A stretch of 64,000 nucleotides of DNA from contig NZ_JBGCCH010000016.1 in NCBI RefSeq assembly GCF_041261205.1, positions 62,001-126,000 of the forward strand, read 5' to 3'. Shown here one piece after another: positions 1 to 64,000 of this stretch. Made by a program: the position numbers and the translations under genes. This DNA comes from Catenulispora sp. MAP5-51 (GTDB lineage: Bacteria; Actinomycetota; Actinomycetes; Streptomycetales; Catenulisporaceae). The notes beneath the pieces are model-generated. The model was not told where the DNA came from and did no database searches. It worked only from the letters and a program-made list of their open reading frames with translations. Within the stretch, counting starts at the first letter, position 1. Every line of letters begins with the position of its first letter.

Positions 1-2451
1 CGACCGCACGCTCCTCCGGCTGGTCCTTACGCAACGCCGCGACCGCGACAGCGCCCTCGACATCCACCAGACCGGTCAGCGTCGCCTGCGGCCCGAGCTC
101 GACGAACCGGGTGACCCCGCCTTCCGCCAGAGCACTGACATCGTCGGCGAACCGCACCGCCTGCCGTACGTGACCGACCCAGTACTCGGGGTCGCACACG
201 TTCGAGAGCAAAGGGATCTGCGGTGTGTTGTAGGTCAGGCTCTCGGCGACCTTGCGGAAGTCGGCCAGCATCGGATCCATCAGCGCCGAATGGAAGGCAT
301 GCGAGACCGTCAGCTGCTTGGTCCGCGCGAAACCGGCCGCCACCTTCGCCACAGCCTCCGCCTCACCGGACACCACCACCGAAGCCGGCCCGTTGACCGC
401 AGCGACATCCACGCCCGGCAGCAGCGCTGCACGCACCTCGGCCTCGGTCGCGGCGATCGAGATCATGGCGCCGCCGGTCGGCAGCGCCTGCATCAGGCGG
501 CCGCGTGCTTCGACCAGGGTGCAGGCGTCCTCCAGCGACCACACGCCGGCCACATACGCCGCGGCGAGTTCACCGATCGAGTGACCGGCCAGGAAGTCCG
601 GCCGCACACCCCAGGACTCGAACAGCCGGAACAACGCCACCTCGAACGCGAACAGCGCGCACTGGGTGAAAGCAGTCTGGTTCAGGAGCTCCGGCTCGGA
701 CCACATGACCTCTCTGAGGGGATGGTCGAAGCCCGCGGACACCTCATCGAGCGCCGAGGCGAACACCGGGAAAGCCTTGTAGAGCTCGGCACCCATGCCG
801 AGCCTCTGCGAACCCTGGCCGGAGAACAAGAAAGCGGTGCGGCCAGCAGAGGCGACACCGGTCACCATCGGCGCCGACAGCAGCTCATCCCGGTCGGCAC
901 CAACCACAACAGCACGGTGCTCGAACTGCGTGCGAGTCAGCGCCAAAGCCCGGCCGACAGCAGCCGCATCGAGCTCCGACGCGCCCTCGGCCCAAGCCAG
1001 CAACCGCTCAACCTGCGCGCTCAACGCCTCCGGAGAACGACCAGAAACCGGCCATACGGTGACCGACGTTCGCTGCTCACCATCAAGAGAAGTTGTTGGG
1101 GCGTACTCCCCCGCCTCCTCAATGATCACATGAGCATTCGTCCCGCTGATCCCGAAAGACGAGACCCCCGCCCGCCGCGCCCGCTCCCCCGCCGGCCACG
1201 CGACCGCCTCCGTCAGCAGCCGTACCGCGCCGGCCGTCCAGTCCACGTGCGGCGAGGGCTCGTCCACGTGCAGGGTGCGGGGCAGCTCAGCATGCTGCAT
1301 CGCCAGCACCATCTTGATGATTCCGGCCACGCCCGCGGCGGACTGCGCGTGCCCGAAGTTCGACTTCAGCGACCCCAGCCACAGCGGCCGGTCCGCCGGG
1401 CGGTCGCCGCCGTAGGTCTCCAGCAGGGCCTGGGCCTCGATCGGGTCGCCGAGCGTGGTGCCGGTGCCGTGGCCCTCGACCACGTCCACGTCGGCGGCCG
1501 TCAGCTCGGCGTTGGCCAGGGCGGCGCGGATCACCCGCTGCTGGGCCGGGCCGTTGGGGGCGGTCAGGCCGCTGGAGGCGCCGTCCTGGTTCACCGCGCT
1601 GCCGCGGACCAGGGCCAGGATGCGGCGGCCGTTGCGCACCGCGTCCGACAGCCGCTCGACCACGAGCACGCCGGCGCCCTCTGCCCACGCGGTGCCGTCG
1701 GCGGCTGCGGCGAAAGACTTGCACCGGCCGTCCGGCGACAGGCCGCGCTGCTCGCTGAAGTCGACGAACGTCCCGGGCGTGCCCATCACGGCGACCCCGC
1801 CGACCAGCGCCAGCGAGCACTCCCCGCGCCGCAGCGCCTGGCCCGCCAGGTGCAGCCCGACCAACGAGGAGGAGCACGCCGTGTCCACCGACAGCGACGG
1901 GCCCTCAAGCCCCAGCGTGTACGAGACCCGGCCCGAGACCACGCTCCCGATACACGTGCTGCCGGGATAGTCGTGGTACATCAGCCCGGCGAAGACCCCG
2001 GTGGCGCTGCCGGCGAGCGTCGCCGGGACGATCCCGGCCCGCTCCAGCGCCTCCCAGCTGACCTCCAGCAGCAGGCGCTGCTGCGGGTCCATGGTCAGCG
2101 CCTCGCGGGGGGAGATCCCGAAGAACTCGGCGTCGAAACCGGCCGCGTCGTCGAGGAAACCGCCCTCGTTGACATAGCTCGTGCCCTGACGTTCCCCGCT
2201 GGGGTCGTACACCCGGGTCAGATCCCAGCCCCGGTCGGCCGGGAACGGCCCGACCGCGTCGGTGCCCTCGGCGACCAGGCGCCACAGGTCCCGCGGCTCG
2301 GTCACGCCGCCGGGGTAGCGGCAGGCCATGCCGACGATGGCCAGCGGCTCGGTGGCGCGCTGCTCGACGTCGCGCAGCTGCCGGCGCGCCTCCCGCAGGT
2401 CGGTGGTGGCGCGTTTCAGATAGCTGAGAAGCTTTTCCTCGCCGTTGTCCG

Positions 2452-2455
<4 letters not shown>
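1..2455 (-). CDS. Type I modular polyketide synthase, N-terminal part (KS-AT...)
   Basis: First 818 codons of a PKS subunit; the rest lies beyond the window. The GTG start overlaps the preceding PKS stop as GTGA, so the two are probably translationally coupled. A charged N-terminal helix ([20 protein letters not shown]) looks like a docking coil that accepts a chain from another subunit. A ketosynthase follows (about residues 35-455) with the DTACSSS cysteine near base 1880, EGHGTGT near 1465 and the second histidine motif near 1345. The acyltransferase begins near base 840 with GQGSQ, has GHSIG near 580 and HAFH near 295, which predicts malonyl-CoA. Compared with the AT of the first module of the neighbouring subunit, which it closely resembles, it lacks nine residues between SNV and CDPEYW (near base 205). 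No frame break is seen. Further domains cannot be known from here. Confidence 0.93.
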
Positions 2456-13806
<11,351 letters not shown>

Positions 13807-13889
13807 ATCGCCCTCACCCTTCAGTCACGGAACGGCCATCGGCGGTGCACGCGCCTCACAGTAGGAGGGCTCACAGGCCTGTCCCCACC

Positions 13890-13929
13890 CCTAGAAGGCC
13901 CTAGAAAGCCCTAGAAAGCCCTGGCAGGC
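13890..13929 (-). repeat. Four 10-bp direct repeats upstream of the PKS gene
   Basis: Four head-to-tail decamers (cctagaaggc, cctagaaagc twice, cctggcaggc) lie 84-123 bases upstream of the PKS start. The coding strand therefore reads CTTTCTAGGG repeatedly, and the copy at 13886-13894 extends to TAGGGGT. One-turn spacing fits an operator array, but the binding protein is unknown. The rest of the 356-base gap 13807-14162 holds only the terminator below. Confidence 0.5.
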
Positions 13930-14032
13930 CCCTGAGAACTGGCGCGCCGCCGGGAACGGCGCGGGGCGGGGAAGCCCTCGTGGAAACGACGCGGGAAGGA
14001 CGCGGAAGACAGCAGTGAACACGGAAAAGTCG

Positions 14033-14065
14033 GCCCGGCCGCAGGGGCCGGGCCGACTCGTCGTC
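14033..14065 (-). terminator. Intrinsic terminator after the type II thioesterase gene
   Basis: A perfect 12-bp stem (14037-14048 with 14054-14065) with a 5-base loop is followed on the minus strand by TTTTCC. It sits about 100 bases past the thioesterase stop and before the PKS promoter region, so it should separate the two transcripts. Confidence 0.8.
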
Positions 14066-14162
14066 GTGCTAGGGGTCTCGGAGATCCGGGGGCGCAGACC
14101 CGGGAGTCACCGTCGTTTCGTCGGCGGTCGGCGGTCGGCGGGTCCTGAGCCCCCGGCCGTAT

Positions 14163-14972
14163 CTAGGGGTGCTGCGCCGCGGCCGCCCACGCGCGCAGTC
14201 CGCCGCGCACCGAGGCGATCACGCTGGGCGCCTGCTCGCTGAGGAAGAAGTGCCCGCCGGTGAACACCTCGACGCGGCACTCCCCCGTGGTGTGCCGGTC
14301 CCAGGCCTGGGCCTCCTCGGCGGTGGTCATCTCGTCGGTGTCGCCGGTGAGCACGTGGATCGGGCACGCGAGCACCGGGCCGTCGTCGGCCTGGTAGGTC
14401 TCGACCGCCTTGTAGTCCCCCCGCACGGCAGTGATGATCATGGGCAGCAGGTCCTCGTCCTCGAGCACCTCGTCGCCGGTGCCGCTGAGCTCCTTCAGGG
14501 CCTTGATGATGCCCTGGTCGTCGCGGCGGTGCACCGACTCCTGGCGGACGGTGGAGGGGGCGCGCCGGCCGGAGGCGAACAGCCCGAGCGGCTCGATGCC
14601 CCGCGTCTCCAGGCGGCGGGCCACCTCGTAGCCGACCATGGCGCCCATGCTGTGGCCGAACAGCGCCACCGGCCGGTCGCACCACGGCAGCAGTTCGGCG
14701 GTGACCAGGTCGGCCAGGACGCGGATGTCGTCGATCACCGGTTCGGTACGCCGGTCCTGGCGGCCCGGGTACTGCACGGCCAGCACGTCGACCTCGGGGG
14801 CCAGCGCCCTGGCGACCGGGAAGTAGTACGTCGCGGCGCCGCCGGCGTGGGGCAGGCACAGCAGGCGGACGGCGGCGTCCTCGGCGGGCTGGAAGCGGCG
14901 GATCCAGTCGCCGGTCGCGGCGCGCGCCCGGTTCTGGTTCGAAGTGGTCGTCGTCTGAGTGGTCGTCGTCAT
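14163..14972 (-). CDS. Type II thioesterase (alpha/beta hydrolase)
   Basis: A 269-residue discrete thioesterase of the kind that clears wrong or decarboxylated acyl groups from PKS/NRPS carrier domains. It shows LLCLPHAGGAATYY at about residues 31-44, the nucleophile motif GHSMG about 109 and the histidine in GGHFFLSE near 236. The ATG at 14972 gives MTTTTQTTTT; a start at 15077 is possible but would add an unlikely 35-residue tail. It precedes the PKS genes in the same direction and has its own terminator, so it is probably transcribed separately but within the same cluster. The 14973-15275 gap divides it from the divergent ABC genes and must hold promoters for both. Confidence 0.93.
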   Translation of the reverse strand: MTTTTQTTTTSNQNRARAATGDWIRRFQPAEDAAVRLLCLPHAGGAATYYFPVARALAPEVDVLAVQYPGRQDRRTEPVIDDIRVLADLVTAELLPWCDRPVALFGHSMGAMVGYEVARRLETRGIEPLGLFASGRRAPSTVRQESVHRRDDQGIIKALKELSGTGDEVLEDEDLLPMIITAVRGDYKAVETYQADDGPVLACPIHVLTGDTDEMTTAEEAQAWDRHTTGECRVEVFTGGHFFLSEQAPSVIASVRGGLRAWAAAAQHP

Positions 14973-15008
14973 AGTGTCTCGAATGTCCCAGCCGGGCACG
15001 GGCCCTTC

Positions 15009-15017
15009 AACCCCTAT
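15009..15017 (-). promoter_or_regulatory. AACCCCTAT box upstream of the thioesterase gene
   Basis: Exact nonamer, reading ATAGGGGTT on the thioesterase coding strand 37-45 bases before its start. The same nonamer lies at 19182-19190 and 19762-19770, all in intergenic DNA of the PKS region. It is a candidate binding site of a cluster regulator; the protein is not identified. Confidence 0.45.
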
Positions 15018-15275
15018 CGAATCCCGCTCCCACCAGGGGTGTCGGCACGCGGCACAGGATTGTTGCCCGCAGATCACCGACCGCGCACAGCGGCCGGCGC
15101 CCGGCCCCGCATCAGGGCCCTGCCGCGCTGGTCGCGGACGCTTCGGTCACCGACGCAGTCCGAATTGGTGGAGTTATGCCTACCATCGCCGGGGTGTTTC
15201 CACCCCTGACTCCCGCCGATCTCCGCAGGATCCTCATATGGCAGGAAGGGCATCGCCAGGAGGAGAGAGCAGAAA

Positions 15276-16061
15276 ATGATTCGAGGAAACACCCAAGTCC
15301 GGCAGGACGACGTGCTCCGGCTGGTCTCGGTGAGCAAGGTGTACGACAAGACCGGAGTGCCGGTCACGGCGTTGAAGAACGTGAACCTGTCCCTGTCCGC
15401 GGGCACGTTCACCGCCATCATGGGCCCCTCGGGCTCGGGCAAGAGCACGCTGCTGCAGTGCGCCTCCGGGCTGGACCAGCCGACCAGCGGCCAGGTGAGC
15501 ATCGCCGGGCAGCCGATGGCCTTCGGCGACGAGACCGAGCTGACCAAGTTCCGCCGCGGCCGGATCGGCTTCGTGTTCCAGCAGTTCAACCTGCTGCCCT
15601 CGCTGACCGTGCAGCAGAACATCACGCTGCCGGCGCGGCTGGAGGGCAAGCGGGTGGACAAGGCGCGGATGGCCGCGGTGGTCTCGCGGGTCGGCCTGTC
15701 CGGCCGCCTCGGCCACCGGCCGGCGCAGCTGTCCGGCGGTGAGCAGCAACGGGTGGCGATCGCCCGGGCGCTGGTCGCCAACCCCAAGATCATCTTCGCC
15801 GACGAGCCGACCGGCGCCCTGGACACCCACCGGGCCGGGGAGGTGCTGAACCTGTTCGACCAGGCCGTGCGCGAGTTCGGGCAGACGGTGATCATGGTGA
15901 CCCACGACCCGATCGCGGCCTCCCACGCCGACCTGGTGCTCTTCCTGGTCGACGGCCAGATCGTGGACGAGATGGCGCACCCGAACCCGGCCTCGGTGGC
16001 CGAGGAGATGGCCCGCCTGGGCGAGGAAGTCACCCGCCGCCACGCCGGATCGGAGTCCTGA
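15276..16061 (+). CDS. ABC transporter ATPase (LolD/MacB-type exporter family)
   Basis: A 261-residue nucleotide-binding subunit that would drive the FtsX-type permease encoded next. Visible motifs are Walker A GPSGSGKST (about residue 50), the Q-loop in FVFQQFNLLPS, the signature LSGGEQQRVAIARAL and Walker B IIFADEPTGALD. The ATG is preceded by AGGAGGAGAG at good distance. The gap to the permease GTG is 3 bases, so they form one operon. It lies between the PKS thioesterase and the adenylation gene, which makes export of, or resistance to, the cluster product a fair guess, but this family also has lipoprotein and envelope roles. Confidence 0.93.
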   Translation: MIRGNTQVRQDDVLRLVSVSKVYDKTGVPVTALKNVNLSLSAGTFTAIMGPSGSGKSTLLQCASGLDQPTSGQVSIAGQPMAFGDETELTKFRRGRIGFVFQQFNLLPSLTVQQNITLPARLEGKRVDKARMAAVVSRVGLSGRLGHRPAQLSGGEQQRVAIARALVANPKIIFADEPTGALDTHRAGEVLNLFDQAVREFGQTVIMVTHDPIAASHADLVLFLVDGQIVDEMAHPNPASVAEEMARLGEEVTRRHAGSES

Positions 16062-16064
16062 CCA

Positions 16065-17429
16065 GTGCTGCGCCTCGCTTTGAGCTCGCTGCGCTCGCGC
16101 AAGGGCTCGTTCGCCGCGACGTTCATCAACGTGTTCCTCGGCGCCGGCATCCTGATGGCCTTCTCCTCGCTGTTCGACACCGGCGCCGCCGCCGGGGTCT
16201 CCAAGCAGGACAAGAAGACCCTGACCACGATGTGCTTCGTGGTGGACGGCTGGGGCGTGCTGATCGTGGCCTTCGGGATCGCGGCCACCCTGAACCTGGT
16301 GGTACGCCAGCGCGGGACCGAGATCGGCCTGCTCAAGTCGGCCGGGGCCGTCCCCGGCCAGATCACCCGGATGATCATGGGCGAGACCGCGGTGGTCGCG
16401 CTGCTGGGCGTGGTCTTCGCCCTGCCCGCGGGCTACTTCGCCGGGCACGCCGTGGTCGCCACCCTGGTCTCCACACACCAGGTGACCAAGGGCATCGCCT
16501 ACCACTTCGGGACGATGGCGCTGAGCATCGGCATCGGCGACACGGTCCTGGCCGCCGCCGTCGCCGCCTACATCACCGGCCGCCGCGCGGCCACCATCAG
16601 CACCCGCGAGGCCCTGATCGCCGGCGCGGTCGAGACCTCGAAGATGAGCAAGAAGCGGATCGCCTTCGGCATCTTCTTCCTGCTGCTGGGCACCGACTGC
16701 GGCGTCCTGGTCTCCACCGCGCTCAAGCACAAGGGCTACCTGACGATGTCGCTGGCCGGCGAGGCGTGCATCCACGTCTCCATCGGCCTGGCGCTGCTGT
16801 CCCCCCTGCTGCTGCGCCTGGTCCGCATGCTGGTCGGCGGTCTCATCCGAGGCTTCGGCGGGGCCCCGGGCTACCTGGCCGACCTGAACATGCGCCAGCG
16901 CTCGAACCGCATGGCCGGCGTGCTGATGCCGATCATCCTGTTCGTCGGGATGGCCACCGGCTCGCTGTACATGCAGGTCATCGAGAACGACGCGGTGTCC
17001 TCCGGCCGCGAGGTGCGCACCCAGGACACCAAGAACGTGGAGACGCTGAACTTCGTGATCGTCGCCACGATCGCGGTCTTCGCGGCGGTGGTGCTGATCA
17101 ACCTGGCGGTCACCTCGACGATCTACCGCCGGCGCGAGTTCGGCCAGCAGCGGCTGGTCGGCAGCACCCCGGGGCAGGTCCGGCGCATGGTCCGGCTGGA
17201 GAGCGTGATCACGGTGATCACCGGCCTGCTGGCGGGCACCATCGCGGCGCTGGCCTCCGTGGTCCCGTTCAGCATCGCCCGGGCGGACAAGGTGGTGCCG
17301 CACATCGGGCCCGCCATCTACCTGGGAGTCGTGGCCGCGGTCGTGGTCCTGACGTTCGCGGCGAACGGGGGCGCCACCCGCAAGGCACTGCGGGAACCGG
17401 CGCTCGACGCCATGGCGGCGGGGCGCTGA
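16065..17429 (+). CDS. FtsX-family ABC transporter permease
   Basis: A 454-residue membrane protein with about ten hydrophobic segments. It is arranged as two FtsX-like units: LNLVVRQRGTEIGLLKSAGA with its flanking helices near residues 65-130, and TSTIYRRREFGQQRLVGSTP near 348-367. Many actinomycete permeases of this class are about 800 residues with big extracytoplasmic loops; this one is compact. It starts with GTG 3 bases after the ATPase stop. It should form the membrane channel of that ATPase; the substrate is unknown. Confidence 0.9.
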   Translation: MLRLALSSLRSRKGSFAATFINVFLGAGILMAFSSLFDTGAAAGVSKQDKKTLTTMCFVVDGWGVLIVAFGIAATLNLVVRQRGTEIGLLKSAGAVPGQITRMIMGETAVVALLGVVFALPAGYFAGHAVVATLVSTHQVTKGIAYHFGTMALSIGIGDTVLAAAVAAYITGRRAATISTREALIAGAVETSKMSKKRIAFGIFFLLLGTDCGVLVSTALKHKGYLTMSLAGEACIHVSIGLALLSPLLLRLVRMLVGGLIRGFGGAPGYLADLNMRQRSNRMAGVLMPIILFVGMATGSLYMQVIENDAVSSGREVRTQDTKNVETLNFVIVATIAVFAAVVLINLAVTSTIYRRREFGQQRLVGSTPGQVRRMVRLESVITVITGLLAGTIAALASVVPFSIARADKVVPHIGPAIYLGVVAAVVVLTFAANGGATRKALREPALDAMAAGR

Positions 17430-17486
17430 GCCGGTTCGCGGCGATCAGCTTCGGGCCTGGCGTTGCGTTTTTCGCACGTGCGGGGA

Positions 17487-17535
17487 AAGCCCGGAGCACG
17501 GTGTCGGCCTTGGGTCGGCACGGTGCTCCGGGCTT
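17487..17535. terminator. Long hairpin between convergent ABC and adenylation genes
   Basis: Arms 17487-17503 and 17519-17535 pair over 17 bp with one mismatch around a 15-base loop. It sits between two convergent genes and may terminate in both directions. No clear T-run follows. Confidence 0.5.
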
Positions 17536-17604
17536 GGTGCTTTCGGGCTTGGTGCTTCCGGGCTTGGTGCTTTCGGGCTTGATGGTCTTCCGGGCTTGGT
17601 GTTT
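17528..17604. repeat. Five tandem 15-base units ending at the adenylation gene stop
   Basis: Units of (c/t)cgggcttggtgctt, the fourth expanded to 17 bases, run up to the stop codon at 17604-17606. The first unit overlaps the right arm of the hairpin above. Probably a slippage-prone spacer. Confidence 0.7.
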
Positions 17605-19160
17605 CAGAGATCTCGCTCGGCGGCGGCCAGCGCGGTCAGCGCACCCCGGTCCACCTTCCGGTTGGGCGACAGCGGGAACTGCTCGATCCGCGTGAACCGG
17701 CGCGGGATCGCACCGATCGGCAGCTGCTCGCGCAAGCCCCGGACCAGATCGACCGCCGAATGCGGCTCGCCGGTGTAGTAGGCCACGAGCACGATGCCGC
17801 TGTCGGTCGGTGCGCCGACCACCACCGCGTCCTGGACGCCGCAGGCGCGCAGGGCGTGCTCGACCTCGGCCGGTTCGATGCGCCAGCCCTGGACCTGGAT
17901 CTGGGAGTCCAGGCGGCCCAAGTACGCCAGGTCCGTGCCGTCGTGCCCGATGCGGCGCGCGCGGTCCCCGGTGCGGTAGTAAAGCAGCCCATTGCGTTCC
18001 AGGAAGCGGCCGGGCGCATCAGCAGGGTCCAGATACCCGCTGGTCATCTGCGGCCCGGCGATACAGAGCTCTCCCTCCTCGGCGGCCGGATTGCCGTCGG
18101 CGTCGAGCAACAGGACATCGTGCCCGGCATGCACCGCGCCGATCGGCACCACGCCGTTGACCGCGATGCCGGGCGTCTGCTCGTCCGACCACCGGTACGC
18201 CGAGACGGTCACCGTCAGCTCGGTCGGGCCGTACAGGTTCTCCACCGTCGCCGCCGGCGCGGCCCGTCGCCAGTCCTCCACATCCCGGCAGGTCAGCGCC
18301 TCCCCCGCGAAGAAGCTCCAGCGCAGGCCGGGCATGGCGCCGGGGACCAGGCCGCCGGTGCGGCGCACCAGGTCGATGGCGCTCGGGGTGGAGAACCAGA
18401 CCGTCACGCCGCGCTCGGCCAGAAACTCCGGCAGCGCCCGGAAGGACTGCGGTGGCACGGTCGTGAACTCCGCGCCGGCGCCCCAGGCGCAGAAGAGGTC
18501 GAACACCGAGCAGTCGAAGTTCAGGTCGAAGACCTGGGAGAACACGTCGGTCGGGGCGAAGTCGTAGCGTGCGTCCAGCAGTGAGAAGTAGTGCGCGAAG
18601 CCCCGGTGCGTCAGCCGGACTCCCTTGGGCCGGCCGGTCGATCCGGAGGTGAACAGGACGTAAGCCACGTCCTCGGCGGTCACCTCCCGCGGCTCGGACA
18701 GCGCCGCCGCCGGGTCCGCCTTCAGCGTGGCGAACGGCAGGCCGTCGACCGGCGTCGCCGCCTCGTCCGGCCCGACCACCAGCGCCGCGCGCCCCTGACC
18801 GCCGCAGACCTGCTCCAGCACCGGCAGCGCGCCCGCGTCGGCGATGACCACGTCCGCCTCCGCCGCCTCGGCCATCTGGGCCAGCCTGGCGGCCGGGAAG
18901 TCCGGGCGCAGGGGCACCACCGTGGCACCGGCATAGAGCGCGGCGAGGATCCCGGTGTAGGCCTCGGGACCCTTGGTCGCCAGCACGCCCACCGCCTTCG
19001 CCTCGGCGGCCGCCAGCGCGCCGGCCCAAATCAGGGCTCGCTCATGCAGCTGCCGGTAGGTCCAGGCCTCCTCGCCGTGGCGCAGCGCCGTGCGGTCCGG
19101 GGCGACGGCCAGACCGCGCTGAAAGCGAGCCGGAAGGGTTTGCTCTGTCGGGAATTCCAT
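17604..19160 (-). CDS. Free-standing amino acid adenylation protein (NRPS A domain)
   Basis: A 518-residue AMP-forming ligase that should activate an amino acid and load it on a separate carrier protein. A3 is LFTSGSTGRPKG (about residue 173), A4 contains FDCSVFDLF (about 215-223), A5 is NLYGPTE (about 310), and A10 PLSPNRKVDRGAL keeps the catalytic lysine (about 503). The Asp of FDCS matches the amino-group-binding Asp of alpha-amino acid A domains; Cys and Phe follow at code positions 2 and 3. There are no condensation or carrier domains. The ATG at 19160 has GGAGG six bases upstream; a start at 19199 is less likely. The divergent ACP gene 74 bases away is the obvious partner. Substrate is not predicted; beta-amino-acid loading as in polyene macrolactam clusters is one possibility. 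Confidence 0.92.
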   Translation of the reverse strand: MEFPTEQTLPARFQRGLAVAPDRTALRHGEEAWTYRQLHERALIWAGALAAAEAKAVGVLATKGPEAYTGILAALYAGATVVPLRPDFPAARLAQMAEAAEADVVIADAGALPVLEQVCGGQGRAALVVGPDEAATPVDGLPFATLKADPAAALSEPREVTAEDVAYVLFTSGSTGRPKGVRLTHRGFAHYFSLLDARYDFAPTDVFSQVFDLNFDCSVFDLFCAWGAGAEFTTVPPQSFRALPEFLAERGVTVWFSTPSAIDLVRRTGGLVPGAMPGLRWSFFAGEALTCRDVEDWRRAAPAATVENLYGPTELTVTVSAYRWSDEQTPGIAVNGVVPIGAVHAGHDVLLLDADGNPAAEEGELCIAGPQMTSGYLDPADAPGRFLERNGLLYYRTGDRARRIGHDGTDLAYLGRLDSQIQVQGWRIEPAEVEHALRACGVQDAVVVGAPTDSGIVLVAYYTGEPHSAVDLVRGLREQLPIGAIPRRFTRIEQFPLSPNRKVDRGALTALAAAERDL

Positions 19161-19181
19161 GTCCGCCTCCAAGGGCCGGGA

Positions 19182-19190
19182 ATAGGGGTT
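19182..19190 (+). promoter_or_regulatory. AACCCCTAT box in the divergent A-protein/ACP promoter
   Basis: The plus strand reads ATAGGGGTT 45-53 bases before the ACP start and 22-30 before the adenylation start. The entire intergenic space is 74 bases, so one bound protein could affect both genes. Same nonamer as at 15009 and 19762. Confidence 0.45.
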
Positions 19191-19234
19191 CGCTTTCATC
19201 GACCGGAAAGGATGCCGTCGGTAAAGTCATCGCC

Positions 19235-19480
19235 ATGTGGGATGAGCGATTCGAAGAATCCGTACGCCGCTATCTGCCATATCTGCCCGCCGACGAGGAA
19301 CTCGCCGCCGACACCCCGCTGCGGGATTTCGGCCTCGACTCGCTGGCGACGGTGGAGCTGCTGTCCGCGCTGGAGGCCTCCTACGACGTCCGGTTCCAGG
19401 ACGAGGCGCTGTCGCTGGCCACGTTCGAGACCCCGGAGGTGCTGTGGAAGACCCTGTCCCGGATCCGGGAGCAGGTGTAG
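19235..19480 (+). CDS. Free-standing acyl/peptidyl carrier protein
   Basis: An 81-residue acidic carrier protein with the phosphopantetheine site in RDFGLDSLATVELL, the serine at about residue 36. Length and helix pattern fit a single ACP/PCP. The neighbouring adenylation protein probably charges it and the PPTase 1.3 kb downstream probably modifies it. The RBS is weak (GGTAAAG). Confidence 0.93.
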   Translation: MWDERFEESVRRYLPYLPADEELAADTPLRDFGLDSLATVELLSALEASYDVRFQDEALSLATFETPEVLWKTLSRIREQV

Positions 19481-19541
19481 CAGGCTGCGAAGACCGGCAT
19501 CCGGCCCTGGTCGGCCCCGCCGGGCCTCGCATGGCGACCAC

Positions 19542-19570
19542 GCGGCCGCGTCCTCCGGGGACGCGGCCGC
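19542..19570 (+). terminator. Hairpin downstream of the ACP gene
   Basis: A perfect 12-bp GC-rich stem (19542-19553 with 19559-19570) with a 5-base loop, 62 bases after the ACP stop. It lacks a T-run, so the terminator role is inferred from position. Confidence 0.5.
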
Positions 19571-19761
19571 ATCACGTTCGGCGGCCTTCGCCATCGCCGC
19601 CGCCGCTGCCGTCGCCGCTGCCATCGCCGCCACCGCCGCCTCCCGGGATCTCGCGCGTCCTCAGCCCATGTCTAGCCCTCACACCAAGGCCCGGACCAGC
19701 CCCTTAGGGGCACCCCAGAGCCATGACAAGGGTGGTACAGACCTCCGGCGACCCCGACGCG

Positions 19762-19770
19762 AACCCCTAT
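19762..19770 (+). promoter_or_regulatory. AACCCCTAT box upstream of the phosphoesterase/PPTase pair
   Basis: Third exact copy of the nonamer, 123-131 bases before the phosphoesterase start. Nearby, 19700-19712 is a 13-base palindrome (gccccttaggggc). The gap 19481-19892 has no gene; apart from these sites and the ACP hairpin I see nothing in it. Confidence 0.4.
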
Positions 19771-19892
19771 CTCCGAGCACGGACATGCGCACAGGGGCAT
19801 CGGGATGCGACAGTGGTAGGGCTTGCCGTGCCGCGCCGAGCGAACCGCGCAGCCGAGCATTCTCCATTCCTCGCCTATTCGCCGGAGGCCGA

Positions 19893-20798
19893 ATGCGTGC
19901 GGTAGAAACGGATTCCCACGACCCGACGGCTATTCCGGAAATGGAAAACGCGCGCGTATGGGCCGTAAGCGATCTGCATGTCGCGCATCCCGACAACAAA
20001 GCGATCGTGGAACGGCTGCGGCCCGCGCACCGGGACGACTGGCTGCTGGTCGCCGGCGACGTCGGCGAGATGTTCGAGGACGTCCTGGCGGCCCTGGAGC
20101 TGCTGGCCGGCCGCTTCGCCAAGGTGATCTGGACACCGGGCAACCACGAGCTGTGGACCCACCCGAAGGACCCGGTCACCCTGCGCGGCGAGTACCGCTA
20201 CCTGGGCCTGGTCGAACGCTGCCGGGCCCTGGGCGTGGTCACCCCCGAGGACGAGTACCCGGTCTGGACCGGCCAGGGCGGCCCGACGGTGATCGCCCCG
20301 CTGTTCGTCCTGTACGACTACACCTTCATGCCCCCGGGCGCCCGCGACACCGCCGAGGGCCTGGCCATCGCCGAGGCCGCCGGCATCGTCTGCACCGACC
20401 AGTACCTCCTGCACCCGGACCCGTATCCGACCCGCGAGGACTGGTGCCGCACCCGCGTGGCGTACACCGAGGACCGCCTCGCCGAACTGGACCCGGCCGT
20501 CCCGACCATCCTGGTCAACCACTACCCGCTGGTCCGCACGCCCACCAGAATCCTGCGCTACCCCGAGTTCGCCCAGTGGTGCGGCACCGAGGCCACCGCC
20601 GACTGGCACAAGCGCTTCAACGCCACCGACATGGTCTACGGACACCTGCACATCCCCCGCCGCACGGTCTACGACAACGTGCGCTTCACCGAGGTCTCCC
20701 TGGGCTACCCGCGCGAATGGAGCCAGCGCCCCCCGGTGGACCCGCTGCGCCAGATCCTGCCGACCCCGCCGCCGCCCCCCGGAGAGCAGCAATCGTGA
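19893..20798 (+). CDS. Calcineurin-like metallophosphoesterase
   Basis: A 301-residue cytoplasmic phosphoesterase with the dinuclear-metal motifs in order: SDLHVAH (about 25), AGDVGE (about 52), TPGNHELW (about 82), VNHYPL (about 207) and YGHLHIPRR (about 250). The ATG at 19893 has GGAGG four bases from it; the frame is open far upstream but that part is not coding-like. Its stop overlaps the PPTase start (GTGA). I recall phosphoesterases of this type next to Sfp-type PPTases in other actinomycetes, which hints at a role in carrier-protein or phosphopantetheine metabolism, but the substrate is unknown. Confidence 0.9.
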   Translation: MRAVETDSHDPTAIPEMENARVWAVSDLHVAHPDNKAIVERLRPAHRDDWLLVAGDVGEMFEDVLAALELLAGRFAKVIWTPGNHELWTHPKDPVTLRGEYRYLGLVERCRALGVVTPEDEYPVWTGQGGPTVIAPLFVLYDYTFMPPGARDTAEGLAIAEAAGIVCTDQYLLHPDPYPTREDWCRTRVAYTEDRLAELDPAVPTILVNHYPLVRTPTRILRYPEFAQWCGTEATADWHKRFNATDMVYGHLHIPRRTVYDNVRFTEVSLGYPREWSQRPPVDPLRQILPTPPPPPGEQQS

Positions 20799-21445
20799 TC
20801 GAGGACATCCTGCCGACCCCGGTGGTGGCGGTGGAGACCCGCACCGACATCGACGACCTGTTCCCCGAGGAAGCCGAACTGGTCGCCCGCGCGGTGGACA
20901 AACGGAAGCGCGAATTCGCCACAGCCCGCTGGTGCGCCCACAAAGCCCTCGCCGACCTGGGCCACGCACCGGCCCCCATCCTGCGCGGCCCGAAGAACGA
21001 ACCCCTGTGGCCCACCGGCGTCGTCGGCGCCCTGACCCACTGCGACGGCTACCGCGCCGCAGCCGTGGCCCCCGCCACCACCATCACGGGCCTGGGCATA
21101 GACGCCGAACCGCATGAGCAACTCCCGGCCGGAACGCTGAAACTGATCGCCCGCCCGGAGGAGATCCCGATGCTGTCGGCGCTGGCATCGCAGCACCCGG
21201 CGACGCACTGGGACAAAGTCCTGTTCAGCGCGAAGGAATCGGTCTACAAGGTCTGGTACCCCCTGGCCCACCGCTGGCTGGACTTCCAGGACGCGACCCT
21301 GCACTTCGACCCCCAGACCCGAACCTTCGAGGCCGAGCTGCACCAGCCGGGGCTGGTCGTCGGCGGCGTTCAGGTGACCCGGCTGAACGGGCGGTTCGCG
21401 GTGGAGGACGGGTTGGTGGTGACGGCGGTCGTCATCGCGGGCTGA
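20795..21445 (+). CDS. 4'-phosphopantetheinyl transferase, Sfp/EntD type
   Basis: A 216-residue enzyme that moves phosphopantetheine from CoA to the serine of carrier domains. Diagnostic motifs are GLGIDAEP (Mg-binding Asp and Glu) and FSAKESVYKVW; ARWCAHKAL and LTHCDGYRAAAVA also fit the EntD-like group. GTG start, coupled to the phosphoesterase by a 4-base overlap. It can serve the PKS ACPs and the free ACP in this window. Confidence 0.94.
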   Translation: MIEDILPTPVVAVETRTDIDDLFPEEAELVARAVDKRKREFATARWCAHKALADLGHAPAPILRGPKNEPLWPTGVVGALTHCDGYRAAAVAPATTITGLGIDAEPHEQLPAGTLKLIARPEEIPMLSALASQHPATHWDKVLFSAKESVYKVWYPLAHRWLDFQDATLHFDPQTRTFEAELHQPGLVVGGVQVTRLNGRFAVEDGLVVTAVVIAG

Positions 21446-21464
21446 CAGCGAAGCAGGGCGAACA

Positions 21465-21504
21465 CCGATCGGGCCGCCTCCCCCTGGGGAAGCGGCCCGA
21501 TCGG
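21465..21504. terminator. Bidirectional hairpin between PPTase and the beta-helix protein gene
   Basis: A 13-bp perfect stem (21465-21477 with 21492-21504) lies between convergent stops. A small gctaccgc triplication follows at about 21515-21539. Confidence 0.65.
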
Positions 21505-21539
21505 CCTACGTACGCGCTACCGCGCTACCGCGCTACCGC

Positions 21540-24500
21540 CTACGGATTGACATTGATCGTCATAGTGCTGGTCGTGTTCTGAATGTTGACGTCGTTATTG
21601 CTCTCCGTCAGATGGGTGAACGTGACCGTCCCGACGGCCGGTCCCTGCCCCGACTCCGGCAGCGGGTTCGCCCAGATGCCGTACCCGGACTTGCCGTTGC
21701 CGAAGCCGTCGTTGTTCGCGTGGGCCCCGGAGATGGTCATGTTCGTGAACGTCGTGTCCGTGAACGGGTACTGCGCGGTGCTGCCCACGTAGTCCGTCTG
21801 GAACATGATGCCGGTGTACGTCGGATCCGTGATCGATCCTCCGTTCACCCTGATGCCCTGGAAGGGGTTCGTCGCCGAGAAGGCCCAGATTGCTCCGAAG
21901 GCCTGGTTGCCCCAGAAGTGTCCGCCGTCGCGCGCCAGGGAGAAGTTCTGGATCGTGGTGGTCTGCGGGGCGGGTTCGAATCCTTCGAAGGCGAAGCCGA
22001 AGTTCAGCGAGCTGATCGTCAGGCCGGGGTAGCAGAGCGTGTCCAAGACGGTGAAGTTCTGGACCGTGTTCGCGCCGCCGCCGTAGATCGCGACGCCCGC
22101 CGCGCGCCAGGGGGCGATGGAGGTCACGTTCTGGATGGTGTTGTTGATCTCCTTGCAGCCGCTGCAGCTGTCCTGGGCGGCGAACAGTGCGAAGCTGTCG
22201 TCGCCGGTGGTGCGGGCCTCGTCGTTGGAGATGAGGTTGTTCTGGCTGCCGTTGGTGAGGTTGATGCCGTCCGCGAGGGTGTCGCGGATGCGCATGTTGG
22301 TGAACGAGCTGTTCGTGACGGCCGTCAGGCCCCAGACGCCGACCACGTTGTGCTCGATCCAGACGTTGTCGATCGAGATGTTCGACACGTTGGTGAGCTG
22401 GAAGGTGTGGCCGGGACCGTCGATGCGGGTGGTGTAGTTGCCGAACCAGGCGAAGCCGCTGAACGACGAACCGCTGGCGGTGGACTGCACGTCCCAGCCG
22501 GTGTCGGTGTTCGTCTGGCCCGACGGGGCGACGAACTGGGTGTACCAGACGCCGGCGCCGACGACCTTGACCGCCTTGCCCGACACGGTGATGCGCCCGG
22601 TCAGCGCGTACTGGCCGGCCGGCAGGTACACGCCGGTGTGGGTACCGGTGCTGTCCTGCTCCACCGTGTTGATGGCGTTCTGGACGTCCTGCTCGGCGAA
22701 GCCGGCCGGGACGATCAGGTGCGCCGGGTCGGGGTTGGCGGTGGGCGCGGTCTGCTCCAGGTTCATGAAGTCGATCGCGTACTGCGAGGTGTTCCCGCTG
22801 TCCTTCTTCAACGTGAACACGGTGCCGGTCGGGTAGGAGTTGGCCAGCAGGAAGCTGGACTCGTCGTAGATGTGCCGCGGCGAGCCCGCGCTCGGGGAGT
22901 CGCCGGGGCCGGTCTCGGCGCCGTAGAGCCACGCGTAGTGCGAGGTCAGGCTCAGCGGCTGCACCAGGGTGCCGTTCGCGTACAGGTCGAGGGTGGCGTT
23001 GATGCCGCCGCCGCCGGAGGCGTCCGGGAGCGAGTACCGCAGGACGAACGTGTTCGTCGACTCCCGCGAGGTCCAGCTGACCGAGTCGCCGGTGTTGTCC
23101 AGCGTCACGGCCTTGCGCTGCGTGGCCTCGCCGGCGATGTCGCCGATGGTGCGGTTCGGGCCGACGGCCGCCGCCGAGCCGCCCAGGGTGCCGTCGGTGC
23201 TCTTGTAGCTGTCGTAGGGCATGTTCGCGCCCTGACCCACGAACACCGGGGTGTCGCTGGTCAGGTGCGGGACCTTGATCGGCAGCTCGTTCGCGTCGGT
23301 CGCGATCACCATGTGCGCGGTGTACTTGCCGTTGACGGCGGTCCACGTGCCCAGGGTCACCGGGGCCGCGGTGGCGCCGGCGGCGATCGTGCCGCTGATC
23401 GAGCCGGTCAGGGTGGCCACGGTCGTGTTGTTCGAGTCCAGCAGGGTGACCGTGATGCCGTGCGAGCCGCTGGTGGTGGCGATCGTGCCCTGGTTCTTCA
23501 CCGAGGCGGTGAAGGTCACCGTGTTGCCGTTCGACGGGTTCGGCGGCGTCCAGGACAGCGTGCCGACCAGGTCGGCGGACTGCACCGGGGCGACGACCAG
23601 GTTGGTCGGGTTGGTGTAGCTCTGGTTGGCCTGCGTCTCGAAGTTCTTCTTCGACTCGTCGACCTTGGTGGTGAGCTGGTAGGTGCCGGCGGTCAGGGTG
23701 CCGATCGGCGCCGAGACGGTGGCGGTGGCGCCGGGCGCGAGCGCGCCGACGGTCGTCGAGCCGACCTTGTTGGTGCCCAGGTAGAAGTTGACGTCGGTGG
23801 CGACCGAGGCCGCGGTGCCGGCGTTGCCGATGACCGCCGAGGCGGTGACGTTGTCGGTCTCCACCGGCGCGGACGGGGTCCAGGAGGAGCTGGTCGGCGT
23901 CAGGTCCGGGTTCGGCGCCGGGGTGCCGAAGACCTGGAACTCCGCGACCTGCCCGCCGGGGGCGCCGCTGTTGCTGGTGATGGACAGCTCGACGTCGGCG
24001 ACGCGCGCGCTGACCGGGATGGTGACGGTGTTCTGGTTGCTGTTCGGGTCGAAGGAGTAGGACTGCGCCGCGGCGATCGTGGTGAACGTCGTCGCGCTCT
24101 GCTCCCGGCCCAGGACCGCGATGGTCTGGGTGCGGGCGCCCCAGGCCGTCGATGGGTTCAGCTTGACCACGACCGAGGTGATGTCGGCGTTGGCCCCCAG
24201 GTGCTCGGTCAGGGTCGAGGGGTAGGACGAGCCCTCGAAGTACGTGGTCACGTCGCCGTCGTTCGCGTTCGCCGGGGCGTAGGTGAAGGTGAACGCCGAG
24301 CCGTCGATCGGCTTGTTCAGCCCCAGGTTGGTCTGGTTGCCGCCGGAGCCGGTGCGGGTCACGGTGTTGGACGCCGTGGACTCGTTGCCGGCCGCGTCGT
24401 GCGCCTCGACGTAGTAGGACGCGGTCAGGGTGTCGGCGACCGAGTCGGTGTACGTCAGGGTGCTGCCGGAGACCGTGGTGATCTTCGCGTTGTTGCGGAA

Positions 24501-25886
24501 GACGTCATAGCCGGTCACACCGACGTTGTCGGTGCTGGCCGCCCAGGTCAGCTTCACCTGGCCGGAGGCCGGCTGGGTGTAGGCCAGGTTGGTCGGCGCG
24601 GTGGGCGGCTGCGTGTCGCCGCCGGTGGCGCCGGTGCGGCTCACGCTGTTGCTGTTCGCCGACTGGTTGCCCGCCGCGTCGTGCGCGCGCACGAAGTAGG
24701 TGACGGTCTCGGTGGTCGGCGGGTTGTCGGTGTACGTCAGCGCGGTCGCCGGGACCGAGGTCAGCAGCGTGTTGTTGGCGTACACGTCGTAGCCGGTGAC
24801 GGCCACGTTGTCGGTGCTGGCGCCCCAGGTCAGGGTGACCGCGCCGGAGGAGTTCTGGGTGTAGGCCAGGTTCGTCGGCGCGCTCGGCGGCGTGGTGTCC
24901 CCGCCGGTGGGGCCGTAGACCTCGAACTCGCCGATCTGGCCGGCCGGCCACCCGGTGTTGGCGGTGATGTTCAGCCGCACGTACCGCGTGGTGGTCGTGT
25001 TGAAGTTGATCGTCACCGTGTTGTTGTTCGCGGACGGGTCGAACGTGTACCCGGCCGAGGCGACGATGTCACTGAAGCTGGACCCGTCGGTGCTGCCCTG
25101 CACGGCCAGCGTCTGGGTCCGGGCGCCCCACGAGGTGGACGGCGGCAGCTTGAGCACCACCTGGTTGACCGACACCGAGGCGCCGAGGTCGACCTGCAGC
25201 CACTGCGGCAGCGCGTTGTCGGTGCTCTCCCAGTAGGTGGAGGCGTTGCCGTCGTTGGCGTTGGCCGGAACGTAGTTCTGGCTGTAGCCGCTGGCGGACA
25301 TCGTCTTGCCCGAGGCCAGGTTGGTCGAGGACACGGCGGCGCCGTAGACCTCGAACTCCGAGAGCTGCGCCGCGGTCCAGCCGGTGTTCGCGGTGATGTT
25401 CACCCGCACGTACCGGGCGCTGGTCGCGCCGAAGCTGATCGTCACGGCGTTGCCGTTGGCCGACGGGTCGAAGGTGTACCCGGTCGAGGCGACGATCGTG
25501 GAGAACGTCGAGTTGTCGGTGCTGCCCTGTACCGACAAGGTTTCGGTGCGCGCGCCCCAGGACGCCGGGAGCTTGAGCACGACCTGGTTCACCGACGTCG
25601 CGGCCCCCAGGTCGATCTGCGCCCACTGCGGGAAGGTGCCGTTGGCGCTCTCCCAGTACGAGTTCTGGTTGCCGTCGTTCAGGTCGGAGGCGACGTACGG
25701 CGAGTTCGAGCTGGAGACGGAGACCGCCTTGCCCAGCGCCAGATTGCTGCCCGCGGCCTGTGCCGTGGTCGCGGGCAGCATGGGCAGCAGCGCGGCCAGC
25801 ATGGCCGCCAGGACCAGGCCGACCGCGCCGCGGCGCCATCGTCTGGCCGGGGCCGGAGAGCCGGCCGTGAGTATTCCGGGACGCAT
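21540..25886 (-). CDS. Secreted multidomain protein: discoidin/FN3/CARDB modules with C-terminal beta-helix (GH87-like)
   Basis: A 1448-residue exported protein, probably a glucan hydrolase. ATG 25886 has GAGGAAG upstream and gives a signal peptide (RRWRRGAVGLVLAAMLAALL, cleavage after about AQA). Then two closely similar F5/8C (discoidin) modules (about 46-330), two FN3 modules (about 335-520), a third discoidin-like module (about 525-655), CARDB-like adhesion modules (about 660-860), a beta-sandwich stretch, and from about 1050 a right-handed beta-helix. The helix carries RDTLADGINLTNGSQNN and EARTTGDDSFAL; the Asp plus GDD arrangement resembles GH87 alpha-1,3-glucanase/mycodextranase. The class call rests on motif memory and needs a profile search. 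FN3 units repeat the phrase GYDVYANN/GYDVFRNN, so module duplication is recent. Confidence 0.85.
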   Translation of the reverse strand: MRPGILTAGSPAPARRWRRGAVGLVLAAMLAALLPMLPATTAQAAGSNLALGKAVSVSSSNSPYVASDLNDGNQNSYWESANGTFPQWAQIDLGAATSVNQVVLKLPASWGARTETLSVQGSTDNSTFSTIVASTGYTFDPSANGNAVTISFGATSARYVRVNITANTGWTAAQLSEFEVYGAAVSSTNLASGKTMSASGYSQNYVPANANDGNASTYWESTDNALPQWLQVDLGASVSVNQVVLKLPPSTSWGARTQTLAVQGSTDGSSFSDIVASAGYTFDPSANNNTVTINFNTTTTRYVRLNITANTGWPAGQIGEFEVYGPTGGDTTPPSAPTNLAYTQNSSGAVTLTWGASTDNVAVTGYDVYANNTLLTSVPATALTYTDNPPTTETVTYFVRAHDAAGNQSANSNSVSRTGATGGDTQPPTAPTNLAYTQPASGQVKLTWAASTDNVGVTGYDVFRNNAKITTVSGSTLTYTDSVADTLTASYYVEAHDAAGNESTASNTVTRTGSGGNQTNLGLNKPIDGSAFTFTYAPANANDGDVTTYFEGSSYPSTLTEHLGANADITSVVVKLNPSTAWGARTQTIAVLGREQSATTFTTIAAAQSYSFDPNSNQNTVTIPVSARVADVELSITSNSGAPGGQVAEFQVFGTPAPNPDLTPTSSSWTPSAPVETDNVTASAVIGNAGTAASVATDVNFYLGTNKVGSTTVGALAPGATATVSAPIGTLTAGTYQLTTKVDESKKNFETQANQSYTNPTNLVVAPVQSADLVGTLSWTPPNPSNGNTVTFTASVKNQGTIATTSGSHGITVTLLDSNNTTVATLTGSISGTIAAGATAAPVTLGTWTAVNGKYTAHMVIATDANELPIKVPHLTSDTPVFVGQGANMPYDSYKSTDGTLGGSAAAVGPNRTIGDIAGEATQRKAVTLDNTGDSVSWTSRESTNTFVLRYSLPDASGGGGINATLDLYANGTLVQPLSLTSHYAWLYGAETGPGDSPSAGSPRHIYDESSFLLANSYPTGTVFTLKKDSGNTSQYAIDFMNLEQTAPTANPDPAHLIVPAGFAEQDVQNAINTVEQDSTGTHTGVYLPAGQYALTGRITVSGKAVKVVGAGVWYTQFVAPSGQTNTDTGWDVQSTASGSSFSGFAWFGNYTTRIDGPGHTFQLTNVSNISIDNVWIEHNVVGVWGLTAVTNSSFTNMRIRDTLADGINLTNGSQNNLISNDEARTTGDDSFALFAAQDSCSGCKEINNTIQNVTSIAPWRAAGVAIYGGGANTVQNFTVLDTLCYPGLTISSLNFGFAFEGFEPAPQTTTIQNFSLARDGGHFWGNQAFGAIWAFSATNPFQGIRVNGGSITDPTYTGIMFQTDYVGSTAQYPFTDTTFTNMTISGAHANNDGFGNGKSGYGIWANPLPESGQGPAVGTVTFTHLTESNNDVNIQNTTSTMTINVNP

Positions 25887-26086
25887 CGACTTCCTCGGTT
25901 CGGTGGGGCGGGAAGGGGGACACGTCAGAGTCCTGCGAGACAATTTGCCGAACGAGAATTCGATCTTTTCATGACTCTGACGGCTTCTTGCGTCGTGCCA
26001 TGGGAAAGTTACAGAGACGCTACCGACAGGTCAAGAGATCGTGACTCGCGGGTTCGACAGAGCCCTGCCGAGCCATAAGGCGGGGC

Positions 26087-28216
26087 ATGGTTGCGTCCGA
26101 AGCGGCAGACACCCGGCGGCCGAGCATGCCGAGCCCCTCCGAGCAGTTGCCCGATCTGGATCCCGGGCAGCAGGCGGCGCTCGGCGAGGTCGGACGGCGA
26201 TGGGGCGACGGCATCGACGATCCGCGGTCCTGGCACGAAGCACTGCCCGTCGATCCGGCGCTCGACGCGTATCCGTCGGCGGTGGCGCCATCGCGCTTCG
26301 GGCGGTTCGTGCCGGTGGCGGTGGCGGTGGAAGAGGCCGACGAGAGCGACGAAGCTGAAGAAACCGACGAGTCCGAGCGACTGCCGACCGGTATGGGGAC
26401 TGTCCGACACCGTGTCCGCCGCGCTCTGCTCGGCCATCCGCTGCGCAGCAGCGCCATCGCGCACGAGCGGATGCGGAAGCTGATCGCGCTGCCGGTGTTG
26501 TCGGCCGACGCGCTGTCCTCCGTCGCCTACGGCCCCGAGGCCATGCTGGCGATCCTCGTCCTGGCCGGCACCGCCGGGCTGCGGAACGCGCTGCCGATCG
26601 CCGGCGCGATCGCCGTCCTCATGCTCGCCGTCGGCGTCTCCTACCGGCAGACGATCCGCGCCTATCCCAACGGCGGCGGGTCGTACATCGTGGCCAGCGG
26701 CAACCTCGGCCGGATCCCGGGACTGTTCGCGGCGGCCGGGCTGCTGGTCGACTACGTCCTGACGGTCGCGGTGTCGGTGTCCGCGGGCGTCGCCGCGTTG
26801 ACCTCCGCGGTGCCCTCGTTGGCGGGATCGGCCGTGCCCATCGGGCTGGGAGTGATAGCGGTTCTGCTCGCCGGGAACCTGCGCGGGGTGCGGCAGGCCG
26901 GTGCGATGTTCGCAGCACCCACATACGCCTTCATCCTGGCCGTGGCGCTGTTGATCGGGTTCGGGCTGGCCGACGCCGCGCGGCACAGCTTCCACGCGGC
27001 CGCTCCCCCTCATCTGAGCGTGCCCCAGAGCGCCGGGGTCCTGTTGATCCTGCGCGCTTTCGCCTCGGGCGCGACCGCCATGACAGGGGTCGAAGCCATC
27101 TCCGACGCGGTGCCGACGTTCCACAAGGCCGAATGGCGCAACGCGCGCACCACGCTGACCATCATGATCTCGCTGCTGATCGTGATGTTCGTGGGCACGG
27201 TCGTCGTCCTGCACCTGAGCGGCGTCGTCCCGAGTGGAGGTCAGACCGCCTTGTCCCAGCTGGCGCGCCGGCTTTACGGACCCGGACTGCTGTACGGCTT
27301 CACCCAGGCGGCGACCGCGGGGATCCTGCTGCTGGCCGCGAACACGGCGTTCAACGACTTCCCCCGCGTCCTGTTCTACCTGGCCCGGGACCGTCAGGCG
27401 CCCCGGATGTTCCTGCGCATGGGCGACCGGCTGGCGTTCAGCAACGGGATCGTCGTGCTGGCCGTCGCCGCCGCCGCGCTGTACGCGGCCTTCGGCGGCA
27501 AGACCGACCCGCTGATCCCGCTGTTCGCGGTCGGGGTGTTCCTGGCGTTCACGCTGTCCCAGGCCGGGATGGTCGTCCTGTGGTGGCGCGAGCGCGGTGA
27601 CCGGTGGCGCCGGAGCCTGGCCTGCAACGCGGTCGGGACGGTCATGTCGGGCGCGGTCTTCCTCACCGCGGGCGCCACGAAGTTCCTCGAGGGCGCCTGG
27701 GTCGCGGTGATCGCGGTGCTGGTGTTCGTGGGGCTCGCGCTGGGGATCCGCCGCTACTACGACCGCCTGGCCGCCGCCGTCGAGCTGTCCCCCGACCAGG
27801 ACCAGACGCCGCAGCAGATCCGCCACCTGTCGGTGGTCCCGCTCTCGGTCCTCGACCGGGCCGCGATGCGTGCGCTGGCCTACGCCGCCTCGCTCGGACA
27901 GCCGGTCCTGGTCCTGCACGTCAGCCCCACCGAGGAGGAGGCCGAGCGGTTCCGCGACTACTGGCGGCTGTGGGGAGCCCACCTGCCGCTGGAGGTCGTG
28001 GTGTCGCCGTATCGCACCACCGTCACCCCGCTGGTGGGCTCCCTGGAATCCCTCGCCACGCGACACAGGGGACTGACTCTCACGGTGATCATCCCGGAGA
28101 TCGTCGTCCGGCACTGGTGGCAGGCCCTGCTGCACGACCGGATCGCGTCGCGGCTGCGGCGGATGCTGCGGCACCTGCCGAGTGTGGTGATCACGTCAGT
28201 ACCCTTCCACCCCTGA
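26087..28216 (+). CDS. APC-family permease, KimA-like potassium transporter
   Basis: A 709-residue membrane protein. The run HERMRKLIALPVLSADALSS followed by VAYGPEAM (about 126-153) is characteristic of the KimA branch of the APC superfamily, known in Bacillus subtilis as a high-affinity K+ importer regulated by c-di-AMP. About 12 membrane segments span residues 135-560, followed by a soluble C-terminal domain of about 140 residues (LSVVPLSVLDRAAMRALAYA). Unusual is the first 105 residues: soluble and acidic (EEADESDEAEETDESE). ATG 26087 follows AAGGCGG; Met-102 would be an alternative start without the tail. No ydaO-type riboswitch is evident in the 200-base leader. Confidence 0.85.
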   Translation: MVASEAADTRRPSMPSPSEQLPDLDPGQQAALGEVGRRWGDGIDDPRSWHEALPVDPALDAYPSAVAPSRFGRFVPVAVAVEEADESDEAEETDESERLPTGMGTVRHRVRRALLGHPLRSSAIAHERMRKLIALPVLSADALSSVAYGPEAMLAILVLAGTAGLRNALPIAGAIAVLMLAVGVSYRQTIRAYPNGGGSYIVASGNLGRIPGLFAAAGLLVDYVLTVAVSVSAGVAALTSAVPSLAGSAVPIGLGVIAVLLAGNLRGVRQAGAMFAAPTYAFILAVALLIGFGLADAARHSFHAAAPPHLSVPQSAGVLLILRAFASGATAMTGVEAISDAVPTFHKAEWRNARTTLTIMISLLIVMFVGTVVVLHLSGVVPSGGQTALSQLARRLYGPGLLYGFTQAATAGILLLAANTAFNDFPRVLFYLARDRQAPRMFLRMGDRLAFSNGIVVLAVAAAALYAAFGGKTDPLIPLFAVGVFLAFTLSQAGMVVLWWRERGDRWRRSLACNAVGTVMSGAVFLTAGATKFLEGAWVAVIAVLVFVGLALGIRRYYDRLAAAVELSPDQDQTPQQIRHLSVVPLSVLDRAAMRALAYAASLGQPVLVLHVSPTEEEAERFRDYWRLWGAHLPLEVVVSPYRTTVTPLVGSLESLATRHRGLTLTVIIPEIVVRHWWQALLHDRIASRLRRMLRHLPSVVITSVPFHP

Positions 28217-28234
28217 GGGCCGGGTGCCGTTCCC

Positions 28235-29569
28235 TCAGCCGCCGTCGTTCCTGTCGCCCGGCGAGCACTTGTGCTTGCCGTGGCTGTTCGCCTTCGGGCC
28301 GCCGTCGCCGGGCTGGCATTTGGTCTGTGCCGGGCCGCCCTGTTCGGGTCCCGGGGCCGAAGGCTTGTGGGCGGTGGGAGGCGGCGGGGGCGTGCTTTGG
28401 GCCGGGGTTGCGGTGGTCGCGGGAAGCGTGGTCGGAGCGGCCGCCGGAGCCGGAACCAAGGCCGGGGCAGGGTTCTGCTGCGGGCCGGCCGCGCCGGCGC
28501 CGGGAACCGTCGAGTTCGGACTCGAGGTGTCGGCCGACGCGCCCGCGGTGAGCCAGTCCGCGCCCACACCCACGACGGCGACAGCGGCGAGGGCTGCGAC
28601 GCCGAGAGCGGCCAGACGGCGGCGTGGTCGCCGAAGGCCGGCACCAACAGCGACACCGGCACTGGCGCCGGCCGCAACACTGGCGCTGGCGCTGGAGGCG
28701 GTACTGGAGGCGACGACGCCGTCGGAGGAGACCGGGACCGCGGCGAGCTCCATGGTCCGGTCGTACGGGGCATAGCCGGGAAGCTCGTCCTCGCCGACGT
28801 CCATCAGGGCCCTCACCTCATCGGCCGCGGGCCTCGCCGAAGGGGTCCTGACCGTCATCGCGCGCATCACGTTCAGCCAGCCCGGGCCCAGCCGCGCGGG
28901 GATGCGCGGCGGCCGCAAGGCGTTGGCGGCGGCGCGTTCCAACGGCGTGCCGTGGTACTCGCGCTCGCCGGTCAGGGCCTCCAACAGCACCAGGCCCAGG
29001 GCATAGACGTCGACCGCCGGGGTCAGCGGCAGCCCCTCGGCCTGCTCGGGCGCGAGGTATCCGGCGGTGCCGACGATGCAGTCGGTGGCGGTGAGGGCCG
29101 GGCCGTCCACGGCGCGCGCGAACCCGAAGTCGGCGAGGTAGGGCGTGCCGTCGTCGGCGAGCAGCACGTTGCTGGGCTTCACGTCGCGGTGCACGATGCC
29201 CTGGGCGTGGATGTACGCCAGGGCGCCGGCCAGCGTCCGGCCGATGCGCTTCACCTCGCGCGGCTCGACCGGACCGGCGCTCAGCCGCTTGGCCAGCGTC
29301 GTCCCGCGCACGAGGGGCATCACGATGAAGCGATGGCCGTCGGCGCCGCGGCCGGTGTCGTACACGGGCAGCAGATGCGGATGGGCCAGCCGGGCCAGGA
29401 GCCGGGCTTCCTCGTCGACCCGCTCGGACGTGGTGTCGCCGATGTCGATCGTGCGGAAGACCTTCACGGCCACCTCGCGCCGCAACACCGTGTCATCGGC
29501 TTCGTAAACGCACGCCGTCGCCCCCTCCCCGATGAGTCGGCCAAGAATGTAGCGCCCGTTCACGTCCAT
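28235..29569 (-). CDS. Transmembrane Ser/Thr protein kinase (PknB family)
   Basis: A 444-residue Hanks-type kinase. Catalytic domain about 5-270: GEGATACVYEA loop, the Lys in EVAVKVF, HRDVKPSN, ADFGFAR and GYLAPEQ are all present, so it should be active. A juxtamembrane Ala/Ser-rich linker leads to one membrane helix (RRLAALGVAALAAVAVVGVG, about 330-350) and an extracellular Pro/Thr-rich tail with two cysteines, without PASTA repeats. ATG 29569 has GGAGAGGAG upstream, preferred over 29620. It converges on the permease gene with an 18-base gap. Confidence 0.93.
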   Translation of the reverse strand: MDVNGRYILGRLIGEGATACVYEADDTVLRREVAVKVFRTIDIGDTTSERVDEEARLLARLAHPHLLPVYDTGRGADGHRFIVMPLVRGTTLAKRLSAGPVEPREVKRIGRTLAGALAYIHAQGIVHRDVKPSNVLLADDGTPYLADFGFARAVDGPALTATDCIVGTAGYLAPEQAEGLPLTPAVDVYALGLVLLEALTGEREYHGTPLERAAANALRPPRIPARLGPGWLNVMRAMTVRTPSARPAADEVRALMDVGEDELPGYAPYDRTMELAAVPVSSDGVVASSTASSASASVAAGASAGVAVGAGLRRPRRRLAALGVAALAAVAVVGVGADWLTAGASADTSSPNSTVPGAGAAGPQQNPAPALVPAPAAAPTTLPATTATPAQSTPPPPPTAHKPSAPGPEQGGPAQTKCQPGDGGPKANSHGKHKCSPGDRNDGG

Positions 29570-29663
29570 CGACTTGCTCCTCTCCGCCGACGCCTGGATA
29601 CCGCGCTGTGGCGGGCCCAAACACCGGCGGAGTCCTCACCACAGAGTCCTCGCCGTAAGCTCC

Positions 29664-30485
29664 TCACTCCCGCGCGGAGCGGTGCTCGTGGTAGCACCGT
29701 CCGACCAGCGAGCCGCCGTAGATGACGAAGCCCACGCCGATGAGCCAGGACACCACCACCAGCACGACGCCGACCGCGCCGTCGGCCTCGGCGCCGGAGG
29801 CGATCATCGGGTCGAACACCAGGCTGGAGAAGGCCCGCAGACCGCTCAGGCCCGCGACGGTCGCGATCGCGCCGGGCAGCAGGCGGCTCCACTCGACCCG
29901 GCCGGCGAGCAGGAAGTACTGCCCCCACCAGAAGAACAGCAGCCCGGCCGTCACGAAGATGAAGATCCGCACCGCCGACGCGAACGTCCCGTGCTGCAGC
30001 AGCCGGCCGCTGGCCACCTCGAACGACGCGTAGCCGGTCAGCGCCGCCAGCCACACCACCAGGCGCCAGGAGCGGTGCCAGAACCGCAGCAGGGACCGGG
30101 CTGGGAGCCGCCAGATCTCCTCGTAGCCGATCTGGACCTCGGCGACGAAGGTCAGGCCGAACACCACCAGCAGCGTGAGGCTGAGGGCGCCGGTCTGTTT
30201 GGCGATCCCGTGCGGGGTCCGGAACACCCGGACCAGCGGCGCGGCGGTGCTCTCGGGCAGGCCCATGCCGTCGGCGATCCACTGGCCGAACCCGCGTGGA
30301 GAGAACGGGTCGACCGCCGCCACCAGGATGAGCAGCGGGATCAGCGTCACCAGGCCCAGGGTCGCGAAGGCCATGGACCGCCGCATCAGCTCCACCTCGG
30401 CGTAGCCGCTCAGGATCCGGCCCATGATGCTGTGGCGCCAGCGCGCACGCCAGTAGGCACGCCGGTCCGGCTGTCGTCCCGCCAT
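29664..30485 (-). CDS. YihY/BrkB-family membrane protein (copy 1)
   Basis: A 273-residue protein with about six membrane helices and the family-like region LMRRSMAFATLGLVTLIPLL near residues 34-53. Function of the family is unsettled. It is clearly paralogous to the protein at 50687-51568: shared LLFFWWGQ, LPGA-ATV-GLSGLRAFS and VLSWLIGVGFV-type stretches. ATG is preceded by GGAGGTGTGGG. It lies upstream of the kinase in the same direction, with a 94-base gap. The region 30486-30731 divides it from a divergent stress operon. Confidence 0.85.
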   Translation of the reverse strand: MAGRQPDRRAYWRARWRHSIMGRILSGYAEVELMRRSMAFATLGLVTLIPLLILVAAVDPFSPRGFGQWIADGMGLPESTAAPLVRVFRTPHGIAKQTGALSLTLLVVFGLTFVAEVQIGYEEIWRLPARSLLRFWHRSWRLVVWLAALTGYASFEVASGRLLQHGTFASAVRIFIFVTAGLLFFWWGQYFLLAGRVEWSRLLPGAIATVAGLSGLRAFSSLVFDPMIASGAEADGAVGVVLVVVSWLIGVGFVIYGGSLVGRCYHEHRSARE

Positions 30486-30671
30486 CCCACACCTCCGACG
30501 ACGCGCGGCCGTTCGGGTGATCCGTCCGCGCTGTGTCGGCCGGCTCGCGACGCGCCTCGCGCCTCAGGACGTACCGGTCGAACAGCGAGAAGCGCCGCTT
30601 GTCGTGATCAAGCTAATGGACGCCGGTGCTGCCGCAACCCGCTGATCAGGCGGGAGGTCGGGAAAGTCTCC

Positions 30672-30697
30672 GGTTAGACCGCCGCCCGGCTGGGTAC
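30672..30697 (+). promoter_or_regulatory. Sigma-B-like promoter of the CsbD operon
   Basis: GGTT (30672-30675) and GGGTAC (30692-30697) are 16 bases apart, 35 bases before the next ATG. This matches the GNNTN14-16GGGTAC pattern of actinomycete stress sigma-B promoters, and the operon encodes a CsbD-like stress protein. Confidence 0.6.
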
Positions 30698-30731
30698 CCG
30701 GTGCCCTCCGCAGCGACCATCAGGAGCAGGC

Positions 30732-31181
30732 ATGAGCCCTTGGAAGTCCCGTCGAAAGCAGGCCGCTTACTCACGCCTGGTCGCGCAGGTCTCCGAGCAC
30801 GACGTGATCCGCGCCGCGGAGGAGGTCGTCGGAGCCGCGTGGATGGCGGGCCTGCTGGAGGCCGAGGGACAGGCCGCCACGGCCCGCCGGGTGTGCACCC
30901 ACATGCGCGACACCGCCTACGAGGTCTACCGCTCGGCCGAGGCCGAGCAGGACGCCGGCCGGCTCTCCGAGAGCTATCAGGAACTGGCCGCCTCGCAGCA
31001 GGCGCTGGGCCGCGTCCGCGATCGCCACGACAACCTGCGGGAGTTCGCCGAGCGGGAGCGCACGGCGTGGGCGGAAGCAGAACAAATGCGCGCGCTGGAG
31101 GTCCTGGCCGACCGCGATCGGCTGGCCGTGGCCGCGCGCACAGCCGGCACGCAGAAGGGAAGAAGCCATGAGCACCGATGA
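30732..31181 (+). CDS. Hypothetical coiled-coil protein in stress operon
   Basis: A 149-residue soluble, strongly charged protein, mostly helical (SESYQELAASQQALGRVRDR, RERTAWAEAEQMRALEVLAD). No family recognised. AGGAGCAGGC precedes the ATG. Its last codons overlap the CsbD-like gene by 14 bases, so the two are co-translated, probably under sigma-B-type control. Confidence 0.8.
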   Translation: MSPWKSRRKQAAYSRLVAQVSEHDVIRAAEEVVGAAWMAGLLEAEGQAATARRVCTHMRDTAYEVYRSAEAEQDAGRLSESYQELAASQQALGRVRDRHDNLREFAERERTAWAEAEQMRALEVLADRDRLAVAARTAGTQKGRSHEHR

Positions 31182-31494
31182 CGACAACACCGGCGACAAC
31201 GGCAAGACCGAGCAGGACATCCAGGAACTGAAGGGCCACGTCGAGGAGACCGTCGGCAAGGTCTACGGCGACGACGAACTCCTCGCCCACGGCCGGGCCG
31301 ACCGGGCCGCCGCCCACGCCAAGCGGGCCGCGTCCCAGGTCGGCGAGGCCGCCCGGCAGCTCGGGCAGCGCGTCAAGGAGCGGGCGATGGACAAGCTCGG
31401 CGAGTTGCACGAGCGGCTGCATGAGGCGGCCGACGACAAGGCAGAAGACGAGGCCGACGACAAGGCCGAGGACAAGAAGAAGCCGGACGCCTGA
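31168..31494 (+). CDS. CsbD-like general stress protein
   Basis: A 108-residue acidic protein. The core IQELKGHVEETVGKVYGDDE and the following LAHGRADRAAAHAKRA follow the CsbD pattern (KG...G...GD..L...G). It is longer than typical CsbD (about 60-70), with a helical extension and a C-terminal run of Asp/Glu/Lys (DDKAEDEADDKAEDKKKPDA). CsbD proteins are induced by sigma-B in Bacillus; molecular role unknown. Confidence 0.88.
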   Translation: MSTDDDNTGDNGKTEQDIQELKGHVEETVGKVYGDDELLAHGRADRAAAHAKRAASQVGEAARQLGQRVKERAMDKLGELHERLHEAADDKAEDEADDKAEDKKKPDA

Positions 31495-31520
31495 GGACAT
31501 CAGGCGTCCGGCCTTGTTTT
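31482..31520 (+). terminator. Intrinsic terminator of the CsbD operon
   Basis: A 13-bp stem (31482-31494 with 31500-31512), loop ggaca, followed by TTGTTTT. The left arm covers the end of the gene. Confidence 0.85.
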
Positions 31521-31536
31521 GAGGCGCCCCTGACTC

Positions 31537-31611
31537 GTGGGTGGGTGGGTGGGTGGGTGGGTGGGTGGGTGGGTGGGTGGGTGGGTGGGTGGGTGGGTGG
31601 GTGGGTGGGTG
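31537..31611 (+). repeat. (GTGG)n tetranucleotide tract, about 19 copies
   Basis: 75 bases of uninterrupted period-4 repeat, giving about eighteen GGG triplets each separated by one T on the plus strand. This is an ideal G-quadruplex-forming sequence and a likely site of copy-number variation. It starts 17 bases after the CsbD terminator. Confidence 0.95.
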
Positions 31612-31659
31612 TGGCTGGTTGCGGTTTGTTTGTGGGCTGATAGTCACAGGCGTTTCTTG

Positions 31660-32562
31660 ACGGCTTCGCGCGGGGTTTGCGGGATCCGTTGGTGGCGCGG
31701 GTCGGGGGTGGTGCTGGTTTCGTGGGGCGGTGGTGGTGTGAGTAGGTGGTTGGCTCTAATGCGAAAATCAAAGGCACGAGCAAGGGCACGAGCAAGGTCA
31801 AGGGCAAGGGCTTACAGGCGCCTCCGGCGGCGCCTGCGCGGCGAGCGGCCTCGCTCCGGGGAGTGGGGGCCGCGCTGCCCGGTGGCGGTTGTTGCTTGTG
31901 GTCGCCTTCGTCCCGGATTCCCCGCCGCTTCGTCGCCCGGAGGGAACCATCCCGGCCTGGGCGGTGTCAAGCCGGATCACTGTTGCTGGCCACCGGTTCC
32001 GTCCGGCTGGACACCGCCCAGTCCGGGATGGTTGTGCAAGCACCGCCGAAGCGACGGGGAATCCGGGACAACCCCGGTCTGTGGTGTGGACGGGGTCCAC
32101 TCGGTGAGGCACAGCGGCGGCCAGGCGGTGTGTGCGTGTGGTGCGGGAACTGTTCCCACAGGTGGGTTTGTCCCGGATTCCCCGTCGCTTCGGCGGGCGT
32201 AGCCAAGCATGCCGGTCCGGTGGTGTCAAGTCGCTGATACTGTACCAACAGCTGGGCGATCCGACTTGATACCACCGGACCGGTCTGCTTCCGTTAGGCG
32301 ACGATGCGACGGGGAATCCGGGACGGAGGCGACCACAAGCAGCGTCCGCCGCCCGACTACGCGGCCCCCACTCCCCGGAGCGAGGCCGCTCGCCGCGCAG
32401 GCGCCGCCGGAGGCGCCCCTTGACTGTCGCCTTTGCCTGTCGTAGTTGCCCTTGACTGTCGCAGTAGACCCGACCACCTACCCACACCACCCCCGCCCCG
32501 CGAAACCAGCACCACCACCGACCCGCGCCACCAACGGATCCGCAAAACCCGCGCGAAGCCGT
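31660..32562. repeat. 0.9-kb nested inverted repeat with two internal hairpins
   Basis: Arms of about 250 bases start at 31660 and end at 32562. They contain a perfect 58-bp inverted repeat (31817-31874 with 32360-32417), flanked by diverged but clearly matching sequence. Inside are two similar 155-160 base units, 31910-32069 and 32170-32324, each bounded by gtcccggattcccc and its complement. Each has a long inner stem: 31946-31976 with 32002-32032 (31 bp, 2 mismatches) and 32212-32233 with 32262-32283 (22 bp, 1 mismatch). Open frames here are mirror translations of both arms and I do not call genes. The 1137 bases 31495-32631 are otherwise empty. It looks like two head-to-head copies of an intergenic repeat or small non-autonomous element. 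Confidence 0.9.
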
Positions 32563-32631
32563 AAAAGGCCTCAAAAACCCACCACCCAACCGCACCGCCT
32601 GTCTTGACCGAGTCAGACCCGCGGCCCTGAG

Positions 32632-34239
32632 TCAGAGGGCTGCGACACCTGCGAACCGGTCGGCGTCGGCCGCCCGCCAGTCCGCGGCCCACTCCTGCGG
32701 TGCCTCGGCCAGCAGTTCCCCGGGCTCAAGCCACTGATACATGTCGCCATAGGTCCGGACGGTGTTCTGGTCGATGCGGCGTAGCAGGTGCTCCGGGCGC
32801 AGCTCGCGCGGCTCTTTCAACCCCATCGCCGCGATGATCTGCTGGGCCTGCGCGACGGTGTTCTGCTGGTAGCGGCGGACGCGCTCGGACTTGTCGGCGA
32901 CGTCGAGCGCCCTGGCGCGCGCCGGATCCTGGGTGGCCACGCCGACCGGGCAGTGGTTGGTGTGGCACATCCGGGCCTGGATACAGCCGGCGGCCATCAT
33001 CATCGCGCGGGCCGAGTTGGTGTAGTCGGCGCCTTGGGCCAGGCGTTTGACGATGTCCATCCCGGTGGCGACCTTGCCGCTGGCGCCGATCCGGATGCGG
33101 TCGCGCAGCCCGGTGCCGACCAGGGCGTTGTGCACGACGTAGAGGCCGTCGGTCAGGGGCTTGCCGACGCTGTCCTGGAATTCCAGCGGCGCGGCGCCGG
33201 TGCCGCCTTCGGAGCCGTCGACGACGATGAAGTCCGGGGTGATCCCCTCGGCGACCATCGCCTTGCAGATCGCCAGGAACTCGCTGCGGCGCCCGACGCA
33301 CAACTTGAACCCCACCGGCTTGCCCTGCGCCAGCTCCCGCATCCGCGCCAGGAACAGGACGAGTTCGCGCGGCGTCTGGAACACCCGGTGCGATGCCGGG
33401 CTGATGCACTTCTCGCCCTGCGGCACCTCCCGGATCCGGGCGATCTCCGCGCTCACCTTGGCCGCCGGCAGCACGCCGCCCAGCCCCGGCTTGGCACCCT
33501 GGCTGAGCTTCAGTTCGGCGGCCTTGACGTGCGGATGAGCCACCTTGTCGTGGAACTGCGCCTCGTCGAAGTCGCCGTCGCGAGTACGAACGCTGAAATA
33601 GCCGCTGCCGATCTCCCAGATGATGTCGGCACCGCCTTCGAGGTGGTACGGGGTCAACCCGCCCTCGCCGGTGTCCTGCGCGAATCCGCCGGCCGCGGCG
33701 CCGGCGTTCAACGCGCGAATGGCGTTGCCGCTCAAGGAGCCGAAGCTCATGGCCGAGATGTTCAGCAGGGCCATCTCGTACGGCTGGGTGCAGTCCGGGC
33801 CGCCCACCCGGATCCGCGGCGGATCCTCCGGCGGGTCGAGGGGCACGGTGGCTTGCTCCACGAACTCATAGCCCGGGGCCATCACGTCCAGTTCGGTGCC
33901 GAACGAGGTCTCCTCGTGGATGCCCTTGGCCTGCTCGTAGACGACGGTCCGGGTGTCGCGGTCGAACGGGCGGCCGTCGTAGTCCCGCTCGACGAAGTAC
34001 TGCTGCATCTCCGGCCGGATGGTCTCCAGCAGATAGCGCAGGTGGCCGATCAGCGGGAAGTTCCGCAGCACGGAGTGGCGACGCTGCACGACGTCATAGA
34101 CGGCCACCGCCGCGAGCGCACCGAACACCCCGACGGCGAACAGCCACCACAGCGACCCGGCTGCTGCGGCCCATATCGCGAGCACGGTGATGACGAGCAA
34201 TACAACCGGCACGCTGACGGCCGACCAACGGATTCGCAT
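32632..34239 (-). CDS. Membrane-anchored FMN-binding glutamate synthase-like protein
   Basis: A 535-residue protein of the GltB-core family without the amidotransferase domain. Two N-terminal hydrophobic helices (VPVVLLVITVLAIWAAAAG, LWWLFAVGVFGALAAVAVYD) come first. Then the FMN barrel with ISAMSFGSLSGNAIRALNAG, DTGEGGLTPYHLEGG, KPGLGGVLPAAKV, VVDGSEGGTGAAP and a three-Cys cluster motif CIQARMCHTNHCPVG (3Fe-4S). ATG 34239 follows GGAGGAAGG. The family catalyses the glutamate-forming half reaction or related flavin chemistry; electron donor and true substrate here are unknown. It stands alone. Confidence 0.9.
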   Translation of the reverse strand: MRIRWSAVSVPVVLLVITVLAIWAAAAGSLWWLFAVGVFGALAAVAVYDVVQRRHSVLRNFPLIGHLRYLLETIRPEMQQYFVERDYDGRPFDRDTRTVVYEQAKGIHEETSFGTELDVMAPGYEFVEQATVPLDPPEDPPRIRVGGPDCTQPYEMALLNISAMSFGSLSGNAIRALNAGAAAGGFAQDTGEGGLTPYHLEGGADIIWEIGSGYFSVRTRDGDFDEAQFHDKVAHPHVKAAELKLSQGAKPGLGGVLPAAKVSAEIARIREVPQGEKCISPASHRVFQTPRELVLFLARMRELAQGKPVGFKLCVGRRSEFLAICKAMVAEGITPDFIVVDGSEGGTGAAPLEFQDSVGKPLTDGLYVVHNALVGTGLRDRIRIGASGKVATGMDIVKRLAQGADYTNSARAMMMAAGCIQARMCHTNHCPVGVATQDPARARALDVADKSERVRRYQQNTVAQAQQIIAAMGLKEPRELRPEHLLRRIDQNTVRTYGDMYQWLEPGELLAEAPQEWAADWRAADADRFAGVAAL

Positions 34240-34363
34240 TAGCGCCTTCCTCCTTCCACCTGGACGTACGTGATCGCCCGGCCGCGCTCTTGTATCCGCG
34301 ACCACGCAGGGTGAAACCCCTTTGCAGCCGTGCTGACAAGGCGGCCGGCAGCAGCTCCGCTCC

Positions 34364-34744
34364 TCACCGACGCCGCACGCTCTTGGCCCGGCCCCGAGGC
34401 GGCGCCCCGTTCTGGCGCCGGCGCCGGCGGCGGTTGGCTCGTTCCCGCTGCGTGGTGCCGCCCCACACGCCGAACTCCCCCCAGCCGGCTTCGGCGAAGC
34501 GCAGGCATTCGGCCTGCACCGGGCAGTCTGCGCAGACCTTCTTCGCCGCCTCCTCGCGGCGTGCGCGGGCCTGCGGCCATTCGTTGTCGGGCTCGAAGAA
34601 CAGGTGGTCGTCACCGTTCCGGCAAGCGGCGCGTTCCTGCCATGCGAGGCGGCGCGTCGGGTCGTCGTCGACGGTGTCGCCGGCGGTGTCGCGGGCGGTG
34701 TCGCGGGCGGTGTCGCGGGCGCGAAGCAATGGAAGCAATGTCAC
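34364..34744 (-). CDS. WhiB-family iron-sulfur transcription factor
   Basis: A 126-residue WhiB-like regulator. The four cluster cysteines appear in ERAACRNGD and KVCADCPVQAEC, followed by the turn GVWGGTTQRER and a basic C-terminal tail (RRRRRRQNGAPPRGRAK) for DNA contact. GTG 34744 is chosen because GGGAG lies 8 bases upstream; the frame stays open to 34978 but that part does not look coding. The N-terminus holds RDTARDTARDTAGDT, from a 12-base repeat (gcgggcggtgtc) near 34675-34722. Divergent from a small membrane protein; the 257-base gap should hold both promoters. Confidence 0.9.
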   Translation of the reverse strand: MTLLPLLRARDTARDTARDTAGDTVDDDPTRRLAWQERAACRNGDDHLFFEPDNEWPQARARREEAAKKVCADCPVQAECLRFAEAGWGEFGVWGGTTQRERANRRRRRRQNGAPPRGRAKSVRRR

Positions 34745-35001
34745 TGGTGATCTCCCGGAAACTCGGCGGGTGTGATGGCCCGTCTGGACATGCGAAAGCG
34801 GACTCCGCCTGCCCACCTCGCCGCGCGTCAAACGGGAGCCACTCGGCGACACCGCCGCCGACCTGGGGCGGGAGAAACAATCTGCGGAAATGCGGCCCGG
34901 ATTTGTTTCATGCGGTTCCGAACGGCCAGAAGGGACGCTACAGACGTCCGGGCCGGATGCCGCGACAGCAGTCGGCACGACCCGCCGAAAGGAGATTCGT
35001 C

Positions 35002-35181
35002 ATGGGTGTCATTCTTTTGGTCCTGCTGCTGGCCCTGATTCTGGGCGGGCTCGGGTTCGCCGTGCACGCGCTGTGGGTCATCGCCGTGATCGTGTTCCTG
35101 GCCTGGCTGGTCGGCTTCGGCATCCGCCGCGGTGAGGCCGCGGGCGCCGGTGGGCGTCGCCGGTGGTACGGCCGCTGGTAA
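35002..35181 (+). CDS. Small hydrophobic membrane protein (59 aa)
   Basis: Two-thirds of the protein is hydrophobic (GVILLVLLLALILGGLGFAV, LWVIAVIVFLAWLVGFGI), ending in a Gly/Arg-rich basic tail (RRGEAAGAGGRRRWYGRW). AAAGGAGA sits 8 bases before the ATG. Such small membrane proteins are common in actinomycetes; function unknown. poxB follows in the same direction after 97 bases of imperfect gagcaacc repeats, so co-transcription is possible. Confidence 0.85.
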   Translation: MGVILLVLLLALILGGLGFAVHALWVIAVIVFLAWLVGFGIRRGEAAGAGGRRRWYGRW

Positions 35182-35278
35182 AGCGGTCCCGCATCCGCCG
35201 AGCAACCGTCGCCCGAGCAACCCCCGAGCGACCCCGAGCAACCACCGCCCAGAAGAGCAAGCAAGTAAGGGAGCTGCC

Positions 35279-37009
35279 ATGACCACCGTCGCCGAGCAGA
35301 TCGTCACCGCACTGGCCGATCTGGGAGTACGGACCGTGTGGGGCGTGGTCGGCGACGCGCTCAACCCGGTGACCGACGCGATCCGCCGCGAGGACCGCAT
35401 CGAGTGGATCGGCACCCGGCACGAGGAGGCGGCGGCGTTCGCCGCGGGTGCCCAGGCCCAGCTCACCGGGACCCTGGGCGTGTGCATGGGGACGGTGGGC
35501 CCGGGTTCGCTGCATCTGCTGAACGGGCTGTACGACGCGAAGAAGTCGCACGCTCCCGTGCTGGCGATCTGCGGGCAGGTCCCCACGGCGGAGCTGGGCG
35601 CCGACTTCTTCCAGGAGGTCGACAACGACCAGGTGTTCCGCGATGTGGCGGCCTTCCGGCACACCGTGACCGCCGCGTCCCAGATGCCGCGGGTCCTGGA
35701 GCAGGCGGTGCAGGCCGCGTACGCCGGACCGGGCGTCGCGGTCCTCACCCTGCCCGGCGACGTCGGCGCCGCCGAGGTCGCCAAGGACAGTGCCGTGCAC
35801 ATCACGCGGGTCCCGGCCCTCCTGACGCCCGACGACGGGCAGATCGGCCTGGCCGCGCGGCTGCTGGACGAGGCCGAGAAGGTCACCATGCTCGTTGGGA
35901 CCGGAGCCCGCGAGGCCCGCGCGGAGGTGCTGGACCTGGCCGACCACCTGGCGGCCCCCATGGTCCTGACCCTCAAGGCGAAGGAGGGCCTGGAGGCGGA
36001 CAACCCCTTCCAGATCGGCCAGAGCGGGCTGATCGGCAATCCGGCGACCCACGAGGCGCTGAAGTCGGCCGACGCCCTGCTGATGATCGGCACCGACTTC
36101 CCCTACCCGGAGTGGCTCCCGGCCGGGACGGCGACCGTCCAGATCGACATCAAGAACGAGCACATCGGCCGCCGGACACCGGTGGACGTGGGAGTCGTCG
36201 GCGACGCGGGCCTGAGCGCCACGGCTTTGAAGGGCCGGCTGCGCCGCAAGGAGGACCGCAAGCACCTGGAGCGGTCGCGCTCGGAGTACGAGGACTGGCT
36301 CGGGCACCAGCGCCGCCTGACCGACCCGGAGCACGACAAGGGTCTGGTGGGCAAGGTCCGCTCGCTGTTCGACAACACCGAGGACAAGATCCGCCCCGAG
36401 GTGCTGGCCACGCTGATCGACGCGCACGCCGCCGACGACGCGGTGTTCACCACCGACACCGGCATGTCGACCGTGTGGCTGGCCCGCTTCGTGACGATGC
36501 GCGGCACCCGCCGCCTGCTCGGCTCCTTCAACCTCGGCTCGATGGCCAACGCGATGCCGCAGGCCCTCGGCGCCGCCGCGCTCGACCGGCAGCGCCAGAC
36601 GATCGCCTTCTGCGGCGACGGCGGCCTGACGATGCTGCTGGGCGACCTGCTCACCGCGGTCGCCCACGAGCTGCCGGTCAAGCTCATCGTCTTCGACAAC
36701 GGCCGCCTGGGCATGGTCAAACTCGAGCAGGAACAAGGCGGTCTGCCGGAGTTCGGCACGGAGCTGACCAACCCCGACCTGTCCGCCCTGGCCCGCGCGG
36801 CCGGCATGCCCGCCGCCCGCGTCACCGACCCCGAACAGTTGGAGGCCGCGGTGACGGCGGCGCTGGCGGCGCCGGGACCGTTCCTGCTCGATGTGGTCAC
36901 CAACCCCGAGGAGATCGCGCTGCCGCCCAAGACGAGCATCGACCAGGCTTGGGGGTTCGCGATCGCGAAGGTGAAGGAGGGGGTTGTGAGTCGGGGGGCG
37001 AAAGCTTAG
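35279..37009 (+). CDS. poxB: Pyruvate oxidase/dehydrogenase (quinone), PoxB family
   Basis: A 576-residue thiamine diphosphate flavoenzyme that decarboxylates pyruvate to acetate and passes electrons to the quinone pool or oxygen. It matches PoxB throughout: GVVGDALNPVTDAIRR, WIGTRHEEAAAFAAGAQAQL, TVGPGSLHLLNGLYDAKKSH, RRLLGSFNLGSMANAMPQAL, and the ThDP motif GDGGLTMLLGD...FDNGRLGM. The C-terminus stops at GFAIAKVKEGVVSRGAKA, lacking the last stretch that in E. coli PoxB forms the lipid-binding activation peptide, so membrane activation may differ. ATG 35279 has AAGGGAG upstream. Confidence 0.92.
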   Translation: MTTVAEQIVTALADLGVRTVWGVVGDALNPVTDAIRREDRIEWIGTRHEEAAAFAAGAQAQLTGTLGVCMGTVGPGSLHLLNGLYDAKKSHAPVLAICGQVPTAELGADFFQEVDNDQVFRDVAAFRHTVTAASQMPRVLEQAVQAAYAGPGVAVLTLPGDVGAAEVAKDSAVHITRVPALLTPDDGQIGLAARLLDEAEKVTMLVGTGAREARAEVLDLADHLAAPMVLTLKAKEGLEADNPFQIGQSGLIGNPATHEALKSADALLMIGTDFPYPEWLPAGTATVQIDIKNEHIGRRTPVDVGVVGDAGLSATALKGRLRRKEDRKHLERSRSEYEDWLGHQRRLTDPEHDKGLVGKVRSLFDNTEDKIRPEVLATLIDAHAADDAVFTTDTGMSTVWLARFVTMRGTRRLLGSFNLGSMANAMPQALGAAALDRQRQTIAFCGDGGLTMLLGDLLTAVAHELPVKLIVFDNGRLGMVKLEQEQGGLPEFGTELTNPDLSALARAAGMPAARVTDPEQLEAAVTAALAAPGPFLLDVVTNPEEIALPPKTSIDQAWGFAIAKVKEGVVSRGAKA

Positions 37010-37055
37010 GGCTGTGCGGGCTATGCTCGGCGAGTGACGCTGACCGGGAACACTC

Positions 37056-37952
37056 GTGCAGCCCGGTAGCGGCCGGACCGGGACGCCCGCGCCGATGCCG
37101 GATGGAGCGTCGTCGAACTTTGCGACGGTCAACGGCGTGCGGCTCCACTACGTGATCGCCGGCAGCGGCGATCCGGTACTCCTCCTGCATGGCTGGCCCG
37201 AGACCTGGTACGCATGGCGCAAGGTCATTCCGGTGCTGGCATCCCAATTCACCGTGGTCGCGCCTGACATGCGCGGCTACGGTGATTCGGAGCGTCCCGT
37301 CGACGGCTACGACAAGGTGACGGTCGCGACCGACCTGCACGAGCTGATGCGATCGCTGGGATTCGGACGCGTTCACCTCGTCGTCCAGGATATGGGCGGG
37401 CCCGTGGGCTTCGCCTATGCGGCGAGCTTTCCGGCGGATGTGCGCGACTTCACCTTCATTGAGAGTGCGGTTCCGGGGTTCGGCCTCGAAGCGTCGATGG
37501 ACGTGGCGCACGGCGGCAGTTGGCACGTGGGCTTCAACATGGCCGAAGGGATCAGCGAGATGCTGGTCGCCGGGCGGGAGCGAGCCTTCATCGAGTACTT
37601 CTACCGCCGCGGCACGCTGCACCCGGACGCGCTGACACAGGCCGATATCGACGAGTACGCGCGCAGCTACGAGGCGGGCGGTCTCGTGGCGAGCTTCAAG
37701 TACTACCGGACGCTGCTCGACGACGCGAAAGTCAATCGCGAGAAGCTCGCCGTGCAAGCGCTCACCCTCCCGGTGCTCTCGCTCGCCGCCGAGAAGGGGT
37801 TCGGCGACCTCTCCCATGCCTCGATCGCTCAGGTCGCCGACCGCGTCGAGCGGCAGACCATCGCGGACGCGAAGCACTTCCTGGTGCAGGATCAGCCGCA
37901 GGCGGCGACAGAGGCGATTCTGAGCTTTCTGACGCGGATGGACGAAGCCTGA
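37056..37952 (+). CDS. Alpha/beta hydrolase, epoxide hydrolase-like
   Basis: A 298-residue hydrolase. The oxyanion motif HGWPETWYAWRK and an Asp nucleophile in VVQDMGGPVGF place it with epoxide hydrolases and haloalkane dehalogenases, not Ser esterases. DMRGYGDSERP is the usual second loop; the base His is probably in DAKHFLVQDQP. GTG 37056 is used; an ATG at 37095 gives a start nearer the conserved FATVNGVRLHYV and is equally possible since neither has a strong RBS. Confidence 0.85.
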   Translation: MQPGSGRTGTPAPMPDGASSNFATVNGVRLHYVIAGSGDPVLLLHGWPETWYAWRKVIPVLASQFTVVAPDMRGYGDSERPVDGYDKVTVATDLHELMRSLGFGRVHLVVQDMGGPVGFAYAASFPADVRDFTFIESAVPGFGLEASMDVAHGGSWHVGFNMAEGISEMLVAGRERAFIEYFYRRGTLHPDALTQADIDEYARSYEAGGLVASFKYYRTLLDDAKVNREKLAVQALTLPVLSLAAEKGFGDLSHASIAQVADRVERQTIADAKHFLVQDQPQAATEAILSFLTRMDEA

Positions 37953-38128
37953 TACGGCTACTCTCGAACCCCGCCTTTTCATGGTGCGGCACATCGAGAA
38001 TGTCGGTGTCCCCATCCTTTCGGACACCGTCCGATCCGCCTCGACACCCGGTCTGAGCAGGCATCGTTGACCGGATCATCGTGGGCTGATACTGATGAAA
38101 GCGTGCAGCTGATCCGGCTGGTTTCCCG

Positions 38129-38159
38129 GGACCACATCGACTTCGGTCGGGTGTGGTCC
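38129..38159. other. Short hairpin in the 37953-38259 gap
   Basis: An 8-bp inverted repeat (ggaccaca with tgtggtcc) around 15 bases. It is followed by a pyrimidine-rich run (38199-38231) before the next gene. I see no gene in this 307-base gap. Confidence 0.35.
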
Positions 38160-38259
38160 TCGTCGTGTTGCCGTTGATCCCCGCAGCCCGCTGAAGCACA
38201 TTCTCTTTTCCCTTTCTGCTTTTTCTTCTCACCAGCCCGATCGAGAAGGGCCATTCGCC

Positions 38260-39141
38260 GTGCCCGCGAAGAATCCGAAGGGCCGGGGCGCCAAGCCCGG
38301 TCCGTCCGTCCCCACGCCCGCCACGCCCGCCGCGACCGACACGACCGCCACGCCCCGCACCTACGCCTGGTGGGTCTGGTCCGGCATGCCGACCTTCGAA
38401 GGGGTCTGTGACGCGCTGGCGTTCCAGTACGCGGCCCTGGACGAACTGCTCCAGCCGGTCCTCGCCCACCAAGCGGCGCCCGGCCCGCACACGGGTCTGG
38501 ACCCGTGGCGCACGGCGGTCCTGCTGGCCCGCCTGACCACCGCGGCCGAGGAGGTCGTCGCGGTGACTCAGGACTCTGCTTCCGGCGTCCCGGCGGCGGA
38601 CGCCGTCGACTGGTTCCGCTCCCCCGTCACGGCACGGAACTGGGCGGCGTCCGAGGCCGTCGCCCGCTCAGCGGCCGGCCGCGCGATGCAGGCCGGCGTC
38701 CGGCGGTCGGCCGTGAGCCACCGCGCGGCCACGGCCGTGGCCGCGGCCGTCCTGCGCTCCGGCGGGCCGGACCGGGCGCTGGGCGGCGTGGCCGACGGGC
38801 TGGATCTGGCCGAGTTCGCGATGACCCGGCTCGTGCCCGCGGTGGTCTACGGCCTGGAGCTCGCGGCCGAACTGGGCCGCCCCGGCTACGCCGACCCCCG
38901 GGCCGCGCATCTGGTCAGCGGGTTCCTCGCGGCGGTCGCCGAGCGGGCCGCGGCCGGGCCCGCCACGGCGCCGATCGCCGTCGACGGCCAGGGCTCGCTC
39001 ATCGTGCTGGCCGGCGGCCGGGGCAAGGCGCGGATCCCGGCGGTGGAGTGGATCCAGGCGGCGACCAGCCGGCATCCGGTGCGGCTGCCGCTGCCGCGCA
39101 GCCACGACTGGCTCGCCGCCGAGCTTCCGCTCGGGGCCTGA
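38260..39141 (+). CDS. Hypothetical Ala-rich protein
   Basis: A 293-residue protein without a recognised family. A basic, Pro/Thr-rich N-terminus (MPAKNPKGRGAKPG) precedes a largely helical body (TYAWWVWSGMPTFEGVCDAL). No signal peptide or clear membrane span. GTG start; GAGAAGGG lies some 10 bases upstream. Codon use matches neighbours, so it is likely real. Confidence 0.65.
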   Translation: MPAKNPKGRGAKPGPSVPTPATPAATDTTATPRTYAWWVWSGMPTFEGVCDALAFQYAALDELLQPVLAHQAAPGPHTGLDPWRTAVLLARLTTAAEEVVAVTQDSASGVPAADAVDWFRSPVTARNWAASEAVARSAAGRAMQAGVRRSAVSHRAATAVAAAVLRSGGPDRALGGVADGLDLAEFAMTRLVPAVVYGLELAAELGRPGYADPRAAHLVSGFLAAVAERAAAGPATAPIAVDGQGSLIVLAGGRGKARIPAVEWIQAATSRHPVRLPLPRSHDWLAAELPLGA

Positions 39142-39142
39142 C

Positions 39143-39205
39143 CCGACTGATCCGACTGATCCGACTGATCCGACCGATCCGACTGATCCGACTGATCCGC
39201 CCGAT
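39143..39205. repeat. Seven tandem ccgactgat units
   Basis: 63 bases of a 9-base unit, with one ccgaccgat and a last ccgcccgat, immediately after the hypothetical gene. The rest of the 248-base gap before the S53 gene holds its promoter, which I cannot place firmly. Confidence 0.9.
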
Positions 39206-39389
39206 CGGCCACAGACGTAACCCGGCGGTAACAAGCCACGTCAGAGACCTGATACCAGCGGCCACGCTTCCCCTCCCACCGTTAAGTCCGAGTAAATCAT
39301 CGTGTATGGCTCTTTTCAGTACCCTCATACGGCATTAGCTTCCTGATGGGCCCACAACCGCTTCACCCCCAACCCCAAGGAATGGCCAC

Positions 39390-41021
39390 ATGTCTGTCAG
39401 CTCCAGCCGGCGAATACGTCGGACGCTCGGTGTCCTCGCCGCACCGCTGCCCGTCCTCGTGCTCGCCCTCCCGGTCGCGCACGCCGCCACCGCCCCCACG
39501 CGGGTCGCCTTCGCGGGCAGCTCCACCCCGCACCTGGCGTCCGACACCGTGCGCACCGGATCCGTCGCCGCGACCACGCAAGTGCCACTCGAGATCAGCC
39601 TGAAACCGCGCGACCAGGCCGGTCTGGACGCGTTCCTGCGCGAGGTGTCCGACCCCGCGTCGCCGCAGTACAAGCACTACCTGACGGTGCCGCAGTACGC
39701 GGCGGCGTACGGGGCCACCGACGCGCAGATCGCCGAGGTCGCCAAGTACCTGCGGGGCCAGGGCCTGTCGGTGGGCGCGGCGACCGCGAACCACCTCACG
39801 CTGGCGGCCAGCGGCACCGCCGCGCAGGTGGAGAAGGCGTTCGGCGTCCAGCTGAACACCTTCCACACCGCCGGCCGGGACGTCTTCGCCAACACCACGG
39901 CGCCGACCCTGCCCGCGGACGTCGCCTCGGTCGTCTCCGGCGTGGCCGGCCTGTCCACCACCTCGATCCGCACGGCCGCGAACCACGTCGACAGCAACGC
40001 GGCCCCGCACGCGGGCACCGTCCTGACGCCCACCAAGGCGCGCGGCGGGTACAACCTCACCTCGTCGATCTCCGCCGGGGACAACGGTTCGGGCCAGACG
40101 GTCAGCCTCGTGGAGTTCTCCGCCTACTCGGCCTCCGCCGTCTCGGCCTACAACAGCAAGTACAGCCTCGGCGCTCCGGCGGCCACCGTGGTGAAGGTGG
40201 ACGGCGGCACCACCGACACCTCCGGCTCGGTGGAGGACGAGCTCGACATCGAGGTCGTCAACGCGCTCGCCCCCAAGGCGAACGTGAAGGTGTACGAGGC
40301 GCCGAACAGCGACGCCGGCGAGGTCGCCCTCTACGCCGCGCTGGTCAGCGCCGACGTGCCGGTGATCTCCAGCAGCTGGGGCGAGCCGGAGAACCAGGAG
40401 AACAACCTGGCCTCCGACGACGCCGACTTCAAGGAGGCCGCGGCCCAGGGCCAGTCGGTGTTCGCCGCCTCCGGCGACAGCGGCGCCAAGGACGACGGCT
40501 CGTCCCTGTCCGTCGACTACCCGGCCTCGGACCCGTACGTGTCCGGCGTCGGCGGCACCAACCTGACCGTGTCCTCCTCCAACGCCTGGAGCAGCGAGAC
40601 CGGCTGGTCCGACAGCGGCGGCGGCCAGTCCGACAAGTGGTCGACCCCGTCCTTCCAGACGCCGGTGAACAGCAGCGGCCACCGCGAGGTGCCGGACGTC
40701 TCCGCCGCCGGCGGCGACAGCAGCCCCTGGTACATCGACGCCGACGGCAGCTGGACGGACGTGTGGGGCACCAGCGCCGCCGCCCCGAACTGGGCCGCCT
40801 TCGCCGCCGACTACAACACCGCGGCGGGCAAGGCCGGCAAGGCCAAGTTCGGGTACGCGAACAGCTTCCTGTACACCGTCGCCCGCAGCTCGGCCTACTC
40901 CTCGGCGTTCCACGACGTGAAGAGCGGCAACAACGGCGGGTACAACGCGGGCACCGGGTACGACGAGGTGACCGGCTGGGGCTCCTACAACGGCGGGAAG
41001 TTCATCGCCGCGGAGCTGTGA
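39390..41021 (+). CDS. Secreted S53-family serine peptidase (pro-kumamolisin/sedolisin)
   Basis: A 543-residue preproenzyme. Signal peptide 1-32 (APLPVLVLALPVAHA); activation prodomain about 50-200 (SPQYKHYLTVPQYAAAYGA); catalytic domain after about 210. S53 catalytic residues are visible: Glu/Asp in GSVEDELDIE (about 280), the oxyanion Asp in AASGDSGA (about 363) and the Ser in WGTSAAAPNWA (about 460). The C-terminal Asp/Gly segment (FHDVKSGNNGGYNAGTGYDE) matches the Ca-binding site. Sedolisins work at acidic pH. AAGGA lies 8 bases upstream of ATG 39390. Confidence 0.94.
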   Translation: MSVSSSRRIRRTLGVLAAPLPVLVLALPVAHAATAPTRVAFAGSSTPHLASDTVRTGSVAATTQVPLEISLKPRDQAGLDAFLREVSDPASPQYKHYLTVPQYAAAYGATDAQIAEVAKYLRGQGLSVGAATANHLTLAASGTAAQVEKAFGVQLNTFHTAGRDVFANTTAPTLPADVASVVSGVAGLSTTSIRTAANHVDSNAAPHAGTVLTPTKARGGYNLTSSISAGDNGSGQTVSLVEFSAYSASAVSAYNSKYSLGAPAATVVKVDGGTTDTSGSVEDELDIEVVNALAPKANVKVYEAPNSDAGEVALYAALVSADVPVISSSWGEPENQENNLASDDADFKEAAAQGQSVFAASGDSGAKDDGSSLSVDYPASDPYVSGVGGTNLTVSSSNAWSSETGWSDSGGGQSDKWSTPSFQTPVNSSGHREVPDVSAAGGDSSPWYIDADGSWTDVWGTSAAAPNWAAFAADYNTAAGKAGKAKFGYANSFLYTVARSSAYSSAFHDVKSGNNGGYNAGTGYDEVTGWGSYNGGKFIAAEL

Positions 41022-41091
41022 GGAAGACGCTCTGACCGGACTCTGGCAGAGCAATGACAACTGAAACCGACAACTGAAAGAGCCCGACAGC

Positions 41092-41128
41092 GCCGGTCGG
41101 CGGTCCCCATGACCGCCGGCCGGCCTTA
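41092..41128 (+). terminator. Terminator of the S53 peptidase gene
   Basis: A 13-bp stem with one G-T pair (41092-41104 with 41112-41124), 7-base loop, then CTTATT. Confidence 0.7.
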
Positions 41129-41153
41129 TTGCTTCTCGGGGCCGACCCCAGCG

Positions 41154-41384
41154 CTACGCCACGCTCGGCGAAGCCTCCCCGATCCGCGCGCGCTCGGCCA
41201 CCGCCTCCCGCGAGTCGTACCGCAGCAACGAGGGCACCAGCGCGGCCAACAGCCCTATGCCGGCCAGGCACGCCAGTCCGCCGGACACCACCGACACCCG
41301 CGGCGTGAACGCCGTCGCCACGGCACCGGACTCCAGATCGCCCAGCCGCTGCTCGGGCCGCGCGGCCCAGACGTGCGGTAAGGC
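41154..41384 (-). pseudogene. C-terminal remnant of an MFS exporter (MFS_3/EntS-like)
   Basis: An open stretch of 76 codons ending in TAG, closed upstream by an in-frame TGA at 41385-41387. The frame reads RPEQRLGDLESGAVATAF, then SVVSGGLACLAGIGLLAALV and PSLLRYDSREAVAE. The E-R/L-GD-E-G pattern followed by a last membrane helix and a short basic/acidic tail is what the end of MFS_3/EntS-type exporters looks like. The other roughly 330 residues are absent, and there is no start codon context, so this is a decayed gene. It lies downstream, in the same direction, of the leader ORF and hairpin below. Confidence 0.7.
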
Positions 41385-41583
41385 TCACCGCCGCATGCTA
41401 TCCATGACCACGGGGCGCCCGGCGCGGCGGTCCACAGACAGCACCGCCGGCGGAAAAACAGCGGCTCGCAGGCCTTGATCTGTCGGGACCGCACACAGCG
41501 TCGTCTGACGCCGCGAACGACCTCGCCAGACACCGGGGACGTCCGGTGAGCCTGCGAGCCGGGTAACTGTTGGAGATTAGCCC

Positions 41584-41638
41584 GCCGCCCCGGTCCTGCC
41601 GGGTGAGGCCTTCGGCCTCTTTTCGCGGGCGGGGCGGC
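41584..41638 (-). promoter_or_regulatory. Attenuator-like double hairpin after the leader ORF
   Basis: Outer stem gccgcccc/ggggcggc (41584-41591 with 41631-41638) begins inside the leader stop codon. Within it, 41605-41619 forms a stem with a C(UUCG)G-type loop as read on the plus strand, where it is followed by TTTT (41620-41623). It may thus be a terminator for plus-strand transcription and a stop-codon-linked structure for the minus strand. Confidence 0.5.
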
Positions 41639-41697
41639 TAGCTGACAGCCACCTCACGCGTCCTGGTACAACTCAACTCAGGATCACCTCCTTTCAT
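41638..41697 (-). CDS. 19-codon leader peptide with internal perfect anti-anti-Shine-Dalgarno sequence
   Basis: Reads MKGGDPELSCTRTREVAVS. Codons 2-6 contain GAAAGGAGGTGATCC, the full complement of the 16S rRNA 3' end, placed after and not before the ATG. A promoter TTGCAT-18-TATCGT (41737-41732 and 41713-41708) would start transcription only a few bases before the ATG, so the mRNA would be nearly leaderless. The stop codon lies at the base of a hairpin, and about 250 bases on is the broken MFS gene. I infer a ribosome-dependent attenuator whose target gene has been lost. No homology search was possible. Confidence 0.5.
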   Translation of the reverse strand: MKGGDPELSCTRTREVAVS

Positions 41698-41707
41698 GTG
41701 TGAGATC

Positions 41708-41737
41708 ACGATAGGCAGGCCTGCCGCGCGAATGCAA
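41708..41737 (-). promoter_or_regulatory. Sigma-70-type promoter of the leader ORF
   Basis: TTGCAT and TATCGT separated by 18 bases on the minus strand; the -10 ends 11 bases before the leader ATG. Confidence 0.5.
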
Positions 41738-42044
41738 CGGATTTCCGGGGCGAACTTGCGGCAGCCGATGGCGCGGCGGCGACGGCCGGTGTGCTAACCT
41801 GCTGTCAGCAGAGCGATTTTCCCCGTGGGAATATCCACCAGCTGTCTCAGCGCTTCAGTACATAGCGCGGCAGCGACTCATCCGCCGCTTTGGTCGGCGA
41901 TCTGCATTCTGCAAGTGCCTGAGCTGGGCCGATGCCCCTCTCGCCGACGTTCCGCGCGATTACCCCGGATCCGGGCCGCGCGCCGCTTCGTGACGTCCTC
42001 CGAAGCCGCCGGCATGTCCGAAACCCCCCTTTGAAAGGACTCTC

Positions 42045-43295
42045 ATGTCCACCGCCACACTCGAACGTCCCCCGTCCACCACTGGGGCCTCGGCCCCCGG
42101 CAATGTCACCGCCCCCGCCCCTGTCACCGTCACGGGCATCCTCGACCGGCAGGACCAGCACGGCTTCCTGCGGACCAACGGCTACCTGCCCGGCCCCGCA
42201 GACCTCTACATCCCGCCGGCGATGATCCGGCGCTACGGCCTGCGCCCCGGCGACCTGATCACCGGCACCGCCGCCGAACCCTCCGGCTCCGAGAACCAGG
42301 CGCCCCGTCGGAGGTCCGCCAAGTCGGACCCGGCGAGCAAGGCCCGGCAGCTGGACCGGATCGACACCGTCAACGGCGTACCCGCGACCCCCGGCCTGAC
42401 GGCCCGCCCGCACTTCGCCGCGATGACCCCCCTGTACCCCCAGGAGCGCCTGCGCCTGGAGTCCGACCCCCGGCAGTTGCTCACCAGGGCCATCGACCTG
42501 GTCGCCCCGATCGGCAAGGGCCAGCGCGGCCTCATCGTCGCCCCGCCCAAGACCGGCAAGACCACGCTGCTGCAGGCCATCGCCAAGGCCGTCACGCAGA
42601 ACCACCCCGAGTGCCACCTCATGGTCGTGCTGCTCGACGAGCGCCCCGAAGAGGTCACCGACATGCACCGCTCGGTCGCCGGCGAGGTCATCGCCTCCAC
42701 CTTCGACCGCCCGGTCACAGAACACATCGCCGTCGCGGACCTGGCCGTCGAACGCGCCAAGCGCCTGGCGGAACAGGGCCAGGACGTCGTCATCCTCCTG
42801 GACTCCATCACCCGCCTGTGCCGCGCCCACAACAACAACGCCAAGTCCAGCGGCCGCACCCTGTCCGGCGGCGTCGACGCCTCCTCGGTGGCCGCCCCGA
42901 AGCAGCTCTTCGGCGCCGCCCGCAACCTCGAGGAGGGCGGCTCGATCACCATCCTGGCGACCGCCCTGGTCGACACCGGCTCCCGCGCCGACGACTACTA
43001 CTTCGAAGAGCTGAAGAGCACCGGCAACATGGAACTGCGCCTGGACCGCACCCTGGCCGACCGCCGCGTCTTCCCCGCCATCGATATCACCGGCTCGAGC
43101 ACCCGCCGCGAGGAACTGCTGACGACGCCCGAGGAACTGGACGCCATGTGGCGGCTGCGTCGGGCACTGCGCGGGCAGGGCGGCGGGCAGGGCGGCCCGC
43201 ACGGTACCGAGGTGCTGCTGGAGCGGCTGAAGCAGACCGCGAGCAACAGCGAGTTCGTGAAGCGGGTACGGCAGACGACCGTTTCAGGGTCTTGA
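42045..43295 (+). CDS. rho: Transcription termination factor Rho, short form
   Basis: A 416-residue hexameric RNA helicase. An S1/cold-shock-like RNA-binding domain (TGILDRQDQHGFLRTNGYLP, about 30-80) precedes the ATPase core: Walker A APPKTGKTT (about 165), LLDERPEEVTDM, Walker B VVILLDSITRL, and SGGVDASSVAAPKQLFGAARN. Actinomycete Rho proteins usually carry a long N-terminal insertion and reach 600-700 residues; this one is E. coli sized and its Q/R-loop region departs from the usual HRPKRFFGAARN. It is therefore likely a second, divergent Rho. GAAAGGA precedes ATG 42045. The leader 41800-42044 follows an extended -10 (TGCTAACCT at 41792-41800) and could house autoregulation. No other gene is seen in 41698-42044. 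Confidence 0.92.
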   Translation: MSTATLERPPSTTGASAPGNVTAPAPVTVTGILDRQDQHGFLRTNGYLPGPADLYIPPAMIRRYGLRPGDLITGTAAEPSGSENQAPRRRSAKSDPASKARQLDRIDTVNGVPATPGLTARPHFAAMTPLYPQERLRLESDPRQLLTRAIDLVAPIGKGQRGLIVAPPKTGKTTLLQAIAKAVTQNHPECHLMVVLLDERPEEVTDMHRSVAGEVIASTFDRPVTEHIAVADLAVERAKRLAEQGQDVVILLDSITRLCRAHNNNAKSSGRTLSGGVDASSVAAPKQLFGAARNLEEGGSITILATALVDTGSRADDYYFEELKSTGNMELRLDRTLADRRVFPAIDITGSSTRREELLTTPEELDAMWRLRRALRGQGGGQGGPHGTEVLLERLKQTASNSEFVKRVRQTTVSGS

Positions 43296-43334
43296 TTTCC
43301 GGCGGCCGGGCGCCCCATATGCCAAGCTGCCCCC

Positions 43335-44033
43335 ATGACGGGGACCCACAACCTCCACACCGAATCCCGCGGCGACCCCGCGAACCCCACCCTGATCCTC
43401 CTGCACGGCGCCGGCGCCGCCTCCCGCACCTGGAAGCACCAACTCTCCGCCCTCAGCGACCGCTTCCACCTCATCGCCCCGGACCTCCCCGGCTTCGGCC
43501 GCTCCCCCGGCCCGGTCAGCCTCGCCGCCTCGGCGGAAGCCGTCGCCGAGCTCGTCGCGCACCACAACGCCCCGGTCCACCTCTGCGGCCACTCCATGGG
43601 CGCGTTCGTCGCGGCGCGGGTTGCCGCCGAGCACCCGGAGGGAATCAGCAAACTGGTTCTCTGCGGCGCCAACATCAAGGCGGCCGAGCACGGCCGGCGC
43701 CAGATCGCCTTCTACCGCTCCCGCCCCGGCTGGTGGCTCATGAAGATGCTCTCCGACCTCCCGACGCGCGCCGCCCTGCTGCAGATGGTCGACGAGGCCG
43801 AGGCCAGCGACCTCACCGACGTCCTCCCCCGCATCCAGGCCCCGACGCTGGTGGTGTGCGGTCGCCGGGACCGGGAGTGCGTGGTCGACGTCCAGCCGAT
43901 GACCGACGCCATCCCGAATGCCAGGGCCCTGATCGTGCCGCACACCGGCCATTTGCTGCCGGTCACCGGAGCCAAGGCGTTCAACGCGATCGTGGGGGCG
44001 TTCTACGGCAGCGTCGCCGGAGACGCCAAGTAG
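43335..44033 (+). CDS. Alpha/beta hydrolase
   Basis: A 232-residue soluble hydrolase with LLHGAGAASRTWKHQL (oxyanion loop), nucleophile GHSMGAFVAARVA (about residue 85), acid in CGRRDREC and His in PHTGHLLPV. Substrate unknown. It starts 39 bases after rho, so may be co-transcribed. Its 3' end overlaps the convergent CBM/FN3 gene by 31 bases. Confidence 0.87.
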   Translation: MTGTHNLHTESRGDPANPTLILLHGAGAASRTWKHQLSALSDRFHLIAPDLPGFGRSPGPVSLAASAEAVAELVAHHNAPVHLCGHSMGAFVAARVAAEHPEGISKLVLCGANIKAAEHGRRQIAFYRSRPGWWLMKMLSDLPTRAALLQMVDEAEASDLTDVLPRIQAPTLVVCGRRDRECVVDVQPMTDAIPNARALIVPHTGHLLPVTGAKAFNAIVGAFYGSVAGDAK

Positions 44034-46078
44034 CTCTGCGTCCGCGTCACCCAGTAGTCGAAGTCGCTGGGCGCGCTCTGGTTCGCGCCGACCATCTCCG
44101 GCACGCCGTAGGTGCCGGTGCCGGTTCCGGCGCCGAACAGGATCGCGACCACGCCCGCCGAGGCCGCGTCGGGCATATGGGATCCCCAGGTGACCGTGCT
44201 GCCGTTCACCGAGACCTTCGGGTCCGCGCCGGGGTTCGAGCTGTAGAAGGCCAGGTTGTTGCCGCTCGAGGTGAACGTGTCGCCGTAGAAGAACGTCGAG
44301 GCCGAGTCCTCGTACTGCTCGCTCGTCAGGTCGTCCAGGTCCGGGAAGCGGCCCGAGCTGTTCCAGTACGTCGGGCTCGCCGTCTGGGTCGAGTTCAGGT
44401 GGCCGCACGCGATCTGCCACAGGACCGCCGGCAGGTTCAGCGAGGACCGGATCGTCTGCACGTACAGCAGATAGTTGCTCCAGTGCGCGTCGTTCAGATA
44501 CCTGATGTCCCCGGCCGGGTTCGGGTCCCGCAGGTAGCCGAAGTCCTGGCCCCACTGGTCGAAGGCGACGAAGTCCGCGTGGTAGCCGATGTCCGCCGTG
44601 GCCAGGAAGTTCGCGACCTGCGTGCCGGTGTTGGCCACCGACTGGCGGCCCGCGGTCCAGCCCATGGTGTCGGTGTCCTTCAGCGCGTCGCGCACGCCCC
44701 AGGTGTTGACCTGCCACCCGACGAAGGCGCTCGGGTCGTACTTCTTGATCGTGTAGTCGATCGCCTCGACCAGGCCCCTGAGGTTGCTCCCGAACGTCGG
44801 GTCGCCGGAGCCGAGCACGCCCGCCGAGTACGCGGCGCTGGTGGCGGCGGGCATCTGCGCCGCGTTCCCGCCGTAGTTCGCCGCGTAGTTCTGCTGCAGG
44901 TAGCCCATCATGTCCGGCTCGATGATCCAGCCGACGGGACGCCCCGGCGCAGCGGTGTTCGCGGCCGTCGCGGCGGTCTTCAGCGCCTGGAAGTAGGTCG
45001 TCAGCCAGCTCGAGCTCTGCATGTTGGTGAAGTCGACGCTGGTGCCGTCCACGTTGCCGTTCATCCCGTACTCGACCAGGACCGGCGTCATCCCGAAGGA
45101 CTGCGAGTGGTTGATCAGCGTGGTCGTCGTGGCGGCCCAGTTCGGGAAGTCGCTGCCGAGCAGGTATTCGTAGCCGTAGTTCGGCATCGCGCCGTGCGAC
45201 TGCATCGTCGTCATGAACGAGTCGACGGTGCTGCCGGGCGTATAGACCGTCCCCACCGCCAAGTACGACGGATGCCACGCGCTGCTGCCGCCACCGCCGG
45301 AGGACTGCGTCGTCGCGGTCACCGCCGCGCTGGAAGCCGACTCGGTTCCATCCGCGGCAAGCGCAGTGACCTTGTACGTGTGCGAGCTCCCGGAAGCCAG
45401 GCCACTGATGGTCGCGCTGGTCGCCGTCGGGCTCGCCACGACGGAGGTGCCCTCGTAGACGCGGTAGGACGCGGCCGCGGTCGTCCCGGACGGCTCGGTC
45501 CACGCCAGCGAGATGCTGGAGGTGGTCGTGGCGCTCACGGTCAGGCCGGTCGGCGTGGGCGGCGCGGTGCCGCCGCCTCCCCCACCGCCGCTGGGGCCGA
45601 TGAGCGCGACGTCGTCGGCGTAGTAGGTCGGCTGCGCGTACCAGCCGTGCAGGTAGATGCTCACCGAGGTGACACCGGCACCGGTGGTGAACGACGTGGT
45701 CAGCTGCTGCCAGCCCGACGCCGACGGCGTCCAGGTCGACGAGTACCCGGTCGCACCGAGGTACACATACGAGCCCTGAACATACGCGCTGAGCGTGTAC
45801 GCCGAGTTAGGCTGCACCGCGATGGTCTGCGAGCACTGCGCCGTGACCGAGGACGTCGGCGACGCGGCCAGCGCCTTGCTGCCGCCGTGCACCGGCGACC
45901 CGACGGTGGTCGCGGTCCCGGAGTCGCAGGTCCACCCGGTCAGGCCGCTCTCGAACCCGGGGTTGCCCACCAGGTTGCCACCGGCGGCCGCCGCGGGGTT
46001 CGCCAACGCCCCGATCGCACCGAACCCGACCAGCGCCAGCAGCGCCGCGAGCAGCATGGCCAAAGATCTGATCCGCAT
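44003..46078 (-). CDS. Secreted CBM/FN3 protein with an unassigned catalytic-like domain
   Basis: A 691-residue exported protein. ATG 46078 with GGGAG upstream gives a signal peptide (MRIRSLAMLLAALLALVGFG, cleavage near NPAAAA). Residues about 33-165 are a CBM4/9-like beta-sandwich beginning NLVGNPGFESGLTGW; a Gly-rich linker and one FN3 module (about 175-265) follow. The remaining 400 residues look like a barrel enzyme: VEYGMNGNVDG, GWIIEPDMMGYLQQNY and DFVAFDQWGQDFGYL have acidic residues at likely strand ends. I do not recognise the family. Polysaccharide hydrolysis is inferred from the binding modules only. Confidence 0.8.
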   Translation of the reverse strand: MRIRSLAMLLAALLALVGFGAIGALANPAAAAGGNLVGNPGFESGLTGWTCDSGTATTVGSPVHGGSKALAASPTSSVTAQCSQTIAVQPNSAYTLSAYVQGSYVYLGATGYSSTWTPSASGWQQLTTSFTTGAGVTSVSIYLHGWYAQPTYYADDVALIGPSGGGGGGGTAPPTPTGLTVSATTTSSISLAWTEPSGTTAAASYRVYEGTSVVASPTATSATISGLASGSSHTYKVTALAADGTESASSAAVTATTQSSGGGGSSAWHPSYLAVGTVYTPGSTVDSFMTTMQSHGAMPNYGYEYLLGSDFPNWAATTTTLINHSQSFGMTPVLVEYGMNGNVDGTSVDFTNMQSSSWLTTYFQALKTAATAANTAAPGRPVGWIIEPDMMGYLQQNYAANYGGNAAQMPAATSAAYSAGVLGSGDPTFGSNLRGLVEAIDYTIKKYDPSAFVGWQVNTWGVRDALKDTDTMGWTAGRQSVANTGTQVANFLATADIGYHADFVAFDQWGQDFGYLRDPNPAGDIRYLNDAHWSNYLLYVQTIRSSLNLPAVLWQIACGHLNSTQTASPTYWNSSGRFPDLDDLTSEQYEDSASTFFYGDTFTSSGNNLAFYSSNPGADPKVSVNGSTVTWGSHMPDAASAGVVAILFGAGTGTGTYGVPEMVGANQSAPSDFDYWVTRTQSYLASPATLP

Positions 46079-46228
46079 CGTGCAGCTCCCGGCTCGGCTC
46101 GGCCCACTGTGGCGAGGGGCACTGTCGCAAGGCTCTGCCAATGAAGATGGACTAGACCACTTCGGCCGTCAATGCCCGGAGCGGCACGATCTCGAAGAGC
46201 TGCGACAGCTTCCGCAGCGCTGTCGCAC

Positions 46229-46684
46229 TCAGTGCGCTGCGACAGCCTCCGCGGCACTCTCGTAACAAGCCAGCGCCTCGCGCAGCCCGGTGAGCCCGAT
46301 GATGTGCCGGGTCATCGCCCCGACCCGGGACAGCCGCGTCCAGCCGCCGGCCTCGGCCGCGATCTCCCGCGCGCGCAGCAGCGCCCGGAGCCCGGTGCAG
46401 TCGCAGAACTCCAGGTGCCCCAGGTCCAGCACGATGCGCACGTGCCCCTGCTCGACCAGCGCCCGCACCCGCTCGACGAGCTGCGGCATGGTCGCCACAT
46501 CCAGCTCGCCGCCCACCGACAGCACCATCGCGCCGGTGACGGGCCACGTCATCAGGCTGAGGTGCTCCTCGGGGCGCGAAATCCCGCCGGCCCTGCCGAG
46601 AAGTGGGAAACCCGCCATGGCACTCGTTTGCCAAAGCGGGGGATCCGAGTCCGCCATACCGCATCCAACCAGGGGGTTCAGCAT
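46229..46684 (-). CDS. STAS-domain protein (anti-sigma factor antagonist-like)
   Basis: A 151-residue protein whose C-terminal 105 residues are a STAS domain: VLSVGGELDVATMPQLVERV and LDLGHLEFCDCTGLRALLRA. In SpoIIAA-type antagonists the site after the Asp is a phosphorylatable Ser (DS[ST]G); here it is Cys (DCTG), so the usual kinase switch is absent. The first 44 residues are poorly conserved-looking; Met-45, with GAGGAGC upstream, could be the true start. The stop lies in the loop of a 9-bp inverted repeat (46219-46227 with 46238-46246). The gap 46685-47009 holds the 11-bp array below. Confidence 0.82.
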   Translation of the reverse strand: MLNPLVGCGMADSDPPLWQTSAMAGFPLLGRAGGISRPEEHLSLMTWPVTGAMVLSVGGELDVATMPQLVERVRALVEQGHVRIVLDLGHLEFCDCTGLRALLRAREIAAEAGGWTRLSRVGAMTRHIIGLTGLREALACYESAAEAVAAH

Positions 46685-46819
46685 CCGACGTCGTCAGCGA
46701 GATGCCATGGTATCAGGGTACAGCTATCGGAATTCCGGCAATAGGAACACCCGGCGGACGGAACACGGGCAAATCCGCGTTGCCGCACGTCCAAGGCGCA
46801 CGCCGGTGCGAGCGGAAGG

Positions 46820-46885
46820 CGATCGGGGGGCGATCCGGGGGCGATCGGGGGGCGATCGGGAGGTGATCGCGATGTGATCGGGATC
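46820..46885. repeat. Six 11-bp units with phased GATC
   Basis: Units such as cgatcgggggg place GATC at 46821, 46832, 46843, 46854, 46865 and 46876, exactly 11 bp apart, so on one face of the helix. It lies 125 bases upstream of the esterase gene and may be an operator array or a DNA-bending or iteron-like site. Confidence 0.85.
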
Positions 46886-47009
46886 GCAGCCCGCCGTCTT
46901 GTCTCATGAAGTTCTCATATGGGACAGTACCGACGATACCGCGCGAGGCTTCGAGACCGCGCCACCCGCGTCCCGCGAACGACCGCCCGCGTCCGGAAAG
47001 GTCCCTCCC

Positions 47010-48218
47010 ATGAGCTTGACCAGCACCACGCTGCTCATCCTCGCGGTGCTCCTGGCCCTGGCCGCGCCGGCCGCCACCTATGTGCTGTGGAACCGGGCCC
47101 GCGGCCCCCGCCCGGTGCGCGCCGCCACCCGCCTCGGCCTGATCGGCCTGTGCCAGGCCACCGTGCTGCTGCTGGTCGGCCTGCTGATCAACAACCACTA
47201 CAGCCTGTACGCGTCCTGGAGCGATCTGCTCGGCCAGGACGGCGGCGGACCGGTCGCCGTGCACCAGGCCACCCGCGCGGCCACCGACCTGAACCAGGAC
47301 GGCCGGAACCCCCAGCAGCCGCCCGGCTTCGGCGGCCCCGGCCAGGCCGCGCACGTGACCGCGCCGGACACCCGCAACACGCCGACCACACCGGACCCGC
47401 CCGCGCCGACCGGCCCCAAGGTCACGTTCGTCCCCGGCGGTCACGGCACCCAGGTCGCGGCGTTCCGCGGCCCGCTGTCCGGCATCGGCGGCAACGGCGA
47501 CGACGTGATGGTCTGGCTCCCGCCGCAGTACCACGACCCCGCGTACGCGAACACGCGCTTCCCGGTGGTCATGCTGTTCCCGGGCTACCCGGGCTCGGCG
47601 GCCGGCTGGTTCAGCGTCCTGGGCGGCGGCCAGGTCCTCGGGCAGATGCTGGCCCAGCAGAAGGCCACGCCCTTCGTCCTGGTCGCGGTGAACGTCAACC
47701 AGAACGGCCAGAACCTGAACTGCTCCAACATCCCCGGCGGGCCGCAGATGGCCACCTACATCGCCCAGGACGTCCGGACCATGATCGAGGCGAACTTCCA
47801 CGTGTCCGACCGCCGCACCGGCTGGGGCCTGATGGGCTTCTCCGACGGCGGGCTGTGCGCCGGCAAGCTGCTGCTGCAGTACCCGCAGGACTTCCGCTCG
47901 GCGGCGCAGATGGCCGGGGACTCCACCCCGGACGGCCGCCAGGTGGTGCGCGCCGGCACCGACTTCGTCGACCAGAACTCCACCCTGTGGCTGCTGACGC
48001 ACCGCCACCCGCCAGCGAACCTGCCGGTCAGCCTGCTGGCGGCGGTCTCCGACCAGGACACCGACTCGCTGCCGGTCGCCTTCCAGCTGCAGGCCACGGC
48101 GCCGGACATCGTGTCGGTGTCGGAGCACGCGCGCGGGGCGCACAATCCGGCGGTGTGGAAGAGCTGGCTGCCGGAGATGTACACCTGGCTGAGCCAGCAC
48201 CTCGACACGGTCGGGTAG
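47010..48218 (+). CDS. Membrane-anchored esterase (alpha/beta hydrolase, Esterase D/antigen 85-like)
   Basis: A 402-residue protein with two N-terminal membrane helices (TLLILAVLLALAAPAATYVL, LGLIGLCQATVLLLVGLLI), a Pro/Asp-rich linker, then an extracytoplasmic hydrolase domain from about residue 140. Motifs: VVMLFPGYPGSAAGW, nucleophile GFSDGGLCAGKLLLQ, acid likely in SDQDTDS, His in RGAHNPAVWKSW. This order fits the putative-esterase family that includes mycolyl-transferase-like proteins. ATG 47010 with GGAAAGG 9 bases upstream is chosen over 46899. Confidence 0.85.
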   Translation: MSLTSTTLLILAVLLALAAPAATYVLWNRARGPRPVRAATRLGLIGLCQATVLLLVGLLINNHYSLYASWSDLLGQDGGGPVAVHQATRAATDLNQDGRNPQQPPGFGGPGQAAHVTAPDTRNTPTTPDPPAPTGPKVTFVPGGHGTQVAAFRGPLSGIGGNGDDVMVWLPPQYHDPAYANTRFPVVMLFPGYPGSAAGWFSVLGGGQVLGQMLAQQKATPFVLVAVNVNQNGQNLNCSNIPGGPQMATYIAQDVRTMIEANFHVSDRRTGWGLMGFSDGGLCAGKLLLQYPQDFRSAAQMAGDSTPDGRQVVRAGTDFVDQNSTLWLLTHRHPPANLPVSLLAAVSDQDTDSLPVAFQLQATAPDIVSVSEHARGAHNPAVWKSWLPEMYTWLSQHLDTVG

Positions 48219-48245
48219 GCCGGTCGGGTAGGCCGGTCGGGTAGC
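48211..48245 (+). repeat. Three 13-bp units overlapping the esterase stop codon
   Basis: gtcgggtaggccg is repeated, and the first copy contains the stop TAG. A weak hairpin (48246-48252 with 48267-48273) follows, ending near the convergent acyl-CoA oxidase-like stop. Confidence 0.85.
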
Positions 48246-48274
48246 GGGCCGCCACGCTCAGGCTGCGCGGCCCA

Positions 48275-50188
48275 CTAGTCCGAAGAACCCGCCTCGAGCA
48301 TCGGCGCGGCCAGGTACTGCTCGGGAATAGCGAACGCGTCCACCAACGTCCGAGCATGCGGCCGCAGCACCGCGCACAGCTCGTTCACCGCGGCGATGAC
48401 CGCCTTCGACCGCGCGGCGCTCAGGCGTCCGTGCTCCAGGAACCAGGCGCGGTCGGCCTCGATGTTCGCCAGCGCGTACAGGTCGCAGACCCGCTCCAGC
48501 AGCGTCTTGGCATCCCCGTCCGGGCAATTGCTGATCGCGCGAACGAACGCCTCCAGCACCAGGCGGTCGACGTGGACCCGGCCCGCGCGCAGCACGTGGT
48601 CCTGCGCCGCGTTGAACACGCCGAAGGGGTCGTCGCCGGCCTTGCGCAGCCGGTCGGCGACGCCCCCGAGCACGTGCTGCTCGCGGTCCTCGAACAGCTT
48701 GAGCTGCCAGTCGCGGTCGAACAGCGCCTCGCGGTCGTCGCCCTCGGTGAGCCGGTCCAGGACCTTGCGCGCCGAGGTGCGCTCGGCCACCGCGCCGAGC
48801 ACGCGTTCGGCGGCGAAGCGGGCCGTGGCCAGCGGGCTCAGGTTCTGGAAGGCGTCCTTGTAGTCGGTGAGCAGGCCCTTGGCGACGAGCTGGAGCAGGA
48901 CCGTGTTGTCGCCTTCGAAGGTGGTGAACACGTCCGTGTCGGCCTTCAGCCCCGCCAGCAGGTTCTCGGCCAGGTAGCCGGCGCCGCCGCAGGCTTCGCG
49001 CGCGGCCTGGATCGCGGCGGTGGCGTGCCAGGTGTTGGCGACCTTCAGGCCGGCGGCGCGCGACTCCAGTTCGCGCTGCTGCTCCTCGGGCGCCTCGGAG
49101 GTGGTGTCGTGCAGCGCGGCGACCAGCTCGTCCTGGGCGAAGTGCAGCGCGTAGGACGTGGCCAGGGCCGGGAGCAGCTTGCGCTGGTGGGCCAGGTAGT
49201 CCAGGATCACCACCTCCTCGCCGTCCGGCTTGGCGAACTGCCGGCGCACTTCGGCGTAGCGGACGGCGAGCGCCAGCGCCCGCTTCGTCGCGCTCCCGGC
49301 GCTGCCGCCGACGCTGACGCGGCCGCGGATCAGCGTGCCGAGCATGGTGAAGAAGCGGCGGGCGTCGCCCTCGATCGGGCTGGAGTAGGTGCCGTCCGGG
49401 GCGACGTCGGCGAACCGGTTGAGCAGGGCTTCGCGCGGGACGCGGACGTGCTCGAAGGCCAGACGGCCGTTGTCGACGCCGTTGAGGCCGGCTTTGGGGC
49501 CGCAGTCCTCGATGACGACGCCCGGCGCCGCCTGGCCCCGGTCGTCGCGGATCGGGACCATGAAGGCGTGCACGCCGCGGGACTCGCCGCCGGTGACCAG
49601 CTGCGCGAACACCACGGCCGCGTGCCCGTCGCGCGCGGCGTTCCCGATGTACTCCTTGGTGGCGCCGCGGTCCGGGGTGTGGACGACGAACTCGGCGGTG
49701 TCCGGGTCGTAGGTCGCGGTGGTGCGCAGGTGCTGGACGTCCGAGCCGTGCCCGTGCTCGGTCATCGCGAAGCAGCCGAGCAGCTCCAGGTCCTTGATCC
49801 GCCGCAGGTAGCGCTCATGGTGCGGCGCGGTGCCCAGCAGCTGCACGGCCCCGCCGAACAGGCCCCACTGCACGCCGGCCTTGACCATCAGCGACAGGTC
49901 GCCGAAGCCCAGCATCTCGAAGGAGACGACCGAGCCGCCGATGTCGCCGCCGCCGCTGTAGGCCTTGTCGAAGCCCAGACCCGGCAGGTCGGTCGCGGCG
50001 AGCGTCGAGAGCTCGTCCAAGACTGTGCGCCGGTGGGCCTCCAGGTCCAGCCCGATCGGGTCCCGGTACGGCTGGACCGCCATGTGCGACCGGATGTCGG
50101 CGCGCAGGGCGGCCCAGCGTCCGTCCAGGACGGGGGTCAGGGTGTCCGGGTCGACGGCGGCGGGCACGGACGGCACGGACGAGGCCAT
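48275..50188 (-). CDS. Acyl-CoA oxidase/dehydrogenase-like flavoprotein
   Basis: A 637-residue enzyme, about 250 residues longer than simple acyl-CoA dehydrogenases and matching the peroxisomal acyl-CoA oxidase layout: N-terminal alpha and beta domains (GCFAMTEHGHGSDVQHLRTT for flavin/substrate binding), C-terminal alpha domain with ACGGAGYL and FEGDNTVLLQ, whose Glu is the expected catalytic base, then an extra helical domain. It would oxidise long or branched acyl-CoA to the 2-enoyl form. ATG start with GGAGCA nearby. Confidence 0.9.
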   Translation of the reverse strand: MASSVPSVPAAVDPDTLTPVLDGRWAALRADIRSHMAVQPYRDPIGLDLEAHRRTVLDELSTLAATDLPGLGFDKAYSGGGDIGGSVVSFEMLGFGDLSLMVKAGVQWGLFGGAVQLLGTAPHHERYLRRIKDLELLGCFAMTEHGHGSDVQHLRTTATYDPDTAEFVVHTPDRGATKEYIGNAARDGHAAVVFAQLVTGGESRGVHAFMVPIRDDRGQAAPGVVIEDCGPKAGLNGVDNGRLAFEHVRVPREALLNRFADVAPDGTYSSPIEGDARRFFTMLGTLIRGRVSVGGSAGSATKRALALAVRYAEVRRQFAKPDGEEVVILDYLAHQRKLLPALATSYALHFAQDELVAALHDTTSEAPEEQQRELESRAAGLKVANTWHATAAIQAAREACGGAGYLAENLLAGLKADTDVFTTFEGDNTVLLQLVAKGLLTDYKDAFQNLSPLATARFAAERVLGAVAERTSARKVLDRLTEGDDREALFDRDWQLKLFEDREQHVLGGVADRLRKAGDDPFGVFNAAQDHVLRAGRVHVDRLVLEAFVRAISNCPDGDAKTLLERVCDLYALANIEADRAWFLEHGRLSAARSKAVIAAVNELCAVLRPHARTLVDAFAIPEQYLAAPMLEAGSSD

Positions 50189-50288
50189 GGGCTGCTCCTG
50201 GCGGTGTGGCAGGGCAGCCAGGCCGCCCCGGGGTTTCAGATGTCTCGGTTATGGATGTCCCGGCCGTGGATGTCGCGGGCTGCCTCGG

Positions 50289-50579
50289 TCACGGCCCGGC
50301 CGGGCTCGGCTCGGGTTCCGGCAGCGGATCGGGGGAGGGAACCGGGGACGGGCCGGGCGGCGTGGGCTCGGGGAACGGCTTCGGCGGCCCGGGCTTCGGC
50401 GTGGGCGTCGGCGGCCCAGGCCTCGGCCCGGGCGTCGGCGGCTGGGGGCCGGGACCCGGAGGGGTCGGGACCGGCATCGGGGGCGTGGGAGCCGGGACCG
50501 GGGGCGGCGGGATGGTGTCCGCGACGGGGTTTCCGGTCGGCCCTGTCGTAGTAGCTGTCGTCGCTGTCGCGACAAGCAT
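50289..50579 (-). CDS. Small proline-rich protein (96 aa)
   Basis: A 96-residue protein: a short Thr/Ala head (MLVATATTATTTGPTGNPVA) followed by some 70 residues dominated by PxP, GPxP and PEPxP motifs. GGAGGAGGACG before the ATG is one of the strongest ribosome sites in the window. No signal peptide or membrane span. Function unknown; extended polyproline II structure is likely. It lies between the acyl-CoA oxidase-like gene and the second YihY gene, in the same direction. Confidence 0.65.
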   Translation of the reverse strand: MLVATATTATTTGPTGNPVADTIPPPPVPAPTPPMPVPTPPGPGPQPPTPGPRPGPPTPTPKPGPPKPFPEPTPPGPSPVPSPDPLPEPEPSPAGP

Positions 50580-50686
50580 GGTCGTCCTCCTCCGCGAGTT
50601 CGTACCTCGAAGGCAATCGAAGGCAATCGACGGCAATCGACGGCATCGACGGCATCGGGTGCGATGTCTGGTCCGTCTGCCCGCGA

Positions 50687-51568
50687 TCACTCCGGTGAAA
50701 CGGTCTTCCGCCCGAACGAGTAGTACCGCCCGACCAGCGCGCCGCCGAAGACCACGAACCCCACGCCGATCAGCCAGGACAGCACCACCAGCACGACGCC
50801 GACCGAGCCGAAGTCGCGCGAGCTCGAGGTGATCATCGGGTTGAACACCAGGGTCGAGAAGGCCCGCAGCCCGCTGAGTCCCACGACGGTCGCCGCGGCG
50901 CCGGGCAGCAGCCGGATCCACGGCACGTGGCCGGCGAGCAGGAAGTGCTGCCCCCACCAGAAGAAGAGCAGCCCGACCGTCACGAAGACCACGATCCGGC
51001 CCGCCGACTGCAGCGGACCGTGCCCGAGCAGGACGCCGCTCTCCACCTCGAAGAGGAGGTAGCCGATCATCGCGGCCAGGTAGACCGTCCGGCGCCATAC
51101 GTGCCACATCATCTGCCGCCACGTCGGCACGGGCAGCTCCCAGATCCGCTGGTAGCCGAGCTGGACGTCGGTCGCGAAGGCGAGCCCGAACGCCGCCAGC
51201 AGGGCCAGGCTGAACGCGCCGGTCTGCTGGGCCGCCACGTGGTGGTCCGAGAACAGCCGCAGCACCGGCGCGGCCGTGGAGCGGGGAAGGCCCATGCCGT
51301 CGGCGACCCACTCGCCGAACCCCTGCTGGGAGGACGGCGCCACCGCGGCCACGACCACGAGCAGCGGCACCAGCGCGACCACGCCGAGGGTCGCGAAGGC
51401 CATGGACCGCCGCATCAGTTCCACTCGGATGCCGCCGCGCCACACGTCGGCGACGAACCCGCGGCGGCATCGGGCCAGCCACCGCGCGCACCTGCCCGCC
51501 GGAAGCCTGACGGCGGAGCCGCCTTCCACCGTGTCCTCACCGCCTATGCGATTCACCCGCTTTGTCAC
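50687..51568 (-). CDS. YihY/BrkB-family membrane protein (copy 2)
   Basis: A 293-residue paralogue of the protein at 29664-30485, sharing VELMRRSMAFATLG, WVADGMGLP/WIADGMGLP, LLFFWWGQ-FLLAG and the C-terminal VLSWLIGVGFVVFGGALVGR-type segment. About six membrane helices. GTG start with GAGGCGA upstream. Cellular role unknown. Confidence 0.87.
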   Translation of the reverse strand: MTKRVNRIGGEDTVEGGSAVRLPAGRCARWLARCRRGFVADVWRGGIRVELMRRSMAFATLGVVALVPLLVVVAAVAPSSQQGFGEWVADGMGLPRSTAAPVLRLFSDHHVAAQQTGAFSLALLAAFGLAFATDVQLGYQRIWELPVPTWRQMMWHVWRRTVYLAAMIGYLLFEVESGVLLGHGPLQSAGRIVVFVTVGLLFFWWGQHFLLAGHVPWIRLLPGAAATVVGLSGLRAFSTLVFNPMITSSSRDFGSVGVVLVVLSWLIGVGFVVFGGALVGRYYSFGRKTVSPE

Positions 51569-51638
51569 GAAAGTCGCCTCATAACCAGCATGACGCCTTT
51601 CAACCCCGGCGGCCGCCGGTCAGCGGGGATCCGTCGCC

Positions 51639-52460
<822 letters not shown>

Positions 52461-52489
52461 GGTGGCCTCGTACCCGGGATCGGCACCTG

Positions 52490-53677
52490 TCAGCCGTTGC
52501 GCAGCGCGAACGGGTTGTACTGCGGCGCGGTGGAGGTCCCGGAGTCGGAGTAGCCCACCGCGTGCACGATCGAGGCGCCCGGGGCCGTGGCGACTCCGCT
52601 CAGCGTGGTCGGCAGTCCGGCGGCGTCGGGGCTGGCCACGACGCTCCAGCTGCTGCCGTTCCACTGCTCGGTCAGGGTCTGGCGCCGGGTCGTGCCGGGG
52701 ACGACGTCGTCGCCGACCGCCCAGACGTCGTTCGCGGCGTTGGCGGTGGTGACCGAGTGCAGGAGGGGGTCCGTGCCGACGTTCGGGCTCGGGACCTTGC
52801 TCCAGGAGGTACCGTTCCAGTGCTCGATCAGAGTGCTGTAGCTGCCGATGGAGTCGACGACACCGGCCGTGCCGACCGCCCAGACGTCGGTCGGGCTGTT
52901 CGCCTTCAGGCCGTACAGGGTGTCGACGGCGTTGACGTCGCTGCTGCCGACCGGGGGCATCGGCACGAGGCTCCACGAGGTGCCGTTCCAGTGCACTGAG
53001 TACGGCTCGTTCTGGTAGGCGTTCGCACCGATCTGCTCCAGGGCCGAGCCGACCATCCACACGTCGTTCGGCCCGTCGGCGGAGACGGCACCGAGCGTGG
53101 CGCCCATGTTGTTGTTGGCCGGCTGCGGCGGCGAGAAGTTCGTCCACGCGGTCCCGTCCCAGTGCGCCGCCTGCCCGTTGTGGGTGTAGCTGCCGAACGC
53201 GTAGGCGTCGGTGGGGCTGATGTCGGCGACGCCGAGGACTTCGGTGGAACCCAGGGCACTGATGTTCACGGTGCTCCACGCGGTGCCGTTCCAGTGCAGG
53301 GCCAGCGGCAGGAACTGGTAACGCTGCTGCCGCATCTCGCCCACGGCCCAGGCGTCACCGGGCCCGCTGGCGCTCACAGCGTCCAGCCCGGAGGTCGGAT
53401 CGGCGATGGCCGGCACCGCGGACTGGTTCCAGGCGCCGCCGTCCCAGTGGTCGATCAGGACCTTGGATCCCAGGTTGGTGTTCACCGCGCCGCCCTGACT
53501 GCCGACGGCCCAGGCGTCGGTGTCGGACGTCGAGGCCGCCGCGACCAGGAACGCGTTCTGCCCGGTCGGCGGCGCCGCGACGACCGCCCAGCCGCTTCCG
53601 GCCGCACTGGCCGGGCCGGCGGCCAGGATCAGGGCGGCCGCGGCGGCGACGCCCGCGTTCATGCGCAACAGGTTCAT
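52490..53677 (-). CDS. Secreted beta-propeller-like repeat protein
   Basis: A 395-residue exported protein with signal peptide (MNLLRMNAGVAAAAALILAA, cleavage after ASA). It has six to seven repeats built from D(V/A)WAVG and HWNGT(S/A)WS phrases spaced about 50-60 residues, as in a beta-propeller. No catalytic motif seen. GGGGAAACG precedes the ATG. Stop is 29 bases before the methyltransferase start, so the two may be co-transcribed. Confidence 0.82.
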   Translation of the reverse strand: MNLLRMNAGVAAAAALILAAGPASAAGSGWAVVAAPPTGQNAFLVAAASTSDTDAWAVGSQGGAVNTNLGSKVLIDHWDGGAWNQSAVPAIADPTSGLDAVSASGPGDAWAVGEMRQQRYQFLPLALHWNGTAWSTVNISALGSTEVLGVADISPTDAYAFGSYTHNGQAAHWDGTAWTNFSPPQPANNNMGATLGAVSADGPNDVWMVGSALEQIGANAYQNEPYSVHWNGTSWSLVPMPPVGSSDVNAVDTLYGLKANSPTDVWAVGTAGVVDSIGSYSTLIEHWNGTSWSKVPSPNVGTDPLLHSVTTANAANDVWAVGDDVVPGTTRRQTLTEQWNGSSWSVVASPDAAGLPTTLSGVATAPGASIVHAVGYSDSGTSTAPQYNPFALRNG

Positions 53678-53784
53678 CGTTTCCCCTTCGTGCCGGAGGT
53701 GACTTCCGGGGTGAAACGGCGGAGCGGTGCGAGCGGTTCGGGGATCCGGGGAAACTTTCGCAGAACTCTGACTATCATGCGGGC

Positions 53785-54159
53785 GTGGACGAACCCATCG
53801 CGGACGCGCTCGACATGGCGTTGTCGAACACCGGCCGGTCCGGACGGTGGCAGACGCCCCGCGGCGGGGTGATCCGCAGCGGCCACCTGGAGATCGTGAT
53901 CGATCGGCTGCTGCGGATCAGCCGGCGGGAACAGACCGTCCACCGGCTGGAGATCAAAACCGTCACCGGCCTCGCCTTCCGCTCCGAGGGCGGGACGCTC
54001 GCCCTGGTCTGCACGCGCCGGCGCCGACCGCCGCGACGCCTCCTGGACGCGGCCGACCTCTCCCCGGCCGAATGGGCCCTGTTCGCCGAGTTGATCGCCG
54101 AGGTGACGTACCACCGGCTGACCCTGGACGGACCCTTCTTGCGCATCGACGTCCCCTGA
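53785..54159 (+). CDS. Hypothetical protein
   Basis: A 124-residue protein, no recognised family. Predicted mixed alpha/beta (VIRSGHLEIVIDRLLRISRR) with a basic middle (CTRRRRPPRRLL). GTG 53785; ATG 53815 is an alternative. Divergent from the beta-propeller gene and 14 bases before the P450 remnant. Confidence 0.6.
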   Translation: MDEPIADALDMALSNTGRSGRWQTPRGGVIRSGHLEIVIDRLLRISRREQTVHRLEIKTVTGLAFRSEGGTLALVCTRRRRPPRRLLDAADLSPAEWALFAELIAEVTYHRLTLDGPFLRIDVP

Positions 54160-54173
54160 TTACCGTGAGTCGC

Positions 54174-54606
54174 ATGACTGACACCGCTCCGGCCGCGGGC
54201 CTGCCGGACTTCCCGTTCCCGAGCCACTCGCTCACCCCGCCGGCCGAATACGCCGAGCGCCGGGCCGCGTGCCCGTTCGGGCAGGTGCGGCTGCCCAGCG
54301 GCGATCCGGCGATCCTGCTGGTGACCTACCGGGACGTGGCCGCGGCGATGGCCGATCCGCGGCTGTCGCACGATCTGACCGGGCCCGACCATCGACTTCG
54401 AGCGGGACGCGCCGCCGACGCTGATATTCGGCGGCGGCCCGCACTACTGCCTGGGCGCGCATCTGGCCAAGGCCGAACTGACCGTCGGGCTGGCGACGCT
54501 GCTCCGGCGGCTGCCGGGTCTGCGGATGACGGTCTCCCGCGACGAGCTGCGGTTCAGCGGCGGCGAGATCGTCGGCTCGATGATCGCCCTGCCGGTCGCC
54601 TGGTGA
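54174..54606 (+). pseudogene. Cytochrome P450 with large internal deletion and frameshift
   Basis: The first 72 codons are a normal P450 N-terminus (FPFPSHSLTPPAEYAERRAA, LLVTYRDVAAAMADPRLSHD). At about 54388-54392 the reading jumps by +1 into IDFERDAPPTLIFGGGPHYC LGAHLA, the heme-ligand loop, and continues to a normal C-terminus (SGGEIVGSMIALPVAW). Roughly 250 residues including the I-helix and ExxR are missing, so no functional enzyme can be made. The 5' and 3' ends look intact, pointing to one deletion event. Confidence 0.9.
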
Positions 54607-54673
54607 GCCGCCGCCCGCCCCGCCCCACATGCCCGACATGCGCGGGGCAGCGCGGCCGGGCAGAATCTCGGGT

Positions 54674-55273
54674 ATGGCGATCGTCTCGCGGGGCTTCCAG
54701 GGCCGGCGGCGGCCCTCGGACCACCGCCTGCCCCCGGGGCAGTACGAGACGGTGGACTTCCCCGTGCTCTCGGCCGGCCCCACACCGCGGGTCGACCGCG
54801 ACACCTGGCGGTTCAGCGTCGTCACCGAGGGCGGCGAGCGCCACAGCTGGACCTGGCCGCAGCTGATGGCGCTGCCGGCCGAGCGGCCGGTGGTGGACCT
54901 GCACTGCGTGACCAAGTGGTCGAAGTTCGGCACCGCCTGGCAGGGCGTCTCGCTGGACATGCTGCTGGCTCAGATCCACACCGAGGCCGAGTTCGCGCTC
55001 GTCCACGCCTACGGCGGCTACACCACGAACCTGCCGCTGAAGGACCTGCTCGACGGCCAGGCGTGGATCGCGTACGGCTACGACGGCCGGGACCTGACCC
55101 CCGAGCACGGCGGTCCGGCCCGGCTGCTGGTGCCGCACCTGTACCTGTGGAAGTCGGCCAAGTGGGTGCGCGGCATCCAGCTGCTGGTCCGGGACGAGCC
55201 CGGGTTCTGGGAGAGCGCGGGCTATCACGACTATGGGGACCCATGGCGCGAGCAGCGGTATCAGGGCGACTAG
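54674..55273 (+). CDS. Sulfite oxidase-like molybdopterin oxidoreductase
   Basis: A 199-residue protein made only of the Mo-cofactor domain. The Mo-ligating Cys lies in VVDLHCVTKWSKFGTAWQGV (about residue 80); HAYGGYTTNLPLKDLLDG and PHLYLWKSAKWVRGIQLL are family landmarks. No signal peptide and no heme domain, unlike eukaryotic sulfite oxidase. ATG 54674 gives MAIVSRGFQG; an upstream ATG at 54629 has no better RBS. Its end overlaps the flavin reductase by 31 bases, which suggests they work together. Confidence 0.9.
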   Translation: MAIVSRGFQGRRRPSDHRLPPGQYETVDFPVLSAGPTPRVDRDTWRFSVVTEGGERHSWTWPQLMALPAERPVVDLHCVTKWSKFGTAWQGVSLDMLLAQIHTEAEFALVHAYGGYTTNLPLKDLLDGQAWIAYGYDGRDLTPEHGGPARLLVPHLYLWKSAKWVRGIQLLVRDEPGFWESAGYHDYGDPWREQRYQGD

Positions 55274-56010
55274 GCGAGCGGCTGCGCTGGCGGGTCGCGA
55301 CGCTGGTCGGGCAGCGTGAGGAGACCCCGACCACGCGCACGCTGGTGCTCGACGTGCCGGGCTGGCCGGGGCACCTGGCCGGCCAGCACGTGGACGTGCG
55401 GCTGACCGCCGAGGACGGCTACAGCACGCAGCGCAGCTACTCCATCGCCTCGGCGCCCGACGGCGCGCTGCTGGAGCTCACCGTGCAGCAGGTCTCCGAC
55501 GGGGAGGTGTCGCCGTACCTGGCCCACGACCTGCTCGCCGGCGATCTGCTGGAGCTGCGCGGCCCGGTCGGCGGCTGGTTCGTGTGGCGGCCGGACCAGA
55601 CCGAGCCGGTGCTGCTGGTGGCCGGCGGATCCGGGATCGTGCCTTTGATGGCGATGATCCGGGCGCGGCGGCAGTTGCAGATGCAGCTCGGCCCGATGGC
55701 GCCGTTCCGGCTGCTGTACTCGGTGCGCTCTCCGGCCGACCGGATGTACCTCGCCGAGTTGCAGGCCCACGATCCGGGGTTGGACGTGCACTTCCTCTAC
55801 ACGCGCCAGGCGCCGGAAGGCTGGCAGCGTCCTCCGCGCCGGCTCGCCGAGGCGGATCTGGCGGCGGTCGCCTGGCCGCCGTCGGCCCAGCCGACCAGCT
55901 ACGTGTGCGGCCCGACCGGGTTCGTCGAGCACGCCGCGGATCTGTTGGTGGGCCTGGGCCAGGCGCCGGACCGGATCCGGACCGAACGCTTCGGCCCGAC
56001 AGGAGGCTGA
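55243..56010 (+). CDS. Ferredoxin-NADP reductase-like flavoprotein
   Basis: A 255-residue FAD/NAD(P) oxidoreductase without an iron-sulfur domain. FAD motif QRSYSIASAP, pyridine-nucleotide motif VAGGSGIVPLMAMIRAR and C-terminal CGPTGFVEHAADLL. The ATG lies within the molybdo-oxidoreductase gene. It probably hands electrons from NAD(P)H to that protein or the reverse. Confidence 0.9.
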   Translation: MARAAVSGRLGERLRWRVATLVGQREETPTTRTLVLDVPGWPGHLAGQHVDVRLTAEDGYSTQRSYSIASAPDGALLELTVQQVSDGEVSPYLAHDLLAGDLLELRGPVGGWFVWRPDQTEPVLLVAGGSGIVPLMAMIRARRQLQMQLGPMAPFRLLYSVRSPADRMYLAELQAHDPGLDVHFLYTRQAPEGWQRPPRRLAEADLAAVAWPPSAQPTSYVCGPTGFVEHAADLLVGLGQAPDRIRTERFGPTGG

Positions 56011-56012
56011 CG

Positions 56013-56312
56013 ATGTCCGAGGACGGCTACCCGGACGGTGGCTACGACGACGGCGACTACGAGGACGGCAACGCCCTGGCCGGTCCGCTGTCGGAGATCT
56101 TCGCGGTCGACGTGGTCTCGGCGCAGGGGCGCTGCACCGGCTGCGGCACGACCGGGCCGATCGCGCAGCTGCGGGTGTACGGGCCGGGACCGGGACTGGT
56201 GGCGCGGTGCCCGGCGTGCGGCCAGGTCGTGATGCGGTACGTGCGCGGAACGGATTCGGCGTGGCTGGATCTGCGTGGAACGGTGAGTCTGCACATCGAT
56301 CTGTCCGAGTAA
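56013..56312 (+). CDS. Zinc-ribbon protein (DUF6510-like)
   Basis: A 99-residue protein with an acidic head (YPDGGYDDGDYEDGNALAGP) and two CxxC pairs (RCTGCGTTG, RCPACGQVV) forming a zinc ribbon. AGGAGG lies upstream and the ATG is 2 bases after the reductase stop, so it is the third member of this operon. I believe it matches DUF6510, which I remember beside such reductases, but could not check. Confidence 0.8.
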   Translation: MSEDGYPDGGYDDGDYEDGNALAGPLSEIFAVDVVSAQGRCTGCGTTGPIAQLRVYGPGPGLVARCPACGQVVMRYVRGTDSAWLDLRGTVSLHIDLSE

Positions 56313-56344
56313 CCCAGAGTAACTCAGAGCTCTGAAATCTATTA

Positions 56345-56376
56345 CGGCCCCGGCGCGGACCCCCGCGCCGGGGCCG
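56345..56376 (+). terminator. Hairpin ending the molybdo-oxidoreductase operon
   Basis: 14-bp perfect GC stem (56345-56358 with 56363-56376), loop accc, then CTTCGTC. Confidence 0.7.
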
Positions 56377-56562
56377 CTTCGTCGCGCCCCGTGACCACTC
56401 GCTGACCCCCCGCACAACGGGTCGCAACCCCTTGCCTCCCCCTTGCCTTGATCCCCTCGCTTACTGGGGTTCCCATTGGGATTTTCCCGCCAGCGCCAGC
56501 TCACGCGCTATATGGCCATCCACCCGGCAAATCCCTCGTGAAAATCAAGCGACCTTCGCCTA

Positions 56563-56591
56563 TTGAGTGACCTGATGCTGCTCGCTACGGT
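56563..56591 (+). promoter_or_regulatory. Candidate promoter of the G1 peptidase gene
   Basis: TTGAGT (56563-56568) and TACGGT (56586-56591) with 17-base spacing, 57 bases before the ATG. Rest of the gap 56313-56648 is non-coding. Confidence 0.5.
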
Positions 56592-56648
56592 GACGCCAAT
56601 CAGCCCCCTTCCAGCGCGCCCACACGCGCCCCCACTGAAGGAGCAAGT

Positions 56649-57359
56649 ATGCGCAGGTTCCTGATACACGCCGCCGCCTTCGCCGCCGTGGCGACGGCGG
56701 TCGCACCGATCGCCCCGGCCACCGCCGCGGCCACCTCCGGTCTGGCGTTCAAGCCGCTGTCCTACAACACCAACGGCTACAACTGGGGCGGGTACGCCGC
56801 CCAGGGCAGCGGCTTCACCTCGGTCTCGGCGACCTGGACCGAGCCGGCCGCCACCTGCCACTCCACCAACGACCTGTACGCGCCCTGGGTCGGCATCGAC
56901 GGCTACGGCTCCAGCAGCGTCGAGCAGACCGGTGTGGCCACCGACTGCTCCAGCGGCAGCCCGGTCGACGAGCCCTGGTACGAGATGTACCCGGCGGCCC
57001 CGGTCTACCTGAACACCAGCTCCTACCCGGTGAAGACCGGCGACGTCATCAACGCCTCGGTGACGTACTCGGGCAGCAACAAGTACAAGCTGGTCCTGAA
57101 CGACTCCACCCGCGGCTGGACCTACACCACGACCAAGACCCTGTCCGCCTCGCGGGCCAGCGCCGAGGTCATCATCGAGTCGCCGACCGGCTCGTACCCG
57201 AACTTCGGCACGCTGCACTTCACCAACGCCAAGATCAACGGCGCCAGCCTGAGCTCGGCCAGCCCGACGGCGCTGGACCCGTCCAACGGCGTCTACGAGG
57301 CCCACACCAGCGCGATCTCCGGCGGCACCAGCTTCACGGACACCTTCGAGCACCAGTAA
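56649..57359 (+). CDS. Secreted G1-family glutamic endopeptidase (eqolisin)
   Basis: A 236-residue protein, essentially signal peptide (1-27) plus the G1 beta-sandwich, without a long propeptide. WGGYAAQGSGFTSVSATWTEP starts the domain; WVGIDGYGSSSVEQTG supplies the catalytic Gln (about 92) and SAEVIIESPTG the catalytic Glu (about 172; most relatives have AEWIVE here). G1 peptidases act at low pH and are best known from fungi. GAAGGAG precedes the ATG. Confidence 0.9.
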   Translation: MRRFLIHAAAFAAVATAVAPIAPATAAATSGLAFKPLSYNTNGYNWGGYAAQGSGFTSVSATWTEPAATCHSTNDLYAPWVGIDGYGSSSVEQTGVATDCSSGSPVDEPWYEMYPAAPVYLNTSSYPVKTGDVINASVTYSGSNKYKLVLNDSTRGWTYTTTKTLSASRASAEVIIESPTGSYPNFGTLHFTNAKINGASLSSASPTALDPSNGVYEAHTSAISGGTSFTDTFEHQ

Positions 57360-57408
57360 ACACGTGACAGCGCCGGGCGGCTGAGCCCCCCGGCGCCCTC
57401 CCCCACCG

Positions 57409-57446
57409 GGACCGGCCGCGGCGTGACGACACGCCGCGGCCGGTCC
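57409..57446 (+). terminator. Strong hairpin after the G1 peptidase gene
   Basis: 16-bp perfect stem (57409-57424 with 57431-57446), loop gacgac. A weaker 8-bp hairpin (57370-57396) comes just before it. Confidence 0.75.
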
Positions 57447-57610
57447 GCGTTGGTGCGCCGAATCGCACCGGCACCTCCGAAGCTGCCGCCACCGCTCCCC
57501 GTGCGCGTTCGCCGAGGTGGCGACCCACGACCGATATGATCGTCGGGCATTGTCTGCGGACCTATGGAGCCCATTGTGAGCATCGCCGGCATCGGGTCGA
57601 GGGCCGGCGT

Positions 57611-58942
57611 GTGCTGAGCTCCGGAGCGGGCACGGCCGTGTCGGTCGTGCTGGTGTTCGTCGTCCTCGTGTTCGCCGTGGTGCGCCCGCGCGGCTGGCCC
57701 GAGGCCGCGGCGGCGATCCCGGCGGCGGGCATCGTGATCGCGACCGGCGCGGTCTCGCCCCACGCGGCGTGGAACGTGGTGACCACCCTGGCACCGACCG
57801 TCGGATTCCTCGCCGCGGTCCTGGTCCTGGCGCAACTGTGCGCCGACGACGGCCTGTTCACGGCGGCCGGCGCCGTGATGGCGCGCGTGGCGAACCGATC
57901 CGGCCGACCCGACGCGCACCGGCTGCTGACGGCGGTGTTCGTGGTGGCGGCGCTGACGACGGCGGTCCTGAGCCTGGACGCCACGGTGGTCCTGCTGACC
58001 CCGGTGGTCCTGGCCACGACGGTCCGCACGCGGGTGAAGGACCGGCCGCACGTCTACGCCTGCGCGCACCTGTCGAACTCGGCCTCGCTCCTGCTCCCGG
58101 TGTCGAACCTGACGAATCTGCTGGCCTTCAGCGCCTCGGGGCTGACCTTCAGCCGGTTCGCGGCGCTGATGGCGCTGCCGTGGGTGGCGGCGGTGGGGAC
58201 GGAGTATGTGGTCTTCCGAAGGTTCTTCGCCGGTGATCTGGCCGAGCAGCCGCAGCTCGCCGCCGACTCCGGCGACCAGCCCACCGGCTCCGGCGCCACC
58301 AGCGCCACCGAAGCTCCTGATGACCCCGACTCCCCCATCACCGTCCCCACCTTCACCGTCATCGTCGTCGCCGCCACCCTGGCCGGCTTCGCCGTCACCT
58401 CCCTGGCCGGCCTGAATCCGGCGTGGGCGGCGTTGGGCGGTGTGCTCATCCTCGGGGTGCGGGCGTTGGTGCGGCGGCGGGCCACGGTCGGTGAGCTCGT
58501 CAGCTCGGCGTCTCCCTTCTTCTGCGCGTTCGTGTTGGCGCTCGGGATCGTGGTGAAGGCGGCGACCGGGAGCGGGCTCGGGGCGCACGCCGGCGATCTG
58601 CTGCCGCAGGGGTCTTCGTTCCTGCCGCTGCTGGGTACCGCGTGTGTGGCGGCCGTGCTGGCCAATGTGGTCAACAACCTGCCGGCCACGCTCGTGCTGC
58701 TTCCGGCCGCCGCTGCCGCCGGGCCGGCGACGCTGTTGGCCGTGCTGCTCGGCGTGAACCTCGGGCCGAACCTCACCTATGTCGGGTCGCTGGCCACCCT
58801 GCTGTGGCGCCGGGTGCTGACCTCGCACGGCGAGCAGGTGAGCCTGGCGACGTACACCCGCCTCGGCCTGATCGCCGTGCCCGCGACGCTCGTCACCGCG
58901 ACCGTCGCGCTGTGGGCCGCGGTGGCCGTCATCGGCGTGTGA
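57611..58942 (+). CDS. ArsB/SLC13-type ion transporter
   Basis: A 443-residue membrane protein with about ten to twelve helices in two halves, each with a loop typical of the ion-transporter superfamily: HLSNSASLLLPVSNLTNLLA and ANVVNNLPATLVLLP. A polar Ser/Thr/Glu loop (about 220-245) separates the halves. This fits ArsB/CitM/SLC13-like carriers; arsenite, citrate or sulfate cannot be told apart. GTG 57611 has GAGGG upstream; 57536 is a possible earlier start. Its 3' end overlaps the convergent ABC ATPase by 14 bases. Confidence 0.83.
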   Translation: MLSSGAGTAVSVVLVFVVLVFAVVRPRGWPEAAAAIPAAGIVIATGAVSPHAAWNVVTTLAPTVGFLAAVLVLAQLCADDGLFTAAGAVMARVANRSGRPDAHRLLTAVFVVAALTTAVLSLDATVVLLTPVVLATTVRTRVKDRPHVYACAHLSNSASLLLPVSNLTNLLAFSASGLTFSRFAALMALPWVAAVGTEYVVFRRFFAGDLAEQPQLAADSGDQPTGSGATSATEAPDDPDSPITVPTFTVIVVAATLAGFAVTSLAGLNPAWAALGGVLILGVRALVRRRATVGELVSSASPFFCAFVLALGIVVKAATGSGLGAHAGDLLPQGSSFLPLLGTACVAAVLANVVNNLPATLVLLPAAAAAGPATLLAVLLGVNLGPNLTYVGSLATLLWRRVLTSHGEQVSLATYTRLGLIAVPATLVTATVALWAAVAVIGV

Positions 58943-59753
58943 GTTCGGCGTCGGCCAGGGCCCGGCGCGCGGCGCTGATCGCCCGCGGGTCCCAGCCCGG
59001 GCCGGGCACCGATTCGAGCAGCAGCCGCGTGTAGGAGTGCGCCGGCTCGGCCAGCACCGACTCGGTCGGCCCGCGTTCCACGATCGCCCCGTGCCGCATC
59101 ACCACCACCTCGTCGGTCACACACCGGACCACGCCGAGGTCGTGCGTGATGAACACGTACGCGATGCCCAGCTCGGCACGCAGATCGGCCAACAGGTTCA
59201 GGATCTGCGCCTGCACCGAGACGTCCAGCGCCGCGACCGCCTCGTCCAGCACCAACACCCGGGGCTCGACCGCGAGCGCCTTGGCGACGGCCACGCGCTG
59301 ACGCTGCCCGCCGGACAGGTTCCGAGGCAAGGCCGAGGCCTCGCGCGCGCCGAGCCCCACGTGATCGAGGAGTTCGGCGACCCGGGAAGGGTGGTCGCGG
59401 GCCGGATGGTGCAGCCGCAGGATCTCTGTGAGCGCCGCGCCGATCGGGATTCGCGGGTCCAGGGACAGGAACGGATCCTGGAACACCATCTGCACCTGCC
59501 GGGCGCGAGCCAGGCGTCCGGCCCGGCCGCGACCGGGGCCGCGGGGGCGTTCCCGGCCGTCGACGCGCACGGCACCGCCGTCGGCGTGTTCCAGGCCGAC
59601 GATGATGCGTGCGGTGGTGGTCTTCCCCGACCCCGACTCCCCCACCACCCCCAGCGACCCGCCCGGCGCGACCGTGAACGACACGTCGTCCACCGCGACC
59701 TGCGCGCCGAACGCCTTGCGCAGTCCGCTGACCTCCAGCACCGCCTCAGTCAC
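58929..59753 (-). CDS. Peptide ABC importer ATPase (DppF/OppF-like)
   Basis: A 274-residue ATPase with Walker A GESGSGKTTT, MVFQDPFLSLDPR, signature LSGGQRQRVAVAKAL and Walker B VLVLDEAVAALD. The last is normally DEPVSALD; the Ala for Pro is a mild departure. It is the last gene of the operon and starts (GTG) 8 bases inside the preceding ATPase gene. Works as a heterodimer with it. Confidence 0.92.
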   Translation of the reverse strand: MTEAVLEVSGLRKAFGAQVAVDDVSFTVAPGGSLGVVGESGSGKTTTARIIVGLEHADGGAVRVDGRERPRGPGRGRAGRLARARQVQMVFQDPFLSLDPRIPIGAALTEILRLHHPARDHPSRVAELLDHVGLGAREASALPRNLSGGQRQRVAVAKALAVEPRVLVLDEAVAALDVSVQAQILNLLADLRAELGIAYVFITHDLGVVRCVTDEVVVMRHGAIVERGPTESVLAEPAHSYTRLLLESVPGPGWDPRAISAARRALADAELTRR

Positions 59754-60747
59754 GGCTCATCCCTCCTTGCAAAGTCAGTGCACTGCTGAGCCAGCAGGCC
59801 ACGCTCGCGCCGGTCCTGTCGGGAACCGCGGTAGTCTCCGGGCGCTCGCCGGCGCAGACATCGGCGGCATGGGCGCACCGGCCGGCGAACGCGCAGCCCT
59901 GGACCGGCGTTCGCAGATCCGGTACCCGGCCGGGGATCACCGTCAGCCGCCCGGCCGGCGCGTCCAGCCGTGGCGTGGCCGCCAGCAGAGCCGCCGTATA
60001 GGGATGCTTGGGGTCGGCGAACACCTCCTGGGCCGGACCGGTCTCGACGATCCGCCCCGCGTACATCACCGCCACCCGGTCGGCGGTGACGGCGGCCAGG
60101 TCCAAGTCGTGCGTGACGAACAGCAGCGCCGTTCCGAACCGGGACTGAAGATCCCGCAGCAGCGCGATGATCTCGGCCTGCGTCGTGACGTCCAGGGCGG
60201 TCGTCGGCTCGTCGGCCAGCAGCAGCACCGGATCCGCCATCAGCGCCGCGGCGATCATCACCCGTTGCAGCATCCCGCCGGACAACTCGTGCGGATACTG
60301 CCGCAGCACCCGCTCGGGCAGCCCGACCGCCTCCAGCAGCACCAGCGCCCGCTTGCGCGCCGTCGCCCGGTCCGCGGCCGCGTTGGTCCGCAGCGCCTCG
60401 GTCAGGAAGTCGCCGACGCGCCGCACCGGGTTGATGGCGGCGCGCGGGTCCTGGAAGATCATCGCCGTGGTGTCGGCGCGCAGCCGGCGCAGCGTGCGGG
60501 GATCCATGGCCAGCACGTCCTGCCCGTCCACCTGGACCGTGCCGGAAGCGGTGGCGCCCGGCGGGAGCATGCCGAGGGCGGCGCGGGATGTCAGGGTCTT
60601 GCCGGAGCCGGATTCCCCGACCAGCGCGACGGTCTGGCCGCGGCCGACGTCCAGGTCGACGCCGTCGAGGACCGGGCGCGCCGTGCCGGGCAGGCTCACG
60701 CGCAGCCCTTCGATATGCAAGGTGGGCGAGGTGTGCAAGGTGTTCAC
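59746..60747 (-). CDS. Peptide ABC importer ATPase (DppD/OppD-like)
   Basis: A 333-residue ATPase: GESGSGKTLTSRAAL, IFQDPRAAINPVRRV, LSGGMLQRVMIAAAL, LLLADEPTTALDVTT. The C-terminus has the oligopeptide-family cluster-like segment GCAFAGRCAHAADVCAGERP. GTG start shares four bases with the preceding permease stop. Confidence 0.93.
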   Translation of the reverse strand: MNTLHTSPTLHIEGLRVSLPGTARPVLDGVDLDVGRGQTVALVGESGSGKTLTSRAALGMLPPGATASGTVQVDGQDVLAMDPRTLRRLRADTTAMIFQDPRAAINPVRRVGDFLTEALRTNAAADRATARKRALVLLEAVGLPERVLRQYPHELSGGMLQRVMIAAALMADPVLLLADEPTTALDVTTQAEIIALLRDLQSRFGTALLFVTHDLDLAAVTADRVAVMYAGRIVETGPAQEVFADPKHPYTAALLAATPRLDAPAGRLTVIPGRVPDLRTPVQGCAFAGRCAHAADVCAGERPETTAVPDRTGASVACWLSSALTLQGGMSRD

Positions 60748-61610
60748 GCGCGCGCGTCCTCTCTATTGGCGACGCGATCGGCCCAGCGCTCGCCGACGAC
60801 GTTGAACGCGACCACCGTCAGCACGATCGCCAGGCACGGCACGATCGCCGACAGCGGCTGTCCCTGGAGCATCGCGGACTGCCCGTCGTTGACCATCGAT
60901 CCCCAGTCCGGCGTCAGCGGCGGGACGCCCAGCCCGAGGTAGGACAGGGCCGCCAGGTCGATCAGGGCGTAGCCGAAGTTGACGGTGGACTGGGCCAGGA
61001 TCACCGGGCCGATGTTGGGGATCAGGTGCCGCACGCAGATGGTCCAGTTCGAGAACCCCTGCACCCGGTAGGCGGCCAGGTACGGCCGCTGCTTCTCGGC
61101 CAGCGCCAGCCCGCGCGCCAGCCGGCTGACGTAGGGCGTGTACGCCAGCGACAGCGCCACGATCGGCGCGACCAGCCCGGACCCGTACAGCGCCACGAAC
61201 AGGATCGCCAGCAGCAGCCCGGGAAACGCCAGCATCAGTTCACTGCTTCGCGACAGCACCGAGTCCAGCCAGCCGCCGCGCCACCCGGCGGCGACGCCGA
61301 CGGCCACCCCGAGCGTGGTGGAGAACGCCACGACCGCGGCCGGGCCGAGCAGCGCCGTGCGCGACCCGAGGATCAGCCGGGACAGCGTGTCCCGGCCCGA
61401 ACCGTCGGCGCCGAGCAGATGCGCCCCGGAGGGCCCGGTCAGCGCCGCACCGAGGTCGGAGGCGTTCGGATCGGCCGGGGCGAGCCACGGCGCGAGCAGC
61501 GCGACCATCACGACCAGCGCCGCGAAGCCCGCACATACATAGAAGAGCCAGGGTCGTGAGGTCCGTAAGCCGCGTAACCCGGGCCTGCGGACGAGTGCCA
61601 GTGTGCTCAT
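60744..61610 (-). CDS. Peptide ABC importer permease (DppC-like)
   Basis: A 288-residue inner-membrane permease. The N-terminal first helix (WLFYVCAGFAALVVMVALLA) and PWLAPADPNASDLGA are typical of DppC; the EAA loop reads LAAYRVQGFSNWTICVRHLI. Starts as ATGA over the DppB-like stop. Confidence 0.92.
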   Translation of the reverse strand: MSTLALVRRPGLRGLRTSRPWLFYVCAGFAALVVMVALLAPWLAPADPNASDLGAALTGPSGAHLLGADGSGRDTLSRLILGSRTALLGPAAVVAFSTTLGVAVGVAAGWRGGWLDSVLSRSSELMLAFPGLLLAILFVALYGSGLVAPIVALSLAYTPYVSRLARGLALAEKQRPYLAAYRVQGFSNWTICVRHLIPNIGPVILAQSTVNFGYALIDLAALSYLGLGVPPLTPDWGSMVNDGQSAMLQGQPLSAIVPCLAIVLTVVAFNVVGERWADRVANREDARA

Positions 61611-62569
61611 GCGCTGTTCCTCGCTCCGAGCCGGACCCTCGGGTCCAGCAGCGGATAGATCAGATCCACCACGAGGTTGACGGCCACGAAGACGGTCACG
61701 ATCAGCAGGCTGATGGCCTGCACGACCGGGAAGTCCTTCACCGAGACCGACGTGTCCAGGAACGCCCCGAGCCCGCCGAGCCCGAACGCCGACTCCACCA
61801 GGACGGTGGACACGACCAGGCCGGTGATGGTCAGGCCGCTCATGGTGGCGATGCCCGGCGCGGCGTTGCGCAGGACGTGCCGGCGCAGCACCGTCCGCTC
61901 CGGGATGCCGCGGCTGCGCGCCACGGCGACGTGGTCCTTGGACAGCTCGGCCAGCATCGCCGCCCGCGTCACCCGGGCCAGCGTCCCGATCCAGTACAGG
62001 GACAGCGCCAGCGCGGGCAGCGCCAGGTGGTAGGCCATGTCGAAGAACCCTGATCCGGACCCGATGGACGGGAACCAGCCCAGGCGCACCGAGAACACCC
62101 AGATCAGCACGATCGCCGCGACGAAGGACGGGGTCCCGACCGCGACCGAGGTGGCCACCAGCATGCCGGAGTCCGCCGGCCCGCCGGGCCGGCGCGCCGA
62201 GAGCCAGCCGGAGCCGACGCCGAGGACGACCACCAGGACCGCGGCCATCCCGATCAGCATCAGCGTCCCGGGCAGCCGGGCCGTGATCAGGCCCAGGACC
62301 GGCGCGCGGTACTGGATGGAGGTGCCGAAGTCGCCGTGCGCCATCTGCGTCAGCCAGCGCCAGTACTGCACCGGGAACGGATCGTCCAGGTGGTAGTGCG
62401 CGCGGATCGCGGCCAGCGCGTCGGGGGTGGCCGAGCGCCCGCCGAGCAGGAACGTCTCGGGCCGGCCCGGCGCCAGGTACACCGCCGAGAAGATCAGGAA
62501 CGAGGCGGCGAGCAGCGTCACGGCGAGCTCGGCGGCCCGCCGTGCCGCGAACCGCCAGACCTCGCTCAC
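61607..62569 (-). CDS. Peptide ABC importer permease (DppB-like)
   Basis: A 320-residue permease with YLAPGRPETFLLGG, YHLDDPFPVQYWRWLTQMAHG and GDFGTSIQYRAPV typical of DppB, and EAA loop VAVARSRGIPERTVLRRHVL. The GTG at 62569 overlaps the binding-protein stop; the frame is open much farther upstream but that part is antisense-frame shadow of the binding protein. Confidence 0.91.
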   Translation of the reverse strand: MSEVWRFAARRAAELAVTLLAASFLIFSAVYLAPGRPETFLLGGRSATPDALAAIRAHYHLDDPFPVQYWRWLTQMAHGDFGTSIQYRAPVLGLITARLPGTLMLIGMAAVLVVVLGVGSGWLSARRPGGPADSGMLVATSVAVGTPSFVAAIVLIWVFSVRLGWFPSIGSGSGFFDMAYHLALPALALSLYWIGTLARVTRAAMLAELSKDHVAVARSRGIPERTVLRRHVLRNAAPGIATMSGLTITGLVVSTVLVESAFGLGGLGAFLDTSVSVKDFPVVQAISLLIVTVFVAVNLVVDLIYPLLDPRVRLGARNSA

Positions 62570-64000
62570 CCGGCCGAGCCGACGTCCGCGGCCCACGGGT
62601 AGTAGAGGTAGGCGATGGACGTCGGTGCGCCGGTGACGCGCTTGTCCAGGAACAGCGAGTTCGGCCACTCGGCGGCCGGGATCCAGGGCAGCTGGTCCAC
62701 GGCGATCTTCTGGATCTGCGCGCTGATCGCCGCGCGCTTCACCGGGTCGTATTCGGCCTCGGCCTGGTCGACGAGCTTGTCGTAGGCCGGGTCGGACCAG
62801 CCTGCGTAGTTCTCGAAGTCGCCGGTGCGGAAGATGTGGTAGATCGCCAGCGGATCGGTCGTGGACAGGTAGTACGTCTCGGGGAAGGCGTCCAGTCCCT
62901 CCCGGGCCTTGGGGTCGGAGAACAAGGCGGTGAAGGCGTCCGGGGCGATCGTCTTGAGCTGCACCTTCAGCCCGATCTGGGTGCCGGCCGACTGGAAGGC
63001 GGTGGCCAGCAGCCAGACGTCCGGGCCGATCGGCGAGGTCGCGATGGTGACGGTCTTGCCGGTCGCGCCGGCCTGCTGGATCAGGGCCTTGGCCTGGGCC
63101 AGGTCCTGGGCGGTCGGCGGCAGGTCGGCGGCCGGCGGCACGGTGCCGGCGGGCCAGGCGTCCGCCGGGGCGACCGAGGAGGTGACGGTGCCGACGCCCT
63201 TCAGCCCGGTCTTGACGAAGCCGGACCGGTCCAGCGCCAGCAGCAGGGCTTTGCGGACGCGGACGTCGCCGAGCGTCCCGGACAGGTTGCAGACGTTGAG
63301 ATTGACGGTGGTCAGCGACTTGCCGAAGTACAGGTTCCCGACGCCGGAGGACTTCAGCCGGGCGTAGCTGTCGGGCGTGATCAGGTACCCGCCGTCGGCG
63401 GCGCCGGTGAGCAGCGCGTTGGTCAGCGCCGTCGGGTCGGTGATGAACCGGAAGACGACCTTGCCGGCCAGCGCCGGCTTGCCCCAGTAGCCGGGGAACT
63501 TGTCGAGCTCGATCGAGGTGCCCTTGACCCACGTCCCCAGGGTGTAGGGGCCGGTGCAGCCCAGCGTGCCGCCGGTCCCGTAGTTCTGTCCGGCCGCCCG
63601 CACCGCCGAGGCGTGCACGACCGTGCCGGCCGAGTTCGCCATCGCCTCGCCGAACTGCGAGTCCGGCTTCTTCAGCTTGACGGTGACCTGCGACGGTCCG
63701 GTCTTGGTGACGGAGTCGACGTTGTCGAACGTGGATATCCAGGTGGAGCCGGTGGCCGGATCCATCTGCCGCTTGAGCGAGAACACCACGTCGTCGGCGG
63801 TCATGGTGCCGCCGTCGTGGAACTTCACGCCGGATCGCAGGGTGTAGACGTACGTCGTCGGATCCGGCTGCTCGACGGAGGAGGCCAGGCCCGGGGACTC
63901 GGTCAGGTCCGGGTTCCAGCGCATCAACGACTCGCAGATGTTCGACAGGATCATGTTCTGCGGGTAGTCGAAGGCCTGGGCGTAGTCCAGGGTCGTGGGC
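62566..64000 (-). CDS. Peptide ABC transporter substrate-binding protein (family 5), N-terminus outside window
   Basis: At least 477 residues of a DppA/OppA-type lipoprotein; the frame is open to the window edge, where it reads TTLDYAQAFDYPQ, so the signal peptide is beyond it. Family landmarks: YTLRSGVKFHDGGTMTADDV, VVFSLKRQMDP, GPYTLGTWVKGTSIEL, RVRKALLLALDRSGF. It sets the specificity of the importer; peptides are likely but nickel or sugar relatives exist. First gene of the five-gene operon. Confidence 0.93.
   Translation of the reverse strand, partial: PTTLDYAQAFDYPQNMILSNICESLMRWNPDLTESPGLASSVEQPDPTTYVYTLRSGVKFHDGGTMTADDVVFSLKRQMDPATGSTWISTFDNVDSVTKTGPSQVTVKLKKPDSQFGEAMANSAGTVVHASAVRAAGQNYGTGGTLGCTGPYTLGTWVKGTSIELDKFPGYWGKPALAGKVVFRFITDPTALTNALLTGAADGGYLITPDSYARLKSSGVGNLYFGKSLTTVNLNVCNLSGTLGDVRVRKALLLALDRSGFVKTGLKGVGTVTSSVAPADAWPAGTVPPAADLPPTAQDLAQAKALIQQAGATGKTVTIATSPIGPDVWLLATAFQSAGTQIGLKVQLKTIAPDAFTALFSDPKAREGLDAFPETYYLSTTDPLAIYHIFRTGDFENYAGWSDPAYDKLVDQAEAEYDPVKRAAISAQIQKIAVDQLPWIPAAEWPNSLFLDKRVTGAPTSIAYLYYPWAADVGSAG

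Follow-up and report, generated by a model that had tools for sequence, protein, structure and literature searches.

Small mRNAs with an extended Shine-Dalgarno (SD) sequence are the closest known counterparts, in kind, of the RNA analysed here. The rreB and rreR small mRNAs of Bradyrhizobiaceae and the Rhodobacter lineage, reportedly described by Hahn and colleagues in RNA Biol in 2017, are said to bind 30S subunits, to be weakly translated, and to be stabilised by replacement of the start codon with a stop codon. Both are reported to be stand-alone small transcripts, with 16–17 nt complementary to the tail of 16S rRNA and open reading frames (ORFs) of 14 and 18 codons. A different arrangement is that of the ribosome-mediated attenuators of resistance genes (the whiB7 type and ABCF leaders), in which a short ORF lies beside hairpins and a terminator.

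Within the window, the whole 64,000-nucleotide stretch of DNA under analysis, the minus strand carries a full-length match to Ms_IGR-5 (Rfam RF02471), which Rfam types as an sRNA gene. Both the family and the extended-SD small mRNAs as a kind are thus already named. The passages naming Ms_IGR-5 in PMC8079986 back it by RNA-seq in Streptomyces lividans, those in PMC8780764 match it to a unit transcribed as an sRNA in S. avermitilis, and those in PMC4974804 describe ribosome-protected reads on it in Mycobacterium abscessus and M. smegmatis, cautioning that footprints arise on non-coding RNAs too. The mini-ORF and the second SD-like site described below go unmentioned in the literature passages that name the family; the name itself was not found in PMC9569102. 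No description of the mini-ORF, of that second site, of helix P0 or of the frame change was found in the literature searched, outside which most subscription papers lay. As judged from sequence comparison, Ms_IGR-5 is likely to be a stand-alone small mRNA in which the act of translation is conserved rather than the peptide made. The following features, listed from the 5' side of the RNA, are needed for the argument.

41732..41737, minus strand: −35-like hexamer TTGCAT, from sequence
41708..41713, minus strand: −10-like hexamer TATCGT, from sequence, 18 nt from the −35-like box
41456..41701, minus strand: small RNA, full-length match to Rfam RF02471 Ms_IGR-5 (89.1 bits, E 2e-18)
41698..41700, minus strand: 5' strand of helix P0, partner 41655-41657, from covariation
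41638..41697, minus strand: 19-codon ORF of the initial annotation, from ATG 41697, in the frame of the mini-ORF; ATG before SD1 in 9/97 loci
41681..41695, minus strand: SD1, complementary over 15 nt to the tail of 16S rRNA, GAAAGGAGGTGATCC, exact and unique in the assembly
41679..41683, minus strand: 5' strand of helix P1 (end of SD1), partner 41661-41665, with the start codon in the loop
41638..41676, minus strand: conserved 12-codon mini-ORF TTG...TAG (MSCTRTREVAVS), from start and stop conservation
41650..41655, minus strand: SD2, GAGGTG within the ORF, separated by 9 nt from the stop, from sequence and enrichment over shuffles
41645..41653, minus strand: 5' strand of helix P2 (ORF end), partner 41562-41570, from pair counts
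41579..41643, minus strand: stem P3, containing the stop codon, from RNAalifold and pair counts
41454..41561, minus strand: terminator-like, covarying stem P4 (41549-41561 with 41462-41474) and T tract (41454-41458)
41157..41388, minus strand: MFS_3 pseudogene with internal deletion, outside the RNA (the 14 initial codons are left, plus 64 codons of the C-terminal part)

The match by Infernal covered positions 1–184 of the 184-position Rfam model and scored far above the gathering score of 45 bits. It was the only copy found by this model in the genome. The Rfam model also matched in 59 of 60 relatives, the exception being a genome that is 77% complete, and in 70 of 396 sampled genomes of the phylum. 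We constructed a covariance model of the 5' module, R1, which matched in 141 of the 396 genomes, with a single copy in 139 of these; under strict filters no R1 match was detected in the other 255, complete genomes of the same class included. The 5' module of the window copy scored 75.5 bits with R1, whose alignment had included that copy. An origin from phages or plasmids was rejected, as blastn against both collections gave no match. When viral contigs were scanned by pattern, 51 stretches came up, for which R1 reached E values of 0.008–0.02 in three and returned nothing up to E 0.1 in 48, an unconvincing result.

Conservation was measured on a main set of 97 loci, the window copy and 96 others, found with models that include the scored columns. 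For the phylum, the set took G000 and 49 others of the 70 genomes matching the Rfam model, 20 lower scorers being left out; for the relatives, it took all 59 matching genomes, a weak second match in G408 being dropped. Alignment A1 comprised 68 of these loci. With R1, 71 genomes were gained over the Rfam search, and a second set of 60 loci was fetched from these, 11 being left; this set is new but not unbiased, because R1 contains the same columns as the features counted.

SD1 occurs as a single exact copy in the 10.9-Mb assembly, and the lone copy with one mismatch sits in a stretch without Rfam match. The 16S tail was not found in this assembly. In the eight relatives searched, GAAAGGAGGTGATCC was present 3–7 times per genome, and all 12 further copies inspected (G399, G407, G193 and G433) were 16S tails ending GGATCACCTCCTTTCT, its exact complement. 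The initial annotation had noted an SD complementary to the 16S end in association with the ORF, and this was borne out by the tails of these four relatives. On the assumption of one tail sequence for all species, as read in four, SD1 pairs at 15/15 bases in 91 and at 14/15 in six of the 97 loci. An exact complement is present in only 20 loci. Of 155 substitutions, 149 keep a wobble pair, being A>G or C>T, and the other six comprise four C>G and two A>T. The predicted duplex with a 20-nt tail reaches −30.0 kcal/mol for the window copy and −31.8 on average over the 97 loci, versus −11.6 for AAGGAGGU. When SD1 was taken as the best-pairing site per stretch, the second set gave 15/15 in 59 loci and 14/15 in one. 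The same annotation had located the perfect SD inside the coding part; the conserved ORF begins 3' of SD1, however, at TTG 41676. Since this ORF starts after SD1, the latter is an upstream and slightly far ribosome-binding site: its distance to the start is 10–12 nt in 81/97 loci, and the usual optimum is shorter.

The mini-ORF was recognised by the conservation of its two ends. An in-frame ATG, GTG or TTG lies 8–13 nt after AGGAGG in 84/97 loci, versus two and one in the other two frames. These three starts are absent in 13 loci, in which near-cognates are found (CTG 6, ATC 3, ATT 3, ACG 1); with near-cognates included, an in-frame start is present in 97/97, versus 16 and 10 in the other frames. 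Measured from the first G of GAGGTG, the stop lies exactly 15 nt downstream in 96 loci and one codon further on in the 97th, and its identity at the fixed place varies among TAG (77), TGA (13) and TAA (6). The SD1–SD2 distance varies modulo 3 (54, 25 and 18 loci), and start and stop are nonetheless in frame. Counted to the fixed stop, the length is 11–15 codons, with 12 codons in 74/97; in our model of the RNA the range is put at 10–15 codons. In the second set, a mini-ORF follows SD1 in all 60 loci. The 19-codon ORF proposed before is in frame with the conserved one, but its ATG exists in just 9/97 loci, and a leaderless start at this ATG was rejected on that ground.

Near the end of this ORF is SD2. 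For 81 distinct ORFs, delimited independently of SD2, the strongest anti-SD duplex ending 6–9 nt before the stop averaged −10.4 kcal/mol versus −3.5 for 300 shuffles, which, like the other shuffle tests here, ignore the relatedness of sequences. In the second set, the stop is 11 nt from the end of GAGG in 52/60 loci (L293 among them, by its in-frame TTG ORF) and 10 nt from it in eight. An SD that holds the ribosome before the stop had been suggested for this RNA; an SD so placed does exist, but it is SD2 and not the one then named. The GGUG of SD2 is also within P2, and therefore the conservation of SD2 may be partly structural. In eight of the 60 loci (L325, L328, L329, L331, L334, L336–L338), the codons over SD2 give Gly-Gly and not Glu-Val, within SGGG-like peptides; in these divergent genomes the start, SD2 and the stop are all kept despite the frame change. 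It is this difference in frame that argues most strongly against conservation of the peptide. Altogether, the comparison suggests that SD2, start and stop are preserved and the peptide is not.

Three helices, P0, P1 and P2, cover the ORF and pack its beginning and its end. P0 joins the 5' end to codon 7, with the strand combinations CACG/CGTG, CACA/TGTG, CTTC/GAAG, CGTA/TACG and CCAG/CTGG; in alignment A1 (68 sequences) 94.6% of its cells are paired, and both-sided changes occur at three of four pairs. The Rfam consensus, in contrast, leaves the first 13 positions unpaired. In the second set, the four bases before AGG find a partner 5' of SD1 at 4-of-4 positions in 58 loci and 3-of-4 in two, counted as the best of eight offsets. 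P1 joins the end of SD1 to GGAC, with 74.7% of cells paired and the outermost pair failing in 39/68. Against 500 shuffles, P0 and P1 together exceeded all for cells paired (81.8 versus 71.3%), both-sided cells (69 versus 23) and covariation score (0.307 versus 0.139), and did not exceed them for pairs with both-sided change (6 versus 6.4) or pair types (23 versus 21), the structure having been drawn from the same sequences that were used to test it. In P2, the end of the ORF (GGUGRCUGN) pairs with NCAGYCACC, which lies directly 5' of the terminator stem. Among 51 of the 97 loci (from one class, with every second Streptomyces), each of its nine pairs was found in 47–51 sequences, or 49/49 at the outermost; its covariation is chiefly at the inner end, and P2 is less clear in other classes. 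RNAfold of the window copy formed P1 and P2, with P0 absent, and paired four SD1-core bases with bases located at and just after the T tract, where the folded stretch has its 3' end. The double hairpin, at whose base the stop codon had been placed, consists of stem P3, which holds the stop, and the terminator-like P4 with its T tract. The promoter TTGCAT-18-TATCGT proposed earlier is present as promoter-like boxes (41737-41708), and a TANNNT box lies 20–23 nt 5' of AGGAGG in 86/97 loci. A consensus scan, at its thresholds, reported no promoter and no minus-strand terminator at this site.

The initial annotation had read the locus as the attenuator of a drug exporter that lost its output gene while the sensor remained. 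An antibiotic-responsive attenuator of an MFS exporter, left behind after deletion of the exporter, would account for a mini-ORF, a stop in a hairpin, a terminator-like stem, and MFS_3 sequence downstream in the window, G403 and G062. These three are, however, the only codirectional MFS_3 genes among the 97 loci, the one in the window being a fragment. By a census with 16 probe proteins, between which and the RNA genes matching no probe may intervene, the nearest matching downstream gene was convergent in 63/97 loci and codirectional in 10, and in 24 it was not identified. The convergent genes were pdxH (31), citrate synthase (11), nitrobindin-like (10), ligA (5), HNH (4) and SIS (2), and the codirectional ones MFS (3), hydrolase-like c30 (3), peroxiredoxin-like (2) and chitinase-like (2), names other than MFS_3 and Rho being read from translations and not by domain search. 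Neighbours vary even inside the genus, with a chitinase-like gene in G397 and G404 and others in G401 and G399. Unlike whiB7-type and ABCF attenuators, the 97 loci share no conserved downstream gene in cis; P4, moreover, is a covarying stem. Conservation of the spacing to exporters, on which the attenuator reading had been staked, was not found, though the short ORF is conserved. As the downstream neighbours vary both over the 97 loci and within the genus, nothing points to a lost output gene. Only the last 76 codons of the exporter were said to persist; the MFS gene is indeed broken, but its beginning persists too. Positions 41348-41157 match residues 370–433 of a 433-aa MFS_3 protein of the same-genus genome G403, and the first 14 codons are kept at 41388-41347 in another frame than this C-terminal stretch, which by itself matched no Pfam family. 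Because both ends are kept, the remnant reflects an internal deletion and not a surviving tail alone. G403 has the full MFS_3 protein (PF05977, E 5e-39) at the same place, next to the same Rho-like neighbour. Most simply, the MFS gene is a local neighbour that decayed. The drug-exporter story is appealing and probably wrong, and in the form of an antibiotic-responsive relic it is hardly credible. From the earlier description it holds good that the RNA is intact and structured, and that its design centres on the binding of ribosomes.

That the locus encodes a functional micropeptide of about 12 residues is very unlikely. Start, stop and length are conserved, as is Thr-x-Glu-Val in the 12-codon ORFs, most of which show RT-x-EV, but these residues fall on P1, P0 and SD2, and the conserved residues in general coincide with P0, P1, SD2 or P2. 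At codons 2, 3, 4 and 7, in the loop, 31 of 40 distinct single-base differences are nonsynonymous (0.78 versus a neutral expectation of 0.75). The share is below neutral at codons 5–6 (1/3 versus 0.67) and codons 8–12 (5/9 versus 0.70), with few events in each; RNA pairing or peptide constraint would both give this deficit. A functional peptide was rejected on the neutral drift of the loop codons together with the frame change at SD2 in 8/60 loci. The RNA might instead be a non-coding antisense of the 16S tail, which titrates or matures 30S subunits with the ORF being incidental. The 15-nt complementarity kept through wobbles and a duplex of about −30 kcal/mol agree with such a role, but the in-frame start in every locus once near-cognates are counted, the three kinds of stop and SD2 are left unexplained by it, and we regard it as improbable. 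An ordinary trans-acting base-pairing sRNA, with the P2 3' strand CAGYCACC or a loop as its seed and ribosome binding serving just for stabilisation, would fit a stand-alone unit, such as the sRNA unit matched to the family in the S. avermitilis passages (PMC8780764). SD1, SD2 and the ORF limits are, however, the most conserved parts of the RNA, and this alternative is highly doubtful.

We thus return to the small mRNA with a conserved act of translation. The RNA has the look of a device for clamping ribosomes onto a frame of 12 codons, and the peptide seems immaterial. The 16S tail of a 30S subunit would bind the SD1 core, pairing would spread into the last bases of SD1, and P1 would open to free the start codon. 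After reading the short frame, the terminating ribosome would be held at the stop by SD2; such holding is proposed because the spacing of SD2 suits a ribosome whose P site is occupied by the last sense codon, in which position SD2 would face the anti-SD with the stop in the A site. Ribosome traffic may then set the opening of P2 and the stability of the RNA. Under the reading we favour, the RNA would report or buffer ribosome or initiation capacity through its own stability and fold, the candidate outputs being RNA decay, pairing of the freed P2 strand with targets, or ribosome retention. If so, an RNA annotated as non-coding and present in 141 of 396 sampled genomes of the phylum appears to be a translated mini-mRNA, and it offers a setting, provided by nature, for testing if ribosomes are held when an SD pairs close to a stop codon.

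By its long 16S-tail complement, tiny ORF and stand-alone nature, the window RNA fits the rreB/rreR kind, although those RNAs differ from Ms_IGR-5 in phylum, ORF and fold. The CC2171 family (Rfam RF01867, a Caulobacter sRNA) has GAAAGGAGGUGAUCC near the 5' end of its consensus. Its match to the window was weak and local (19.8 bits, far below the gathering score of 75); it had no match in the whole genome, and among 14 control genomes Caulobacter vibrioides alone was matched. Prompted by this weak match, a pattern scan of alphaproteobacteria detected at least 120 stretches with GAAAGGAGGTGATCCAGTGT; in 119 of the 120 listed, a GTG ORF of 14–33 codons follows. Among the stretches listed, the ORF has 14 codons in 14, 18 in 37, 20–26 in 67 and 33 in one. 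ORF length alone proves nothing here, because the GTG is fixed by the pattern itself and stops are similarly near in the other two frames, at median distances of 20 and 29 codons. The sharp 14- and 18-codon classes nevertheless speak for a real frame in these loci; presumably they correspond to rreB and rreR. Ms_IGR-5 loci differ from this GTG-fixed set in that they start with ATG, TTG, GTG or near-cognates, and in that G-U wobbles are common in their SD1. An SD-like site before the stop was detected in the 18-codon class (−9.5 versus −4.1 in shuffles) and, more weakly, in the 20–26 class (−4.7 versus −2.1); the 14-codon class gave −4.0 versus −1.3, this being the best window in 0/9 distinct ORFs.

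When homology to the alphaproteobacterial RNAs was tried with R1, 30 of the 120 loci listed gave weak scores only, the best being 20.4 bits (E 0.006), and the folds differ. Ms_IGR-5 would thus be closest in kind, among known systems, to rreB/rreR, a likeness claimed for the way of working and not for descent, by which an actinobacterial family becomes linked to this poorly understood kind. More tentatively, and as a possibility that we hold to be less than even, Ms_IGR-5 and rreB/rreR could be a dual-SD ribosome trap that was invented twice, perhaps independently. In such a trap, an SD of excessive length would catch the 30S subunit through strand displacement, another SD, some 10 nt ahead of the stop, would retain the ribosome as it terminates, and the RNA would sense or buffer translation capacity, the peptide being without role.

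Some observations were made in passing. The alphaproteobacterial ORFs form at least three classes, and some end in EVRAA or hold SEVAAG, like actinobacterial frames (L125, L147, L158, L200 and others). In L210, also alphaproteobacterial, the same perfect SD lies ahead of a 104-codon ORF. Divergently upstream of the RNA in the window, as also in G403, is the gene for a short Rho-like protein of 416 aa (42045-43295) with Rho_RNA_bind and ATP-synt_ab domains, which may be a second Rho. The antisense RNA family ASpks (Rfam RF01782) was matched at window positions 1364-1438, 7555-7629 and 12718-12792; at a guess, these matches probably represent conserved coding sequence of polyketide synthases.
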